Source: a bacterium
Lineage (GTDB): Bacteria > Zhuqueibacterota > Zhuqueibacteria > Residuimicrobiales > Oceaniaggregativiventaceae
Direction of reading: 5' to 3'
Assembly (NCBI GenBank): GCA_029565675.1
Contig: JAKQNP010000002.1
Coordinates: forward strand, 248,001 to 312,000
Length of the DNA: 64,000 nt
Positions 1 through 64,000 of this stretch are shown here, one piece after another. Position numbers and translations under genes: made by a program. How positions within the stretch are numbered: position 1 is the stretch's first letter; each line of letters begins with the position of its first letter. Below the pieces are notes generated by a model. It made no database searches. It was not told the DNA's origin and saw only the letters and a list, made by a program, of their open reading frames with translations.

Positions 1-764
1 CCCAACGTCGCTTCAAAGACATCGCTAAAGTTGGTTGACATCCAGATGTTTTCAATCAGATCGAGGATTTTGGCTTCTCCAAAAGTGTCGGCAATGTATT
101 TGATCGCCGCCTGGCCTTCTTTATACATTAAAAAAGAGCCATTGATCTGGTAGATGTTGCTGAGAGGGTAGAGGTAGCCGTTGAGAATGGCATCGCGCGT
201 GAACATTTCCGCCTGCGAATCCCAACCTGAAGACCAGTATTCGGCCAGGCCTTCTACAAACCAGAGCGGCAGCCCGGGATGGTTGTTCTGGCGATGTCTC
301 TTAAGGATTTGAAATTCTAGGCTGTGGGTAAAGACGTGCACAAGTTCGTGTCGCAAGACATGCTTAAAATCGGGAATCGACCCGTTGGCCGGCACCACCA
401 CTCGACCTTTGATAAACTCGAAGAATCCTCCAACCCCTTCAGGAATCAGATAAGGGATGGTGTTGGTCTCTTGAAAGTGGGCCTGGGTGGCATAAAAAAT
501 CAGCGGTATGCGTTGTTGGACAGTGTGGTTGAATTTGTTTTCCAGAAACCGGTAGGTTTCTTCAGCATAGGCGGCACCGATTTCCGCCAACTCGCGCATT
601 TCTGGATAGTAATAGATGTCGAAATGGTCGGTCTCCAGCACATGCCAATCGAATTGGTTGTACTGAATTTTGTTGCGGCCAAAATAGTACTGGCAGAAGC
701 CGTTTTTCGACTGCAACAGGAAGAGCAAAACAAATAAAACTTTAAGCAGGGTCTTGAATTTCAT
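1..764 (-). CDS. Secreted peptidase-MA-like metalloprotease, N-terminal part (cut by window edge)
   Basis: The reading frame is open from an ATG at 764 to the window edge, giving 254 residues of a longer protein. Residues 1-25 look like a signal peptide (hydrophobic LFVLLFLLQ-type core). A zinc-peptidase motif HELVH lies at about 139-143, followed by a downstream EGLAEY glutamate near 170. This is the gluzincin layout of the peptidase-MA-like family, often found in front of TolB-type propellers. The same layout recurs in the protein at 44282-47152 (shared FDWHVLETDHF / RWQILESDHF type start, HELVH and WF(V/I)EGLA), so the two are paralogues. It follows the acetyltransferase gene by 31 bp and is probably in its operon. 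The C-terminal domains lie outside the window. Substrate is unknown. Confidence 0.85.
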   Translation of the reverse strand, partial: MKFKTLLKVLFVLLFLLQSKNGFCQYYFGRNKIQYNQFDWHVLETDHFDIYYYPEMRELAEIGAAYAEETYRFLENKFNHTVQQRIPLIFYATQAHFQETNTIPYLIPEGVGGFFEFIKGRVVVPANGSIPDFKHVLRHELVHVFTHSLEFQILKRHRQNNHPGLPLWFVEGLAEYWSSGWDSQAEMFTRDAILNGYLYPLSNIYQINGSFLMYKEGQAAIKYIADTFGEAKILDLIENIWMSTNFSDVFEATL

Positions 765-795
765 GGCCCTCGCCGACTTGTATTTTTTCTGTTAT

Positions 796-1962
796 TTACT
801 GCCCATCGGAGCATTTTGTTTCATTTTTCACCGGTTCGCTGTTCTGGTCTATGGTTTTTTCATAAAAGCGAAAGGTTTTATACCGTTGGGCATCGAGATC
901 TTCCAGGGCGCGGATCATTGGCTCGTTGCTTTCAACGATCAGAGAACATTCTGAATCCAAAAAACCGAGTTCCCGGCCCCGCTCGATGGTATTGAGATAA
1001 AACACCAGATCAATCCCCCGATGGCGATATTCTTTGATGACTCCCATGGCGATGGTGCGCAATCGGGTGATTTTCGACATCTCGCGGATCATTTTTACAA
1101 GTCCTACCGGAAAGAGCCGGCCATTGGCTTTTTGCAGAGCCGGATTGGCATCTTTGATATTTAAAGAAAATCCGATGCAGCGGCCGTTGTGAAACGCCAG
1201 ATAGGTCAGTTCCGGGACCACCACCGGTTTGAGTTCCTTAAGCAGATGATCCAGTTCGGCATCCGTAAAGGGCACGTGTTCCCAGTTTTCCATCCAGGCA
1301 TCAGCAAAAATCTGACCGATCAGTTCAACAGCCCGGTCGAGCTGCTTCATGTCAAGAGTCTCGAATTCGATTTTTTGCTGGCGGACGAGGCGATCGCGGA
1401 TGCGGTAGAGCGACGGCGGCACCACCACATTGCGGTGCACCAAAAATGCATACCAATCGCTCGCCTTGGCCAGGCCGCTCTCCTCGACCAATTTGCGATA
1501 ATAGGGCGGACTATAGGCCGTCATGATTACCGGAGGATCGTTAAAACCATCGACAAGAATGCCGCTGATGTCGTACAACCCAAAACTCATCGGCCCCAAC
1601 ATCCGTTTTTTGCCGCGGTCCCTTAACCATCTCTCTGCAGCGGCAATCAGCGCCTTGGCCGCATCCACATCCTCGATGCATTCAAAAAAACCAAAGAAGC
1701 CGGTATCTTGATTGCGGAAACGCTCATATTGGTGGTTGACATGAGCAGAAATGCGACCTACAGGTGTCTTGCCCTTGTACACCAGAAAGAGCGCCGCCTC
1801 GCCGTTCTGGAAGAAAGCCCCACTCTTCGGCGATAGAGCTTTTTCTTCACTGCTCAGCAGGGGGGGAACCCACTGGGGAATGTCGCTATAGATTTTCCAT
1901 GGCAAACGGATAAAGTCACGCAAATCCCCGTGGCTCTGAATCTGACGCACTTGAAAATTCAT
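796..1962 (-). CDS. GNAT-family N-acetyltransferase
   Basis: A 388-residue protein. Its C-terminal half has the acetyl-CoA-binding GNAT pattern: a beta strand with YLAFHNGRCIGFSL, then IAMGVIKEYRHRGID, where the R-x-x-G/A-like turn binds the coenzyme pyrophosphate. The N-terminal ~180 residues (PWKIYSDIPQWVPPL start) are typical of a group of long, mostly uncharacterised bacterial GNAT proteins of about 380-390 residues. The acceptor substrate cannot be read from the sequence. It is the first gene of a likely two-gene operon with the metalloprotease-like gene at 1-764. The start ATG at 1962 is preceded by TTGCAGAGGTGAC, a usable Shine-Dalgarno sequence. Confidence 0.8.
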   Translation of the reverse strand: MNFQVRQIQSHGDLRDFIRLPWKIYSDIPQWVPPLLSSEEKALSPKSGAFFQNGEAALFLVYKGKTPVGRISAHVNHQYERFRNQDTGFFGFFECIEDVDAAKALIAAAERWLRDRGKKRMLGPMSFGLYDISGILVDGFNDPPVIMTAYSPPYYRKLVEESGLAKASDWYAFLVHRNVVVPPSLYRIRDRLVRQQKIEFETLDMKQLDRAVELIGQIFADAWMENWEHVPFTDAELDHLLKELKPVVVPELTYLAFHNGRCIGFSLNIKDANPALQKANGRLFPVGLVKMIREMSKITRLRTIAMGVIKEYRHRGIDLVFYLNTIERGRELGFLDSECSLIVESNEPMIRALEDLDAQRYKTFRFYEKTIDQNSEPVKNETKCSDGQ

Positions 1963-1987
1963 CTGTCACCTCTGCAAGAGATTTTTG

Positions 1988-2016
1988 TTGCTTTTTTGAA
2001 TAAAAATTCGTATTCT
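1988..2016 (+). promoter_or_regulatory. Promoter for rpsT
   Basis: TTGCTT at 1988-1993, a 17-base spacer, and TATTCT at 2011-2016 form a good vegetative promoter. Transcription would start near 2023, leaving a leader of about 110 bases before the rpsT start. The leader contains an imperfect hairpin (CCCGGAAAAGCTTTTACCGGG, about 2045-2066). The same TTGCTT-17 spacing is seen upstream of 12773 and 36605. Prediction from sequence only. Confidence 0.55.
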
Positions 2017-2132
2017 AAAAAACTTTTGAAAAGCAAAACAAGAGCCCGGAAAAGCTTTTACCGGGATTTTCACGCGGATACGATCGCCGGTTTTGGCCGA
2101 TCGGTCTGATCATTATGGGAGTCTTATAGAGC

Positions 2133-2387
2133 ATGGCACATCATAAATCAGCATTGAAGCGCATTGAAGTTTCCGAGCGCAACCGCACTCGCAATCGTCA
2201 TTACATCAGCCAATTGCGCACCGAGATCAAAAAAGTCCGCTCTGCAACCAACAAAGAAGAAGCGCAAGCGAACTATCGTCTTACGGCCTCGCTGTTGGAC
2301 AAGTTAGCACAAAAAAATATCATTCACAAGAATAAAGCAGCGAATCAAAAAGCCAAACTTGCCGAGCTGGTGAATAAAATCGCTTGA
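2133..2387 (+). CDS. rpsT: 30S ribosomal protein S20 (bS20)
   Basis: An 84-residue, lysine- and arginine-rich protein starting MAHHKSALKRIE, the typical S20 N-terminus, with the family's usual length of 80-90. It binds 16S rRNA early in assembly of the small subunit. It is a single-gene unit with its own promoter and a terminator directly downstream. The long leader and the weakly placed Shine-Dalgarno (GGGAG about 12-16 bases before the ATG) could allow translational autoregulation, as known for S20 in enteric bacteria, but this is inference. Confidence 0.95.
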   Translation: MAHHKSALKRIEVSERNRTRNRHYISQLRTEIKKVRSATNKEEAQANYRLTASLLDKLAQKNIIHKNKAANQKAKLAELVNKIA

Positions 2388-2435
2388 TGATTTGCATTCG
2401 TTTTTATCGATGCTTTCCTGATATTGGCGACAGCC

Positions 2436-2467
2436 AAAAAAGGGGTATGATTTTCATACCCCTTTTT
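2436..2467. terminator. Bidirectional intrinsic terminator between rpsT and guaB
   Basis: Left arm AAAAAGGGGTATGA and right arm TCATACCCCTTTTT pair around a three-base loop. The T-rich run on the right and the A-rich run on the left mean it can end rpsT from the left and guaB from the right. Confidence 0.85.
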
Positions 2468-2519
2468 AATTGGCTCTCAGTCGAATTGCCATGCGCCAAA
2501 TTTGGTCCACTGATTTCCT

Positions 2520-4004
<1,485 letters not shown>

Positions 4005-5531
4005 TTAAAGTAAGCCGATTTCTTCCTCTACACGCTCGACGATGCGGTTGCTGCGGATCAGGTTTTTAATCGCCAAAAGATCAGTGTGAAAAAGGCGGTC
4101 GCGCTGCAAAGTGGGGATTGCCATGCGAATTGTCTGATAAGCGATTCGCGTGCCTCGCCCAGGCTGCATTTTTTGGCGAAAATCGATCGCCTGACATCCT
4201 GCCAACAACTCGATGCCGATTATGGTCTCCGCATGGTCAAGAACTTCGAAGGCTTTGCGCGCCGCATGTGTTCCCATGCTGACGAAATCCTCCTGGTTGG
4301 CTGATGTCGGTATCGAGTCGACCGATGCCGGATGGCTCAGAACCTTGTTCTCCGATACCAACGCTGCTGCAGTCACCTGGGCAATCATAAAACCCGAGTT
4401 TGTGCCGCTTTCCGATGCCAGGAAGGGCGGTAAACCGCTCTGTACGGGATCCAGTAAATTTTCAAGACGGCGTTCGGAAATATTGGCCAGCTGAGCAAGT
4501 GCGATCGCCAACACATCGGCTGCCAGCGATATCGGCTGTCCGTGGAAATTGCCACCGGATAAAACGTCTTTGTCCTGATAAAAAACCAGGGGATTGTCGG
4601 TGGCAGCATTGATTTCGGTCAACACCACGCTTTGAACATAATTGATCGCCTGGCGAACCGCGCCATGGACCTGGGGGATACAGCGCGAGCTGTATGGGTC
4701 CTGCACTTTGTTGCAATTGCGATGCGATTCGACAATCTCGCTGTTCTGCAACAGATTGCGCACATTTTGTGCGGTTTGCATTTGCTCGACAAAACCGCGC
4801 GCCACCTGGATACGCGGATCAAATGCTTTTTTGGTGTGCAATAGACTTTCGACCGTAATGGCCCCGGCTATATCCGCAAGCTTGACCAGATGCAACGCGC
4901 GGTACAACGCATAGGCCGCATAGGCCGTCATGATCTGCGTGCCGTTCAGAATCGCCAGCCCTTCTTTGGCTTGCAACACAATCGGCTGCAAGCCAGCCGC
5001 TTGCAAGGCCTGGTGGCCAGGCACAGCTTTTCCATCTGCCCACGCCTCGCCGAGCCCAAGCAAAACCAGGGTCATATGGGCAAGTGGGGCAAGATCACCA
5101 CTCGCACCAACCGATCCTTTGCATGGGATGATCGGTATGATATTTTTGTTGAGCAGAGTCAGCAAATGGTCAACGATCAGAGGCCGACAACCTGAATACC
5201 CCTTGGCCAGTGAATTGACCTTGAGCAACATCGCCGCGCGCACGATTGGAGCTGGAATGGGTTCGCCGACTCCGCAAGCGTGGCTCAACACCAGATTGAG
5301 CTGCAGCTCTTCCAGTTCATCCGACGGAACATCGATGTTGGCCAGTTTGCCAAAACCTGTGTTGACTCCATAAACTGTACGGCCGCTCTGCAGGATCTGC
5401 TCAATACAATCACGCGATTTTACCATTTCTGAAAAAGCCGATTCGGCGAGATGGGCAGGCGCATGCTTTTCTGCCACCTGGTACAAGTGGTCCAAAGAAA
5501 GTGAATGACCATTAACCCGGACAGGATTCAT
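4005..5531 (-). CDS. hutH: Histidine ammonia-lyase
   Basis: A 508-residue lyase of the aromatic amino acid ammonia-lyase family. Ala143-Ser144-Gly145 in GASGDLAPLAH would cyclise to the MIO electrophile. The loop LSHACGVGEP carries the His typical of histidine-specific enzymes, and PASVDSIPTSANQEDFVS matches HutH closely. It converts L-histidine to urocanate and ammonia. The start at 5531 is chosen because GAGGGGTG sits at Shine-Dalgarno distance; a TTG at 5561 would add ten unlikely residues. No hutU, hutI or hutG is adjacent. Instead it lies 18 bp upstream of guaB, which links histidine breakdown to purine synthesis in one probable transcript. Confidence 0.92.
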   Translation of the reverse strand: MNPVRVNGHSLSLDHLYQVAEKHAPAHLAESAFSEMVKSRDCIEQILQSGRTVYGVNTGFGKLANIDVPSDELEELQLNLVLSHACGVGEPIPAPIVRAAMLLKVNSLAKGYSGCRPLIVDHLLTLLNKNIIPIIPCKGSVGASGDLAPLAHMTLVLLGLGEAWADGKAVPGHQALQAAGLQPIVLQAKEGLAILNGTQIMTAYAAYALYRALHLVKLADIAGAITVESLLHTKKAFDPRIQVARGFVEQMQTAQNVRNLLQNSEIVESHRNCNKVQDPYSSRCIPQVHGAVRQAINYVQSVVLTEINAATDNPLVFYQDKDVLSGGNFHGQPISLAADVLAIALAQLANISERRLENLLDPVQSGLPPFLASESGTNSGFMIAQVTAAALVSENKVLSHPASVDSIPTSANQEDFVSMGTHAARKAFEVLDHAETIIGIELLAGCQAIDFRQKMQPGRGTRIAYQTIRMAIPTLQRDRLFHTDLLAIKNLIRSNRIVERVEEEIGLL

Positions 5532-5730
5532 AACAGAGCACCCCTCGATCACTGTGGCCAAATCCGGAATCCGCGACGCCGAATTTGAACCGGAAGTTTA
5601 TCAGTCAATACAGCTTGTTATGCGGATACGCTGCCAATTTAATCGATCGGCCAGAGGTAAATGATTTGGCGCTGTTATTATTACAGTTAAATTGCATGGC
5701 GACCCATATCGAGACACCATTGAATCTCGA

Positions 5731-5759
5731 ATAATAATAAATACAGGGAAAATAATCAA
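5731..5759 (-). promoter_or_regulatory. Promoter for hutH-guaB
   Basis: Read on the minus strand: TTGATT (5759-5754), a 17-base spacer, TATTAT (5736-5731). It gives a leader of about 190 bases before the hutH ATG. The rest of 5532-5933 holds no gene that I can recognise. Confidence 0.55.
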
Positions 5760-5939
5760 CTGCTTTTTAACCGGCACTTTTTTTCGTCAGGTTTCTCAGC
5801 AGAACGGGTTGCCGATCAGTGGGATCGATCGAATCGGCAGCGACTTTTTCAGCGGATCGAGTGGGCGCTAACCGTGCAGGAAGAGAATGACGGCATCACA
5901 GATGGCCGGCTTGTGAAAAGGGAATCCATCCCTAAAAAA

Positions 5940-5972
5940 AAAGAGCGGCCGCCCATAGCCGCTCTTTTTTTT
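5940..5972. terminator. Bidirectional intrinsic terminator after the lytic transglycosylase
   Basis: AAAGAGCGGC (5940-5949) pairs with GCCGCTCTTT (5958-5967) around an eight-base loop, with runs of A on the left and T on the right. It lies 20 bp past the stop codon of the minus-strand transglycosylase gene. Confidence 0.88.
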
Positions 5973-5991
5973 GGAGGATCTTTGCGCCGGT

Positions 5992-6693
5992 TTACATGGT
6001 AGCCATCGATTGGAACTGTGCGTAGAGTTTGAGTACGGCGGGGACGTAATCGCGCGTCTCGGCGTAAAGAATGCTGTTGTTGCGGTTGGATTCGAGCCAC
6101 ATCTCGGCCAGCCTGGGCCCGCCATTGTAAGCAGCCAGGCCACCATCGTGCTCGTACATCTGCACCAAGTGGCTCATGTAGCGGCACCCTAAACGTATGT
6201 TGATGATGGGGTCAAAAAGAATTTCTTCGGCTGTGGTCCATTTGATCCCCTCTTCAAGAGCCAAATACATGCCGGTCGACGGCATGATCTGCATTAATCC
6301 CATTGCCCCAACTTTTGACGTGACGACAGGATCCCAGGTTTTTGCGCTCTCGTGGGTGATCGTGGCCAGAATAAAGTCGATGTTCAGGTTTGGATACTTG
6401 ATCGACATTTCATAGATTTCGTTGGCGATGGCTTGCCGTCTCTCTGATTCCATCTTGGGATTATATCGGGAAATGATTTCCTTGATCTTGACCAAACTCG
6501 CAGAGCGTTGCCTCTGTAATTGCGCCAGGTGGCTGTTGGTGTGCAGCAGAATGGATAAATCCCTTTCTCCGGATGCGCTTGGCATCGGCCTCAGGTGCTG
6601 ATCCAACATAACCATGGCGATACTGAAAAGAAAGAGGTTGACAGCAAGCACCAGCCCGGCTTTTTTCAGCTCTGTGGAGAGCGATGCGCTCAT
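5992..6693 (-). CDS. Membrane-anchored lytic transglycosylase (SLT domain)
   Basis: A 233-residue protein with one N-terminal membrane segment at about residues 13-32 (LVLAVNLFLFSIAMVML) and a C-terminal SLT/goose-lysozyme-like domain. The motif THES carries the catalytic Glu, followed by SKVGAMGLMQIMPSTG and LAAYNGGP, all family hallmarks. It cleaves peptidoglycan between MurNAc and GlcNAc with formation of an anhydro-sugar end, acting in the periplasm. The ATG at 6693 is chosen because AAGGAGA precedes it; a TTG 21 bases upstream is less likely. It stands alone, with its own terminator. Confidence 0.9.
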   Translation of the reverse strand: MSASLSTELKKAGLVLAVNLFLFSIAMVMLDQHLRPMPSASGERDLSILLHTNSHLAQLQRQRSASLVKIKEIISRYNPKMESERRQAIANEIYEMSIKYPNLNIDFILATITHESAKTWDPVVTSKVGAMGLMQIMPSTGMYLALEEGIKWTTAEEILFDPIINIRLGCRYMSHLVQMYEHDGGLAAYNGGPRLAEMWLESNRNNSILYAETRDYVPAVLKLYAQFQSMATM

Positions 6694-7161
6694 TTGGTTT
6701 CTCCTTGAATGCAAAACGAAAGATGCTGAAAAGGGTCAGGGTTGTGCGTCAATTTGTTGATGTTTTGGCGTTCAGATAACACAATATGTTGCTGGAATAT
6801 TCCCTAACCCATCTGTTCTAGGCTGCTGCAAGATATATGCCATCCAGAGCTTTTTCCATGACAATTGCTGTCTCCCTGCGGCAATGGAATCTATCGATTT
6901 TTCGAAAAATCAAGGGTGAGAGAGGTCACAGAATGGCAAAATGGGGCCCAAACCGCCTTTTTACCCTCACCTCGGCGGCTGATCGCGGTTGGTCTCTATT
7001 CGGCACTGTTCAATTTTGGTACAGTCAGGATTTCTCTGCTCTTTTAGGAAACATTTTTCCCCTTTTGTGCCCGTTATCCCTCTCATTCGTCTGCCGGCAG
7101 CGAAATCCACGGGTGTTGTGGCAGATGAGGGTCAAAACAGGGTCTATCTCTGGCTTCTGTC
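6694..7161. other. Intergenic stretch without a recognisable gene
   Basis: This stretch separates the divergent transglycosylase and pckA genes. Open frames of 60-115 codons exist (for example 6837-7184), but none has a convincing Shine-Dalgarno, a domain or a typical protein composition. It holds the pckA promoter at its right end and otherwise no feature I can name. Confidence 0.6.
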
Positions 7162-7190
7162 TTGACAATTTCATAAAAGTGTGATATTTT
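7162..7190 (+). promoter_or_regulatory. pckA: Promoter for pckA
   Basis: TTGACA (7162-7167), a 17-base spacer, TATTTT (7185-7190). The -35 element is perfect. The same hexamers and spacing occur upstream of the symporter operon at 12546-12574. The leader to the TTG start is about 58 bases. Confidence 0.7.
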
Positions 7191-7254
7191 GAAAAGATGA
7201 TCAGAGTTATGTTCAGTGCGGATTGACCAACACCTGTTAAGGGAGGAACACCAT

Positions 7255-8901
7255 TTGAAGAAAAACAGTGCTCTGCTTGCACAGGTTTTACAAACACATC
7301 CTGATGTGGTTAAAAATCCTTTGCGCCGCCAACTCATTCAACAAGTTGTCGATTTCCAAGAGGCTCTGATTGCAGCAAATGGCTGCCTGGCCACCTGGAC
7401 CGAGATCAACTCGACCGGCCGCTCGCCGATGGACACTCTGATTGTACGCTATGAAGAGATCGAAAAAAATATCGACTGGGATTCTCCCAACAATATAGCA
7501 GTAGAATCCTCGACTTTTGCCGATCTTTGGCAGGATGCGCTAGATGTGCTGCAAGGAGCGAAGCGGATTTTTGTCACCGAGCGCGTGGTCGGGGCCGATC
7601 CGGACTATGCTCTGCAGGTGCGCACTGTGACCAGCAGCCCTTTGACTGCACTTTTTACCTACAATATGTTTCGCCCGGTCTTGCCAGAGATCTCGAACAG
7701 CAGATTTTTCGGCCGCGGATTCGATCTGCTGGTTGTGCCCTATGACAAGCTCAATCGGGAAAGATATGCCGGTCGTTTGCGCCGACTTGCTGACGGCCGG
7801 ACATCCGATATGGCCATCGTGATGGATTTCCGTCATCGCCTTGGCCTCGTATTCGGTTCAGCCTACCAGGGCAGTGTAAAAAAACTGGTTTTTTCTGTGA
7901 TGAACTATTACCTGCCGCAAGAAGGTATTCTGCCACTGCACTGTTCAGCCAACGAAAACAAACAGAGAGACCTGGCGCTTTTTCTCGGATTGTCGGGTAC
8001 AGGCAAGACCACTCTATCGGCGGATCCCAAACGCGCTCTGCTCGGCGATGATGAGCATGGGTGGAGCGATCATGGAATTGCCAATTTTGAGTATGGCTGT
8101 TATGCCAAACTCATCAATCTCAATCCGAAAAAGGAACCGGAGATCCATCAGGCGGTTTTTCACCAGGATCATTACTTGGAACACGGCGCCATCGTTGAGA
8201 ACGCACTGATGTTTCCGAATGGGTCCTTCGACTTGAACGATGAGAGGTTGACGCCGAACAGCCGGGCTTCCTTTCCACTTTCATTTTTGTCCAACATCAA
8301 GCCGTCTGCGGTTGGACCACACCCCAAAACCATCATTTTCCTCACCGCAGATGCCAACAGTGTCTTGCCGCCTGTGGCAAAGTTGACAGCTGAACAAGCG
8401 ATGTTGTGGTTTTTGCTCGGCTATACCAGCAAGCTTGCCGGCACAGAAACCGGTATTGTCGAACCGGTGTCGACTTTTTCGCGTTTTTTTGGTCAGCCGT
8501 TCATGCCCTGTCTGCCAGCCAGCTATGCCGATTTGCTCGGCCAACGGCTTAAAAAGCATGGTACGCAAGTTTATTTGGTCAACACGGGATGGAGCGGAGG
8601 ACCTTATGGCGTTGGCAGGCGCATGGATATCACCTTAACCCGCACAATTATCGATGCTGCGCTCAACGGAGGGCTCGCCTCGGTTCCACTGCGCAACGAT
8701 CCTTTGTTCCATCTGCAAGTTCCTCTGCATTGTCCAGGGGTGGATGACCAGTTGCTCGATCCGGCCGAGACGTGGAGCGACAAGGATGCCTTCCGCGGTC
8801 GCGCCCAAAAGCTGGCGGGCGAATTCAGCGTTAATTTCGACAAAGCTTATAAGAACAAAAAAATCGATAAAACGATCGTCTCCCAATGTCCGGGCAAATA
8901 G
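7255..8901 (+). CDS. pckA: Phosphoenolpyruvate carboxykinase (ATP)
   Basis: A 548-residue enzyme that interconverts oxaloacetate + ATP and phosphoenolpyruvate + ADP + CO2, the entry to gluconeogenesis. It shows the P-loop GLSGTGKTT (residues 245-253), the metal-binding LLGDDEHGW, and the substrate region MNYYLPQEG...LHCSAN, all of the ATP-dependent PckA family (usual length 520-550). The TTG at 7255 is preferred as start because GGGAGG lies eight bases upstream; a GTG at 7216 would add 13 residues with no ribosome site. It is a single gene with a strong promoter, convergent with the GH20 gene. Confidence 0.93.
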   Translation: MKKNSALLAQVLQTHPDVVKNPLRRQLIQQVVDFQEALIAANGCLATWTEINSTGRSPMDTLIVRYEEIEKNIDWDSPNNIAVESSTFADLWQDALDVLQGAKRIFVTERVVGADPDYALQVRTVTSSPLTALFTYNMFRPVLPEISNSRFFGRGFDLLVVPYDKLNRERYAGRLRRLADGRTSDMAIVMDFRHRLGLVFGSAYQGSVKKLVFSVMNYYLPQEGILPLHCSANENKQRDLALFLGLSGTGKTTLSADPKRALLGDDEHGWSDHGIANFEYGCYAKLINLNPKKEPEIHQAVFHQDHYLEHGAIVENALMFPNGSFDLNDERLTPNSRASFPLSFLSNIKPSAVGPHPKTIIFLTADANSVLPPVAKLTAEQAMLWFLLGYTSKLAGTETGIVEPVSTFSRFFGQPFMPCLPASYADLLGQRLKKHGTQVYLVNTGWSGGPYGVGRRMDITLTRTIIDAALNGGLASVPLRNDPLFHLQVPLHCPGVDDQLLDPAETWSDKDAFRGRAQKLAGEFSVNFDKAYKNKKIDKTIVSQCPGK

Positions 8902-9022
8902 ACTGCATTGCCGGATCACCCCAGCGGAGAATGCCTCGATTCGGTTGCGGGAAATGGATGGCATGGAGAAAACCTGGCGGCCGCACTTGAGCGCAAAAGC
9001 AAGAGCTGCGGAGCGGTTTTGC

Positions 9023-10600
9023 CTAAAAGGTGCCGGGCGGACGGATCGACGACCTGTTCACGTACGGGGGATAAATGGGACCCACATCGACAGTGCAGAG
9101 TTGGCGCAGCAAATCGACCATTTTTTCGCTTCGGTGCAGGAACTCGGTTAAATTCTTCTTTTCGTCACCGCTCCAACCGAATTCAGCTGTCACCAGCAGG
9201 CGCGGCCAGAGCAGGAAGTCGAGATCTTTCTGCGGATAGCACCACATGCACGCCTCGACTCCATACACCCGGGCGATTTCCTCTGTTGTCAGATTTGCCG
9301 GCAACAGGCGGTCATGATAGAGCCTCTCGATCGACAGGTCAGAGTGGGAATAATCGAGATACATGCGGCTCTCCACAAGTTGTGAGAGAACCACAGTATG
9401 TCCCTGCTGCAGAATTTTTACCAGCTGGTCGGCCGGCCAGCACCAATGCTGAACCAATCCTTCTCTTGACAAATCTTTTGCCCAGGTGATCTCCTCCCAG
9501 CCCATCAGCTTTTTCCCCAGCTTGTGCAGGATCTGTTGCACTTGGAGCAAAAATTGGCATTGCAGTTCGCGATAAACTCGCTCCGGCGGCCAGCCGTGTT
9601 GACGCACCAGCGCTTGGCAATCCGGGCACATGTCCCATGGCCCTGTTTTATCCTCTTCGCCGCCTGCACCGCCGACTTCATCTGAGCCGATATGCACAAC
9701 CGGTGCCGGAAAAAGAGCTGCCATTTCGGCCAGGAACCCTTCGATGAATTCAAAAGTACTTGCCTTGGAAACGCAAAGTGCGGTGTTGTTGTTGCCGTAA
9801 CGCTTGTCTCGCAAATCGAGGCGTTTTCCCAGGCAATGCAGAAAAGGCAGTGCGTGCATCAGTGCATCCGCATGTGCCGGCATGTCGAACTCCGGGACCA
9901 CGGTCACGCCCCGTACAAGCGCATAGTTGATCAATTCTTTCATCTGTTCCTGGCTGTAAAATCGGCCTCTCGAGGAATAGGCGGTCAATTCAGGATACAC
10001 TTTGCTTTCCACACATATGCTCTGGTCGTCGGTCAGATGCAGGTGCAGTGTGTTGAGTTTGCATAAGGACATCGCCTCGATCGTACGCTTGATAAATTCA
10101 GGTTCGATGAAATGGCGGGCCGGATCGAGCATCAATCCGCGATAAGGGTAGAGAGGACCATCTTCGAAAAAACCACCAGCAATAACCGGCTGATTTTGCC
10201 TGTCCAGCGTGACGAGCTGGATTAGCGTCTGCATCGCATACAGAAAACCGCTGCTGCTGGCTGCACGGACCACAGCTCCCTGTTCATTGACGGACAGCAC
10301 GTATTGTTCGGCATCCATCGCGCTCTTTGCTCGACGTTTGGTTTTATTCTCCATTGCAAAAAAAGCAAAGGGTGCTTTGTTCCCTATATAGATCGAGTCT
10401 TGTGGAACGGAACGGTGCAGGACGACTGGTGTATGACGCTGGAAAATTCTGGCGAGCTGGCCAGAAAAGGAGTAAGCGGCAGAGAGCAGTCCTGGATCAG
10501 CTCCGGTTGGGCAATAAATCTGTGTTTGTCCGGTGAACAGGTAATTTCCAACACCTGCTTTCGAAACAGTTGCCCGAGGTAATAGGGTTGCAGCGGTCAT
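9023..10600 (-). CDS. Beta-N-acetylhexosaminidase, GH20 family
   Basis: A 525-residue glycoside hydrolase releasing terminal GlcNAc or GalNAc by substrate-assisted catalysis. Asp307-Glu308 in HIGSDEVGG are the catalytic pair. RGLMLDPARHF marks the start of the barrel, LHLHLTDDQS follows, and a WGEE-like MGWEEITWAKD lies later. No signal peptide is obvious, so it probably acts in the cytoplasm on imported sugars. The start at 10600 has GGGAG about ten bases upstream. The gene begins 5 bp after the symporter stop codon, so the two form an operon that probably imports and trims amino-sugar oligosaccharides. Confidence 0.9.
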   Translation of the reverse strand: MTAATLLPRATVSKAGVGNYLFTGQTQIYCPTGADPGLLSAAYSFSGQLARIFQRHTPVVLHRSVPQDSIYIGNKAPFAFFAMENKTKRRAKSAMDAEQYVLSVNEQGAVVRAASSSGFLYAMQTLIQLVTLDRQNQPVIAGGFFEDGPLYPYRGLMLDPARHFIEPEFIKRTIEAMSLCKLNTLHLHLTDDQSICVESKVYPELTAYSSRGRFYSQEQMKELINYALVRGVTVVPEFDMPAHADALMHALPFLHCLGKRLDLRDKRYGNNNTALCVSKASTFEFIEGFLAEMAALFPAPVVHIGSDEVGGAGGEEDKTGPWDMCPDCQALVRQHGWPPERVYRELQCQFLLQVQQILHKLGKKLMGWEEITWAKDLSREGLVQHWCWPADQLVKILQQGHTVVLSQLVESRMYLDYSHSDLSIERLYHDRLLPANLTTEEIARVYGVEACMWCYPQKDLDFLLWPRLLVTAEFGWSGDEKKNLTEFLHRSEKMVDLLRQLCTVDVGPIYPPYVNRSSIRPPGTF

Positions 10601-10605
10601 GATTC

Positions 10606-12384
10606 TCAATCTCCCGATGCAACCGCGATGGCGCGGGAAAAATTATTCCGCATGATCCAACCGCTAAGCGCAGCCAGAGAGAGATACGCTGCCGCCCAAA
10701 GCCATTGGGTGAAGATCAATTTGCCGATCGCGAGGAGTGTGGAATAAAAAAAGACCGTACAGGTAAACCAGAGAAGAAAAGCGGTCTTGAGTTCACCCTT
10801 CTTTTGCATCACGCCGGTTATCTGGCTGATTTTTTTCCACCCCGGGCCTGCAATACGCATGCGGCGGAAAAACTCGCAGGTCTGCCGGCCGGGTTCTTTG
10901 CTGGTCAAAAATGTAACCACAACCCACACCACGGTGACTGTCGTGACGGTGATCAAGACCCGGACGGCGAACAGGTCGCGGCCGGGAATGCTTGGCAGCG
11001 TAAATTCCAAGAGATTGCCCACCACAAAAGCAGAGAGCAAGGCAGAGATCTCGGACCACGGGTTTACTCGCCACCAAAACCAGCGGATAATCATAACCGT
11101 CCCGAGTCCACTGGTCAAGACGCCGAGGTACTTGTATACCCCGAGAATGCTGCGCAGCTGCGAAGTGACAATGAGAAAGATGAGGGTTAAGAGCAGCATT
11201 GAAATCCGCGAGACCGCCACATAATGGCGACCGGAGGCGTGCTGGCGAATGAAGGGGTGATAGAGGTCATTGATCAGGTAAGATGTGCCCCAGTTCAGCT
11301 GGGTATCGATTGTGCTCATGAATGCCGCCAGCATGGCTGCAACCATGATGCCTTTTAGCCCTGAAGGCAAAAAAATGTCGATCATTTGCGGAAAGGCTGT
11401 CTCTGGATCAGCGATGTGGGGAATGGCGATGATGGACAAAATGCCGATCAGAATCCATGGCCAGGGCCGCAAGATGTAATGACAAAAGTTATACCAGAGG
11501 AACGCGAGCAGAGAGTCGTTTTCTGATCGGGTAGCGAGCATGCGCTGTACCTGATATCCGTTTCCCGGCGCTTGCGACCACCAGGTCACACCGATATAGA
11601 CAAGAAAGGTAAACGTCGCCAGGTTGAAGGTGTTCAGTGGAGGAAAGAAATTGATCAGTTGTTTGTTAAAGCCGGGTGTGGCGGACAAAGCGGAGATGAT
11701 GTCAGAGCTGTGAGTCGCATCGACATAGACAACAATTGCAAGGATGATACAACCGATCATGGCAAGGGCGAACTGGATCAGGTCAGTATAGACCACCCCA
11801 TACAGCCCGGAAAGCAATGAATAGAGAACAGCCGCGCCACCCAGGACAATGAGCAAAAGGGTGGTGGATGTGATGCCGCCTGCTATCGGCAAAACCAACA
11901 GGGGTTGATCCGAAAGGTGCAACATGACGGTGAGGATTTTGGCCATGGCAAGGGTGACCGATGCCATGATGGTGCAATTGATCAACACTCCGTCAAAAAT
12001 TACCTTAAAGATCCGCAGCGTATCGCGAACCCGGGAGGGTTCATAACGCTGAGCGACAAATTCGATATCGGTCACGGCTTCAGTGCGTCGCCATAGTTTG
12101 GCAAAGAAGAACACAGTGGCGATCTGGCCGATGGCGGCGCTCCACCAAAACCAGTTGCTGGATATACCGCTTTCGCGCGACATGCCGGCGACGAAAAGCG
12201 GTGTGTCTGCCGAAAAAGAAGTGGCCACCATCGATGTTCCGGCTATCAACCACGGCAAGCTGCGGCCCGCGACAAAATAATCATCGGGGCTCTGGCTGGC
12301 TTTGCGCACGAACAGCAATCCGATACCGATGGCGCTGACAAGGTAAAGAACGACAATAGACCAGTCCAATCCACTCAAGATCAT
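10606..12384 (-). CDS. Sodium:solute symporter (SSS family)
   Basis: A 592-residue membrane protein with about 13-14 hydrophobic helices. The N-terminus LYLVSAIGIGLLF, then SPDDYFVAGRSLPWLIAGTS, is the SSS family signature. SGLYGVVYTDLIQFALAM matches the helix 5-6 region of sugar and anion symporters. It probably brings in an N-acetylated sugar or chitobiose-like substrate with Na+, judged only from the GH20 gene behind it. The ATG at 12384 is close to GGAGAG; a TTG at 12378 has better spacing and is a possible alternative start. An upstream in-frame ATG at 12519 lacks a ribosome site. Confidence 0.87.
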   Translation of the reverse strand: MILSGLDWSIVVLYLVSAIGIGLLFVRKASQSPDDYFVAGRSLPWLIAGTSMVATSFSADTPLFVAGMSRESGISSNWFWWSAAIGQIATVFFFAKLWRRTEAVTDIEFVAQRYEPSRVRDTLRIFKVIFDGVLINCTIMASVTLAMAKILTVMLHLSDQPLLVLPIAGGITSTTLLLIVLGGAAVLYSLLSGLYGVVYTDLIQFALAMIGCIILAIVVYVDATHSSDIISALSATPGFNKQLINFFPPLNTFNLATFTFLVYIGVTWWSQAPGNGYQVQRMLATRSENDSLLAFLWYNFCHYILRPWPWILIGILSIIAIPHIADPETAFPQMIDIFLPSGLKGIMVAAMLAAFMSTIDTQLNWGTSYLINDLYHPFIRQHASGRHYVAVSRISMLLLTLIFLIVTSQLRSILGVYKYLGVLTSGLGTVMIIRWFWWRVNPWSEISALLSAFVVGNLLEFTLPSIPGRDLFAVRVLITVTTVTVVWVVVTFLTSKEPGRQTCEFFRRMRIAGPGWKKISQITGVMQKKGELKTAFLLWFTCTVFFYSTLLAIGKLIFTQWLWAAAYLSLAALSGWIMRNNFSRAIAVASGD

Positions 12385-12545
12385 CTCTCCAGTCTGAATG
12401 CATGAGCATAGGTTTTCCGCTTGTGCGCTGCATCCCGACAACTGGCACGTTCTGTCAGCCATACCTTTGCGACAAGGTTGGTGCAGCGCCGACCTGAGGC
12501 GATGAGGATGCTCGATCATCGGCTCAGAATCAAAAATGGCGGTGT

Positions 12546-12574
12546 AAAATAGGCAGCAGATTGTTTACTGTCAA
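12546..12574 (-). promoter_or_regulatory. Promoter for the symporter-GH20 operon
   Basis: On the minus strand TTGACA (12574-12569), a 17-base spacer, TATTTT (12551-12546). The leader to the symporter start would be about 155 bases. It diverges from the promoter at 12696-12724, so any regulator bound between them could act on both units. Confidence 0.7.
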
Positions 12575-12695
12575 GTCAAAAGAGCGTTGAGACGAAGACC
12601 TCAAAATGGGTTTGCGCAACAGAACTGATCAACCCCGCTGGCGCGAGGAATGTTGCGGCTCGTGACGCTGGCAAGGTGCGAAAATTTTTATTTTC

Positions 12696-12724
12696 TTGCT
12701 TCTCTGAGGCGGTATTGCTATACT
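12696..12724 (+). promoter_or_regulatory. Promoter for the double nucleotidyltransferase gene
   Basis: TTGCTT (12696-12701), a 17-base spacer, TATACT (12719-12724). Transcription starting near 12731 would exclude an ATG at 12650 and supports the ATG at 12773 as the real start. Confidence 0.65.
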
Positions 12725-12772
12725 AAAATCAATCCACGACATCAGCTTGATCAAGTGCAGGCAATCAAAACT

Positions 12773-15700
12773 ATGGATGTGAGTTTCGAAAAGATCACCC
12801 GACGGGCTCATACCCTCGGCAAGCATCATCGGAAATACATCGATCAGATTGAAAAAAATATCGATCCATTGATGGCACGGTTGGAGCAAGCCATGATGCT
12901 CGATCGCGTGCATCTGGTGAGCACACCCATTACATACAAAGAAGAGATGCGGCTGATTGCGGATCTGGCCGATTCCGTTCCTGAAAAATTGCAGGATCTT
13001 GGCTGTTATTTTGCACTCCATTTTTTGCAGATGAATCTAAACGCGCTGGACGCGCTCCGGCTGGAGATGATCATCCGCAAAGCCGAGCCCACGCAGGTTT
13101 TTCGCAATTTTATGTTGCAGGTCGGCCATGATTTTCGCAAACTCACGGCCGCTTATATGGAACAATTGCTGCAGATCTATTTGCCGCCGGACAAAAGCCC
13201 GGAATATGTGTTTCTCAGTGTGGGAACCCGATCAGATCAGGATGATATCGATATCGGGGTGGTGGACCGCGGCGATGCAGATCGCCAAATCCTCAATCTG
13301 GCAATCAGCCGGATGAGCAGCGAGATGTTTAAAAAGGCGATCTGCCTGCATTTTTATCTCTCTGAGCATGTGGGCAGCCCGTTATCCTTCTCCGCCTCGA
13401 TTCAGGAGTATTGCGACCTTCTGGATAAGGAAATTCATGATTTTGTCATCATCACCGAGATGCTCGGCGCTGCCCGCGTGATCGGCAGCCGCCGCCTGTT
13501 TTCGGATTTCCGCCGCCAGGTTACCATGCGTTACTACAACAATCCGGCCGAACCCGACAAGGTCAAATTCCATGAAGGCTATCTGCGCGGCATCGTCGGT
13601 GAGGTGCGTTCGCTCTATTTCCGCGATTTTTCCGCTGACTATATCAGCCCCAAAGGCGATGGCTTGCGCATGATCAAGGCTGGTCTCTATGCGGCCAAAA
13701 CCATTTTTCACCTTCGCCAGGTCAACGCCTGGCTCATTCTCGACGCTCTTAAACAACGCGATCGCCGACGCCATCGCCAGTATGAAAGTCTGGAAGAGCC
13801 GCTGACCTTCCTGGAAACTTTCCGCTATCTTTATCAGCTGCTCATCGGCCAGGAAGAAGATATTTCTCTCAACCAGCCTCATGCACTGGACAATATCTCC
13901 CAGGTCGCGGCGGCGATGGGCTATGAAGCAGTCGGCGGCGCGCAGATCGCTGATTTTTTTCTGACCGACTATTATAAAAGCGTATCCCTGGCAAAAGAGA
14001 CCATCCAACAGTTGATGCCGGATATTATCGACTATTTGAGCGGCATCACCATCTTTGGCAAATTGCTGCGCCACAAGCGCGTCACGGAAAGCGGGCAGCG
14101 CCGTATCGGCAATCTGGCCACTCGCTTCCTCGCTGAAACCAGGTTTTTTAGAGGCACCCAATTCTGGGATGATATCATTGCGGTGCTGAAAAAGAAAAAC
14201 GGCGAGGTTCTAAAACGGTTGGTCAACGACCTCAGCGCCCTGCCGCCAACCCAGCAGGAGCATGTGTTTCAAGGCTATAGCGAATGGGCATGGAACTCTT
14301 TTATCGCTGCTTTCCAGTTTCTGACGCTCTTGCATCAGTATCGCGATTTCTTGCCGGACCGCTATTTTTTTGAAAAGTTCAACGTCAATTTCTTTCACCG
14401 CATGCGCGGCACCGAGGAGGAAGCGCGGCGCCTGAGCATTGTGTTCAAATTTTACCCCAAACTTTTACACGACTATATCGGTCTGCTCGATGAAACCCAA
14501 CGCCGCAAGTTCGCCAAATGGATGGACAGCGAGGTCTGGGATCGACTTCTTGTCCCGTCGCGCAATCGGCTGCAAATCCTCCTCAAGCTCCACTACGGCA
14601 CCAGCAAGTACTTTAAACGGATCATGAATACCGTTTTTCAGGAACATCCTGAATATATCGATTTTCTCGATCAACCGCAGCATTTGAGCCTGATCGCCCA
14701 AGGCCATTTCGCCGAAGTTCAACATGCCTTGAATATCAAACACAAACTCAAACGACTGCTCGATTATCACCGTTTTGAGTTCTTCCGTGTCTGCCTAGGC
14801 GTTCTAAGCGATGCCCCGCCATTGCAGATCGCCAACGAGTTCACCGAGTTTTCCGATACCTATTTACACGTGTTGTTTGATGTCTGCAAACAGGATTATG
14901 ATGAACGCCGCGGGATTGAATACCATACCCAGGATCTGCTCGGCGTTTTCGTGACCGGTGGACATGGGCATATGCTGGCTTTCGATGACGATTATGACAT
15001 GATTGTTCTGCTCGATTCAGACGACGAAAAACTGCTCGCCTATTGCAACGGTATCGTCGGGCGTATGCATCAGGAGATCGTTAAAACCGGAATCATGCCG
15101 CACTACCGGCTGTCAGATTACACCGGTTCCTATGTCTGCACTTTTCGGCAACTCAAGGAGCTGCTCGATCATTCCTCGCAACTGTTTATCGATATTTCGC
15201 AACTGCTGGGCGCTCGCCTCATCGTCGGCAGTGCAGCGCTGCAGCGATCGTTTGAACAGACTTTTATCGTTCCCTACGCTTTCGATCGCTATGCCGTCTA
15301 TTGCCGCCAGATGATCGACGAAATCCAGTCGCGGCATCAATCTTTTTACAACCAGATCAGCGAAGGAATCAACATCAAGGAAAGCCCGGGTGGATTGAGG
15401 GATATCGAGATGTTGCTGTTGATCTGTCGAACAATTTTTCGTCTCCGCGAACACTCGAATTTCAAACTGCTGATGCTGCTGGCCAGCCGCCATACCGCAC
15501 AAAGCGCCTTCTTTGAGAACCTCTACCACCATTACGAATTCTTGCGCAAAATACGGAACCTCAACCGCCTGATGATCGCGGCCGATGATGAGATCAGTTA
15601 TACCCAGCTCGACAGTTTGACCGCCAATTTGCTCACAACATCGCCGGAATCGCTGTCCCGCGGACGAAATCTGGTCAGACAACTGGCCCGTACCATGATT

Positions 15701-15799
15701 AAAGTCCAAAAAGAGAGTGGTGTCATTTTTGAACAATTGATTCTTCCCAATCTGAATGTCCATTTTTGTGATCTTGAATCCTTAGAGGAGAACTCATGA
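12773..15799 (+). CDS. Large protein with two GlnD-like nucleotidyltransferase units
   Basis: A 1008-residue soluble protein, apparently a duplicated fold. The first unit has VGTRSDQDDIDIGVV (Asp157-Asp158-x-Asp160) and, 130 residues on, ISPKGDGLRMIK (291-302). The second unit has TGGHGH then FDDDYDMIVLL (Asp738-742) and, again about 130 residues on, IKESPGGLRDIE (868-879). This spacing of a DxD nucleotidyltransferase site followed by K-E-x-P-G-G-L-R-D is the N-terminal half of GlnD (PII uridylyltransferase) and of DUF294-type proteins. The HD and ACT domains of GlnD are missing. The first copy has lost the usual G-S loop and PGG, so only the second looks catalytically complete. The start is set by the promoter at 12696-12724. 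It overlaps the next gene by ATGA. Function unknown; nucleotidylation of a protein is inference. Confidence 0.8.
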   Translation: MDVSFEKITRRAHTLGKHHRKYIDQIEKNIDPLMARLEQAMMLDRVHLVSTPITYKEEMRLIADLADSVPEKLQDLGCYFALHFLQMNLNALDALRLEMIIRKAEPTQVFRNFMLQVGHDFRKLTAAYMEQLLQIYLPPDKSPEYVFLSVGTRSDQDDIDIGVVDRGDADRQILNLAISRMSSEMFKKAICLHFYLSEHVGSPLSFSASIQEYCDLLDKEIHDFVIITEMLGAARVIGSRRLFSDFRRQVTMRYYNNPAEPDKVKFHEGYLRGIVGEVRSLYFRDFSADYISPKGDGLRMIKAGLYAAKTIFHLRQVNAWLILDALKQRDRRRHRQYESLEEPLTFLETFRYLYQLLIGQEEDISLNQPHALDNISQVAAAMGYEAVGGAQIADFFLTDYYKSVSLAKETIQQLMPDIIDYLSGITIFGKLLRHKRVTESGQRRIGNLATRFLAETRFFRGTQFWDDIIAVLKKKNGEVLKRLVNDLSALPPTQQEHVFQGYSEWAWNSFIAAFQFLTLLHQYRDFLPDRYFFEKFNVNFFHRMRGTEEEARRLSIVFKFYPKLLHDYIGLLDETQRRKFAKWMDSEVWDRLLVPSRNRLQILLKLHYGTSKYFKRIMNTVFQEHPEYIDFLDQPQHLSLIAQGHFAEVQHALNIKHKLKRLLDYHRFEFFRVCLGVLSDAPPLQIANEFTEFSDTYLHVLFDVCKQDYDERRGIEYHTQDLLGVFVTGGHGHMLAFDDDYDMIVLLDSDDEKLLAYCNGIVGRMHQEIVKTGIMPHYRLSDYTGSYVCTFRQLKELLDHSSQLFIDISQLLGARLIVGSAALQRSFEQTFIVPYAFDRYAVYCRQMIDEIQSRHQSFYNQISEGINIKESPGGLRDIEMLLLICRTIFRLREHSNFKLLMLLASRHTAQSAFFENLYHHYEFLRKIRNLNRLMIAADDEISYTQLDSLTANLLTTSPESLSRGRNLVRQLARTMIKVQKESGVIFEQLILPNLNVHFCDLESLEENS

Positions 15800-16401
15800 A
15801 TCGCAATCTATCTCTTTTGACGCTTGTCCTCGCCTTGATCGCGGTGGGGATGGCCGTTTCCGCCTGGTCTCTGGCCAATCGTGCCAAGCAGATCGCGCTT
15901 TCTGAAATCGAGCTGGAGGAACGCGATGCGCTGTTGACACCGGTTTTCGATGAAGAAACAAGTTCATGGAGTTATCTGGCGATTTTTGAATGGGCGCTCA
16001 GCCACTCCAGCGGACCTGCCATCCGACTTGAATCTCTGGTGCCGGTCGAGGAGCAAGATGGCTATCTGGTTACTTTGTACGACGGCGCCCCGACTGGTTC
16101 GGATTTGCAGGAACGGGTTTTTCGCACCGAGTCGACCCTGCAGGAAATTCAGCTCCATCCTGAAAAAATCAAAACTCTGGGACAAACCGTTCTGGCGGAC
16201 CGGGAGTCCCTTGATCTGCAATTGGAGAGCGGAAAAACCCGCTTTTTGCGAGTTGGAGTCCGCTTGCATCCCTACGGCGAGAAACAGAATCTTTTGGCCG
16301 ATGTGGTTTTGCTCTCCTTCAAGCTCTGTTTTGATAACGGCAAAACGAGGATCATCCGCCGCGGAATTCCGATTCAAGCGCTTACGCACCTTCCACAATA
16401 A
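15796..16401 (+). CDS. Small membrane-anchored protein coupled to the nucleotidyltransferase
   Basis: A 201-residue protein I do not recognise. Residues 7-28 (LLTLVLALIAVGMAVSAWSLA) form one membrane segment, followed by a coiled region rich in Glu and then a beta-rich domain of about 150 residues facing the periplasm or remaining in the cytoplasm. Its ATG overlaps the stop of the 1008-residue protein (ATGA at 15796-15799), so the two are translated together and probably work together, perhaps with this protein as membrane partner. No catalytic motif is visible. Confidence 0.75.
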   Translation: MNRNLSLLTLVLALIAVGMAVSAWSLANRAKQIALSEIELEERDALLTPVFDEETSSWSYLAIFEWALSHSSGPAIRLESLVPVEEQDGYLVTLYDGAPTGSDLQERVFRTESTLQEIQLHPEKIKTLGQTVLADRESLDLQLESGKTRFLRVGVRLHPYGEKQNLLADVVLLSFKLCFDNGKTRIIRRGIPIQALTHLPQ

Positions 16402-16442
16402 AACACATGTCTTGCTTTCCCGTGCATTGGCAGGGGTTGGTG

Positions 16443-17621
16443 ATGGCCCGCAAAAATAGTCTGAATCGAGATGTCGTCGCACTCGGACTGGTCAGTCTGC
16501 TGAACGATATCAGCAGCGAGATGATCTATCCTCTTTTGCCGCTTTTCCTCACGGTGACCCTCGGTGCAGGTGTGCAGGTGCTCGGCCTGATCGAGGGGAT
16601 CGCGGAAACCACGGCCGCTCTGTTGAAATGGGGTTCAGGCTGGATCTCCGACCGGCGCAAAAGCCGCAAACCTTTTGCCCTCTTCGGCTATGCGGTTTCC
16701 GCCTGCACCCGGCCCCTGATGGCTCTGGCAGCCTCCGCTGCACAGGTGGGTGTCATCCGTTTGAGCGATCGAGTCGGCAAAGGCATTCGCACGTCTCCTC
16801 GCGATGCTCTTCTGGCTGCTGCTGCGCCTCCGCACCTGCGCGGCCTGGCTTTCGGGTTTCATCGCGCCATGGATCATGCCGGCGCAACCATCGGTCCACT
16901 GATCGCCATGGCGATTCTGGTTGCCTATCCAGAACAATATCGCCGGGTGTTCTGGTGGGCGGCTTTGCCGGCGTTCATCGGCGTGCTCATTTTGTTAATT
17001 CTTGTGCGCGAACGCCCTGATTCGACGGGTCCGAGCCGCACTCTTGCCGAACCCTGGCAAGCTGCAGATCGCCGGTTGTTTCACCGCTATTTGGCTGCGG
17101 TTTTTGTCTTTGCTCTGGGCAACTCCAGCGATGCGTTCCTGCTGCTGCGCGCCAATCAACTCGGCATCGCAACGGTGCATTTGCCGTTGTTGTGGACAGG
17201 ATTGCATGTGATCAAGATGATCACCTCTGTGCCGGGCAGCAGTTTATCCGACCGCATTGGCCGCAAAAAAGTCATTCTCGGTGGGTGGCTGTTTTATGCC
17301 TTCATCTACAGCGGTCTGGCCGTGGCTGACCAGTCCTGGCATGTGGTCGTTCTCTTTGCTCTTTATGGAATCTACTTTGGTTTGACGGAGGGGAGTGAAA
17401 AAGCATGGGTGGCTGATCTGGTACCAACGCCGCAGCGCGGTTCGGCATATGGGCAATACCATTTTTACATCGGCATTGCTGCTTTCCCATCGAGTCTGTT
17501 GATGGGAGTGGTTTGGTATCGCTTTTCACCGTCGACGGCGTTTTTTATCGGTGCAGGATTTGCCGCGGCAGCCGTTTTGTTGCTCTTGTTTTTTCGCAAT
17601 CCTCAAAAAAAGAGTGCATAA
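16443..17621 (+). CDS. Major facilitator superfamily transporter
   Basis: A 392-residue protein with about 12 hydrophobic helices. The loop between helices 2 and 3 reads GSGWISDRRKSRKP, a variant of the MFS motif GxxxDRxGRR, and the matching loop in the second half is LSDRIGRKK. The substrate cannot be read; the N-terminal SLLNDISSEMIYPLLP is shared by a group of bacterial MFS proteins of unknown substrate. The start at 16443 is chosen because AGGGG lies at good distance; an ATG at 16407 has none. It follows the membrane-anchored gene by 41 bp and ends at an intrinsic terminator. Confidence 0.85.
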   Translation: MARKNSLNRDVVALGLVSLLNDISSEMIYPLLPLFLTVTLGAGVQVLGLIEGIAETTAALLKWGSGWISDRRKSRKPFALFGYAVSACTRPLMALAASAAQVGVIRLSDRVGKGIRTSPRDALLAAAAPPHLRGLAFGFHRAMDHAGATIGPLIAMAILVAYPEQYRRVFWWAALPAFIGVLILLILVRERPDSTGPSRTLAEPWQAADRRLFHRYLAAVFVFALGNSSDAFLLLRANQLGIATVHLPLLWTGLHVIKMITSVPGSSLSDRIGRKKVILGGWLFYAFIYSGLAVADQSWHVVVLFALYGIYFGLTEGSEKAWVADLVPTPQRGSAYGQYHFYIGIAAFPSSLLMGVVWYRFSPSTAFFIGAGFAAAAVLLLLFFRNPQKKSA

Positions 17622-17655
17622 AAAAACGGCCGAATATCTTTTCGGCCGTTTTTTT
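17620..17655. terminator. Bidirectional intrinsic terminator between the MFS gene and pntB
   Basis: AAAAACGGCCGAA pairs with TTCGGCCGTTTTT around a six-base loop (TATCTT). A run on the left and T run on the right serve both convergent transcripts. Confidence 0.88.
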
Positions 17656-17675
17656 AATGGCAATAGAGGATCCAA

Positions 17676-19079
17676 CTAAAGTTTTTTGATTTCCGCCACC
17701 AATTCCTGCACCTTTTCTTTGGCACTGCCAAAGTACATCATCGCTTTGGGATTGTAAAACAATTCGTTGTCCACTCCGGCGAATCCGACATTCAAACTCC
17801 GTTTGATAATAATGATGTGGCGGGCTTTATCAACATCCAGAATCGGCATGCCATAGATGGGACTGCTGGTATCGGTGCGCGCTGCAGGATTAATAACGTC
17901 GTTGGCGCCGATCACCAACACCACATCGGTATGCGGAAATTCGGGATTGATGTCATCCATGTCGAAGAGCAAATTATACGGCACATTCGCTTCGGCCAGA
18001 AGGACGTTCATATGTCCCGGCATGCGGCCGGCGACCGGGTGAATGGCGAATTTGACTTCAACTCCGCGTTTGATCAGCAGTTCGGAAAGCTCGCGCACGG
18101 CGTGTTGAGCCATGGCGGCTGCCATGCCAAAACCAGGCACCACGACCACAGATTGCGCATACCCCACGATCATCGCAGCTTCTTCATTGTCGACCGATTT
18201 GACCGACTTGTCACCGCCGGCGGTTGTCGTCGCCCCGGCAGCCTGGTCGCCGGTTCCGAAAGCGCCGAAAAGAACATTGGACAGCGAGCGATTCATTGCT
18301 TTGCACATGATCTCGGTGAGGATCAAACCCGCAGCCCCAACCAGAGCGCCCGCGATGATCAAAATGTCGTTTTGTACCACAAATCCGGTTGCACAGGCAG
18401 CCAATCCGGAGAATGAATTGAGCAGCGAAATCACCACCGGCATATCCGCTCCGCCGATGGGGATGACCAGCATGACACCCAAAATCAAGGCGATCAGCGT
18501 CACAATTGAAAAGAGCAAGACACTCGGTTGGAAACCGGCAACGATGATGCTCAGGATCACCACTGCCAGCATCATGGCGGCGTTCACCGGTTTTTGCAGT
18601 TTAAAGGTGATCGGTGACCCGGATATCATCCCCTGCAACTTGCCAAAAGCCACCATGCTGCCGGTAAAGGTCAATGCACCGATAAAGACGCTGAGCAATG
18701 TGGTGATCGCAAGATCCACCGGCATTGCGGCAACCCTGCTCTGATGGTTGAATTCGACAAATGCGACCAGAGCCGAGGCGCCGCCGCCAAGCCCGTTGAA
18801 CAGACCAACCATCTGCGGCATGGCGGTCATTTTGACCAGCCGGGCAGAAAAAACCCCGATCAGAGTGCCGATGATCATGGCAATTGCAATCCATTTGAAA
18901 TCGATGATTTGCCGATCCAGCAGAGTCATGAGGATGGCAATCAACATTGCTATCGCGGCCAGCAGATTGCCGCGACGGGCTGTGGCCGGCGAACTCAAAT
19001 AGCGCAGCCCGAGTATAAACAATACCGCCGCCAAAAGATAGGCTAAAGCGATGACTGTAGACAAAGCGTCCATAGACAT
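17676..19079 (-). CDS. pntB: NAD(P) transhydrogenase subunit beta
   Basis: A 467-residue protein with about nine membrane helices (proton channel, domain II) followed by the NADP(H)-binding domain III. Domain III is recognised by VVVPGFGMAAAMAQHAV, IGANDVINPAARTD and KRSLNVGFAGVDNELF. It works with the two alpha gene products as a proton-driven transhydrogenase that makes NADPH from NADH at the inner membrane. It is the last gene of the pntAA-pntAB-pntB operon (29 bp after pntAB). Confidence 0.96.
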   Translation of the reverse strand: MSMDALSTVIALAYLLAAVLFILGLRYLSSPATARRGNLLAAIAMLIAILMTLLDRQIIDFKWIAIAMIIGTLIGVFSARLVKMTAMPQMVGLFNGLGGGASALVAFVEFNHQSRVAAMPVDLAITTLLSVFIGALTFTGSMVAFGKLQGMISGSPITFKLQKPVNAAMMLAVVILSIIVAGFQPSVLLFSIVTLIALILGVMLVIPIGGADMPVVISLLNSFSGLAACATGFVVQNDILIIAGALVGAAGLILTEIMCKAMNRSLSNVLFGAFGTGDQAAGATTTAGGDKSVKSVDNEEAAMIVGYAQSVVVVPGFGMAAAMAQHAVRELSELLIKRGVEVKFAIHPVAGRMPGHMNVLLAEANVPYNLLFDMDDINPEFPHTDVVLVIGANDVINPAARTDTSSPIYGMPILDVDKARHIIIIKRSLNVGFAGVDNELFYNPKAMMYFGSAKEKVQELVAEIKKL

Positions 19080-19108
19080 TCTCTCTTGTCTGTTGGGTGA
19101 TCCCGCGC

Positions 19109-19411
19109 TCAGGCTTGGGAGTTTTTGTTCTCTTTTTTCTTGAACATCTGCAGCATGCGGTCAGTCACCAAAAATCCACCGACCACATTGATCGTCGCGA
19201 AAGCGATGGCAATCATACCGAGAACCACCTCAAGCCATCCAGCCCCCCGACCGGAGATCAACAAGGCGCCGATGACGGCAATACCGGAGATCGCATTGGC
19301 TCCGGACATCAAGGGGGTGTGCAGAGTCGGCGGTACCTTGGTGATCACCTCAAAACCGACAAAGGTCGACAACACAAAGATTGTCAGGCCGACCATCAAT
19401 TCCTGCGGCAT
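19109..19411 (-). CDS. pntAB: NAD(P) transhydrogenase subunit alpha part 2
   Basis: A 100-residue membrane protein with three hydrophobic helices, starting MPQELMVGLTIFVLS and containing TLHTPLMSGANAISGI, the conserved start of the alpha-subunit membrane domain. It ends in a lysine-rich tail (KKKENKN). As a separate gene it shows the three-subunit layout known from Rhodospirillum rubrum, rather than the fused alpha of E. coli. ATG at 19411 has AAGGGAG seven bases upstream. Confidence 0.94.
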   Translation of the reverse strand: MPQELMVGLTIFVLSTFVGFEVITKVPPTLHTPLMSGANAISGIAVIGALLISGRGAGWLEVVLGMIAIAFATINVVGGFLVTDRMLQMFKKKENKNSQA

Positions 19412-19428
19412 AAAATCTCCCTTCAAGA

Positions 19429-20571
19429 CTATTTGATATTCAGCATCGATTTGACTTGTTCATGGATTACTTGTCCCGCATGGGTGATGCAGGTGCTTTT
19501 GATGATTTTATCCGTGAAATCGAGCTGCAATGCCCCGTCCTTGAGCAAAAGTTTGAGCAGAGCCGAGATGTTGCGCGCATACATCTGGCTGCTGTGTATC
19601 GCCATGTCGCTGGCCAGATTGACAGGCCCGATGAGCATCACACCTTCGTGGCTGATGGTCTTGCCAGCTTCGGTCAGATCACAGTTACCTCCCTGGTCGA
19701 CGGCCATGTCCAACACCACGCTGCCGGGTTTCATCGCTTCGATCATGTCGCGGGTGACAATCCGAGGCGCTCTTTTGCCGGGCACTTGTGCCGTAGTGAT
19801 GACCACATCCGCCGCCGCAACATGGTCATAGACAGTCTGTTTGATCCGCTCCTGACTGCCTTGCGAGACCTCTTTTGCATAGCCGCCGCCGGCTTCGGTC
19901 TCTTCTTCCAGTTCGGCCTGTACAAATTTGGCTCCGAGACTTTCCACTTCGATTTTCGCCGCCGGACGGATATCAAACGCTTCGACGACCGCTCCCAAAC
20001 GATGAGCGGTGGCAATCGCCTGCAATCCGGCCACTCCGGCGCCGATAACAAACACTTTGGCCGGCCGAATCGTTCCGGCAGCGGTGGTCAACATGGGGAA
20101 AAACTTTTTGCTCTCCTTGGCTGCCCATAACACCGCCTTGTAACCGGCTGCTGACGCCTGGGAAGAAAGCGCATCCATACTCTGCGCTCGGGTGATGCGC
20201 GGCAAGGTTTCCATGGCTAGGGCGGTAATCCCTTTTTTTGCCAATTTTGCCGCCAATTCCGGTTGCTTCATGATCTCCAGGAAAGAGATCAAAACACTGC
20301 CGGACGGGTAGTCATCAATTTCATGCCGCCCTTTTTCATCCTTTGGCGGATTGACTTTGAGGATTATCTCTGCTCCGGCAAATAACTTTTGATGCGAAGG
20401 CGCGATCTTGGCTCCCGCATTCGTGTAATCCGTGTCGGTACAAGATGCCCCCAAACCTGCTCCTTTTTCCACCCAGACCTCAAATCCCGAATCTGTCAAC
20501 CGTTTGACCGCATCGGGCGTCATAGCGACACGTTCTTCCGGCAGGATTTCTTTTGGAATGGCTATTTTCAT
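19429..20571 (-). CDS. pntAA: NAD(P) transhydrogenase subunit alpha part 1
   Basis: A 380-residue soluble subunit that binds NAD(H) (domain I). It resembles alanine dehydrogenase. The dinucleotide fold GAGVAGLQAIATAHRLGA and the following EAFDIRP are clear, and VVITTAQVPGKRAP matches the transhydrogenase loop. It starts MKIAIPKEILPEERVAMTP, typical of the family. It is the first gene of the pntAA-AB-B operon, with GGAGATGAG before the ATG and a probable promoter at 20711-20738. Confidence 0.96.
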   Translation of the reverse strand: MKIAIPKEILPEERVAMTPDAVKRLTDSGFEVWVEKGAGLGASCTDTDYTNAGAKIAPSHQKLFAGAEIILKVNPPKDEKGRHEIDDYPSGSVLISFLEIMKQPELAAKLAKKGITALAMETLPRITRAQSMDALSSQASAAGYKAVLWAAKESKKFFPMLTTAAGTIRPAKVFVIGAGVAGLQAIATAHRLGAVVEAFDIRPAAKIEVESLGAKFVQAELEEETEAGGGYAKEVSQGSQERIKQTVYDHVAAADVVITTAQVPGKRAPRIVTRDMIEAMKPGSVVLDMAVDQGGNCDLTEAGKTISHEGVMLIGPVNLASDMAIHSSQMYARNISALLKLLLKDGALQLDFTDKIIKSTCITHAGQVIHEQVKSMLNIK

Positions 20572-20710
20572 CTCATCTCCTTGAAGGAAATTTACCGCTT
20601 TTCACGTCTCATTTTCTTGTCATGCCCCGCTTCAATCGAAACGAAACAGCAGCATTTTCGCATGGCCGGGATGCGGGGTGTTCGGGGTGTTGAGAATTTA
20701 GATGTTTATT

Positions 20711-20738
20711 GTTATAAATCAAGGTTTTTCCGAATCAA
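20711..20738 (-). promoter_or_regulatory. Promoter for pntAA-pntAB-pntB
   Basis: On the minus strand TTGATT (20738-20733), a 16-base spacer, TATAAC (20716-20711). The leader to pntAA would be about 130 bases. The rest of 20572-20828 holds no gene. Confidence 0.5.
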
Positions 20739-20828
20739 ACATAGGGCAATACACTCAGCGGATCTGTCCAATTTCTGCAGATGGCGATAACCAAAGACAG
20801 CTCCCCCAAAATGGTCTTTTTTGCTCCA

Positions 20829-21884
20829 TTAGGCAACCGCAATCATGCGCTCCACAGCACGCAACGCTTTGCGGCGAATCTTTTCAGGCACTTTTATGAT
20901 GTATTGGGTCTTTTGCAGCGAAGCCAGCGTATCCTCCAGAGTGATCTCTTGCATGTGCGGACAGCGGATGCTGCACAGACGCAGCATCTCTTTGTCTTTG
21001 TTTTCTGCAGCGATATTGTCGCCCATGCTGCATTCGGTGAGCAAAAGATAACGGTTGGCTTTGACTTGCTGCACCGCCCGGATCATCGCTGAGGTGCTGC
21101 CGCTGAAATCCGCCGCTGCCGTCACCTCCGGGCTGCATTCAGGATGCGCCAGGATATAGACATCGGGAAACTTTTTGCGGACGTTCTCGATGTCCGCAAC
21201 CGTAAACTGCTCATGGACTTCACAGCGACCGTTCCACCCGATCATCTCATATTCGAGATTGGGGTCGGGATAGCGCAGTCCGAGTCTGCTTTTAACCGGG
21301 AAAACGATTTTTTTGCCTGACTCTTTTGCAACATTCCTGGCCAGATATTCGTCCGGCAAGAAAATGATGCGGTCGCTGTTGAGGCTCTGGACCAGTTTGA
21401 CCGCATTGCCCGAAGTACAGCAATAATCGCTCTCCGCTTTGACATCCGCATAAGTGTTGACATACGAGACGACCGGCACACCCGGATATCGCTTTTTCAG
21501 CTTGCGCACATCGCTGGCCGTGATGCTCTCGGCCAAAGAGCAGCCTGCTTTTTTGGCCGGCAGCAAAACCGTTTTGTTCGGATTGAGAATTTTTGCTGTT
21601 TCAGCCATAAAACGAACGCCGCAAAAGACGATGATCTCTTTGTCGGTTTCCGCGGCTTTGCGGCTCAGCTCGAGAGAGTCGCCGACATAGTCCGGAACGG
21701 TATGAAAGAGAGCAGGCTCCATGTAGTTGTGTCCCAGGATGACCGCATTGCGCTCCTTTTTCAAGCGATTGATCTCATAAACGATCTCAGCCTTTGTTTT
21801 GAGCTCTGCCGCGGGGATGAACTCGGCCAGTTTTTCTTTCATCCTCTCGAACGTGGCTTGCACAGTTTTTTCATCGATTGGCAT
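20829..21884 (-). CDS. nadA: Quinolinate synthase
   Basis: A 351-residue [4Fe-4S] enzyme that condenses iminoaspartate with dihydroxyacetone phosphate to quinolinate in NAD synthesis. It shows the family motifs: VILGHNYMEPALFHTVPDYVGDS near the N-terminus, CGVRFMAETAKILNP, PAKKAGCSLAES, DYCCTSGNA, HPECSPEV and LLTECSMGDNI; the three cluster-binding cysteines lie in the last groups. Length matches the 340-360 form. No nadB or nadC lies nearby. It lies 87 bp downstream of the rRNA methyltransferase gene. Confidence 0.96.
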   Translation of the reverse strand: MPIDEKTVQATFERMKEKLAEFIPAAELKTKAEIVYEINRLKKERNAVILGHNYMEPALFHTVPDYVGDSLELSRKAAETDKEIIVFCGVRFMAETAKILNPNKTVLLPAKKAGCSLAESITASDVRKLKKRYPGVPVVSYVNTYADVKAESDYCCTSGNAVKLVQSLNSDRIIFLPDEYLARNVAKESGKKIVFPVKSRLGLRYPDPNLEYEMIGWNGRCEVHEQFTVADIENVRKKFPDVYILAHPECSPEVTAAADFSGSTSAMIRAVQQVKANRYLLLTECSMGDNIAAENKDKEMLRLCSIRCPHMQEITLEDTLASLQKTQYIIKVPEKIRRKALRAVERMIAVA

Positions 21885-21971
21885 GATATCACCTGTTTTT
21901 ATTCAATCAGATTGCCTTGAATCTAAAATAACATACTTGCGCTGCAATAAATTTCAATCGCTTGCGCCGCT

Positions 21972-23381
21972 TCAGAGAACGAGATTGAACGAATGCGGCA
22001 GGCGAATTTTGAGGGTGTCGTTAAAATTCGCTACAGTTGCAATGAGCTCGTCTTTGCAGCGCAGCGCGTAATACCCGGACGGCTTTTGATCCCATTTCTC
22101 GATTTTACCGTTTTTGAAAAGCGCAACCAGATCATCGACTTCCAGTTCCATGATTCGTTCAGAGATGTGGTGGCGAAAAAACTGAACCCCTGCGTTGGAC
22201 AGGCGCCAACCCAGACTTTTGCGCAAAGCGATGGGCAGACCGATAGAGGAAAGGCCGGTTTGCAGGGCTGTACGCCAGTCCGGAATGGCCAACCACAAGG
22301 TTTTTTGGGTGACATGATAGACGAAATTGTCGAGATAATGCCGCTCGATGCCCCAGATCCGATTGAGCTCATCGAGAATGCGGCTGACTTCCGGCTCATC
22401 AGGAGTCTGCATTAGCAGCTCGTTCAGGGGCTCATTATGGGGTCGTACCGCGAGCGGCTCAAGTTTGCGCAGCCGAGCAATATAAAAACTTTCCATGGGT
22501 TGCGGAAACGGATAAATACGATAACTATTCGCCATGTCAGGATGCAGTTCCGTCTCGCGATAAACCGTCAGGCCCGGCCGTAAAACTTTGCCGGTCGGAA
22601 GAGGAATGTTCTCGATCGCCACCTGGTGCGGATAGTTCTGCAACAAACGATCGATGACCCTTTCGTTTTCTTCCGGCGCAATGGAACAGGTTGAATAAAC
22701 CAGCACACCGCCGACCCGCACAGTCTTGAGCGCAGAGACCAACAGCTGATATTGCTGATTGCTCTGGTGTTCGAGGATTTCAGGTCTCCATTTGCGCGTG
22801 CGCTGCAGCTGAGCGCCGCTCTTGCCGAGATTGGAACACGGCGCATCGACAAGCACGCGGTCGAAAACCTCCGGCATCCAGCGGCCAAAGCGCCCACCAG
22901 GCAGACAATAAGATGAACAGTTGATTGCACCGGCGCTGCTGATATTGGCCTTCAGTGTCTGCAACCGCAGCTCAGAGACATCGTTGACGACCAGCCTGCC
23001 GCGATTCTGCATGGCAGCCGCGATTTGCGTCGATTTGGACCCCGGTGCTGCCGCCAGATCGAGGATGGTCTCGCCGGGCTGCGGATCCAAAACCAAAACC
23101 GGGATCTGTGAAGAAACCCCCTGATAATGAATTGCACCGGTAAAATAGAGCAGTGTATGGCTGAGCGGCACAAAATCGTCATCGAGGATCAAGCCGTCGG
23201 GATTGAACGGATGGTGTTGGAATGTCATCCCAAACTCGCGCAATTGCCGACAGACACTTTGTCGATCGGTCTTGAGGGTGTTGATGCGGATGGCCGTCGG
23301 CTCTTCACCAATTTGGGACAAAGCGTCCCGTCCGATCAACTCGGTGAGATAGCGCTCCAGTTCGGAATTGGGGATAAGCAT
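21972..23381 (-). CDS. NOL1/NOP2/Sun-family RNA cytosine-C5 methyltransferase (RsmF-like)
   Basis: A 469-residue SAM-dependent enzyme. The SAM site LDLAAAPGSKSTQIA, the catalytic pair VDAPCSNLG and VYSTCSIAPEENE (two cysteines, one nucleophile and one for release) and the N-terminal RINTLK region are all present. The C-terminal ~170 residues resemble the PUA-like extension found in RsmF/YebU, so 16S rRNA m5C is the most likely target; tRNA cannot be excluded. ATG at 23381 has only a weak ribosome site. Confidence 0.88.
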   Translation of the reverse strand: MLIPNSELERYLTELIGRDALSQIGEEPTAIRINTLKTDRQSVCRQLREFGMTFQHHPFNPDGLILDDDFVPLSHTLLYFTGAIHYQGVSSQIPVLVLDPQPGETILDLAAAPGSKSTQIAAAMQNRGRLVVNDVSELRLQTLKANISSAGAINCSSYCLPGGRFGRWMPEVFDRVLVDAPCSNLGKSGAQLQRTRKWRPEILEHQSNQQYQLLVSALKTVRVGGVLVYSTCSIAPEENERVIDRLLQNYPHQVAIENIPLPTGKVLRPGLTVYRETELHPDMANSYRIYPFPQPMESFYIARLRKLEPLAVRPHNEPLNELLMQTPDEPEVSRILDELNRIWGIERHYLDNFVYHVTQKTLWLAIPDWRTALQTGLSSIGLPIALRKSLGWRLSNAGVQFFRHHISERIMELEVDDLVALFKNGKIEKWDQKPSGYYALRCKDELIATVANFNDTLKIRLPHSFNLVL

Positions 23382-23393
23382 CAGGATTTGCAA

Positions 23394-23873
23394 GAATTTG
23401 GTTGGCGATAGGTCAGTTGATTTTTTCCTTTGACAGGCTGAACCCAGCAGACCAATTTAACTTTTTTAATCCAAAAATACAATGGTGATGTCAAGCGTGC
23501 AGAACATCATTTTTTGCAGGCTGCGGGCCACTTTTTCGAGCCATTGCCTTTTCTGCAAAGGCAGCAGGACAGAGCGATCGGGGTTTCCGGTCGTTTGCCG
23601 GCTTTAACGGCTGGTATTCGCTGAATTGCGGCAGGACGCACAATTGCTGGATAAAATTGGTGGATTTTATTTTTTCAGTCCTTATATTGGTCACCGTGGT
23701 GTGGCAAGGCGAGATAACACGTAAATGGTTAATATAAAATCAATAATATAATTTATATATCCCTGATCAATTGATCCAGTTTGGATCACCTGTCTTTGGA
23801 TGAGCTCTATCACACTGATATTCTCGCAATTCCGGTGCTTTACACACGCTCCGGGAACGATTGGAGAGCAAAG
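23394..23873. other. Intergenic region with AT-rich promoter and GATCAATTGATC palindrome
   Basis: No gene is convincing here. A perfect TATAAT lies at 23747-23752 in a very AT-rich block, without a clear -35 element. A 12-base perfect palindrome GATCAATTGATC (23765-23776) sits where transcription would start, a typical operator position. A small hairpin TGCCTTT-TCTGC-AAAGGCA lies at 23545-23563. The region drives the radical SAM pair. Confidence 0.5.
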
Positions 23874-25076
23874 ATGTCCGCTTTATCGAAAAAGTGGCTC
23901 AGACTCGCCACCCAGAATCCTGCCCTGGCCTGGAACAAGGCCCGCACGACCTTTCGCAATCGAATCGGAGCGCGCTGGGACTATTCATTTCGCAACGGTC
24001 AGGCCAAACCGCCGGCCACCATCTGTATCAAATTGACCAATGCCTGCAATCTGCGCTGCCAGATGTGCGGCCAGCCGCGTGAAAATGCCTGTCCCGGCGA
24101 AGCCAAATATGCGCCGCCTGAATTTTTTCGCCACTCTGTCTCGCTCGAGCAGTATCAGCGCCTGATCGATGAGGTCAAATTTTTTCGGCCCAACATCTAT
24201 CTGTGGGGTGGCGAGCCCTTCCTGTATCCCCATTTGATTGAGCTCATCGCGCGGATCCATCGAGCGGGTTTGACCAGCCAGATCAACACCAACGGCATGT
24301 TGCTCGAAAAACATGCTCGCGAGCTGGTCGAGGCCGGTTTGGATGATCTGATCGTCTCGATCGACGGACCGGCAGAGGTGCATGATGCGGTGCGCGGCCG
24401 CGAAGGGGTATTTGCGCGCCTGCAAAGAGGCATTGCCGCGGTGACAGAGGCCAAACGCGAACTCGGCAGCAGGACGCCGGTATTGCGAGTGCGAGGCACC
24501 ATCTGTCCGGAAAATTTCAACCAGATTACCGATTTGCCGCGTATCGCCCATGAATTTGGGGCCGACAGTTTGAATTTCAACTGGACCTGGTTCACCACCG
24601 CTGCAGCAGGTGCGGCGCACCAAAAACTCATGCGGCAATTGTTCGATATCGAAGCCAGTTCGTGGATCCCATTTTTGAGCGAAAGCGTGCTCGATCGCAA
24701 AACACGCGCGAGTTTTGCCGCTCTGCCGAAACAGTTGCAGATTCTAAAAAAACAAAGCGTTGACCTGCCGATTTCTTTGTCGCCCCACATCCGGCCCGAC
24801 CAGGTCGAGGCCTATTTTACTGATATCCAGCAGACTTTTGGCTGCCGCGATTGCTATTCTGTTTATGTCAAATCCTATATCCTGCCGAACGGCGATGTGA
24901 CACCCTGTCCGGATTACCCCGACTATATCGTCGGCTCGATTGTGCAATCCCCATTTTTGCAGATCTGGAATGGCGATCGTTATCGCAAGTGGCGGCAGGA
25001 ACTGAAAAAACACCGGCTGTTCCCCATCTGCACCCGTTGCTGCGACCTCTATCTGTCCAGCGTGCAATTTATCTGA
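23874..25076 (+). CDS. Radical SAM protein with SPASM domain
   Basis: A 400-residue protein. Cys58-x3-Cys62-x2-Cys65 (NACNLRCQMC) binds the SAM-cleaving [4Fe-4S] cluster; LWGGEPFLYP is the GGE motif for SAM binding. The C-terminus has a SPASM-type cysteine set (FGCRDCYSVY, GDVTPCPDYP, ICTRCC), which binds one or two auxiliary clusters. Members modify peptides, proteins or sugars; the substrate is not readable. The start at 23874 has GGAGAG five bases upstream; an upstream ATG-like start at 23781 lacks one. The next radical SAM gene follows after 16 bp. Confidence 0.88.
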   Translation: MSALSKKWLRLATQNPALAWNKARTTFRNRIGARWDYSFRNGQAKPPATICIKLTNACNLRCQMCGQPRENACPGEAKYAPPEFFRHSVSLEQYQRLIDEVKFFRPNIYLWGGEPFLYPHLIELIARIHRAGLTSQINTNGMLLEKHARELVEAGLDDLIVSIDGPAEVHDAVRGREGVFARLQRGIAAVTEAKRELGSRTPVLRVRGTICPENFNQITDLPRIAHEFGADSLNFNWTWFTTAAAGAAHQKLMRQLFDIEASSWIPFLSESVLDRKTRASFAALPKQLQILKKQSVDLPISLSPHIRPDQVEAYFTDIQQTFGCRDCYSVYVKSYILPNGDVTPCPDYPDYIVGSIVQSPFLQIWNGDRYRKWRQELKKHRLFPICTRCCDLYLSSVQFI

Positions 25077-25092
25077 TCAACAGGATCAAAAA

Positions 25093-26649
25093 GTGAAAAT
25101 CGCCTTTATCAATCCGCCCTTTTTGCCGCGCTTCAGCCGCGGACAGCGCAGTCCCGGCGTGATCAAGTCCGGCACTCTCTATTATCCTTATTGGTTGACC
25201 TATGCAGCGGGCATGGCGGAAAAGCATGGACATGAAATTCGTCTGATCGATTGCCCGGCTGCCGGACAATCTGCAGAAGAGCTGCTCGCTGCACTGCTGG
25301 CAGAGCCTGCCGATTTGATTGTGCTCGAAACCTCAACCCCGAGCTGGGAGACAGACGGCCGCCTTGCAGACCGGATCGGTCAGACCCTGCCGGAAAGCCG
25401 AATTTGTATGGTCGGTACGCATGTTACAGCCCAATGGAGGCAGACTCTGCAGGCCTTTGCGGAAGTGGATTATGTCGCCATCGGCGAATACGATCTGACC
25501 GTCACTGAATTGGCCGATGCCCTGCAGGGCGACAAACCGGCATTGGCCGGCATTGCTGGACTGGCCTATCGCGGTTCCGCAGGTGCACAGCGCACCGCTG
25601 AAAGGCCGCTGCTGCGCGATCTCGACCAGTTGCCCTGGGCAGCGCCAATCTATCAGCGATTTCTCGACTTTGATCGCTACTATTTTAATCTCTCTCACCA
25701 CCCGATGATCATGCTCATCGGCGGCCGCGGCTGTACTTCGATGTGTTTTTATTGTGTCTATCCCCAGGTCATGCACGGCCATCGCTATCGCCACCGCAGC
25801 GCCGACGATCTGGTGAGCGAATTGCTTTGGGTGCAGGAAAATTTGCCCCAGATCAAAGAGATCACCTTTGAGGACGACAATTTTGCCGCCGATCCGGTTT
25901 TTGCCCGCGCTTTTGCGGCTCGGGCTATTGAACGCGGAGTCAAATTGCCCTTTTTCGCCAATCTGCGTACCACAGTCGATTTTGATACCCTAAAGGCGCT
26001 GCGCCACGCAGGCCTGCGCAGCTGTGCGGTCGGCTTCGAGTCGGGCGATCCGCTGCTGTTGCAGAATATGCGCAAGGGCCAAAACCTCGAACTCCAGAAG
26101 CGTTTTTGCCGCTATGCCGCCGAGCTCGGCGTGTTGGTGCACGGCTGTTTTATGGTCGGATTTCCGGGAGAAACAAATGAAAGCATGGAGCGGACCTTGC
26201 AATTGGCCATGTACCTCAAACCCGACAGCGCCCAGTTCTATCCGGTGATGCCTTATCCAGGCACCGGGGCGTTTCGTTATTATCAGGAGAACGGTTATCT
26301 CACAACGGAAAACTTTCGCGATTGGCTGACTGTTGAGGGCGGACATCAGTGCGTGATTCAACTTCCCGGTCTGCCGGCTTCGGCGATTGAGGCTTTTTGT
26401 GAGCGTGCTTTTCGGCGCTTTCATTTCCGGCCGCGCTATCTGTTCGCCAAGTTGGGACAGGCACTGCGCCAGCCGGCTGAAGGTTATCGATCGCTGCGGG
26501 CAGGAATGCATTTTCTGCGCTATACCCTGTGGAATCACCGCCGGCATCCAGCATCAACGGCCGAAAAGGTGCTGCCCATACCTCCAGATTGGCGTCAGCG
26601 CATTCGCGTCCCCAAAGGCAGGATGGAGGAGGTGAAAAAAGGGACTTGA
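25093..26649 (+). CDS. B12-binding-domain radical SAM protein (HpnJ/HpnR-like)
   Basis: A 518-residue protein. Residues 1-150 form a cobalamin-binding Rossmann-like domain (MKIAFINPPFLPRF start); residues 200-430 form the radical SAM barrel with Cys214-x3-Cys218-x2-Cys221 (GRGCTSMCFYC). Related proteins methylate or rearrange lipids, antibiotics and sugars (for example the hopanoid proteins HpnJ and HpnR); the substrate here is unknown. GTG start. It is cotranscribed with the SPASM protein, and its last 55 bp overlap the end of the convergent sugar symporter gene. Confidence 0.85.
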   Translation: MKIAFINPPFLPRFSRGQRSPGVIKSGTLYYPYWLTYAAGMAEKHGHEIRLIDCPAAGQSAEELLAALLAEPADLIVLETSTPSWETDGRLADRIGQTLPESRICMVGTHVTAQWRQTLQAFAEVDYVAIGEYDLTVTELADALQGDKPALAGIAGLAYRGSAGAQRTAERPLLRDLDQLPWAAPIYQRFLDFDRYYFNLSHHPMIMLIGGRGCTSMCFYCVYPQVMHGHRYRHRSADDLVSELLWVQENLPQIKEITFEDDNFAADPVFARAFAARAIERGVKLPFFANLRTTVDFDTLKALRHAGLRSCAVGFESGDPLLLQNMRKGQNLELQKRFCRYAAELGVLVHGCFMVGFPGETNESMERTLQLAMYLKPDSAQFYPVMPYPGTGAFRYYQENGYLTTENFRDWLTVEGGHQCVIQLPGLPASAIEAFCERAFRRFHFRPRYLFAKLGQALRQPAEGYRSLRAGMHFLRYTLWNHRRHPASTAEKVLPIPPDWRQRIRVPKGRMEEVKKGT

Positions 26650-28001
26650 CCCATTTCTCGCCGTTTATCCAGTTCCTCCCGAATCATTCGACAGCGATCC
26701 GCTTCCAGGTTGTAGCGCGAAACCAGCACGATCAATCCCAAATGACCGAAGACAGGAATCAAGGTGAAAAGCAGCACAATGCCGTGAATGGTGCGCGGCG
26801 ATTGGCTGATCGCCTCGGCGGCATAACCGTAATGCGCCAGCAGCCACCCGAGCAACGCACCGCCCACCGCCATGCCAAGCTTGAGGGCGAATAGCACACC
26901 GGAAAAAACCAAGCCGGTGATGCGGCGACCGCTTTGCCATTCGCCATAGTCGACCGTGTCGGCCATCATCGCCCAAAGAATGGGTATGGCCATTTGATTG
27001 AAAAAATGCACTCCTGCAAATCCGATAACAATTAACACAATCTTGTCATTTGGCAAGAAAAAGAGGCCGATCGACAACATGACGACAATCGATTGTGTCA
27101 GGATGTAGGAATTGACTTTGGTAAATCGTTTGCACAGGCTCGTGGCAAACAAGGTGCCGAACATGGCGGCGGCCATGCCGACAGTTAAAAAGGTGCTGGT
27201 CAAATCCGCCCGACCGGCGTACCATTTCATATAGTAGATCGCCGAGCTGCTGCGGATCACCAAAGCGATGAGCAACACAAAGTTCATCAGCGCCACGATC
27301 CGCCATTGGTCGTTGGCAAAGAGCAAACGAAGATCTTCGCGCAAGTTCGTTTTGGTTGTCGCCACCTGTTCAACACGTTCGCGGGTGGAAAAATAGGTGA
27401 TGGCGAACAAAATTATCGCTCCGGCGCCGAGCACCGCGATGGCCAATTGAAAGCCTTTTTGTTGATCGCCCTGTCCCAACCATTCGGCCAATTTCATCGT
27501 CGTGGCCGCCACCAGAACCCCGCCGCCGGTGCCGAGAAAAAAACGATAGCTGTTCAAGGAAACGCGTTCTTGCGGATCTGCGGTGAGCACGCCGCCAAGG
27601 GCGCAATACGGGATGTTGATCGCCGTATAGATAACCATCAACAGCGAATAGGTCCCATAGGCATAGATGAGCTTGCCGGTATAGCCGAACTGCGGTGTGG
27701 TAAAAGCGATCACCGCAGATAAGGCAAAGGGAATGCTGAGCCAGATGACATACGGCCTGAATTTGCCCCGGCGGGTCGAGGTGCGATCGGCAATTGCGCC
27801 CATGATCGGGTCGGTGATTGCGTCGATCACCCGGACGGCGAGAAAGAGCGTGCCCATGGCCGCCGCGCTGATGCCAAAAATGTCGGTATAAAAATAGGCC
27901 ATGAACAACATGACTGAACTGAACACCACCTGGCTCGCTGCATCGCCCAGACCATAACCGATTTTTTCCCTTGCTGATATCCGTGCCGTTCCAGCCTTCA
28001 T
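26595..28001 (-). CDS. GPH-family (MelB-like) sugar:cation symporter
   Basis: A 468-residue protein with 12 hydrophobic helices. KIGYGLGDAASQ at the N-terminus, then RVIDAITDPIMGAIADRT and RRGKFRPYVIW, are the signatures of the glycoside-pentoside-hexuronide:cation symporters, where the Asp pair in helix 2 binds Na+ or H+. The C-terminal half has MADTVDYGEWQSGRR, also typical. ATG at 28001 has GAGGCG before it. The sugar is unknown; the GH78 and lyxose-isomerase-like genes in the window suggest plant sugars. Its 3' end overlaps the B12 radical SAM gene by 55 bp. Confidence 0.9.
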   Translation of the reverse strand: MKAGTARISAREKIGYGLGDAASQVVFSSVMLFMAYFYTDIFGISAAAMGTLFLAVRVIDAITDPIMGAIADRTSTRRGKFRPYVIWLSIPFALSAVIAFTTPQFGYTGKLIYAYGTYSLLMVIYTAINIPYCALGGVLTADPQERVSLNSYRFFLGTGGGVLVAATTMKLAEWLGQGDQQKGFQLAIAVLGAGAIILFAITYFSTRERVEQVATTKTNLREDLRLLFANDQWRIVALMNFVLLIALVIRSSSAIYYMKWYAGRADLTSTFLTVGMAAAMFGTLFATSLCKRFTKVNSYILTQSIVVMLSIGLFFLPNDKIVLIVIGFAGVHFFNQMAIPILWAMMADTVDYGEWQSGRRITGLVFSGVLFALKLGMAVGGALLGWLLAHYGYAAEAISQSPRTIHGIVLLFTLIPVFGHLGLIVLVSRYNLEADRCRMIREELDKRREMGQVPFFTSSILPLGTRMR

Positions 28002-28228
28002 TTTCGCCTCGTGTTTTGGATGCAATGGTGATCAAAGGTAACAGGAAAAAAGCAAAAGGCAAAAGGAAAATGGAAAGATGGCGCTGGAAAAGCAGTGAAA
28101 CCAAGAACCGTTTATTGAAGGCCGAAAATGAAAAGGGTGCTGGTGCAAATCAGGGTTCTGGGTGGTTGGTTTGCAAAAACGTCTTGGCAGAGGATAGGAG
28201 AAGGGAAAAGCTGAAAGTTTGCTGCAAT

Positions 28229-29041
28229 TCAAGAATAATTGCGCAACAAAAAGAGAGCATCGACCGTCAATTGCGGGCGATGTTTTTCGCCGTACCGGGT
28301 GGCAAAACCGCCGTCGGGCTGTTGATTGCAGAGAACACCCTGCAAAGCCAGTTCATACAAATCGATTGCGCTTTCGCCGGCCAACCGGGCGGCATAGGCA
28401 ATGGCAGCCAAATCTCCGGAGTCCGCTGTTCTGTCTGCAACCGCCTGCAGGAGAAAACGCTTGCATCCACGCGCGATGTCTCGATCCAGGCAGCTCCCGC
28501 CAACGTGGTTTGCAAAGAGCGGCAAAGCCATCCAGTGGGTGTGGATGAAGACCGGAAACCGATCCCCCTGCCAGCCCTGCCGCAGAAAGTCGAGCGCTTT
28601 GGCGAAAGCCACCTCATTTTGCCGACCTGCTTCTGCCAGTTTGCAGCACACCGCCGAGGTCAGCCAAAGCTGATTTTCATACCTCCCGGGCATCATCCAG
28701 GGCGGCGGGTTCCAGCCGATGATCTCCTCGGGCTCGTCCCACGAGCCGTCAACCCTCTGCATCCGCTGCACAAAATGAGCGGTTCTGTCGAAAATGGCGC
28801 TTTTTGCTGCGCCAAGCCAGATCAGCCACTGCATGGCGACCCATGTCGTGGAGACTGCAGACAAATCACCCTGAAAATCTTTGTCTGTTCGGCTCCAGCC
28901 GCCGTCCGGCTGCTGATAAACGCTCATCCTCTGCAATGCCGCAGCGGCGTCGAGCTTGTGGCAAGCAAATTGCGCGAGCGCAGTGACGACCGGTTCGCCT
29001 GCGGATTCGATGAATTTCAGTGCGCGATCAGTTTCTACCAT
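28229..29041 (-). CDS. Alpha-toroid protein with QW repeats (terpenoid cyclase/prenyltransferase fold)
   Basis: A 270-residue soluble protein with repeated QW-type turns: QQPDGGWSRT, QRVDGSWDEPEE and QQPDGGFATRY, alternating with helical hairpins. This is the alpha6-alpha6 barrel of squalene-hopene cyclases and protein prenyltransferases. It is about half the length of squalene-hopene cyclase and lacks the DxDD acid, so cyclase activity is doubtful. A role as a lipid or polysaccharide-binding or isoprenoid-handling protein is possible; I cannot assign it. It follows fbaB by 30 bp and is probably the last gene of that operon. Confidence 0.75.
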   Translation of the reverse strand: MVETDRALKFIESAGEPVVTALAQFACHKLDAAAALQRMSVYQQPDGGWSRTDKDFQGDLSAVSTTWVAMQWLIWLGAAKSAIFDRTAHFVQRMQRVDGSWDEPEEIIGWNPPPWMMPGRYENQLWLTSAVCCKLAEAGRQNEVAFAKALDFLRQGWQGDRFPVFIHTHWMALPLFANHVGGSCLDRDIARGCKRFLLQAVADRTADSGDLAAIAYAARLAGESAIDLYELALQGVLCNQQPDGGFATRYGEKHRPQLTVDALFLLRNYS

Positions 29042-29071
29042 GGTCGATTCGTTCCGGAGAATTGGATGTGA

Positions 29072-30124
29072 TCAGGCAACCGTGATTTTTTTCTCCAGAT
29101 AGACATCCTGTATGGCGTTTAAAAGTTCGACACCTTCAGACATCGGTTTTTGAAAAGCTTTTCTGCCAGAGATGAGCCCTGTTCCGCCTGCCCGTTTATT
29201 GATGACTGCTGTTCTGACAGCCTGCTGCAGATCGTTTTTGCCGCTGGCGCCGCCGGAATTGATCAAGCCGATTCTGCCCATGTAGCAGTTGACCACCTGG
29301 TAGCGGGTCAGATCGATGGGGTGGTCGGAGGTTAACTTGTCGTAAACCAGCTTGTGCGTTTTGCCAAAATTGACGGCTGTATAACCGTTGTTGCATTCGG
29401 CTTGCTTCTGTTTGATCAGATCCGCCTGCAGCGTGACGCCGAGATGATTGGCCTGGCCGGTTAAATCCGACGCCAGATGGTAATCCACGCCGTCTTTTTT
29501 AAATGCGTTGTTGCGCAAGTAGCACCAGAGCACGGTAAAGAGGCCGACTTCATGCGCCCGCTCGAATGCCTGGGCGGTTTCCTCGATCTGCCGGCTCGAT
29601 TCGTCAGAGCCGAAATAGATGGTCGAACCGATGCCTACCGCTCCCATGTTGAAAGCCTGTTCCACCGAGGCGAACATCCTCTGATCGTATTTGTTGGGAT
29701 AGGTCAGCATTTCGTTGTGATTGAGTTTGACGATAAAGGGAATTTTATGCGCATATTTTCTCGATACAGCGCCGAGTACACCAAGAGTTGAAGCGACTGC
29801 ATTGCACTGGCCTTCGATGGCCAATTTGACGATATTTTCCGGGTCGAAGTAGATCGGATTGGGGGCAAAGGAGGCGCCGGCGGAATGCTCGATGCCCTGA
29901 TCGACCGGCAGAATCGACAGGTAGCCGGTTCCGGCCAGCCTGCCGTGATTAAAGACCGACTGCAAATTGCGCAATACATTGGCGGACCGATCGGTATGAA
30001 CCATGACCCGGTCGATAAAATCGCCGCCCGGCAGGTGCAGATCTTGCTTTTTGACCCCCTGACACTTGTGATCCAAAAGAAAAGATGCTTCCTCGCCCAA
30101 AAGCTCTGTGATTCTATTCAACAT
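29072..30124 (-). CDS. fbaB: Fructose-bisphosphate aldolase, class I (DhnA type)
   Basis: A 350-residue enzyme of the DhnA/FbaB family that splits fructose-1,6-bisphosphate by a Schiff-base lysine. [42 protein letters not shown] and [13 protein letters not shown] match FbaB along its length (E. coli FbaB is 350 residues). The ATG at 30124 has GGGAGGA eight bases upstream; earlier in-frame codons lack a site. It lies between the serine hydrolase and the toroid gene, all on the minus strand. Confidence 0.94.
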
Positions 30125-30202
30125 GGCATTTCCTCCCAAAGGCTTCATTTTTCGATTGCTCGCTCGCACCGCTCTGCAGGCGCTATCCCGTCAGTGTTCC
30201 AA

Positions 30203-31339
30203 TCATTCCGGGATCGGTCCCAGATTCGGCATAAACGTATGCAGCACAGCCAGGCTCAAACGGTTGCTGCTGACGCGGTAGCGGTTCATGAAAACAATGA
30301 TCGCCGCCTCTTGTTCCGGGAATCGGGAAAAATGGGCGACAAAACCCGCTACCTGGCCGCTGTGGCTCTGCTTTCTTAGCCCTTTGTATGGCTCCACATT
30401 CCATCCCAGGGCATAACCTGTGCCGTCTCCATTGGGGAGAAGGGCTTCTGTCCACATCGTCTTCTTGGATTTGTCGCTCAAAAACTGATCGTTGTACAGT
30501 GCCGCATCCCATTTGACCAGGTCATAGACCGAGGTCAGCAAACCACCGGCGCCGAGAGTGGAGGAGGTTTCAGTGGGATTGCGGTTGATCAACTCTCCGG
30601 CTTTGTTAATCCAGTAGCCCGAAGCCCGGTGGCGAATAATGGCTTCCGGATCCGCCATGCGGGTTTGCAGCATGCCGAGCGGCTGAAAAATACGGACCGC
30701 CAACAGCTTGCCCAGCGGCAAAACTTCCAGGCGTTCGACAATCAGGCTCAACAAATAATAACCGGTGTTGCTGTAGCTCCAGCTGAATCCCGGCTGGAAA
30801 TCGATTGGCCGCGAATGAGCGATGCCGATGACTTGCTCCGGCGTAAGGCGAAAACGGTAGACATCATAACTGCGGATCTCTTCATAGTCGGGAATGCCGG
30901 AGGTGTGGGTCAATAGTTGGCGCACTGTCACCCCAAGCCATTCGCTCGGCAGCCAGGGCAAATGCTGCCCGATTGGGTCGTCCAAATCGAGTTTATGTTC
31001 CTGCACGAGCAGCATGACCACTGCAGCGACAAACTGTTTGCTGATCGAACCGATTTCGAATACGGTGCTGTCCATGACCGGTACCTGAAGCTCGACGTTG
31101 GCCCATCCATAGGTCTGCAAATGCACCAACTTTCCTTTGGACGCTACAGCCACCAATGCGCCAGGGACCGTGTTGTCCTGCATGTACTGTTGGATCCACT
31201 GATCGAGTTTCCGCAAATCTTCAACAGCCGGCTGCACCAGTTGCGCAACAGCATGGGCAGAAAGGACAAAAAATAAAATCGCTGCCAGGGTCGCTGCCCG
31301 GCAACCGGGTTTTTGCCGCCCAAACTTGTCGATGACCAT
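30203..31339 (-). CDS. Secreted serine hydrolase of the beta-lactamase/PBP-like family
   Basis: A 378-residue protein with an N-terminal signal peptide (ATLAAILFFVLSAHAVAQ). The active-site triads of the class C beta-lactamase and D-peptidase family are present: Ser98-x-x-Lys101 (SISK), Tyr189-Ser-Asn191 (YSN) and HSG near the C-terminus in place of KTG. Family members include esterases, D-aminopeptidases and peptidoglycan-active enzymes. The HSG box argues against a true antibiotic-inactivating enzyme. Located in the periplasm or outside. Start ATG at 31339 follows GGAGGGGC. Cotranscribed with fbaB is possible (78 bp gap). Confidence 0.85.
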   Translation of the reverse strand: MVIDKFGRQKPGCRAATLAAILFFVLSAHAVAQLVQPAVEDLRKLDQWIQQYMQDNTVPGALVAVASKGKLVHLQTYGWANVELQVPVMDSTVFEIGSISKQFVAAVVMLLVQEHKLDLDDPIGQHLPWLPSEWLGVTVRQLLTHTSGIPDYEEIRSYDVYRFRLTPEQVIGIAHSRPIDFQPGFSWSYSNTGYYLLSLIVERLEVLPLGKLLAVRIFQPLGMLQTRMADPEAIIRHRASGYWINKAGELINRNPTETSSTLGAGGLLTSVYDLVKWDAALYNDQFLSDKSKKTMWTEALLPNGDGTGYALGWNVEPYKGLRKQSHSGQVAGFVAHFSRFPEQEAAIIVFMNRYRVSSNRLSLAVLHTFMPNLGPIPE

Positions 31340-31388
31340 ATGCCCCTCCTCGCTTGCCTTCAGTTTGTTTTAATTTATCGATGTTTTT

Positions 31389-32171
31389 TCAAGAAGGCAA
31401 GGCCGGGATTTGTTCGACTTTCTGATAAAGCGCCAGTTCGATCCCTCGCATCGCCCGGCGTCGATTTCTTATCGGTTCGAACAGCTGTGAAGAAACCAGG
31501 CCGGCCAGACATCCGCATTGAACAAAGCTCCTGAAGTGGCGGTAATGATCGCCGCCGGCAAAACCTTCGATCAGCCTGATGACCCAGGCGCTCCAAGGCC
31601 TGGTCTCGTGATCGATTTTAAAATCGACTGCTAAAAACCAGCCGCCAGGCTTGAGAACGCGATGCACTTCGCTGATCAGTTTTTCCTGATCGGCGCGGCT
31701 TTTCTCATGAAGAGCCAGACTGGTCAGCACACCGTCAAAAGAGTTGTCGACAAAGGCGAGATGGGTGGCGTCTTGACAATGGATCTGAACGGCGTGACCA
31801 ATCTTTTTTGCCACCCCAAGCATCGCGCGGGACCGGTCAAGGCAGTGCAAACGGTCGAAACCATTTTCTGCCAGGAGCCGGACCTGACTTCCGGTGCCGC
31901 AGCATACGTCCAGTATGGTTTCTTTTCGATGGATGTACAATTCCTCGACCACCGCCCGGCGAACCGACTTGAGAAAGGGTTCGAGCAGTGGTTCATACAA
32001 ACCGGCAAATGCTTCATATTCGTTCTGCAAAGAAAAGTTGCTTTCCTTTTTATCGTGCACTGTCAATTCTGGGTTTGTGCAAAGCCCTGCAATGGAATGT
32101 CGCGGCGGTTTCGATTTTGGCGTTTGTTGTCGCTGCCCAAATCTGGCAACTGCTGCTCTTGTGCCGGTCAT
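31389..32171 (-). CDS. Class I SAM-dependent methyltransferase (UbiE-like)
   Basis: A 260-residue protein. ILDVCCGTGSQ is the SAM-binding motif I, LHCLDRSRAML the acidic motif II region, and HRVLKPGGWFLAVDF motif post-III, the pattern of type 11 methyltransferases including UbiE/MenG. The first ~37 residues are unlike the family and may not be translated; a GTG at 32060 is another possible start. The target cannot be read. It lies 49 bp upstream of the serine hydrolase gene. Confidence 0.8.
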   Translation of the reverse strand: MTGTRAAVARFGQRQQTPKSKPPRHSIAGLCTNPELTVHDKKESNFSLQNEYEAFAGLYEPLLEPFLKSVRRAVVEELYIHRKETILDVCCGTGSQVRLLAENGFDRLHCLDRSRAMLGVAKKIGHAVQIHCQDATHLAFVDNSFDGVLTSLALHEKSRADQEKLISEVHRVLKPGGWFLAVDFKIDHETRPWSAWVIRLIEGFAGGDHYRHFRSFVQCGCLAGLVSSQLFEPIRNRRRAMRGIELALYQKVEQIPALPS

Positions 32172-32531
32172 CTGCTCGATCGTAAATGACTGGAGCAGTC
32201 GTTATATAAGAAATGCAACATCCCCTCGCCTGAAAGACATTCCTTCTTTTTATGCAGATGGCAAAAATGTTGAATTTTGTGGCCGTTTTTCACCCTTTGT
32301 TTACGGTGCCAAATTGACTTTTTGTGCGATCCGGTGCTGCGCACCGAATCCGAGTCTGCCCGTTGCCGTTTTTATTTCCTTGATTTTTATAGCCTGATTG
32401 GATACCTTTTGCGCGAATTGAAAGAAAACGGCGAACATAAATTGCCCGCCAGGCCAAAAGGGCCGTGCTTCTGCACGCTTGATCTCGGGCCGACCTCAGC
32501 CATTCCATCTTCCTTTCCCAAGGAGACCGAC
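32172..32531 (+). other. Leader region upstream of the GH78 gene
   Basis: No gene is seen in these 360 bases, which separate the divergent methyltransferase and rhamnosidase genes. There is a small perfect hairpin CGGTGC-TGC-GCACCG near 32330-32345 and a weak promoter candidate TTGCCG-19-TATAGC (32363-32393). An open frame continues upstream from the rhamnosidase to 32277 but has no ribosome site. Confidence 0.45.
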
Positions 32532-35291
32532 ATGAAGTTTCCAATGTTTTTTTTGTTGCTCTCTTCTGCGTCATCGCCCGCTGGAAGATCTGCTCTGCAG
32601 TTGGCGAATCTCAAAACCGAATATAAAACTGATCCCCTCGGTCTGGATGTGCAACAACCGCGCTTGAGCTGGGAGATTCTCTCCACAGAACGCAATGTGA
32701 AACAGTCTGCCTATCAAGTACGCGTGGCACTCGATTCCGAGTTGCTGCAAAAGAATCAGCAACTGCTTTGGGATGCAAAAAAAGTCATCTCAGATGCCTC
32801 TGCGCATGTGAGCTATGCCGGCCCTGATCTGCAATCAAAGACCCGTTATTTCTGGCAGGTGAGGGTGTGGGACAATCAGGGCAACGAATCGCCCTGGAGT
32901 CCGGTCGCCTGGTGGGAAACCGGCTTGCTGCAACCAGACGACTGGCAAGCCTCCTGGATTGAAGCCGCGAAAATGGACCGATCTGAAATGGCTTCGGCAA
33001 GCCCGATGTTGCGCAAAGAGTTTTTTCTCAAAGGGGAGATTCTCTCAGCCCGCGCCTATGTAACTTGCCTGGGATTGTATGAAATGGAATTAAACGGCAC
33101 CAAAGTGGGCGATCAGGTGTTGACGCCGGGCTGGACTTCGTATAACAAACGCGTTCAATATCAAACCTATGATGTAACCGAGCTGCTGAAATCCGGCGCC
33201 AATGCGGTGGGTGTTCAACTGGGCGGCGGCTGGTATTGCGGCGATTTGGGCTCTCATTCTGATCGTCTGAATTACGGCGAATCGCTGGCCTTGCGCGCAC
33301 AAATCCGGGTCAATTACCGCGACGGCAGCAGCGCAACAATCGCTACGGATTCCAGCTGGACAGCCTCGACCACCGGTCCTATCCGTCAGTCGGGCATCTA
33401 TAACGGCGAAACCTACGACAGCCGCTTGGAGAAAAAAGGCTGGAGTTCAGCCGGTTTCGATGCGAGCGATTGGACAAAAGTCACAGTCATCCCTGCACCC
33501 AAGGTTGCGCTTGTGGCGCCGGCAGGACCGGCTGTGCGCAAGATGGTGGAATTGCCTGTGCAGCGCATCATCAAAACCCCCAAAGGCGAGACGGTTGTCG
33601 ATTTGGGGCAAAATATGGTTGGCTGGGTGCGGCTCAAAGCCGCTGGAGCTGCCGGCACCAGGGTGAGATTGACTTTTTTCGAGGTCCTGGACAAAGAGGG
33701 CAACATCTATCTGGATAATCTGCGCACTGCCAAGCAAACCGATGAGTTTATCCTCAACGGTTCAGGCGAACAGGTTTTTGAACCTCGGTTTACGTTCCAC
33801 GGATTCCGCTATGTGTGGGTACAGGGTTTTCCCGGTCAACTCGTTCCGGAAAAGTTTACCGGCATCGTGGTCCGGTCGAGTTACTGCCAAACCGGCACAT
33901 TCAGCTGTTCCGATCCGTTGATCGATCAACTGCAGCGCAATATTCAGTGGGGCCAGGCCGGCAACTTTGTCGATGTGCCGACCGATTGCCCTCAGCGAAA
34001 CGAACGGCTGGGTTGGACCGGTGATGCCCAGGTTTTTGCCCGAACCGCCTGCTTCAACGGCGATGTGGCGGCTTTTTTTACGAAATGGCTGAAAGATCTG
34101 GCGCTGGATCAAACACCGAGCGGTGCCGTTCCGCATGTTATTCCGAATCTCCCGGAAAAACGACCCTTCACCAATGCCGGCTCCGCCGCCTGGGCGGATG
34201 CAGCCGTTATCATTCCCTGGACGATCTATCTCTGTTATGGCGACACGCGCATCCTCGAACAACAATATCCGAGCATGAAAGCCTGGGTGGATTACATGGC
34301 AAAAAAAGCGGGCGAAACCTGTTTCTGGAACACCGATTTTACTTTTGGTGACTGGTTGGCTTTTGCTACCGAAAATTCTGATTACCCGGGCGCAACCACC
34401 GATAAGGATTTGATCTGCCAGGCCTATTTTGCCCGATCGACGGACCTTCTGCAGCGCACCGCCGCTCTCCTGGGCAAAAAAGACGATGCCGAATATTATG
34501 CGCAACTCTTGCAGAAAGTCATCGATGTTTTTCGCCGGGAGTTTGTCACAGATAACGGACGCGTGGCATCCAATACCCAAACCGCCTACTCTCTGGCTCT
34601 GGCTTTCGAGTTGTTGCCCGCAGCGCAGCGCCAGCAAGCTGCGAAGCGTTTGGCCGATGATGTCAATCGTTTCAAACATATCACCACCGGTTTTGTCGGC
34701 ACACCGCTTCTCTGCTCGGTTCTGAGTGACTATGGCTATTTTGATGAGGCCTTTATGCTCCTGAATCGAAAAGAGTATCCTTCCTGGCTCTATCCCATTA
34801 CCCGCGGCGCCACCACCATCTGGGAACGATGGGACGGCATCAAAGCCGATGGCTCGTTTCAAAATCCGGAGATGAATTCGTTCAACCACTACGCCTATGG
34901 CGCAATCGGGGAGTGGCTGTACCGCGTCGTGGCTGGAATCGAAATCGATCCGCAACAACCCGGCTATAAACATATTCTTATCCAACCGCATCCAGGCGGC
35001 GGCTTGACTCGAGCGCGTGCGGAATTGCACTCCATGTATGGACCAGTGGCTTGCGGGTGGGAACTGCAAGAGGGCAGCATCAAGATCGATGTGACAGTGC
35101 CAGCCAATACCTCGGCGATGATCACTTTGCCAGCCGGGAAAATGGCAAAAGTGGCTGAAGGTGCAAAGCCGCTCGGCGACGCAAAGGGGATCCTCTCAGC
35201 CGAACAAAAGGGCGATGATGTGGTCATCGAAGCGGGATCCGGCCAGTATAGCTTCAGATATCCATGGACGACCGGCTTGAGCGGCAAATGA
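32532..35291 (+). CDS. Alpha-L-rhamnosidase, GH78 family
   Basis: A 919-residue exported glycosidase that removes terminal alpha-L-rhamnose from plant or bacterial glycans and glycosides. It has a short signal peptide (MKFPMFFLLLSSASS), an N-terminal beta-sandwich with DPLGLDVQQPRLSWEI, and the alpha/alpha barrel signature TDCPQRNERLGWTGDAQ (Glu491 in NERLGW, the expected general acid region) plus GATTIWERWDG. The ATG at 32532 has AAGGAGA at ideal distance. An oxidoreductase of the Gfo/Idh/MocA family follows after 258 bp. The window lacks rhamnose isomerase or kinase genes. Confidence 0.93.
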   Translation: MKFPMFFLLLSSASSPAGRSALQLANLKTEYKTDPLGLDVQQPRLSWEILSTERNVKQSAYQVRVALDSELLQKNQQLLWDAKKVISDASAHVSYAGPDLQSKTRYFWQVRVWDNQGNESPWSPVAWWETGLLQPDDWQASWIEAAKMDRSEMASASPMLRKEFFLKGEILSARAYVTCLGLYEMELNGTKVGDQVLTPGWTSYNKRVQYQTYDVTELLKSGANAVGVQLGGGWYCGDLGSHSDRLNYGESLALRAQIRVNYRDGSSATIATDSSWTASTTGPIRQSGIYNGETYDSRLEKKGWSSAGFDASDWTKVTVIPAPKVALVAPAGPAVRKMVELPVQRIIKTPKGETVVDLGQNMVGWVRLKAAGAAGTRVRLTFFEVLDKEGNIYLDNLRTAKQTDEFILNGSGEQVFEPRFTFHGFRYVWVQGFPGQLVPEKFTGIVVRSSYCQTGTFSCSDPLIDQLQRNIQWGQAGNFVDVPTDCPQRNERLGWTGDAQVFARTACFNGDVAAFFTKWLKDLALDQTPSGAVPHVIPNLPEKRPFTNAGSAAWADAAVIIPWTIYLCYGDTRILEQQYPSMKAWVDYMAKKAGETCFWNTDFTFGDWLAFATENSDYPGATTDKDLICQAYFARSTDLLQRTAALLGKKDDAEYYAQLLQKVIDVFRREFVTDNGRVASNTQTAYSLALAFELLPAAQRQQAAKRLADDVNRFKHITTGFVGTPLLCSVLSDYGYFDEAFMLLNRKEYPSWLYPITRGATTIWERWDGIKADGSFQNPEMNSFNHYAYGAIGEWLYRVVAGIEIDPQQPGYKHILIQPHPGGGLTRARAELHSMYGPVACGWELQEGSIKIDVTVPANTSAMITLPAGKMAKVAEGAKPLGDAKGILSAEQKGDDVVIEAGSGQYSFRYPWTTGLSGK

Positions 35292-35327
35292 CCGACCGAT
35301 TAACCGTTTATCTTGTATTGGTGGCGT

Positions 35328-35363
35328 CCGATGCAGCAATTCGGTTATGCTTTGCTGCATCGG
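35328..35363 (+). repeat. Perfect 12-bp inverted repeat in the GH78-oxidoreductase gap
   Basis: CCGATGCAGCAA (35328-35339) and TTGCTGCATCGG (35352-35363) form a stem with a 12-base loop. No T run follows, so a rho-independent terminator is unlikely; it may be an operator, an RNA-stabilising hairpin or a transcript end of another kind. The rest of the 258-bp gap holds no gene. Confidence 0.6.
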
Positions 35364-35549
35364 TCCCGTATTGACGATTTTGATAGACACTTCAGCTTTG
35401 GCAGCGGCGGTTGCGCTATCGGTCACAGCTCACCCGCGCTCCATGCAGACCATCGTTGGGGTATGCAACTTGCATGGATATCTTTTTGCGCATTGCAAAT
35501 CAGACGAATGCCATTCAGACTTTTTTGAGGAAGGACAAGGGTTGAAGAA

Positions 35550-36443
35550 ATGCGCATCGGTCTAATCGGCTTGGATACTTCACACGCGCCGGCGTTTGTG
35601 CGCGCCATCAATCAATCCGATCATCCGGACCATGTTCCCGGCGGCCGCGTCGTCGCTGCCGTGGTCGGCGGAAGTCCAGATATCGAAGCCAGCGCCGCAC
35701 GCGTCGACGGCTTTACGCGTGAAATCCGCGATCAAATGGGCGTACCTCTGGTCGATGACATCCCGTCTCTCATTCCGCTGGTTGATGCGGTTTTATTGAC
35801 CAGCGTCGATGGCCGGGTGCATCGCGCCCAGGCGGAACCGATCATCGATGCCGGGTTGCCGCTGTTCGTCGACAAACCGATGGCCGCAAATCTGAACGAT
35901 GTGCGCGCGCTTTTCGATCGCGCCGGGCACCGAGGCTCTCCGCTTTTTAGCTGCTCAAGCCTTCGATTTTATCCCGGACTGGTCGATACGCTCGCCGATC
36001 CCGATTTGGGTGCAGTTGTCGGTTGCGATTGTTATGCCCCCTGTCCTCTGGAGCCACACCATCCGGATCTCATGTGGTACGGTATCCACGGGGTGGAAAT
36101 GCTCTTTGCGGTACTGGGCCCCGACTGCCGCAACGTGATGCGCCTGTCCAGGACAGACGACATCGTGTTGGGATATTGGGAGGATGGCCGCATTGGCGGC
36201 TATCGCGGACTACGCAAAGGATTTGCCGGTTACGGAGCGACAATCTTTGGCAATAATGCCATTCGCTCCTTTCAATATCACGGCGATTCGCTTTTCCACC
36301 CATTGTTGCAGAAAATTATGGCATTTTTCCACAGCGGTCAGGCGCCGGTGCACAGGCAAGAGACCGAGATGATGTTTGCCTTTATGGAGGCCGCCGACAT
36401 CAGCAAAGCCCATGATGGAAAGCTGGTTCAGCTCGAACGCTGA
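35550..36443 (+). CDS. Gfo/Idh/MocA-family oxidoreductase
   Basis: A 297-residue protein with an N-terminal Rossmann fold (MRIGLIGLDTSHAPAF, where the usual G-x-G-x-x-G is replaced by the GLDTSH form) and VDKPMAANL, matching the EKP motif whose Lys is catalytic. It belongs to a small branch with DTSH in the dinucleotide loop, known mainly from sugar-degradation clusters. It probably oxidises or reduces a sugar or sugar acid with NAD(P). It lies behind the rhamnosidase gene. GAGGAAGG occurs upstream of the ATG. Confidence 0.82.
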   Translation: MRIGLIGLDTSHAPAFVRAINQSDHPDHVPGGRVVAAVVGGSPDIEASAARVDGFTREIRDQMGVPLVDDIPSLIPLVDAVLLTSVDGRVHRAQAEPIIDAGLPLFVDKPMAANLNDVRALFDRAGHRGSPLFSCSSLRFYPGLVDTLADPDLGAVVGCDCYAPCPLEPHHPDLMWYGIHGVEMLFAVLGPDCRNVMRLSRTDDIVLGYWEDGRIGGYRGLRKGFAGYGATIFGNNAIRSFQYHGDSLFHPLLQKIMAFFHSGQAPVHRQETEMMFAFMEAADISKAHDGKLVQLER

Positions 36444-36461
36444 TCCGGCGTTTTTTTCCAT

Positions 36462-36490
36462 TTGCTTTTTGTTTGCCTCCTTTGTATTGT
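36462..36490 (+). promoter_or_regulatory. Promoter for purC
   Basis: TTGCTT (36462-36467), a 17-base spacer, TATTGT (36485-36490), giving a leader of about 108 bases before the purC ATG. I see no purine riboswitch core in this leader. Confidence 0.55.
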
Positions 36491-36604
36491 TCATACAGAT
36501 TGTGCGTTTTTTTGGTGTGGCGCCTGAGCGAGCATCCAGGCAAACTGAGCGGTTATGGCATCCGGCCCTGGCCGGCCGAATTTGCCTCCAACAGGAGATA
36601 CAAT

Positions 36605-37396
36605 ATGGCGATTCCATTTGACCGTCTGCCCGTAATCGCGGAGGGCAAAACCAAGATCATTTATGGCAATCCGCAGAATCCCAAAACCGTCTATATGCGC
36701 TTCAAGGATGATATCACCGCGGGTGATGGGGTTAAACACGATGTGATTGCCGGCAAAGCTCTGGTCGATTGGAAAACCAATCGCGATATTTTTCTCTATC
36801 TAAAACGCCGCGGTGTGCGCACCCACTATCTTGAAACGCCCGAGGAAAAAACAGCCCTGGTCGAAAAACTCGATCGCAAAATCAATCTCGAAGTGGTGAC
36901 CAGGCGAGTGGCGGCCGGTTCAATCCTCAAATGGGGAAATTTTGCCGAAGGGACGCGTTTCGATCCGCTGATAACGCAATTCCATTACAAGGACGACCCT
37001 CTGCACGATCCGATGCTGGATGACAGCTATATCGATTACATTGTCCGTACCAAGGCAGGCGATGAATACCGGACGATGCGGCAGATCAACGATCAGGTAT
37101 TCGTGTTGCTGGAACAAGCCTTTGCACAGTTTGCCGTTCAGTTGATCGATATCAAGCTAGAATACGGCATCATCGGCGGACAAGTGGTTTTGATCGACGA
37201 GGTCACCGGCGGCTCATTCAGACTTTGGCCGTATCGCGGAGAAAAGCCCGATTTAACAAAGCAGAATGTGTTGGATGAGCTCGATCCCTCCGGCCGGCTC
37301 GACAAAGATACCTATCGCATGGGCGAGTCGAGCGATAAAGTGCTGACCAAGTTTGAACAGATTGCGGCGATAACCTCCCGGTTTGCCGAGCTGTGA
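36605..37396 (+). CDS. purC: Phosphoribosylaminoimidazole-succinocarboxamide synthase
   Basis: A 263-residue enzyme joining CAIR and aspartate to SAICAR with ATP, in purine synthesis. It starts AIPFDRLPVIAEGKTKIIYG, with the EGKTK ATP-site motif. LVDWKTNRDIFLYLKRRGVRTHYL and VVTRRVAAGSILKWGNFAEGT are typical of the family; EVTGGSFRLW is the C-terminal acidic motif. ATG at 36605 follows AACAGGAGA. No other pur gene is adjacent; guaB lies about 32 kb away. Confidence 0.96.
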   Translation: MAIPFDRLPVIAEGKTKIIYGNPQNPKTVYMRFKDDITAGDGVKHDVIAGKALVDWKTNRDIFLYLKRRGVRTHYLETPEEKTALVEKLDRKINLEVVTRRVAAGSILKWGNFAEGTRFDPLITQFHYKDDPLHDPMLDDSYIDYIVRTKAGDEYRTMRQINDQVFVLLEQAFAQFAVQLIDIKLEYGIIGGQVVLIDEVTGGSFRLWPYRGEKPDLTKQNVLDELDPSGRLDKDTYRMGESSDKVLTKFEQIAAITSRFAEL

Positions 37397-37443
37397 TCGA
37401 GCAATTGACTCAATGACAGACATCCCGAGGACAAGGGGGTGGT

Positions 37444-37929
37444 ATGGATCGAATGACAGGTTTACCCGAATGGCTGAGCAATTGGAAAGAATGGCTGCAA
37501 CTGTGGGCAATTTTCTATTTGTTGCCTGCGCTGGCTGCGGCTTTGATCTTTTGGCGCGGTTCGCTCAAAAGCTATAAATGGAATATATGGGATGTGGCAC
37601 AGTTTGTCCTGCCGTTTTTGCTCTGGTTGACGCTCTATTTGCTGGAATTGCGCGATAAAGCTGTACAAAACTACTTCGAGGTCCTGATCCTCAGCGGAGC
37701 TCTGTTTTGCACTCTCAGTCTGCGCGTTATCTTGCACCGTTTCAGCAAGGGCAAGGGGCAAGCGCTCTTCCTGCTGATTCTTCTGTGCGCGGCCGCTATC
37801 GCTCTTTATTATAAAGGATTTACCTTGCCAAGAAACCGGCGCAATATTTTTAGATCGACGAACGCGACTTCCGCTGTTGTTGTTCTGGCGGAACAGCGGC
37901 CCGATTGTCCTTTGCCTGGACCCCTCTGA
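37444..37929 (+). CDS. Small membrane protein, four hydrophobic segments
   Basis: A 161-residue protein I do not recognise. Hydrophobic stretches lie at about residues 18-38, 51-66, 78-97 and 104-122, so it is an inner-membrane protein; the last 35 residues are basic and polar. It follows purC by 47 bp. Its TGA overlaps the ATG of the SPOUT methyltransferase by one base, which suggests coupled translation. No motif gives a function. Confidence 0.7.
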   Translation: MDRMTGLPEWLSNWKEWLQLWAIFYLLPALAAALIFWRGSLKSYKWNIWDVAQFVLPFLLWLTLYLLELRDKAVQNYFEVLILSGALFCTLSLRVILHRFSKGKGQALFLLILLCAAAIALYYKGFTLPRNRRNIFRSTNATSAVVVLAEQRPDCPLPGPL

Positions 37930-38771
37930 TGAATCGAGCCATCCACATCGACAACGCCAACGATCCGCGATTGGCGCCTTTTCTGGATCTCAAGGATCGC
38001 CGGCTTGCCTCGCAACAGGGATTGTTTGTTGTCGAGGGGATGCACCTCGTCAACCGCCTGCTCGCCAGTTCCTTCCCGGTTCATGCTGTCGTTTGTGCGG
38101 AAAATCGTCTCTCCGAATTGCCGGATAAAACTGCTGAACGATGCCCGATCTACCTGTTGTCCGAAAAGATCCTGTCGACTCTGGTCGGTTTTGCGTTTCA
38201 TCGAGGGGCAGTCGCCGCTGGTGTGCGACAGCCTCTGACTGAATTAAGCCGTTGGCGAAGCCTGTGGCCGGAAAGCTTTGGCCTGGTGGTTTGTCCTGAG
38301 GTCAACGATGTGGAAAATCTCGGTGCAGTCGTGCGTTCAGCAGCAGCTTTCGGCGCTGAAGCGATGGTTCTTGGCAAGAACTGCTGCGATCCTTTTGCGC
38401 GGCGCGCGATCCGCGCATCCATGGGCGCGGTCTTTTCACTGCCTTTGTTGCAAAGCGATGATCTGGCCAGCGATCTGCAATCGTTGCATGATCGCCAGGG
38501 AATGCAGAGGATCGCGACCGTCATCGACCCTGATGCCCGGCCTTTGCAGGAAATGGCCCCGCCATCGCGCTTTGCCTTGCTGCTGGGTACCGAAGCGCGA
38601 GGTTTGGCTGATCCCTGGATCAACCTGTGCGACAACCGCGTGACCATCCCCATGGCCTGCGGCATCGATTCACTCAACGTCGCTGTCGCTGCCGGCGTCT
38701 TTTTCTATCACTATTTTCAAAGCCGAGCGGTCCATTTTGAGCATCGCCCCAAGCGGCTGCGGCTTACCTGA
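37929..38771 (+). CDS. SPOUT-class (TrmH/SpoU) RNA 2'-O-methyltransferase
   Basis: A 280-residue protein. The N-terminal ~95 residues resemble the L30e-like RNA-binding domain (KDRRLASQQGLFVVEGMHLV). The C-terminal catalytic domain has NDVENLGAVVRSAAAFG, LLLGTEARGL and IPMACGIDSLNVAVAAGV, the three TrmH motifs that make up the trefoil knot. It methylates a ribose 2'-OH in rRNA or tRNA; the site is not readable. The start at 37929 overlaps the previous stop. Its last 8 bp overlap the end of the convergent DUF3160 gene. Confidence 0.92.
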   Translation: MNRAIHIDNANDPRLAPFLDLKDRRLASQQGLFVVEGMHLVNRLLASSFPVHAVVCAENRLSELPDKTAERCPIYLLSEKILSTLVGFAFHRGAVAAGVRQPLTELSRWRSLWPESFGLVVCPEVNDVENLGAVVRSAAAFGAEAMVLGKNCCDPFARRAIRASMGAVFSLPLLQSDDLASDLQSLHDRQGMQRIATVIDPDARPLQEMAPPSRFALLLGTEARGLADPWINLCDNRVTIPMACGIDSLNVAVAAGVFFYHYFQSRAVHFEHRPKRLRLT

Positions 38772-41238
38772 CTAAACTCATTTTCTGGCTGGCAGTCAGG
38801 ATTTGGCCATCCGCAGAAACAGAGCGCACACGACAGAAATAAATCCCCGAACCAACCGCCACTCCAGCCTCATCCAAACCATCCCAGACAATCGGATGAC
38901 GGCCGGCACTCTGCTGTCCCGGTTTAAAGCTGCGGACCAGACGACCGTTGATCGCATAGATGTCCAATTCCACCTGCGCTGATGACGCCAGGTGCACCTC
39001 CAGAATTGTCTTCGGATTGAAGGGATTGGGATAGCAAGTCAACAAACAAAAACCTTGCGGTTGTTGCGGCGATAGTGACTGTACCCCGGTGGTAAAAGAA
39101 TGGTCGTAACAATTTTCGGGCACAACCGATTCATCGATGTGCCATTGAGTGCTGACATCGGTGAAGGAGTTCAGCCAAATCGGCATTGCAGGCTCGCTGT
39201 GAGTGGCCAGCATTTCCCGCCATCTTTCGTCGTCCAGACGATCCTCGATCGGCTGCGCAAATTCATAATAAGAAAAAATCGCACCGGCAGTGAGACGGGT
39301 AACCTCACCTTCGCGCACAACAACAAAGATCTGCAATGGATAGGCCACTCCTTCTTCCAGACACAATCCGCTGTTGGTGTCGGTGTGCACGTCGGCGATG
39401 ACCGCCTGTTGATCGGTTTGGCTCCTGTCTGGATTGCTGGCATCTGTTTCTACCAGCAAGGCCTTTGCAACTTTGCCAAAACAGAAGAGATTTTTGTATT
39501 CCGCCTCTGTCAACGGTGTATTTTGCAGTTCTTTGCCGGCAACGTCGCGCAAAAAAGCCAACAACTGTGCGAACAAATCGATTTTGTCGTTATAATCGTC
39601 GTTCAGCAAACCGCGTCGGGCAAGCCCGTCATGGGTGTAGCGCAAAAGAGCGCCAAGGCGGGCATAAAGCTGCGGATTGGGTTCGACATAGCTGCGCGGT
39701 GTTTCTGTGACTATTCCGCGCGGCGTTTCGCTCTGTTTGGCATACAGAATGGTGTCGTGCCGCAATTCGGCCCATGAAGCGAGCGCGGTCATCAACTCTT
39801 TATCTGCCCATGCCGGACTTTTCATGAACGTCGGATAGCCGCTGCCCTTGGGTGTCAACAAGGGTGCCAGTGTGTAGAGCCAGTTCCAGTAGAGATTCTG
39901 GGCCCAATCGGCTGCCGGCTTGGCGGCAAATTCGGCGTGCAGAGCGGCGAGTTGGCCGCCATAGTTGGCAAATTGGCTCTGTTGATAGAACTCCTCCAGT
40001 ATTGCCGCAGCGCGGTCCGAGCCGAGTGCGGCCATCACGTCCAAACCTTTGGGCATCGTTCGATTGGCGACATAGGGCATCACCAGGCGGGAAAAGAGAT
40101 AGCTGTCTGGAATGGTGCGCATGCCCATAAAGCGAAAGCCTTTATAGGATGTAAAAGTTCCGTATATCCAGTTGGGGATCTCGGGCTCGCGCAGTTTTTG
40201 CGCTTCAGCCATGAACGCGGCAAGGAGATTCGCATTCGCCAGGCTGTCAGCCGGCAACTCGAGCCAATCCTCGCCGTAGATGCGTTCAGCAATGCCGCGG
40301 TATTCCGGGACCGCGGGATCGTCCGGGCGACCGACAAAGAAATTCGTCGGTTCGATGATCAGATTCCATTGTCCAGCAGCCGCCTGGGAATCGTCCGGCG
40401 AACCGAGGTGTTGGGTGAGCAATAGAGCTTGCAGAGTGTGGCGCTCGGCGAGATCGCCGAACTTTTCTGCTTCCACCGTAAAAATCATTTGGCCTAACCA
40501 GGTGAGAACCTGGAAATAGCGGCGCAAGGATTCGCTGTGGGTATAATGGCCGCGCGGTTTGAAGCGGCTATAGTCCAGTTCGGAAAAGGGGCCGAAAATC
40601 GGCGAAAAAGCGTAGCCCGCATGCGCCTGCACCAGATTCCATTCGGCTTCAACCCAATGGCGCACATTTTCAGGGATGTCGCGCAACTCACCGTCCAACA
40701 GACAGCGGGCGACGTGCAGATAGGCGAGATTGCGCAGAGCAGCTTCTCGCACATCTTTGTCGGTCGTTGCATTGCAGAGAACCTGGGTGTCGACAATCAA
40801 AGAACCGATCATCTGTTGCACTGCCGGGATAAAACAGCGCACTTCGATATCTGTGAGAAGGCGTTCGAAGAGAACATGGTAGATGTGCAACACAGCGTCG
40901 GTGGTGACAAAGACAGGTACTCTATCCCAGGTGTATTGGTTGTAATAATCGTAAAATTGGCGGCAGATTCCTTTGCGGGCGAAGAAATGATTTTCCTGCA
41001 AAAGGCCGAGTTCATGGTCGTTGAAAAGGTAGATGCTTTTGAATCGATTGAAATTGGTGACATCGCTGAAATCAGGCGCCAGCTCGTAATCGGGGAGCAT
41101 GGGGGTGATGAAAAATGTATCGGGTTGATATAAGCCAAAATCGGTTGCTGTCGGCTCAGCAATTTCGGCGATTTGACTTTGCAGTACCGATGGCAAACAG
41201 AAGAGCAGTGCAGTCGCTAAAAGTCGATAGATTCGCAT
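38764..41238 (-). CDS. Secreted DUF3160 protein with C-terminal sorting domain
   Basis: An 824-residue exported protein. Residues 1-20 form a signal peptide (LLATALLFCLPSVLQS). The long body (about 40-700) matches DUF3160, an unassigned family with NHFFARKGICRQFYDYYNQ and DAVLHIYHVLFERLL. The last ~90 residues (CYPNPFNPKTILEVHL, then DGLDEAGVAVGSGIYF) are an FlgD-like Ig/type A sorting domain, common in secreted proteins of Calditrichota, KSB1 and Bacteroidota. The start at 41238 has AGGGGG upstream. A sole gene; function unknown, likely surface exposed. Confidence 0.87.
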   Translation of the reverse strand: MRIYRLLATALLFCLPSVLQSQIAEIAEPTATDFGLYQPDTFFITPMLPDYELAPDFSDVTNFNRFKSIYLFNDHELGLLQENHFFARKGICRQFYDYYNQYTWDRVPVFVTTDAVLHIYHVLFERLLTDIEVRCFIPAVQQMIGSLIVDTQVLCNATTDKDVREAALRNLAYLHVARCLLDGELRDIPENVRHWVEAEWNLVQAHAGYAFSPIFGPFSELDYSRFKPRGHYTHSESLRRYFQVLTWLGQMIFTVEAEKFGDLAERHTLQALLLTQHLGSPDDSQAAAGQWNLIIEPTNFFVGRPDDPAVPEYRGIAERIYGEDWLELPADSLANANLLAAFMAEAQKLREPEIPNWIYGTFTSYKGFRFMGMRTIPDSYLFSRLVMPYVANRTMPKGLDVMAALGSDRAAAILEEFYQQSQFANYGGQLAALHAEFAAKPAADWAQNLYWNWLYTLAPLLTPKGSGYPTFMKSPAWADKELMTALASWAELRHDTILYAKQSETPRGIVTETPRSYVEPNPQLYARLGALLRYTHDGLARRGLLNDDYNDKIDLFAQLLAFLRDVAGKELQNTPLTEAEYKNLFCFGKVAKALLVETDASNPDRSQTDQQAVIADVHTDTNSGLCLEEGVAYPLQIFVVVREGEVTRLTAGAIFSYYEFAQPIEDRLDDERWREMLATHSEPAMPIWLNSFTDVSTQWHIDESVVPENCYDHSFTTGVQSLSPQQPQGFCLLTCYPNPFNPKTILEVHLASSAQVELDIYAINGRLVRSFKPGQQSAGRHPIVWDGLDEAGVAVGSGIYFCRVRSVSADGQILTASQKMSLVR

Positions 41239-41350
41239 CACAGCCCCCTGAGAACCAACCCAAACAGCGGTCCTCATGAGTTAAATTTTTGAACGCGCCA
41301 AGTCGAGTTGCGCTATTCCGGTCGGCCGAACATTGCCGGTTTCGAGAAAT

Positions 41351-41770
41351 TTAGTCTGCGGTCATCTTGTTTTCCGCCGGCGGAGCCTGTTTGATTTCAT
41401 ACTTGGACGGGCACTTGAACAGGATTTTTTCAGCGAGGAAATCGGCATGCTCTTTCCGCCAATGCCCCTCCACCACGACCTGTTGATTGTCGGCCAATTG
41501 ATCCGGCAAAAGGTCATTGTACCATACCTGCATTGTATCGATCCCATCCTGCAGAGCAAAGCTCAATTCCAGCTTTTCCGCATTCCAGTCGATCGATTCT
41601 GGGACGACCATCCCGCTGACCCGTATTCCGCGCACATCGTTTTGCTGCGCCTGTGCTTTCAATTCAGAGACGGTCAGATAGTAGACCGACGCCTTTTTCA
41701 GGCTGCCAAACAGCAAAAAGACCACAGCGGCAATTATGATTGTCAACCCGATAACAATGCGAGGTTTCAT
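41351..41770 (-). CDS. ccmE: Cytochrome c maturation protein CcmE, CxxxY variant
   Basis: A 139-residue heme chaperone with one N-terminal membrane anchor (IVIGLTIIIAAVVFLLFG) and a periplasmic OB-fold. The site that binds heme covalently in most bacteria is His-x3-Tyr (HDENY); here it is Cys120-Pro-Ser-Lys-Tyr124 (KCPSKY), the variant known from archaea and sulfate reducers. It passes heme to apocytochrome c in System I. ATG at 41770 is preceded by GGAGG. No other ccm gene is adjacent, so the rest of the system must be elsewhere. Confidence 0.88.
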   Translation of the reverse strand: MKPRIVIGLTIIIAAVVFLLFGSLKKASVYYLTVSELKAQAQQNDVRGIRVSGMVVPESIDWNAEKLELSFALQDGIDTMQVWYNDLLPDQLADNQQVVVEGHWRKEHADFLAEKILFKCPSKYEIKQAPPAENKMTAD

Positions 41771-41838
41771 CCACCTTCCTCCGTTAAAGCTTTCCCGCAG
41801 AAAAGACAGCGACCAGGTGCGCAAAATCTAAACACAAA

Positions 41839-41867
41839 AAGGTAAACAATTTGACCCTGTTTGTCAA
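41839..41867 (-). promoter_or_regulatory. Promoter for ccmE
   Basis: On the minus strand TTGACA (41867-41862), a 17-base spacer, TACCTT (41844-41839). It diverges from the plus-strand promoter at 41914-41942. Confidence 0.55.
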
Positions 41868-41913
41868 GCAGATTGCATGGCTCGAAATTGTCGGGCGGTT
41901 CTGTTCTTTGCTG

Positions 41914-41942
41914 TTGCATAACCCCCTGATTTTTTGTATTGT
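41914..41942 (+). promoter_or_regulatory. Promoter for the small membrane protein-GT2-alr group
   Basis: TTGCAT (41914-41919), a 17-base spacer, TATTGT (41937-41942). Leader of about 100 bases before the ATG at 42053. Confidence 0.5.
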
Positions 41943-42052
41943 TTAGACATGGATCGGTGCAGCAGATTTTCAACAACGGGTTGGAATTGAATGGTTTGCA
42001 CCATGCCTTTATGGCGCCGATCGAACCTGTATTTCAAGGAAAGGGGTTTGCC

Positions 42053-42325
42053 ATGCGGACGCATCTGTTTCGCCTTTCTCTCTTGAGCCTTGCCTGTTTT
42101 GCTCTGCTCACGATTTTTGCATCGTCCATCGATCCGCTGTTGGCCCGCTGGGGAGATCCGTCGGAAGTCCATTCGCTGCTCGCTTCGATTTTTCTGGTCA
42201 TTGGGGTGATCAGTGTCGCTTTGATCTTTGTGCGCACGGTCATCGGTCTGGTCTTGACGGTTTTTTTGGCAGCAGCGGTTTTTTACCTGGCCTACCATTA
42301 TTTAGGCGTTTTGATCGGTGGTTGA
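42053..42325 (+). CDS. Small hydrophobic membrane protein
   Basis: A 90-residue protein with three hydrophobic segments (about residues 6-21, 36-54 and 59-83) and no recognisable domain. The ATG at 42053 has AAGGAAAGGGG upstream; an ATG at 42011 would add 14 residues. It lies 3 bp before the glycosyltransferase start and is surely in the same transcript. It may anchor or assist the envelope genes behind it, but this is inference. Confidence 0.65.
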   Translation: MRTHLFRLSLLSLACFALLTIFASSIDPLLARWGDPSEVHSLLASIFLVIGVISVALIFVRTVIGLVLTVFLAAAVFYLAYHYLGVLIGG

Positions 42326-42328
42326 AGG

Positions 42329-43039
42329 ATGAAAAATCGATTATCTGAACAAACCGACAGCCGAATCGCCAGCGCAGATCCAACGGTTTCGATCGTTCTG
42401 CCGGTTTTTAACCGCAATCATCTGGTGCAGCGCGCCATCGATTCGGTTTTCGCGCAGACATGCCGCGAGTGGGAATTGTTGATCATCGACGATGGCAGCA
42501 CCGACGGTCTGCATGAACGGATTTTGCCTTTGGTCATGCAGAATCAAGCGGTCCGCTATTTCAAACATGCCAATCGAAAGCTTTCAGCAAGCCGCAATAT
42601 CGGCATTCAGGCTGCCCTTGGCGAGTTTATCACTTTTATCGATTCCGATGACGAGTATCATCCTGACCATCTGGCGCGGCGGATCGACTATATGCGTGCC
42701 CACCTTGAGGTGGATGTGGTGTATGGGGGTGTGGAACTGATCGGGCCGCCGCATACCCACTATGTTGACGATGCTTTCAACCCGGGGCATAAAATACATC
42801 TCTCCGAATGCACGATCGGTGCCACTTTTTTTGGCCGCAGATCGGCTTTCCTTGTCACCGGTGGATTTAAAATAATGGCCTATTCGGCAGAATCCGAATA
42901 TCTGCCACGGCTGCAACACTCTTTTCGCGTCGAGCGGGTTGGTTTCCCGACTTATCGCTATCATACAGGCTTGCCGGACAGCATCTGTGCGCAGAGACTG
43001 CAAAAGAGCGGTTCATCCGGCGAACTGAAGTCGCGATAG
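42329..43039 (+). CDS. Glycosyltransferase, GT2 family
   Basis: A 236-residue enzyme with the GT-A fold of GT2: SIVLPVFNRNHLVQRAI, IIDDGSTDG and FIDSDDEY (the DxD-type metal and nucleotide-sugar site). It is short, ending soon after the catalytic domain, with no membrane helices. It probably adds a sugar to a cell-surface glycan. It is between a small membrane protein and alr in one transcript. Confidence 0.88.
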   Translation: MKNRLSEQTDSRIASADPTVSIVLPVFNRNHLVQRAIDSVFAQTCREWELLIIDDGSTDGLHERILPLVMQNQAVRYFKHANRKLSASRNIGIQAALGEFITFIDSDDEYHPDHLARRIDYMRAHLEVDVVYGGVELIGPPHTHYVDDAFNPGHKIHLSECTIGATFFGRRSAFLVTGGFKIMAYSAESEYLPRLQHSFRVERVGFPTYRYHTGLPDSICAQRLQKSGSSGELKSR

Positions 43040-43073
43040 AACGGCCATGCCATCTAAAATAAGCGAGTGTTCC

Positions 43074-44252
43074 ATGAGTTCTCTTCCTTTGCCGCCCTCG
43101 GTCCTGCGCCCATCGTGGATCGAGGTCGATCTCGATGCGATCGAACACAACGTCGCCCAGATTCGGGCACGCCTCGACGGCGTTCGTTTGCTGGTCGTGG
43201 TCAAGGCTGATGCCTATGGATTGGGTGCTGTGCAGGTTTCCCGCGTTCTGGAAAAATGCGGCGTCGATTGCTTGGGGGTGGTCTGCTTGGATGAAGCCTT
43301 GCAACTGCGCAACGCCGGCATTCGGCTGCCGATTTTAAATATGGGAGCTATTCTCCCTCAACACGCTGATCGGGTTGTTAAGCAGCACCTCGAACAGGTG
43401 GTCAGCGATATTGAAACCGCACAAGCTATTTCGGCGGCTGCGCTGAAGCATAATGCCCCCGCATCCGTGCACTTGAAAATTGATACCGGTATGAGCCGTT
43501 ACGGTATGCCCTGGCAGGAGGTGGGTGAACGGTTTGGTCCGCTTTTTCAGTTGCCGCATCTCCGCTGGATCGGCGCCATGAGCCATTTTGCCAATTCGGA
43601 CGGTCTGGATAAGAGCTTTCCTCTGTTGCAGCTGTCGCGTTTCTTGCAGGCGCGACAACACCTGACCGAAAAAGGAATCCAACTGCCCATCTGGCACATT
43701 TGCAACAGTGGCGGTACTTGTGATCTGCCGCAGGCCCATCTCGATATGGTAAGAGTCGGATTGATGGTCTATGGCTACTATCCGGATCCTGAGGTGCAAA
43801 AGCCGTTCGATCTCCATCCCGCCCTGTCGCTCAAATCGGTCATGGTCGCTGTTCGCGAACTGCAGCGCGGCGACAGCGTCGGTTATGGCCGCCGCTACAT
43901 GGCCAAAACACGCGAGCGCATCGCCGTTCTGCCGATCGGCTATGCAGACGGCTTTGACCGCAAACTGCGCAATGTTGGTCAGGTTTTGTTGCACGGCTGC
44001 CTGGTTCCAATCATCGGCGGTCTGTGCATGGATGCCTGCTTCATCCGCATCGAGGATGTACCAGAAGCGCGGTGCGGTGACACCGCAACGCTGATCGGTC
44101 GGCAGGGCGATCTGGAAATCTCACCGCACGATATCGCTGCGCAAATCGGTTCGGTGAGCTATGAGGTCATGGCGCGGCTCGGCAAACGCCTGCCGAGAGT
44201 CTATCTGCACCATGGAACGGTTTGCGAAACAGTCAATCAACTCTGTCCCTGA
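43074..44252 (+). CDS. alr: Alanine racemase
   Basis: A 392-residue PLP enzyme that makes D-alanine for peptidoglycan. Lys44 in VVVKADAYGLG binds the cofactor; the second catalytic residue, Tyr, lies in DSVGYGRRY, and the PIIGGLCMDACFI region completes the C-terminal beta domain. An in-frame ATG at 43047 would add nine residues; neither start has a strong ribosome site. It follows the glycosyltransferase within 40 bp. Confidence 0.94.
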   Translation: MSSLPLPPSVLRPSWIEVDLDAIEHNVAQIRARLDGVRLLVVVKADAYGLGAVQVSRVLEKCGVDCLGVVCLDEALQLRNAGIRLPILNMGAILPQHADRVVKQHLEQVVSDIETAQAISAAALKHNAPASVHLKIDTGMSRYGMPWQEVGERFGPLFQLPHLRWIGAMSHFANSDGLDKSFPLLQLSRFLQARQHLTEKGIQLPIWHICNSGGTCDLPQAHLDMVRVGLMVYGYYPDPEVQKPFDLHPALSLKSVMVAVRELQRGDSVGYGRRYMAKTRERIAVLPIGYADGFDRKLRNVGQVLLHGCLVPIIGGLCMDACFIRIEDVPEARCGDTATLIGRQGDLEISPHDIAAQIGSVSYEVMARLGKRLPRVYLHHGTVCETVNQLCP

Positions 44253-44281
44253 TGGCAATAGAATTCCTTGGAGTCTGGTGA

Positions 44282-47152
44282 ATGGGACCTGGAAAACTGC
44301 GCATACTTTTTCTCTTGTTCTTTCTTTTTCCGCTTGCCTTGCGCGGCCAGGGCGCATTTTCGCTGTTCAATGGCCGCAATCATCCTGAATTGCGCTGGCA
44401 GATTCTCGAAAGCGACCATTTTCGCGTGATTTTCCATCAGCGGCTCGATTCGCTGGCCAAAGAGTGCGCTGCGGTTGCTGAAGCGTGTTATGCGCCGATT
44501 TGTGAAAATTTGCAGCATCGACCACAAAGCAAAATTCCGATCTATCTCACCGACCAGGACGATATCAGCAATGGATTCACTGTTGCTGACCGCTATATCG
44601 GCATATGGGTGAATGTTAATGGCTACATGGAGTGGAGTTCAGGCGAAGACAAGTGGCTGCGCAAAGTCATCGCCCATGAATTGGTGCATTATGTACATTT
44701 TTCCGCTCTGCGCACGCCGCTCGGCCTGCTAGGGCAGAGTTTCAGCGGCACGCCAACCTGGTTTATCGAAGGCTTGGCGCAATACGAGTCCGAAACCTGG
44801 AATGTGCTTCGCGGCGACCTGTTGCTCCGCGTTTCGGTCTGGGATGATGTTCTCGATACCGATGGCGAAAACTGGCCAACCAATGGCCCTCTGATCTATG
44901 CAATCGGTAACTCGCGGGTGCGCTACCTGGCAGAGCGCTACGGCGATAGTTCGCTGGTCAAGCTCATCAACCATCGCAAGCACTTTCTCGGCATCCCCTA
45001 TTATGATTTTGTTGCAGCATTTCGGGCCGCGTTCAACGAATCCGAGGCTAAAGTCTTGCAAGACTGGCATCGCCGCATCAACGTCTGCTATAACACAATC
45101 TACGGTCAGAAAGAGCTGCCCCTCGAGGCAGTTGACAACATCGATTTGCCGATGCTCTTTATCGACGGTCTGGATGTCAGTGCCGACCGACAATGGTTGG
45201 CGCTGGTTGGTATTTTGAATGCCAATACCGTCTATCGCTCACTGGTGCGGATGCGCAACGACTCGACTAAAGCGATGCAGGTTCTGGCGCAGGGAGAGAT
45301 CAGTGCCCAGGTGAGTTTTTCTCCTGACGGCTCTTTGATCGCCTTTTCACGCTTGCGCCGCGGCTGCAACGGTTCGCTGATGCGCGATCTCTATGTGAGC
45401 GATCCGCACGGCAATCTTGTGCGTCTGACGAGCGACTGCAACGCGGTTGACCCGGATTGGTCGCCAGACGGCAGGCGGCTTGTTTTTGTCGATGAGCAAA
45501 ACGGCCAATCCAATCTCTATATCATCGATGCTGCTGGCGGCCGGCCGCAGCAACTGACCGACCTGAATGGTGATGTGCAGCTGCTGTCGCCGCGCTGGTC
45601 GCCGGACGGCAAGAGGATCGCGGTTTCGCTTTTCGATGCACAGGGCAATCGGGATATCGCTCTGGTCGACAGTTGCGGTCTGGTCAAGCCCCTGCTCCGG
45701 GATCGGGACGATGATCGCCTGCCAACCTGGTCGCCGCAAGGTGATCAGATCGTCTTTGTCAGCTATCGCAATGGTTCACCGAATCTGTTTCGATTGCCCA
45801 TAACGAAACCGGATTCCCTCTCTCTGATCACCGATATCGCCGGCAGCGTCACTCGACCGGTTTGGCGCGGGGATAGCCTCTATGCCATATTGAGCGATTC
45901 CCGGAAGCGCGATCAGCTGGTGCGTTTGGACGCCAATCGGTTTGTGGATCTCCGGCAGACATCGGTCGATTCGCACTTTACTGCCTGGATGCACAAACAG
46001 CCGCCGGCCGGCTTGCCGCCACTCGCACCCGACGGGATTGATCCGGTAGCGACAGAGAGCTCAGGCCCCTACTATTCTTTTCGCCATATACGCCACGTCC
46101 TCACTCTGCCGATCCCTGTCGCTGCGAATGACGGTGCTGGCCTGTTTGCCATGAGCCTCTTCGCTGAACCGCTCGGCAAACACCTGCTCAGCGCTGCAGC
46201 TTTTATCGATGCCGCTGATATCGCGCAGAGTCAATTTTTTCTCAATTATCTCAATCGATGTACTTTTGCCGATGTGGCGCTGTCGGGTTTTCGTCTGCCT
46301 GCCAGCGGACAAATCTGGGATGGTCGAGCGCTGGTGGAAGAAGCGCGTGGTGCCAGACTCGACGTGCAATGGCCGCTCGCACTCGGCGATCAGCCATTTG
46401 ACCGAGCTCTCGTGGGTGGACATGCCGAATGGAGTCAGAATCGGGTGCTCAACAAAAAGGATTTTTTGGATACTCAGATTGTGCCGGCGGAAAAACAGAT
46501 TGGCGAATGTGGTTTTTTTGCCCTTTACAGACGAAAACCGCCCGATTTGCGCAATACCTGGAATCCGCAGAGCGGCTTTGGCGCACTGGTCCAAATGCGC
46601 TTTTCGGACAAAAACTGGGGAAGCGAGCTTTTCTACCGGCGCCTGACCGCCAACACTTACGCTATTCTGCCTTTGCCGCTGGCAGAACACGTTTTTTTTA
46701 TCCACACAAAGGCGGACGGCGTCAGCGGTGAAACGCTGGCGCAAGATTTTGTCGGTTTGGACCGCGATGATCAACCCGACTTCGGCAGGGGATTGCGATT
46801 CGTCGATCGCGACCGTGTACGAGGTTTTCGCCGTTTCAGAATCGGCGACCGTCTGCTCTTTGCCAGTGCTGAGTATCGGTTGCCGTTGTTGCCGGATTTG
46901 GGATGGAATATTGCCGGGTTTTCTTTTCGCGAAACGAGCCTGACCGGGTTTTTCGATACGGCAACCGTCTGGTGGGCGGATTCGACCTCCTGGCGCAAAA
47001 CCGGTTGGGATCGCTCCGTAGGTTGGGAAATCAAAAATCGTGTCTCGATGGCCGGATTCGATTTTGTTCACGCTTTTGGGATGGCATGGCCGCTGATTGA
47101 TACGGGCGAAAACGAAAAATATTATCGCCTGCGGGCAGTGATACCTTTTTAG
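44282..47152 (+). CDS. Peptidase-MA-like / TolB-propeller / Omp85-like barrel protein
   Basis: A 956-residue exported protein with a signal peptide (LFLLFFLFPLALRG). Residues 30-270 form a metalloprotease-like domain with HELVH (132-136) and Glu163 in EGLAQYE. Residues 290-570 hold TolB-type propeller blades (FSPDGSLIAFSR, WSPDGRRLVFVD, WSPDGKRIAVSL, WSPQGDQIVFVS). The last ~330 residues look like a beta barrel, with VRGF at 846-849 (the Omp85 L6 motif) and a final phenylalanine. It is thus probably an outer-membrane protein with a periplasmic or surface protease module. It is paralogous to the truncated gene at 1-764. TGGAG precedes the ATG. Confidence 0.8.
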   Translation: MGPGKLRILFLLFFLFPLALRGQGAFSLFNGRNHPELRWQILESDHFRVIFHQRLDSLAKECAAVAEACYAPICENLQHRPQSKIPIYLTDQDDISNGFTVADRYIGIWVNVNGYMEWSSGEDKWLRKVIAHELVHYVHFSALRTPLGLLGQSFSGTPTWFIEGLAQYESETWNVLRGDLLLRVSVWDDVLDTDGENWPTNGPLIYAIGNSRVRYLAERYGDSSLVKLINHRKHFLGIPYYDFVAAFRAAFNESEAKVLQDWHRRINVCYNTIYGQKELPLEAVDNIDLPMLFIDGLDVSADRQWLALVGILNANTVYRSLVRMRNDSTKAMQVLAQGEISAQVSFSPDGSLIAFSRLRRGCNGSLMRDLYVSDPHGNLVRLTSDCNAVDPDWSPDGRRLVFVDEQNGQSNLYIIDAAGGRPQQLTDLNGDVQLLSPRWSPDGKRIAVSLFDAQGNRDIALVDSCGLVKPLLRDRDDDRLPTWSPQGDQIVFVSYRNGSPNLFRLPITKPDSLSLITDIAGSVTRPVWRGDSLYAILSDSRKRDQLVRLDANRFVDLRQTSVDSHFTAWMHKQPPAGLPPLAPDGIDPVATESSGPYYSFRHIRHVLTLPIPVAANDGAGLFAMSLFAEPLGKHLLSAAAFIDAADIAQSQFFLNYLNRCTFADVALSGFRLPASGQIWDGRALVEEARGARLDVQWPLALGDQPFDRALVGGHAEWSQNRVLNKKDFLDTQIVPAEKQIGECGFFALYRRKPPDLRNTWNPQSGFGALVQMRFSDKNWGSELFYRRLTANTYAILPLPLAEHVFFIHTKADGVSGETLAQDFVGLDRDDQPDFGRGLRFVDRDRVRGFRRFRIGDRLLFASAEYRLPLLPDLGWNIAGFSFRETSLTGFFDTATVWWADSTSWRKTGWDRSVGWEIKNRVSMAGFDFVHAFGMAWPLIDTGENEKYYRLRAVIPF

Positions 47153-47267
47153 CGCCGCTGGCGCCTAGCAAAAGTTCTGCCGCTGTATCAGACGCCAAAG
47201 GAATGCAGGGTTTTTTGCAGCCGCATAAAGAATAAACGATTGAATGTTTTTTGATTCGCTTAACACC

Positions 47268-47315
47268 GAATCTGGGTCACTGGTGTCCGGTTACCGGATA
47301 CCAGTGAATCTGGGT
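47268..47315 (+). repeat. Hairpin flanked by direct repeats in the pfkA leader
   Basis: CACTGGTGTCCGG (47278-47290) and CCGGATACCAGTG (47294-47306) pair with one G-T wobble around a TTA loop. The 10-base word GAATCTGGGT occurs immediately on both sides (47268-47277 and 47306-47315). No T run follows. It ends 42 bases before the pfkA ATG and could be an operator or an RNA control element. The rest of 47153-47357 holds no gene. Confidence 0.6.
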
Positions 47316-47357
47316 ATAACAGGATGAAGGCAGGTCAAAACAAAGAGGAGTGCAAAA

Positions 47358-48443
47358 ATGGCTCGTAAAGTGGGTATATTGACCGGTGGCGGCGATTGCC
47401 CCGGTTTGAACGCGGTGATCCGCGCTGTCAGCAAATCATTGATCTTGCAAAATAACATAAAAGTGATCGGGTTTGAAGATGGCTTCGATGGCCTGATCTT
47501 TCGCAAAACCGTTGACCTGACCTATGATGCAGTTTCAGGCATTCTGCAAACCGGCGGTACAATCCTCGGCACCTCCAACAAAGCGAACCCGTTCCGCCAT
47601 GCGATCGAGAAAAACGGCAAGCTGGAATATGTCGACAAATCAAAAGAAGTGTTGGCTTATATTGAAGAACTGCAGTTGGAAGCATTGGTCTGCATAGGCG
47701 GCGATGGAACAATGGCCATTTCCAAACAAATGATTGAAATGGGAGTGCCGATTGTAGGAGTGCCGAAAACCATCGACAATGATATCTTTCATACAGATAT
47801 GACTTTTGGCTATGATACGGCGGTCACTATCGCTGCAGAAGCTATCGATCGCATCCACACCACCGCCCAATCTCACCATCGCATCATGCTGGTGGAAGTG
47901 ATGGGGCGATATGCCGGATGGCTGACCCTGGCGGCGGGAATTGCCGGCGGGGCCGATATCATCTTGTTGCCCGAAATCGATTATAATCTGGATGTCGTTT
48001 GTGACCGGTGCCTGGAACGCAGTCGAAAAGGCAGACGTTTCAGTATCATCGCCGTTTCTGAAGGCGCCAAGCCGATCAATGGCAATCGGGTGGTAAGCCG
48101 TGTCATCAAGGACAGCCCGGATCAGATCCGTCTGGGCGGCATTGCAATCAAGTTGGGGAACGATATCGAAGATCAAACCGGACTCGAGACACGGGCGACG
48201 GTTCTCGGACATCTGCAACGCGGTGGTTCTCCTACGCCCTTTGATCGCATTCTGGCAACGCGTTATGGCGTGGCAGCCGCCGAACTGGTGGGCAAGAGGC
48301 AGTATAATGAGATGGTGGCTCTGCGGGGCAATGAAATTGTGTCTGTGCCGATCAGAGATGTCGGAGGAAAGACGCGAACCGTGCCGCTCGATTCACCTCT
48401 TATCCATACCGCTGAAGCAGTTGGCACCAGCATGGGAATTTAG
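47358..48443 (+). CDS. pfkA: 6-phosphofructokinase, group III (Gly104/Lys124 type)
   Basis: A 361-residue glycolytic enzyme phosphorylating fructose-6-phosphate. TGGGDCPGLNAVIRA binds phosphate, and KTIDNDI is the catalytic loop (Asp140). The two residues that predict the donor disagree: Gly117 in GGDGT (Gly104 in E. coli numbering) is ATP-type, while Lys137 in GVPKTIDND (124) is PPi-type. This mix is known from a subgroup that uses mostly ATP. GAGGAG precedes the ATG. The gene is a single unit behind the hairpin at 47268-47315. Confidence 0.92.
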   Translation: MARKVGILTGGGDCPGLNAVIRAVSKSLILQNNIKVIGFEDGFDGLIFRKTVDLTYDAVSGILQTGGTILGTSNKANPFRHAIEKNGKLEYVDKSKEVLAYIEELQLEALVCIGGDGTMAISKQMIEMGVPIVGVPKTIDNDIFHTDMTFGYDTAVTIAAEAIDRIHTTAQSHHRIMLVEVMGRYAGWLTLAAGIAGGADIILLPEIDYNLDVVCDRCLERSRKGRRFSIIAVSEGAKPINGNRVVSRVIKDSPDQIRLGGIAIKLGNDIEDQTGLETRATVLGHLQRGGSPTPFDRILATRYGVAAAELVGKRQYNEMVALRGNEIVSVPIRDVGGKTRTVPLDSPLIHTAEAVGTSMGI

Positions 48444-48488
48444 GAACGCTGCGCAATCCAGGTTGGCCAAGTTTAGCCATGGGCGGTT

Positions 48489-49991
48489 TCAATCCTGTCC
48501 ACCAGGAGGGCTGCTTTTCCCTCGATAGTTGGCTAGGATTTTCTCGATCAAGTGGGTGGTGGACATGCCTTCAACGCCGGGCAAAAGCACGATTCTACCA
48601 CCATACGATTCGACCAAAGACCTCTCGTCTTGATTGATGGTGTCGATCGAATAATCACCACCCTTGGCATAAATATCCGGTTTGAGCTGACCGATGATTT
48701 TCACCGGCGATTGATCATCGAAAATGATCACAAAATCCACGCAACTCAAAGCAGACATGAGCTGCGCTCTTTGTTCCTGATTGACAATGGGACGGTTTGC
48801 TCCCTTGGAAAGGCGGACCGAGGCATCGCTGTTCAATCCCAAAATCAGCAGATCGCCTAACGCCCGGGCCTTTTCGAGATAAAGTATATGACCGGCATGC
48901 ACCAGATCGTAACAGCCGTTGGTCCAGACCACCCGCTTGCCCTGGCTTTGCGCCTCGCGCACGATAGAATTGAGTTGAGACAGCGAAACGATTTTATTCG
49001 CCTGTTCGCGGGCTTGTTCCTGTCGTTCAGACTGCAGGATCGACTGCAAGGAAAGCGGCGCCAAACCTGGGCGCGTTACAGCCAAACCAGCCAGACGGTT
49101 GATCAGCTGCGCCGTTTCCTGGGGCTGTAACCCGGCAAGGCAGCCGACTGTTGTTGCCGCAACAACGGTTTCACCTGCACCGGTGACATCGAAAACAGAC
49201 TGGGCAAGGGTCGGTATATGCAGGGGGGCGGCATCGCGGCTGACCAGCTGAATGCCCTTGTTTCCCAGACTGACATAGATGGCCGCGCAATTCAGTTGTT
49301 TTTGCAACCGTTGGGCTGCGCTGACAAGATCGCTTTCGCCCGGAACCGCTGCCAGCAGTTCTCGATCGTTGGGAGTGACGGCTTCGAATCCCTTGAACAG
49401 ATGCAGTTGCCGTTCTGAATCACCGATCAAATGAATGCCGTGTTTTTTTGCTGTGCGGGTCAATTTTTGCAGCCGCGAAGCTGTCAACCATAAGCCCTCT
49501 TTTTCCACCATCACCAACACATCAAATTTGGGCAAAGCTGATTCGATCGCGCTGGACAAACGGGTGCAAATCGCGGCGGCCGGCTTTTCACTGGCGGGCA
49601 GGTCGAACTGCAAAATTTCTTGCAGCGGATAATGATCGCCCTGCGCCAAAATCCTTGTGCGGCCACAGGTCACTTTTTCGCTGATTGCCAGTAAAAGTTC
49701 AGAGTCGATGCCGCGGTTGTCAAAGGCCTGGCGCAAAGCGATACCGGCAGGATCATCACCGATGAGACCCGCGACTTTGACTCGGACCCCCCATTCATTC
49801 AACAATACGGCCACATGGCCGGCCGCACTCGGTTGATACAAGCGCGATTCGACGGCGATGCGGGGGAACGGCCCATCCGCCGACATTCCGGTGATGCGGC
49901 CGTTGACCTGTTCGTCCAAATAGAAATCGCCGATCACAAAAACCGCTTTGCTGCGGATACGCTCAAAAAGGGATGGCAGCCGAAGGTCCAT
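48489..49991 (-). CDS. HldE-like two-domain protein with degenerate kinase half
   Basis: A 500-residue protein with the layout of HldE: an N-terminal PfkB-type sugar kinase (about 1-320) and a C-terminal nucleotidyltransferase (about 345-490). The C-terminal half looks intact: NGCYDLVHAGH (358-368), LGLNSDASVR, KGGDY. The kinase half has lost key residues: GGAAN became SAAGH (55-59), and the catalytic GAGD became GAGE (271-274). So it may transfer ADP or CMP to a sugar-1-phosphate made elsewhere. Its likely role is nucleotide-activated heptose or a related sugar for surface glycans. The start at 49991 is preceded by AGAGGTG. It is convergent with pfkA. Confidence 0.85.
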   Translation of the reverse strand: MDLRLPSLFERIRSKAVFVIGDFYLDEQVNGRITGMSADGPFPRIAVESRLYQPSAAGHVAVLLNEWGVRVKVAGLIGDDPAGIALRQAFDNRGIDSELLLAISEKVTCGRTRILAQGDHYPLQEILQFDLPASEKPAAAICTRLSSAIESALPKFDVLVMVEKEGLWLTASRLQKLTRTAKKHGIHLIGDSERQLHLFKGFEAVTPNDRELLAAVPGESDLVSAAQRLQKQLNCAAIYVSLGNKGIQLVSRDAAPLHIPTLAQSVFDVTGAGETVVAATTVGCLAGLQPQETAQLINRLAGLAVTRPGLAPLSLQSILQSERQEQAREQANKIVSLSQLNSIVREAQSQGKRVVWTNGCYDLVHAGHILYLEKARALGDLLILGLNSDASVRLSKGANRPIVNQEQRAQLMSALSCVDFVIIFDDQSPVKIIGQLKPDIYAKGGDYSIDTINQDERSLVESYGGRIVLLPGVEGMSTTHLIEKILANYRGKSSPPGGQD

Positions 49992-50258
49992 ATTGATCAC
50001 CTCTGTTTGCACCAAAATGCGATAGACGGACAATATAAAAGTTAACCAAAAAACCATTGATCTGCAACCGCTTTGTCGAAGGACGGCGCCGCTGTGGCCG
50101 TGAAAGGTCTTGCTTTTCAGCCGTTTTTTCGGGATATTTGTGCGGTTAACAAACGAATTGCTGCGCCGGATACCCGACCAAATCCTGAAATGGACACCAG
50201 CGATGATTCATGGTGCGGAAAATCATTCCGTATAAATAATTACCAGGAACAGAAAGAG

Positions 50259-51305
50259 ATGAAATCCATTCGTATGTTCGGACCGATGCAGCTCAAGGCT
50301 GTCGATGATCCAGAACCCCAGCTCACCCCGGGACAGGCGTTGCTGCAAATCGAAGCAGTGGGTGTGTGCGGCTCGGATATTCACCGTTATCGAGGTGTGA
50401 CTTTTGAAAAAGAGGACACCCGTCATCCATTGATTCTGGGGCATGAGTTTGCTGCGCAAGTACTCGAGACAGGGCCAGGCTGCCAAAACACCAGAGTCGG
50501 AGATCGGGTTGCCGTCGAAGCAGGTATCCATTGCGGCAAATGCGAATTTTGTCTGCGTGGCGACATCAACCTCTGTCCGCAGATCCATTTTTGTGGTGTG
50601 CCACCCCATGACGGCGCTTTGCGGGAGCGCATGGTGTGGCCTGAACACCAGTTGTTTCATCTTTCAGAGAAGCTCAGTTACGAGGACGGGGTCATGTGTG
50701 AAATATTTGGCATCGCTTTGCACAGCCTCGATCTGGCCAATTTACGGCCCGGCTTTCGCGCTGCAGTGCTCGGCAGCGGTCCAATCGGCGCGGCAGTGAT
50801 CCAGCTGTTGCGCAAAACTGCCGGCGCTGCAGAATTGTATGCAACCGATCGACTCGACTATCGCTGCGATTTTGCCCTGCAAATGGGAGCCGATCAGGTC
50901 TGGAACGCCGATCGCAGCAATGTCGTGGAAGAAATCCTGGCTTGCACCCTTGGACGCGGAGTGGATGTGGTCTTTGAGTGCGCAGGTGTCGAAGAGACGC
51001 TGGCACAGTCGGTGCGATTGTCTGCTCCGGGCGGCCGTCTGATTTGGATTGGCATACCCGAAGCCGATACCCAACCCTTTCCCGTCAGCACTGCCCGCCG
51101 CAAAGGCATGACCGTGCGCATGGTCCGCCGATCGCGAAGAACCTACGACCGCTGCATTGCCTTGATGGAAACCGGCCTGATCGATCCAAAAGGATTTGTC
51201 ACCCACCGTTTTCCATTGTTGCGCACGATGGAAGCCTACGAGTTGGTCAACAACTATCGCGACGGCGTCATCAAAGCGGTTATTCAACCCTCGCGTTTAA
51301 CTTGA
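50259..51305 (+). CDS. Zinc-dependent alcohol/polyol dehydrogenase (MDR family)
   Basis: A 348-residue medium-chain dehydrogenase. The catalytic zinc ligands lie in VCGSDIH and GHEFAAQV, the structural zinc in HCGKCEFCLRGDINLC (four cysteines), and the cofactor fold in VLGSGPIGAAVIQLL. It resembles sorbitol and threonine dehydrogenases. The substrate is unknown. The ATG at 50259 has AGAAAGAG close by. It is followed by tilS after 10 bp, so it may be cotranscribed with the tilS-hpt-ftsH group. Confidence 0.9.
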   Translation: MKSIRMFGPMQLKAVDDPEPQLTPGQALLQIEAVGVCGSDIHRYRGVTFEKEDTRHPLILGHEFAAQVLETGPGCQNTRVGDRVAVEAGIHCGKCEFCLRGDINLCPQIHFCGVPPHDGALRERMVWPEHQLFHLSEKLSYEDGVMCEIFGIALHSLDLANLRPGFRAAVLGSGPIGAAVIQLLRKTAGAAELYATDRLDYRCDFALQMGADQVWNADRSNVVEEILACTLGRGVDVVFECAGVEETLAQSVRLSAPGGRLIWIGIPEADTQPFPVSTARRKGMTVRMVRRSRRTYDRCIALMETGLIDPKGFVTHRFPLLRTMEAYELVNNYRDGVIKAVIQPSRLT

Positions 51306-51315
51306 GAATTTGCAG

Positions 51316-52746
51316 ATGGAACAAGCGGATGAAAATCGGAAAGAGTTGGACCTGGTCTCGCGAGTCCGGCACTATTGCCGACAACATCGCCTGTTGCCGT
51401 CCGGCGGTCGATTGTTGGTTGCCATTTCCGGCGGAATCGATTCGGTCGTGCTTCTGCATGTGTTGCTGCAATTGCAGCAAGAGTTTCAGATGCAAATCTG
51501 CGCCGCCCATTTGAACCATGCCATTCGCGGTGCGGAGGCATCGCAGGACGCGGAATTTGTGCAAAGGATCTGTCAGGAATGGCAGGTTGAATTGGTCTGC
51601 GAAAAAGTGGATGTGCCGGCATTTTGCCGAACACACGATTTGGGGCTCGAGGCAGGTGCCCGGGTGGTGCGCCATGCTTTTCTGCGCCGTGCTTGTCGCG
51701 ACCGAGGATGCACTGCCATCGCGCTGGGCCATCATGCCGACGATCAGGCTGAAACGGTGGTGCTCAACTGGTTGCGCGGCAGCGGGGTGACCGGCCTGAA
51801 AGGGATGCGGCTTCGACGCGGCAAAATCGTGCGGCCTCTTTTTTTCGCCCGTAGGAACGAAATCGACGCCTATGCCCGGCAGCGCAATTTGTCTTTTCGA
51901 ACCGACAGCAGCAACACCGATCCGTCCTACCGACGAAACCGCATTCGCCATGTCTTGCTGCCCGTTCTGATCAAGGAATACAATCCCAACCTGGTCCAGG
52001 TATTGTCGCAGACGGCGGAACTTTTTGGCGAGTTGGATGAATGGCTGGTTCAGGAAGGTCGACGGGGCTACCGGGATTGCCTGGTCGAGCGCGGCGATGG
52101 TAAAATTGTGCTTGAAATTGATCGCTTTTTAGCGTATTTTAATATTCTTCAAAAATATATACTTGACGCTGCTTTTTTGGACCTGAGCGGTCGGCGATCA
52201 GCTCTGCGGTATGCCGAATTGCTGCAGTTGCGCCGACTCTGCGCCAAACGGCAAAGCGATAAAACACTGCGCCTGTCCGGTGGCTGGGGTTTGCGGGCCG
52301 AATCGCACCACCTGGTTATTTCAGCTGCGGTTCCCGAACCGGAGATCCTTGTTTCCGTTTCCGGGCCTGGGATGGTTAGGCTGTGGCCCCCATTTATCCT
52401 CGAAATAAAAGCGGATTCACAACCGTTAGAATGCATACAAAATAACCATAACCGGCGAGTCGAATGGATCGATGGGGAAAAACTCGCCTGGCCTTTGACC
52501 ATCCGGCCTTTTCGCAATGGAGATCGGTTTTATCCGATCAACTCAGCCGGCAGCAAGAGCATCGCCGACTTTCTTGCGGATGCCAAAGTGCCCTATCGCT
52601 TGCGGCGCCGGATTCCTGTGATCTTTTCGGCAGAGTGTCCGGTTTGGGTCGCTGGCTTTCGACTGGATGATCGATTTAAAGTGACGCCACTAACCCGATC
52701 ACTTTTCAAACTCGAATTGGGAACGACAGGTGAGCAATCGATCTGA
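51316..52746 (+). CDS. tilS: tRNA(Ile)-lysidine synthase
   Basis: A 476-residue enzyme that converts C34 of tRNA-Ile(CAU) to lysidine using ATP and lysine. The PP-loop SGGIDS is at 38-43, followed by HLNHAIRGAEASQDAEFV and DNLLL-like ALGHHADDQAETVVLNWLRGSG; the C-terminal TilS domains include IRPFRNGDRFYP and VPYRLRRRIPVI. Essential for AUA decoding. It precedes hpt with a 17-bp overlap. The tilS-hpt-ftsH order is widely conserved. Confidence 0.95.
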   Translation: MEQADENRKELDLVSRVRHYCRQHRLLPSGGRLLVAISGGIDSVVLLHVLLQLQQEFQMQICAAHLNHAIRGAEASQDAEFVQRICQEWQVELVCEKVDVPAFCRTHDLGLEAGARVVRHAFLRRACRDRGCTAIALGHHADDQAETVVLNWLRGSGVTGLKGMRLRRGKIVRPLFFARRNEIDAYARQRNLSFRTDSSNTDPSYRRNRIRHVLLPVLIKEYNPNLVQVLSQTAELFGELDEWLVQEGRRGYRDCLVERGDGKIVLEIDRFLAYFNILQKYILDAAFLDLSGRRSALRYAELLQLRRLCAKRQSDKTLRLSGGWGLRAESHHLVISAAVPEPEILVSVSGPGMVRLWPPFILEIKADSQPLECIQNNHNRRVEWIDGEKLAWPLTIRPFRNGDRFYPINSAGSKSIADFLADAKVPYRLRRRIPVIFSAECPVWVAGFRLDDRFKVTPLTRSLFKLELGTTGEQSI

Positions 52747-53281
52747 ATTTGAGCGCGTTGTCTTTGACAACAAATTCAGGGTCTTATTGACCCGGGAACA
52801 AATCGAGGCGCGAACTCGTGAATTGGGAAAACAGATTTCCACCGATTATCGCGGTAAACAACCGATCGTTATCGGGGTTTTGAATGGCGGATTTTTGTTT
52901 ATGGCCGATTTGATCCGCCATATCGAGATCGATTTGGAGATCGATTTTATCAAACTGTCCAGCTATGGCGACCAGAAGGTCAGCTCGGGTAGAGTCGAGG
53001 TGCTGAAAGAGATCAATGCCGAGATCTCCAACCGCCATGTTCTCGTGGTTGAGGATATCGTCGATACCGGATTATCGGTAAAAGCGCTGGAGAAAAAATT
53101 CAGCGTTTCCAAACCGGCATCGTTGCGGTTTGTCGCGCTGTTGCGTAAAACCGAAAAAGCCAAAGTTCATTTTGATATCGATTATGTGGGTTTTGAAATA
53201 CCCGATCACTTTGTCGTCGGGTATGGTTTGGATTACAAACAGATATTGCGCAATTTGCCGGCTGTTTATGTTATGGAATAA
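52730..53281 (+). CDS. hpt: Hypoxanthine phosphoribosyltransferase
   Basis: A 183-residue purine-salvage enzyme that makes IMP (and GMP) from the base and PRPP. The PRPP motif VVEDIVDTG is at 106-114, GVLNGGFLFMADL near the N-terminus binds pyrophosphate, and the flexible-loop KLSSYG is present. The GTG start lies 17 bp inside the end of tilS, so translation is coupled. Together with guaB and purC it forms the purine set of this window. Confidence 0.95.
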   Translation: MSNRSEFERVVFDNKFRVLLTREQIEARTRELGKQISTDYRGKQPIVIGVLNGGFLFMADLIRHIEIDLEIDFIKLSSYGDQKVSSGRVEVLKEINAEISNRHVLVVEDIVDTGLSVKALEKKFSVSKPASLRFVALLRKTEKAKVHFDIDYVGFEIPDHFVVGYGLDYKQILRNLPAVYVME

Positions 53282-53329
53282 AAGCCGTTCGTTTTCTCGC
53301 AACGGCGGCAAACAAAAGGACAAGACAGG

Positions 53330-55390
53330 TTGACAGACAAAAAAAATGATCTATTTTTCGCATCAAGCGGCGATAACCGCCCGCCGAATCCGCCGCCGCA
53401 GCGAAAAAGATCAGAAGATAAATCGCCGTTTCGGCCGGGCACGCCGCCGCAAAAGCCGCAAGTTCCACAATGGAAACGCGCATCGAAAACTCTGGTGTTT
53501 TGGTTGGTGGTGATCGCTGTTTCCCTGCTGCTTTCGCAGCGTTTTTCAGTTTCACAACAAAGCGTGCCGGTATTGATTTTTGACGAATTCCTGGCCCAGC
53601 TGGAAAGCGGCAAAGTCAAATATGCACAGGTTGAGGATAAAGTGCTGCATGGCGCCTATTCGCCGGCCGCAGAAACATCAGACGATAAGACTCAGTTCGA
53701 TTTTAAAACCATTCTTCCGACCAACGTTGATTTTACCACTCTCGAGCGATGGCGGCGCGATTATGGCATCAAGCTGGAGTTCAAAGAAAACACGCCCAAT
53801 TTTTGGAGCTACCTCATCTCTGCCTTGCCATGGTTGTTGCTTGTGGGATTTTGGATTTATATCATCAGACGGATGCAAGCGGGGGGTAATAAGGGTGTTT
53901 TCTCTTTTGGCAAGTCGCATGCCAAGATGTTTCTCGAAAATCAAACACGGGTGACCTTTGCAGACGTTGCCGGAGCGGAAGAGGCCAAGCAAGAACTGCA
54001 GGAAATTGTCGAGTTTCTCAAAGACCCCGATAGGTTTCAGCGCTTGGGCGGCAAGATTCCCAAAGGCGCCTTGCTCCTCGGGCCGCCGGGAACCGGTAAG
54101 ACACTGCTGGCTCGTGCGGTAGCCGGGGAAGCGGGTGTGCCGTTCTTCAGCATGTCCGGAGCGGATTTTGTCGAAATGTTTGTCGGCGTCGGCGCATCAC
54201 GCGTGCGCGATCTGTTCGATCAGGGCAAAAAACACGCGCCATGTATTATTTTCATCGACGAGCTGGATGCCGTCGGGCGGCACCGCGGTGCAGGCCTCGG
54301 CGGCGGTCACGATGAACGCGAACAGACATTGAACCAGCTCCTGGTCGAGATGGATGGTTTTGAAACCAATGAAGGGGTGATTCTGCTGGCCGCCACCAAC
54401 CGGCCCGATGTTCTGGATTCCGCTCTTTTGCGCCCCGGCCGGTTTGATCGGCAAATCGTTGTCGATCGCCCCGATGTCCGTGGACGTGAAGGAATTCTTA
54501 AGGTTCATACGCGCAATATCCCAATGGGCAAAGATATCGATTTGACCGTACTGGCCAAGGGTACACCGGGTTTTTCCGGCGCTGATCTCGCCAACATGGT
54601 TAATGAGGCGGCTCTGTTGGCCGCGCGCAAGAACAAATCCACGGTCGATATGGAGGATTTCGAAGAGGCCAAGGATAAGGTGTTGATGGGCGCTGAACGC
54701 AAAAGCTTGCTGATCAGCGACGAAGAAAAACGCAGCACCGCCTATCATGAAGCCGGACACGCCCTGGTTTCCTATCTGATCCCGCAAATGGATCCCGTGC
54801 ATAAAGTGACCATCATCCCGCGAGGCCGTGCCGGCGGTTTTACCTCAATCTTGCCCGAAGAGCGCATGTTCGCTTCGCGCGAGCAATTGCTCGGCAAGTT
54901 GCGCATCCTTTTGGCGGGCCGCGCCGCCGAAAAATTGGTTTTCAATTGCTTGACGTCAGGCGCGAGCGACGATATCAAACGCGCCACTGAACTGGCGCGC
55001 AAAATGGTCTGCGAATGGGGCATGAGCGACCGCCTCGGACCCATGACTTTTGGCGAAAAACAGGAAGAAATCTTTTTGGGCCGCGAAATCAGCCAACATC
55101 GCGATTACAGCGAAGAAACGGCGCGATTGATCGACAGCGAAATCCGCCAATTGATCGAAAATGCAGAAAAGAATGTCGACGATTTGATGCTGCAAAATCA
55201 AGATAAATTGCATGCAATCGCCAAAGCGCTTCTCGAGCGCGAAACCCTGTACGGCGAAGAGGTCGATCTTATCGTCAAAGGGAAAAAACTGCCGCCGCTG
55301 AAGAAAAAAAGCAAAAAGACCGATTCCACTGCCACCAAAAGCACCAAGACAAAAAGGAGCCTCAGCGGCAAAACTGTCGCCAGTGCCTAG
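53330..55390 (+). CDS. ftsH: ATP-dependent zinc metalloprotease FtsH
   Basis: A 686-residue membrane AAA+ protease degrading misfolded membrane proteins and regulators. It has an N-terminal proline-rich cytoplasmic tail, two membrane helices (about 47-67 and 160-180), the Walker A GPPGTGKT (251-258), Walker [12 protein letters not shown], and the zinc site HEAGH (473-477). The lysine-rich C-terminal tail is longer than usual. TTG start with AAAGGAC upstream. It follows hpt by 48 bp. Confidence 0.97.
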
Positions 55391-55413
55391 GTGATCTTGT
55401 GCGGAGGGGATAG

Positions 55414-56979
55414 ATGATGAAGAGCATTCGGGCGGTGCTCATGGCAACGCCTCCTGTTCGCTCGCTGCGAGGCGTTCGCTGTATCGCTGCTCTTCCTGTA
55501 AAATCCATGCAAAAGCTGTGGCACTCTATTCTTTTGGTGCTCCTTATCCTGTTTTTTCTGCCCGGGCTCTTTTGTACTCCTCGGTTACATCTCAATAAAA
55601 GAATGGTGGTTTTTCCGGTCATCGATCGATCATTTCGGGATGACCTTTCCTGGATGGGTTGGCATCTCAGCTCAAGGGTGATCGACGGCTTGCAGCGGAC
55701 CTTTTCTGCAGATACCCTCGTCTATCCCCTGGATTGGATCTGGGAAGCGGTTGATCTCGATTCGGTTTCCTCAACCGACTATCTTTTGGCCTATGCCAGA
55801 CGGATCGGCACCGATTGGGCAATTATTACCCAGTTCGAGAGCGAGTGTGTCGGCTGTCCCCTGCAGTGGCGCCTGTTCGATGCACACAGCGGCCAGATAT
55901 TGCGGGAAAACGAAATCGCCTGGGATCCACAAAAACTGCAAGAGCTCTCCCGCATAATTGCCGCCGATGTTTGCGCGGTCTTTCGTCCCTATCGGTCGAC
56001 GGATATCGAAGCTGAAAATGGTGAGCAGATCCGCCATTATGCCGCCGCTGAAATGCTGTTGGCACAAGGGCTGCCGCAGCAAGCTTTGCCCCTGGCCCAG
56101 CAGGCCTATTTGGCGGATACCAGCCATGTCGAGTCCCGCAATTTGCTCAGCCGCAGCCACTTTCGCACCGGCTTGCAGCTCGCTAGCGAAGGCAAAAACG
56201 GCCAACTCCACTATCTCATCGCCCTGCGGTTGAGCGAACGCACGATCATGGCCTTCGATTCAGCGAACGCCGAAGCCCATCGATTGATCGGCAATTATTA
56301 TTTGACCGAAGAGAACTGGCATAAAGCCGAACAGCACCTGTTAAGCGCTGTTGAGAGCGATCCGCGCAACGCACGGATCTATTTTGATGTCGCTCATCTG
56401 CACCGCAGCCGCCTGGGCGGTTTTGGCTTCCGCAATGAAGAACAAGTGCTCAAGCGAGCGATTGATCTGAATCCGGCCTATGAGGAAGCGCGTCTCTATC
56501 TGGCGGATTATCTCTTTTTCAACAACTGGAAAAAACACGCGGAACGGGCGATCGATGCGCTGTTGACGATCCATCCCCGTTCGATAAACGGCTTGCTGGC
56601 GCTCGGCAAAATGGCTGTCGCAGAAAACAACCTTGAGCGCGTGATCGCGATTTATAACAGCATTTTGCAGATCGATCCTTACAACCCGGTGGCCTACTTT
56701 AATCTGGGAGTCTACTATTTCAATCTGCAGGAATACGAGTACGCCGAACAGCTCTTTCATCGAGCAGTGCAATACGGAGACTATGCGGATGCCCATCTCT
56801 ATCTCGGTACCATCTTTGAACTGCAAGGCGACAAAGAGAGGGCGATTGCCGAATACCGTTTGCGAATAAGAACCAAACGCGGTCCCGATGATATTTATGC
56901 GGATCGCGCCATGGAACGGCTCTTTGAATTGACGCAACCCGATTCAACGATGTTGAGGAGTCATGTCCGATCGAAATGA
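55414..56979 (+). CDS. TPR-repeat protein with TolB-like N-terminus
   Basis: A 521-residue protein. A hydrophobic segment (ILLVLLILFFLPGLFC, about 39-54) anchors or exports it; the cysteine at its end could be a lipobox. Residues 60-190 resemble the TolB N-terminal-like fold (RMVVFPVIDRS). Residues 200-505 hold TPR helices (for example YADAHLYLGTIFELQGDKERAIAEYR and NPVAYFNLGVYYFNLQEYEYAEQLF type repeats). It probably forms a protein-binding scaffold at the envelope. GGAGGGGAT precedes the ATG. Its end overlaps folP by 17 bp. Confidence 0.8.
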   Translation: MMKSIRAVLMATPPVRSLRGVRCIAALPVKSMQKLWHSILLVLLILFFLPGLFCTPRLHLNKRMVVFPVIDRSFRDDLSWMGWHLSSRVIDGLQRTFSADTLVYPLDWIWEAVDLDSVSSTDYLLAYARRIGTDWAIITQFESECVGCPLQWRLFDAHSGQILRENEIAWDPQKLQELSRIIAADVCAVFRPYRSTDIEAENGEQIRHYAAAEMLLAQGLPQQALPLAQQAYLADTSHVESRNLLSRSHFRTGLQLASEGKNGQLHYLIALRLSERTIMAFDSANAEAHRLIGNYYLTEENWHKAEQHLLSAVESDPRNARIYFDVAHLHRSRLGGFGFRNEEQVLKRAIDLNPAYEEARLYLADYLFFNNWKKHAERAIDALLTIHPRSINGLLALGKMAVAENNLERVIAIYNSILQIDPYNPVAYFNLGVYYFNLQEYEYAEQLFHRAVQYGDYADAHLYLGTIFELQGDKERAIAEYRLRIRTKRGPDDIYADRAMERLFELTQPDSTMLRSHVRSK

Positions 56980-57829
56980 CAGGCGGATATGGCAATGTCG
57001 AGATCGAAAGCTGGTCATCGGCGGCGCCACGCTCATCATGGGTATTGTCAATGTAACCCCTGATTCGTTTGCCGACGGCGGACGATATCGCGATGTTGGG
57101 CCCGCCGTCGACCACGGCATCCGATTGCAGGCCGAGGGCGCCGACATCATCGATGTCGGCGGCGAGTCAACCAGGCCCGGCGCCGCAGCGATATCCGCTG
57201 CAGAGGAGATCGAACGGGTCGTGCCGGTTATCCGCGAGCTGGCGGCAAAACTGGATGTGCCGATCTCAGTGGACACCCACAAGGCCGCGGTAGCCGCTGA
57301 AGCTCTGACAGCAGGGGCTTCGATAGTCAACGATATCAGTGCGCTGCGCTTCGATCAGAAAATGGCTGAATTGGTTGCCAAATCAGGGGCCGGGGTGGTG
57401 CTGATGCATATTCAGGGTACACCGCAGAATATGCAATTTCAGCCGCATTATCGCGATTTGCTGGCGGAAATCCACAATTATCTGGAATCAGCGATTGCGA
57501 ACGCCGAGAGAGCCGGTATTGATCGAGCCCAAATTGCTGTGGATCCGGGCATTGGTTTTGGCAAAACAGCAGCGGATAATTTTGTTTTAATTCGCTGTTT
57601 GCGCCATTTTATCGATCTGGGTTTTCCTCTCGTGATCGGTCCTTCGCGCAAGTCTTTCATCGGCCGCCAGTTGGATCTGCCTGTCGAGGACCGGCTGGAA
57701 GGCACACTGGCCGCGGTCACAGCTTCGATCCTGAATGGAGCCGATGTCGTGCGCGTGCATGACGCAAAGGAGGTCAAACGAGCCGCCATCATCGCCGATA
57801 CCATCAGCGGCCGTATCCAGGTCGTTTAA
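56963..57829 (+). CDS. folP: Dihydropteroate synthase
   Basis: A 288-residue folate-pathway enzyme joining pterin pyrophosphate to p-aminobenzoate. It has the MGIVNVTPDSFADGG start, IIDVGGESTRPGA, VSVDTHK-like ISVDTHKAAVAAEAL, and the C-terminal GPSRKSFIG motif, all typical. The start lies 17 bp inside the TPR gene. The folP-cdaA order is conserved in many bacteria. Confidence 0.96.
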   Translation: MSDRNDRRIWQCRDRKLVIGGATLIMGIVNVTPDSFADGGRYRDVGPAVDHGIRLQAEGADIIDVGGESTRPGAAAISAAEEIERVVPVIRELAAKLDVPISVDTHKAAVAAEALTAGASIVNDISALRFDQKMAELVAKSGAGVVLMHIQGTPQNMQFQPHYRDLLAEIHNYLESAIANAERAGIDRAQIAVDPGIGFGKTAADNFVLIRCLRHFIDLGFPLVIGPSRKSFIGRQLDLPVEDRLEGTLAAVTASILNGADVVRVHDAKEVKRAAIIADTISGRIQVV

Positions 57830-57868
57830 TCGTTTTGGTTGGATCAGGTAAACTGTTGATGAGCCAAT

Positions 57869-58663
57869 ATGCGCTTTTTGATTTTTAAAATCGGATTTTT
57901 GCCGGTTACGGTGATGGATGTGGTCGATATCGCGATCATGTCTCTAATCATCTATCGGTTATTTAATTTTTTACGCGGTTCGCGCGCGGCTCAGATGGCT
58001 CTTGGTCTGGTCATCATCATGTTTTTATCGGTTCTCGCCCCGTTTTTGCAGCTGCGCGGTATCAGCTGGATTTTTGAGAATTTGCGCAATGTCTGGCTGG
58101 TGGCCTTTGTAATTCTGTTTCAGCCGGAAATCCGCCGTTTGTTGATCTATGTGGGGAAAAATCAACTGGTCCGCTACTTTGTCCAGGTCAGCGATACACG
58201 CGTCATTGACGAAGTGGTCAAAGCAACGCTGGAATTGCGCGATCGCGGCTATGGGGCTTTGATCGTGGTCGGTCGCGAAACCGGTCTTAAACAGTGGCTG
58301 GAAACTGGAGTTCGTCTGCAAGCTGAAGTCAGTACACCGCTGTTGTTGTCGATCTTTAATCCGCGGTCGCCTTTGCACGATGGCGCAATTATCATTCAAA
58401 ACGATATCATCGAAGCCGCCAAATGCATCTTACCGCTTAACGATGATATCAAGTCGGAATCCGAATACGGCACTCGCCATCGAGCAGCGATTGGTCTATC
58501 AGAAGAGAGCGATGCGATGGTCATTGTGGTTTCTGAAGAGACTGGCCGGATTTCTCTTGCCCTGGAAGGCAAACTCAACTATGATCTGAGCGAAGAAGAG
58601 TTGAAGAAAATGCTGCAAGAGGGCAGCCGTTATGGCAAAGTTCCTGTCGTATCGGCCGCTTGA
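57869..58663 (+). CDS. cdaA: Membrane diadenylate cyclase (c-di-AMP synthase)
   Basis: A 264-residue protein with three N-terminal membrane helices and a cytoplasmic DAC domain. LHDGAIII (DGA at 171-173) and GTRHRAAIGLSE (RHR at 203-205) are the two catalytic motifs that join two ATP molecules to c-di-AMP. This second messenger controls potassium and osmolyte transport and the cell wall. It follows folP by 39 bp, as in many bacteria. No cdaR, glmM or GdpP is nearby. Confidence 0.95.
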   Translation: MRFLIFKIGFLPVTVMDVVDIAIMSLIIYRLFNFLRGSRAAQMALGLVIIMFLSVLAPFLQLRGISWIFENLRNVWLVAFVILFQPEIRRLLIYVGKNQLVRYFVQVSDTRVIDEVVKATLELRDRGYGALIVVGRETGLKQWLETGVRLQAEVSTPLLLSIFNPRSPLHDGAIIIQNDIIEAAKCILPLNDDIKSESEYGTRHRAAIGLSEESDAMVIVVSEETGRISLALEGKLNYDLSEEELKKMLQEGSRYGKVPVVSAA

Positions 58664-58705
58664 AAGACTGCAACGAACCGCATAACGCATCGACGGAAAG
58701 ATGAT

Positions 58706-59926
58706 GTGAGCATGGACAAGATAAACAAGCTCAGAACGATCCACTCATCCAGGTGGCTAGGGTGGACGGCCCTTGCGGTCATGTTGCTTCATCTGGTCCC
58801 TGATCCGATACAGGGGTGTACCGTTGGTCTCGTTTCCGGGCGATCCACTGTGGATGGCCGGCCGTTGCTCTGGAAGAATCGCGATACATCAAACCGCAAC
58901 AACGAATTGGCTTTTTTTCGCGGACCGCAGTATGATTTTATCGGCGTCATCAACAGCGATGACACCACTCAAGTTTGGATGGGAGTCAATACCGCCGGAT
59001 TTGCGATTATGAACGCCGAATCGCTCGACCAGCCAGGCGACAGTGTTGACACGGAAGGTTTTTTCATGAAAACGGCGCTCGGGTTGTGTGGCAATCTGCA
59101 GGATTTTGAAGAGTTGCTGCGATTGACCAATCTTGCGGGCCGGGGAACCAAGTCGAATTTCGGCTGCATCGATGCACACGGCGGAGCGGCTTTTTACGAA
59201 ACCGGCAATCGATCCTATAACAAGATCGACAGCCAGGATCCGATCGCGGCGCCACGCGGTTCCCTGGTCCGGGCGAATTTTTCCATGACCGGTATAGGCG
59301 ACGAGAACGCCTACGGGACCTGGCGCTTTCATCGAGCGCGTGAGTTATTCGATCGAGCAATCGCCGACAATCGCATGAGTCATCAATTCATTTTGCAGCA
59401 AGTCGCCCGCGATATCCTCCTGCCGGATATCGATCCCTATCCTCTGCCTTTTGCCGGGCGGCAGGGAAAGGCTCCGAAGGGCGCGGTGCGTACCCAGGAC
59501 TCGATCAATCGACATCGCACAGCCAGCTGTGCGGTTTTCCATGGAGTCAAACCGGGCGAAACGCCGAGCCTAACCACCATGTGGCTCATTCTCGGTGAGC
59601 CAGTGGCTGGTGTGGCTGTCCCGCTGTGGCCGGCGGCAGGTGCGGTCGACTATCTCGACGGCAAAGGAGGATCAGAACTGAATCGCCGTATCCAGGCAGT
59701 CGAGAGCAAGCTCTATCCCTACCGAAAATGGCCGCATTATCTCAAAACTCAAGAGTTGGTCGGTTCACGGTCGTCGATCCTGACCTCTTATCGAGATTTC
59801 GAAGACCAGATATTCAGCGCAACCGCGCAAGTTCTGCAAACCTGGCGCGGCCGGATGCCTGGCTTGCAAGAGATCCGCGAATTTGAACAGGATCAGATCC
59901 TTCGAGTTTTGCGCTTTTTGCGGTGA
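58706..59926 (+). CDS. Secreted Ntn-hydrolase (C45/C69-type family)
   Basis: A 406-residue protein. A signal peptide or anchor (LGWTALAVMLLHLVP) ends at Gly37, and Cys38 (QGCTVGLVSG) then becomes the N-terminal nucleophile of the Ntn fold. GRPLLWKNRDTSN follows, as in penicillin-acylase, bile-salt hydrolase and acyl-CoA:6-APA acyltransferase relatives. It probably hydrolyses an amide bond in the periplasm; the substrate is unknown. GTG start, with an ATG two codons later; GGAAAG lies upstream. It lies 42 bp after cdaA. Confidence 0.82.
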   Translation: MSMDKINKLRTIHSSRWLGWTALAVMLLHLVPDPIQGCTVGLVSGRSTVDGRPLLWKNRDTSNRNNELAFFRGPQYDFIGVINSDDTTQVWMGVNTAGFAIMNAESLDQPGDSVDTEGFFMKTALGLCGNLQDFEELLRLTNLAGRGTKSNFGCIDAHGGAAFYETGNRSYNKIDSQDPIAAPRGSLVRANFSMTGIGDENAYGTWRFHRARELFDRAIADNRMSHQFILQQVARDILLPDIDPYPLPFAGRQGKAPKGAVRTQDSINRHRTASCAVFHGVKPGETPSLTTMWLILGEPVAGVAVPLWPAAGAVDYLDGKGGSELNRRIQAVESKLYPYRKWPHYLKTQELVGSRSSILTSYRDFEDQIFSATAQVLQTWRGRMPGLQEIREFEQDQILRVLRFLR

Positions 59927-60019
59927 TCTCTGATCGAAACGAACAGCTAATTTATGTTGCCCGTTCTTGCGCTCGCTGAAGAGTGTAAAGCGGCGGCAAA
60001 ACTGAGGTGTCGTGTCCAT

Positions 60020-62223
<2,204 letters not shown>

Positions 62224-62452
62224 CGCAACTCTCGCAAGCCTGAACAAAGATCGGCCGTTCCACTGGCCCGACTGTATCAAATTGACACACTCGAGACGCA
62301 ATGGATGTATCAAAAGAATACACTCCGCAGTTTTCAATTGTTCTGATTTGAGTTAAATCAATATTAAACAATTGCCAAAATCTCCCGATCCCTGGCATGC
62401 ACTTTGCGCTGCAATGGACAGGGTCTTAGTCGGCCACGGAGGAGGAGAAAAG
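62224..62452 (+). promoter_or_regulatory. Leader region with sigma-54-type promoter at 62393-62407
   Basis: TGGCATGCACTTTGC at 62393-62407 has GG and GC ten bases apart, the -24/-12 pattern of sigma-54 (RpoN) promoters (consensus TGGCAC-N5-TTGC). Transcription would start near 62418, 35 bases before the ATG at 62453. Upstream, TGTATCAAA occurs twice (about 62273 and 62307), a possible activator site. No gene lies in this stretch. Confidence 0.65.
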
Positions 62453-62755
62453 ATGAAACGAATTGGAATTGTGTTGTCGCTGTTTCTGTTTGTCGCTGCT
62501 GCTGCAGCAACCCACAGCAATTGGCAATTGGATTCCAGCGAGATTGTTCTACCGGTTATCGTTTTCAATCCTCCTCAAATCCCGGATTCGCTGTCTGCCT
62601 GGACAGCGGATATTGGGAGAACGACTGGCGACAGCAATCGCACAGAGTTGGCAAAGCCAGCCGAGATCGATGTCCGTCCGGATGGGATCGCAATTCCGGT
62701 TGTCAACACCCTCACGTTGCCATCTGAATCGACACCGATCAACAAGCGCGATTAG
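62453..62755 (+). CDS. Small exported protein behind the sigma-54-type promoter
   Basis: A 100-residue protein with a clear signal peptide (IGIVLSLFLFVAAAAATHS, cleavage near 19-21). The mature part of about 80 residues is polar with many Pro, Asp and Thr and no cysteine. I do not recognise it. GGAGGAGAAA precedes the ATG. It ends in a strong terminator, so it is a single-gene unit under its own control. Confidence 0.72.
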   Translation: MKRIGIVLSLFLFVAAAAATHSNWQLDSSEIVLPVIVFNPPQIPDSLSAWTADIGRTTGDSNRTELAKPAEIDVRPDGIAIPVVNTLTLPSESTPINKRD

Positions 62756-62779
62756 CCCTGTCATTTTTCTCTCCTTCCA

Positions 62780-62814
62780 AAAGCGGCGATGTACCCGGCA
62801 TCGCCGCTTTTTTT
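62780..62814 (+). terminator. Intrinsic terminator after the 100-residue exported protein
   Basis: GCGGCGATG (62783-62791) pairs with CATCGCCGC (62799-62807) around a seven-base loop, followed by eight Ts. Confidence 0.9.
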
Positions 62815-62893
62815 GTCCTCCTTTTCAGTGGCTGAAAAATTGGCCGATTGTTGATCCGGGTAAAAAAATCTAACCGAATTTATTCAATTCTCA

Positions 62894-62922
62894 TTGACTT
62901 GCGATTTGGGATTGATTAATTT
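62894..62922 (+). promoter_or_regulatory. Promoter for the lipoprotein gene
   Basis: TTGACT (62894-62899), a 17-base spacer, TAATTT (62917-62922). Leader of about 52 bases to the ATG at 62981. Confidence 0.5.
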
Positions 62923-62980
62923 GTTGCGGATTACCGAAACGGAACGCGCTTGATCTGACCCCCACAACAAGGAGAAGAAT

Positions 62981-63688
62981 ATGAATCGAGGTGTCCGCCT
63001 ATATCTGTCCTTTTTTGGTCTGATGGTGCTGTGTCTGCTGATGAGTTGCAGCACTGCCCACATGGCTTTACCTACAGAATTGCTGGATTCATCGGAAATG
63101 CTGGTTTGTAATGGCCGGGGTGGTTTTGACGAAACTTTCACCATGGGATCCTATCAGGTACAAAATGTAAAAAGAGGGTGGACGAAAAAGAACGAATGGG
63201 GTTTTATCGGCTATTCAAGTTCAAATACCAAACAGCAGTTTGAATTCAGTTTGATTTCACCGACAGGCGAACGATGGCAGGGACAGGCGGCCACCAATTT
63301 AAAACAAAAAGAACTCGAAGGTCAGGCATGGGGTGGTCAACTGGAGATCGCTCTTTCCGAACAGGAGAATTTCGTCGTTCGATGCAGCGGTCCATCGACC
63401 TGGACCCTGGTCCTCGTTTTGAACAGCAAAAAGAATCTGCATGATGGGATCTACACCAACACCGAGCAAAACTACGTGATTAGAGGCACTCACAAACTGT
63501 CGGGATCGCCCATGCCTCTGACTGACGCGACAGGATATGTGATCAGTTTCAACGGCGAGGTCCTGGCCGCCGTCGAAGTGATCAATGACGGCGCTGTCTG
63601 GTTCAGCAAAAAGCTTTCGAATGCCGAGCGCGATCAATTGGCTGCCGCTGCTGCCGCACTGCTGCTCTATCGGGATCTGGATGCATGA
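62981..63688 (+). CDS. Putative lipoprotein
   Basis: A 235-residue protein with a lipoprotein signal (GLMVLCLLMSC, lipobox LMSC with Cys23). The body is mostly beta-strand-like and of unknown fold (GSYQVQNVKRGWTKKNEWGF, then VIRGTHKLSGSPMPL); an Ala-rich helix (DQLAAAAAALLLYRDLDA) closes it. No catalytic motif. It probably sits in the inner or outer membrane facing the periplasm. AAGGAGAAG precedes the ATG. Confidence 0.75.
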   Translation: MNRGVRLYLSFFGLMVLCLLMSCSTAHMALPTELLDSSEMLVCNGRGGFDETFTMGSYQVQNVKRGWTKKNEWGFIGYSSSNTKQQFEFSLISPTGERWQGQAATNLKQKELEGQAWGGQLEIALSEQENFVVRCSGPSTWTLVLVLNSKKNLHDGIYTNTEQNYVIRGTHKLSGSPMPLTDATGYVISFNGEVLAAVEVINDGAVWFSKKLSNAERDQLAAAAAALLLYRDLDA

Positions 63689-63903
63689 ACATGAGTGACC
63701 GGTCCAGATATCCCACCATCCAGCTGCGCGATGCGAGCGCCAGTGCGGATGAACCATTTCGTTGCGAACCGCCTTGCCGCCGTTCAAATCATACACGTCA
63801 CCCCGTTTTCGGCCAGCTTTGTCTGCAAGGCAATGCGAGCAGATGCAAAGCTGAAATTGCTGGCGTTGAACCTTATTTTGGTTAATCCTTGGGAGATCCA
63901 AAC

Positions 63904-64000
63904 ATGAAAAAGCTGCTGTTTGTGATGCTGGCGGTTTTATGCGGATCCATTGCGGGCACGGCTCAAATCAATCGTCTGGATATCGACGACAATTTCCACG
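63904..64000 (+). CDS. Exported protein, N-terminus only (cut by window edge)
   Basis: The frame starts ATGAAAAAGCTGCTG with a signal peptide (KKLLFVMLAVLCGSIAGTAQ, cleavage near residue 20) and runs to the window edge, so only 32 residues are seen. GGGAG lies before the ATG. The 215 bases before it (63689-63903) contain only short open frames that I cannot support. Confidence 0.6.
   Translation, partial: MKKLLFVMLAVLCGSIAGTAQINRLDIDDNFH

Follow-up and report, generated by a model that had tools for sequence, protein, structure and literature searches.

2-Oxoglutarate connects carbon with nitrogen metabolism, and its classical signalling chain is GlnD-PII-GlnE-GS. This chain is missing from the genome that holds the window (the whole stretch of 64,000 nucleotides analysed here), and the window encodes a protein with two nucleotidyltransferase (NTase) units on one chain. 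On what does such a protein act? We name this tandem NTase protein GLND2 (Table 1) and describe here its architecture, relatives and genomic surroundings.

The GLND2 open reading frame is real and contains two GlnD/GlnE-type NTase units, as a sequence-only reading of this DNA had proposed. PF08335 (GlnD_UR_UTase), a HEPN-like domain of the kind paired with such NTases (PMC3710099), matched two stretches of the protein (E=3.6e-17), the second match falling in unit 1, and Pfam gave no other significant match. Comparison of the profiles of unit 1 and unit 2 confirmed that they are related (99.8%, E=1.6e-30). The start Met at 12773 is common to the homologues; a longer frame starting at 12650 was considered and found no support among them. 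The HD domain by which GlnD removes UMP and its two glutamine-sensing ACT domains, which the earlier reading had rightly called absent, gave no Pfam match in GLND2, and the AlphaFold2 model has no space for them after unit 2. The helical middle is poorly conserved (mean majority fraction 0.42); a search there for a sensor domain gave no confident match, and its match to GlnE and GlnD profiles was weak or none. A promoter and terminator scan yielded no signal exceeding shuffle expectation, and a PADLOC defence search returned no match for GLND2, its 201-aa neighbour or the small NTase-like protein described below.

Table 1. Features at the GLND2 locus, in positions of the window.
Feature	Positions	Strand	Evidence
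PckA, ATP-type PEP carboxykinase	7216..8901	+	PF01293 E=2e-158
GLND2, 1008 aa: N-terminal helices, unit 1, helical middle, unit 2	12773..15799	+	ORF, alignments A1/A2, AlphaFold2
Unit 1, residues about 115-425: NTase core and HEPN-like GlnD_UR_UTase helical domain	13115..14047	+	
Unit 1 active site V150-G-T-R-S-D-Q-D-D-I-D160	13220..13252	+	aligned homologues
Unit 1 second motif, residues 291-300 (K294, D296, R299)	13643..13672	+	aligned homologues
Helical middle, residues about 440-635, least conserved part of GLND2	14090..14677	+	
Unit 2, residues about 690-1000: NTase core and GlnD_UR_UTase domain	14840..15772	+	PF08335 E=3.6e-17
Unit 2 active site G729-G-...-D740-Y-D742	14957..14998	+	aligned homologues
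Unit 2 second motif K869-E-x-x-G-G-L-R-D-I-E879	15377..15409	+	aligned homologues
201-aa protein: one N-terminal transmembrane helix and beta-rich domain	15796..16401	+	ATGA overlap

The catalytic residues named in the sequence-only reading are present and in place in both units (D158xD160 with K294/R299, and D740xD742 with K869-G873-R876-D877). Its further view, that the first copy is degraded and that the pair consists of one active and one regulatory copy, proved wrong: neither active site varies. Across the 66 sequences of alignment A2, which extends to about 30% identity, G151, D157, D158, D160, K294 and R299 of unit 1 are identical in 66/66 homologues, and so are G729, D740, D742, K869, G873, R876 and D877 of unit 2. 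Conservation of the NTase part is slightly higher in unit 1 than in unit 2 (mean majority fraction 0.629 vs 0.608), and the degraded look of the first copy is probably an effect of the loop between the glycine and the DxD, which is shorter in unit 1. The hG[GS]...DxD site can be found in both units of all 66 sequences, on core-sheet strands 158-165 and 740-747 of the AlphaFold2 model. In hhalign alignments, D158/D160 fall on SDIDL of the N-half of E. coli GlnE and D740/D742 on SDLDL of its C-half, and the second motif of unit 2 aligns with K-x-x-x-GGI-x-DIE of GlnE. The third carboxylate of GlnE (in VDxRLRP) has no clear counterpart in GLND2, so that the chemistry may differ: the corresponding strand has H193/H777, with an acid (E198/D782) five residues on, in an alignment that is uncertain here. 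A firm claim that His replaces the third catalytic Asp was dropped, since the position shifts by one or more residues between alignments.

The fold predicted from alignment A2 (pLDDT 89.5, pTM 0.81) bore out an NTase fold in the two units. Foldseek against the PDB retrieved the N-half of E. coli GlnE (1v4a, E=2.4e-10, TMt 0.73) and its C-half (3k7d, 2.6e-8) as the only confident structural neighbours, all remaining matches having E>=3e-3, and a sequence-profile search of the PDB again placed 1v4a and 3k7d first. With hhalign, GLND2 aligned to the GlnE profile end-to-end (801 columns, 99.6%); unit 1 matched the GlnE N-half with E=1.2e-8, and unit 2 matched both GlnE halves and GlnD with E between 1e-16 and 5e-18, the best being the GlnD N-domain (E=5.5e-18). 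Nevertheless, GLND2 does not pass the NCBIfam equivalogs of either protein (best for GlnE 19.7 bits vs a cut-off of 625; for GlnD 54.3 bits vs 1010). Among 27 family members, PF03710 was matched in two and PF03445, weakly, in six. In GlnE, as described in PMC12663964, a regulatory domain joins two NTase domains, and the enzyme is both AMPylase and deAMPylase. Given the tandem layout, the fold matches and the alignment of the DxD sites, GLND2 may therefore work like GlnE. The earlier reading had overlooked this shared tandem layout, as well as the conserved korABC and TCA-cycle neighbours described below.

Likeness to GlnE probably does not extend to ancestry. In a tree of separate units, units 1 and 2 of GLND2 lie on one side with 95 UFBoot under LG (83/79, not starred, under a mixture model), and the two halves of GlnE join each other with support of 100/100. 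Forced pairing with the corresponding half of GlnE was rejected by AU tests, at p=6e-8 for unit 1 and the N-half and at p=6e-6 for unit 2 and the C-half. These trees suggest that the two-unit layout probably arose twice; a separate duplication of GLND2 is likely rather than proved, because long branches are in play.

Full-length relatives occur in 30/82 genomes of the phylum, a count that leaves out two genomes (G002 and G003) whose weak matches are GlnD/GlnE-type proteins. A scan with alignment A1, one genome per species, gave at least 80 loci, all in MAGs by title, from KSB1, Calditrichota, Zixibacteria, WOR-3/Stahlbacteria, Krumholzibacteria, Latescibacterota, Cloacimonadota, Gemmatimonadota and others. 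With homologues in this many genomes inside and outside the phylum, GLND2 is more than a chance ORF, and the family is probably larger still. Some of the phylum titles (e.g. Actinomycetota for locus L072) probably reflect mislabelled bins. GLND2 is the sole PF08335 protein of its genome. Among the papers listed on GlnE, GlnD or nucleotidyltransferases with 2-oxoglutarate oxidoreductase or KSB1, none describes this family, in keeping with the earlier statement that it is undescribed.

Clustering of the 1071 ORFs that flank the listed loci identified the conserved partner gene of GLND2 as korC, found at 52 loci, followed by korB (40), korA (36) and a KorD-like ferredoxin (19). This gene encodes the gamma subunit of a 2-oxoacid:ferredoxin oxidoreductase, and its nearest named relatives include OorC of the 2-oxoglutarate enzyme. 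Among the 72 listed loci with upstream sequence, korC lies upstream on the same strand at less than 1.2 kb in 45 and at less than 400 bp in 35; kor, sdh, fumarase, pck or hdr genes are present in the flanks of 63, and the other nine have none of them in the flanks available. Among the listed loci the korC linkage spans at least eleven phylum titles besides KSB1, some of them doubtful, and the linked or unlinked state requires 12 changes on the family tree. The linked korC genes form one clade, separate from other korC, and the KorC of the window's genome falls inside it. Across the phylum, KorC of the linked type is present in 29/30 genomes with GLND2 vs 6/52 without, by a Fisher test that ignores shared ancestry; these six genomes mean that GLND2 is not essential to Kor. 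In Zixibacteria, whose main kor-hdr operon has its own korC, a second, solo korC of the linked clade stands just upstream of GLND2. In WOR-3/Stahlbacteria a second small protein is encoded between korC and GLND2; of three such proteins tested, one matches the DUF6036 NTase weakly.

The window's order departs from this arrangement, in that GLND2 stands near sdh, fumarase or pckA and not korC. In the relatives at L035, L036, L084 and L099 its neighbours are sdhABC, fumarase and pckA, and pckA is a recurring neighbour in the order (at L034, L035 and L036 too) that the window has retained. The korDABC genes of the window's genome are on another contig, followed by ndk-DUF177-plsX, and in the relatives at L043, L055, L082 and L097 GLND2 precedes ndk in a matching kor-ndk layout. 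The GLND2 gene has moved in the window's order.

We propose, tentatively and at somewhat below an even chance, that GLND2 represents a new family of tandem protein NTases, GlnE-like in operation, that acts on KorABC or a closely linked TCA-cycle protein. Of the two catalytically intact NTase/HEPN-like units on the chain, one would attach a nucleotide (AMP or UMP) to the target protein and the other would remove it, or work on a second site or state. PII and type I glutamine synthetase would not be the target. The likeliest one would be 2-oxoglutarate:ferredoxin oxidoreductase (KorABC), by way of the linked KorC gamma subunit, or a closely linked TCA-cycle protein. GLND2 would thereby gate 2-oxoglutarate oxidation by the carbon/nitrogen or energy state, a signal for which the helical middle, with its low conservation, may be the sensor. 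Conservation of gene order suggests a switch on carbon flow; it does not name the substrate. KorC is our preferred candidate because it is the sole gene that is still adjacent when the rest of kor is not. Within KorC, the Tyr of the motif SYGPEARG (Tyr in 98% of linked KorC, mostly Phe in unlinked paralogues) is a candidate modification site, although it could also be structural. The most specific form of the proposal, in which a separately duplicated writer/eraser reversibly nucleotidylates KorC, as a third kind of GlnD/GlnE-superfamily regulator that would provide bacteria lacking PII and GlnE with a covalent switch at the 2-oxoglutarate node, is in our judgement unlikely.

Against a TCA-cycle target stands the position of kor in the window's own genome, apart from GLND2, which lies by pckA instead. 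Antibiotics, RNA and proteins all serve as substrates for NTases of this superfamily, so that GLND2 could modify a target outside the TCA cycle (a small molecule, an RNA or a carrier), or serve as a non-catalytic maturation factor for the oxidoreductase, and we consider such a role somewhat unlikely. The small protein between korC and GLND2 in WOR-3/Stahlbacteria and the unclear third carboxylate would fit it, whereas conservation of the catalytic residues of both units speaks against a role without catalysis. Further, protein substrates are on record for GlnD/GlnE-type HEPN-like partner domains (PMC3710099).

Could GLND2 instead be a divergent GlnE that adenylylates and de-adenylylates glutamine synthetase? 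The shared tandem architecture, the closest solved structures and the end-to-end alignment are what such an enzyme would display, and GLND2 occurs in 0/12 phylum genomes with canonical GlnD/GlnE-type proteins vs 30/70 others, as in a replacement of one by the other. However, the trees and AU tests separate its units from both GlnE halves, PF03710 is rare in the family, and the single glutamine synthetase of the window's genome is of type III (GSIII_N 4e-75), with none of type I. True GlnE of roughly 1240 aa adjoins the glutamine synthetase gene in two genomes of the phylum (G028 and G005), whereas in the flanks of the listed GLND2 loci glnA did not turn up as a recurrent neighbour. We regard a divergent GlnE as improbable.

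More improbable yet is that GLND2 uridylylates PII or a PII-like protein in the manner of GlnD. PF08335 is named for GlnD, whose N-domain is the best match of unit 2, and PII scored above the cut-off in 17/30 GLND2 genomes; the remaining 13, the window's included, had none above it, and PII and GLND2 presence are uncorrelated across the phylum (p=0.65, shared ancestry ignored). The tandem units and the missing HD and ACT domains also speak against GlnD. In the window's genome (G000, 95% complete) we found no PF00543 and no other GlnD/GlnE protein; with glutamine synthetase of type III only, neither classical substrate is therefore encoded there.

The sequence-only reading had tied GLND2 to a membrane-bound target encoded downstream. 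The overlap on which it relied exists (ATGA, 15796-15799), and the tie holds only locally. The 201-aa protein, without a Pfam match and modelled with modest confidence (pLDDT 71.9 from 3 sequences), is encoded in 19/22 genomes of the order to which the window belongs, and six of these 19 lack GLND2; its gene adjoins GLND2 in four (G000, G047, G046 and, divergent, G042) and lies elsewhere in 15, and it was not found elsewhere in the phylum, GLND2-bearing genomes included. It is thus a local neighbour of GLND2 and not a conserved partner or module, the place that the neighbourhood survey gave to korABC and TCA-cycle genes. That one active and one regulatory copy act on this membrane protein is hardly credible, for all the near-adjacent or overlapping genes in G047 and G046, given two invariant active sites and a gene that is adjacent in so few genomes, often present without the NTase gene and absent outside the order.

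If our proposal of a TCA-cycle target is true, a second, independently evolved nucleotidylation switch would operate at the 2-oxoglutarate node across uncultivated phyla, and the two-unit writer/eraser design would have arisen twice. In any case, GLND2-type proteins should not be annotated as PII uridylyltransferases, and the linkage to KorC offers a candidate substrate that is directly testable.

Among known systems, GlnE is the most similar, with tandem NTase and helical units on about 950-1000 aa and both DxD sites present. It differs in that the GLND2 units form their own group, orthology with either half being rejected, in its GSI substrate, which the GLND2 genome lacks, in the korC/TCA neighbours of GLND2, and in PF03710 and VDxRLRP, the former mostly unmatched and the latter not conserved in GLND2. 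GlnD shares with GLND2 the module of NTase and GlnD_UR_UTase domain (PF08335), whereas GLND2 has two units, neither HD nor ACT, and often no PII in its genome. The DUF294/DUF294_C NTases (PF03445/PF10335) show the same pairing of NTase and HEPN-like helical domain. Unlike GLND2, these are single units and are not known to occur in tandem. Finally, OdhI/GarA-PknG, which PMC9769921 describes as acting on 2-oxoglutarate dehydrogenase in Actinobacteria, provides a precedent in that the 2-oxoglutarate node has a dedicated switch there that works post-translationally. It is unrelated to GLND2 and consists of an inhibitor protein and a Ser/Thr kinase directed at a dehydrogenase complex, whereas our proposal for GLND2 is the nucleotidylylation of a ferredoxin oxidoreductase.

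In Zixibacteria, korC, the gamma subunit gene of a 2-oxoglutarate-type 2-oxoacid:ferredoxin oxidoreductase, has two paralogues, one inside a korDABC-hdr operon and a second standing alone immediately upstream of the tandem nucleotidyltransferase gene, and the operon and solo copies belong to separate clades. Such pairs are seen at loci L056, L083, L062, L071, L078, L089, L100 and L104, among others. One genome of the window's phylum, G056, carries two full-length GLND2-family members (contigs C54 and C249), with KorA and KorC genes detected upstream of the C249 copy only. Contig titles assign L072 to Actinomycetota, L041 to Acidobacteria, L057 to Myxococcales and L067 to Chloroflexi; their family members group with KSB1, Latescibacterota or Zixibacteria proteins, and these are probably mislabelled or mixed bins.

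At 13 loci, mostly from WOR-3/Stahlbacteria/TA06, the gene immediately 5' of the tandem nucleotidyltransferase gene, frequently overlapping it by 4 bases, encodes a protein of ~245 residues (L061, L048, L051, L052, L054, L055, L058, L059, L060, L068, L070, L091 and L105). A DUF6036 nucleotidyltransferase match (3.8e-6) was obtained for one out of three such proteins tested. Downstream of GLND2 in the window, there are transhydrogenase genes, among them PntB as assigned by Pfam, and a quinolinate-synthase-like gene; L035 repeats this order.

Coordinates of genes discussed in the text
Feature	Position	Strand
Transhydrogenase and quinolinate-synthase-like genes	window 17676-21884	-
~245-residue protein	L061:7605-8339	
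Type III glutamine synthetase, window's genome	G000:C62:49309-49833 (L155:1443-3863)	

A search of the window's genome (95% complete) found no gene for PII, the classical substrate of GlnD; its sole glutamine synthetase is of type III, that classically modified by GlnE being of type I.
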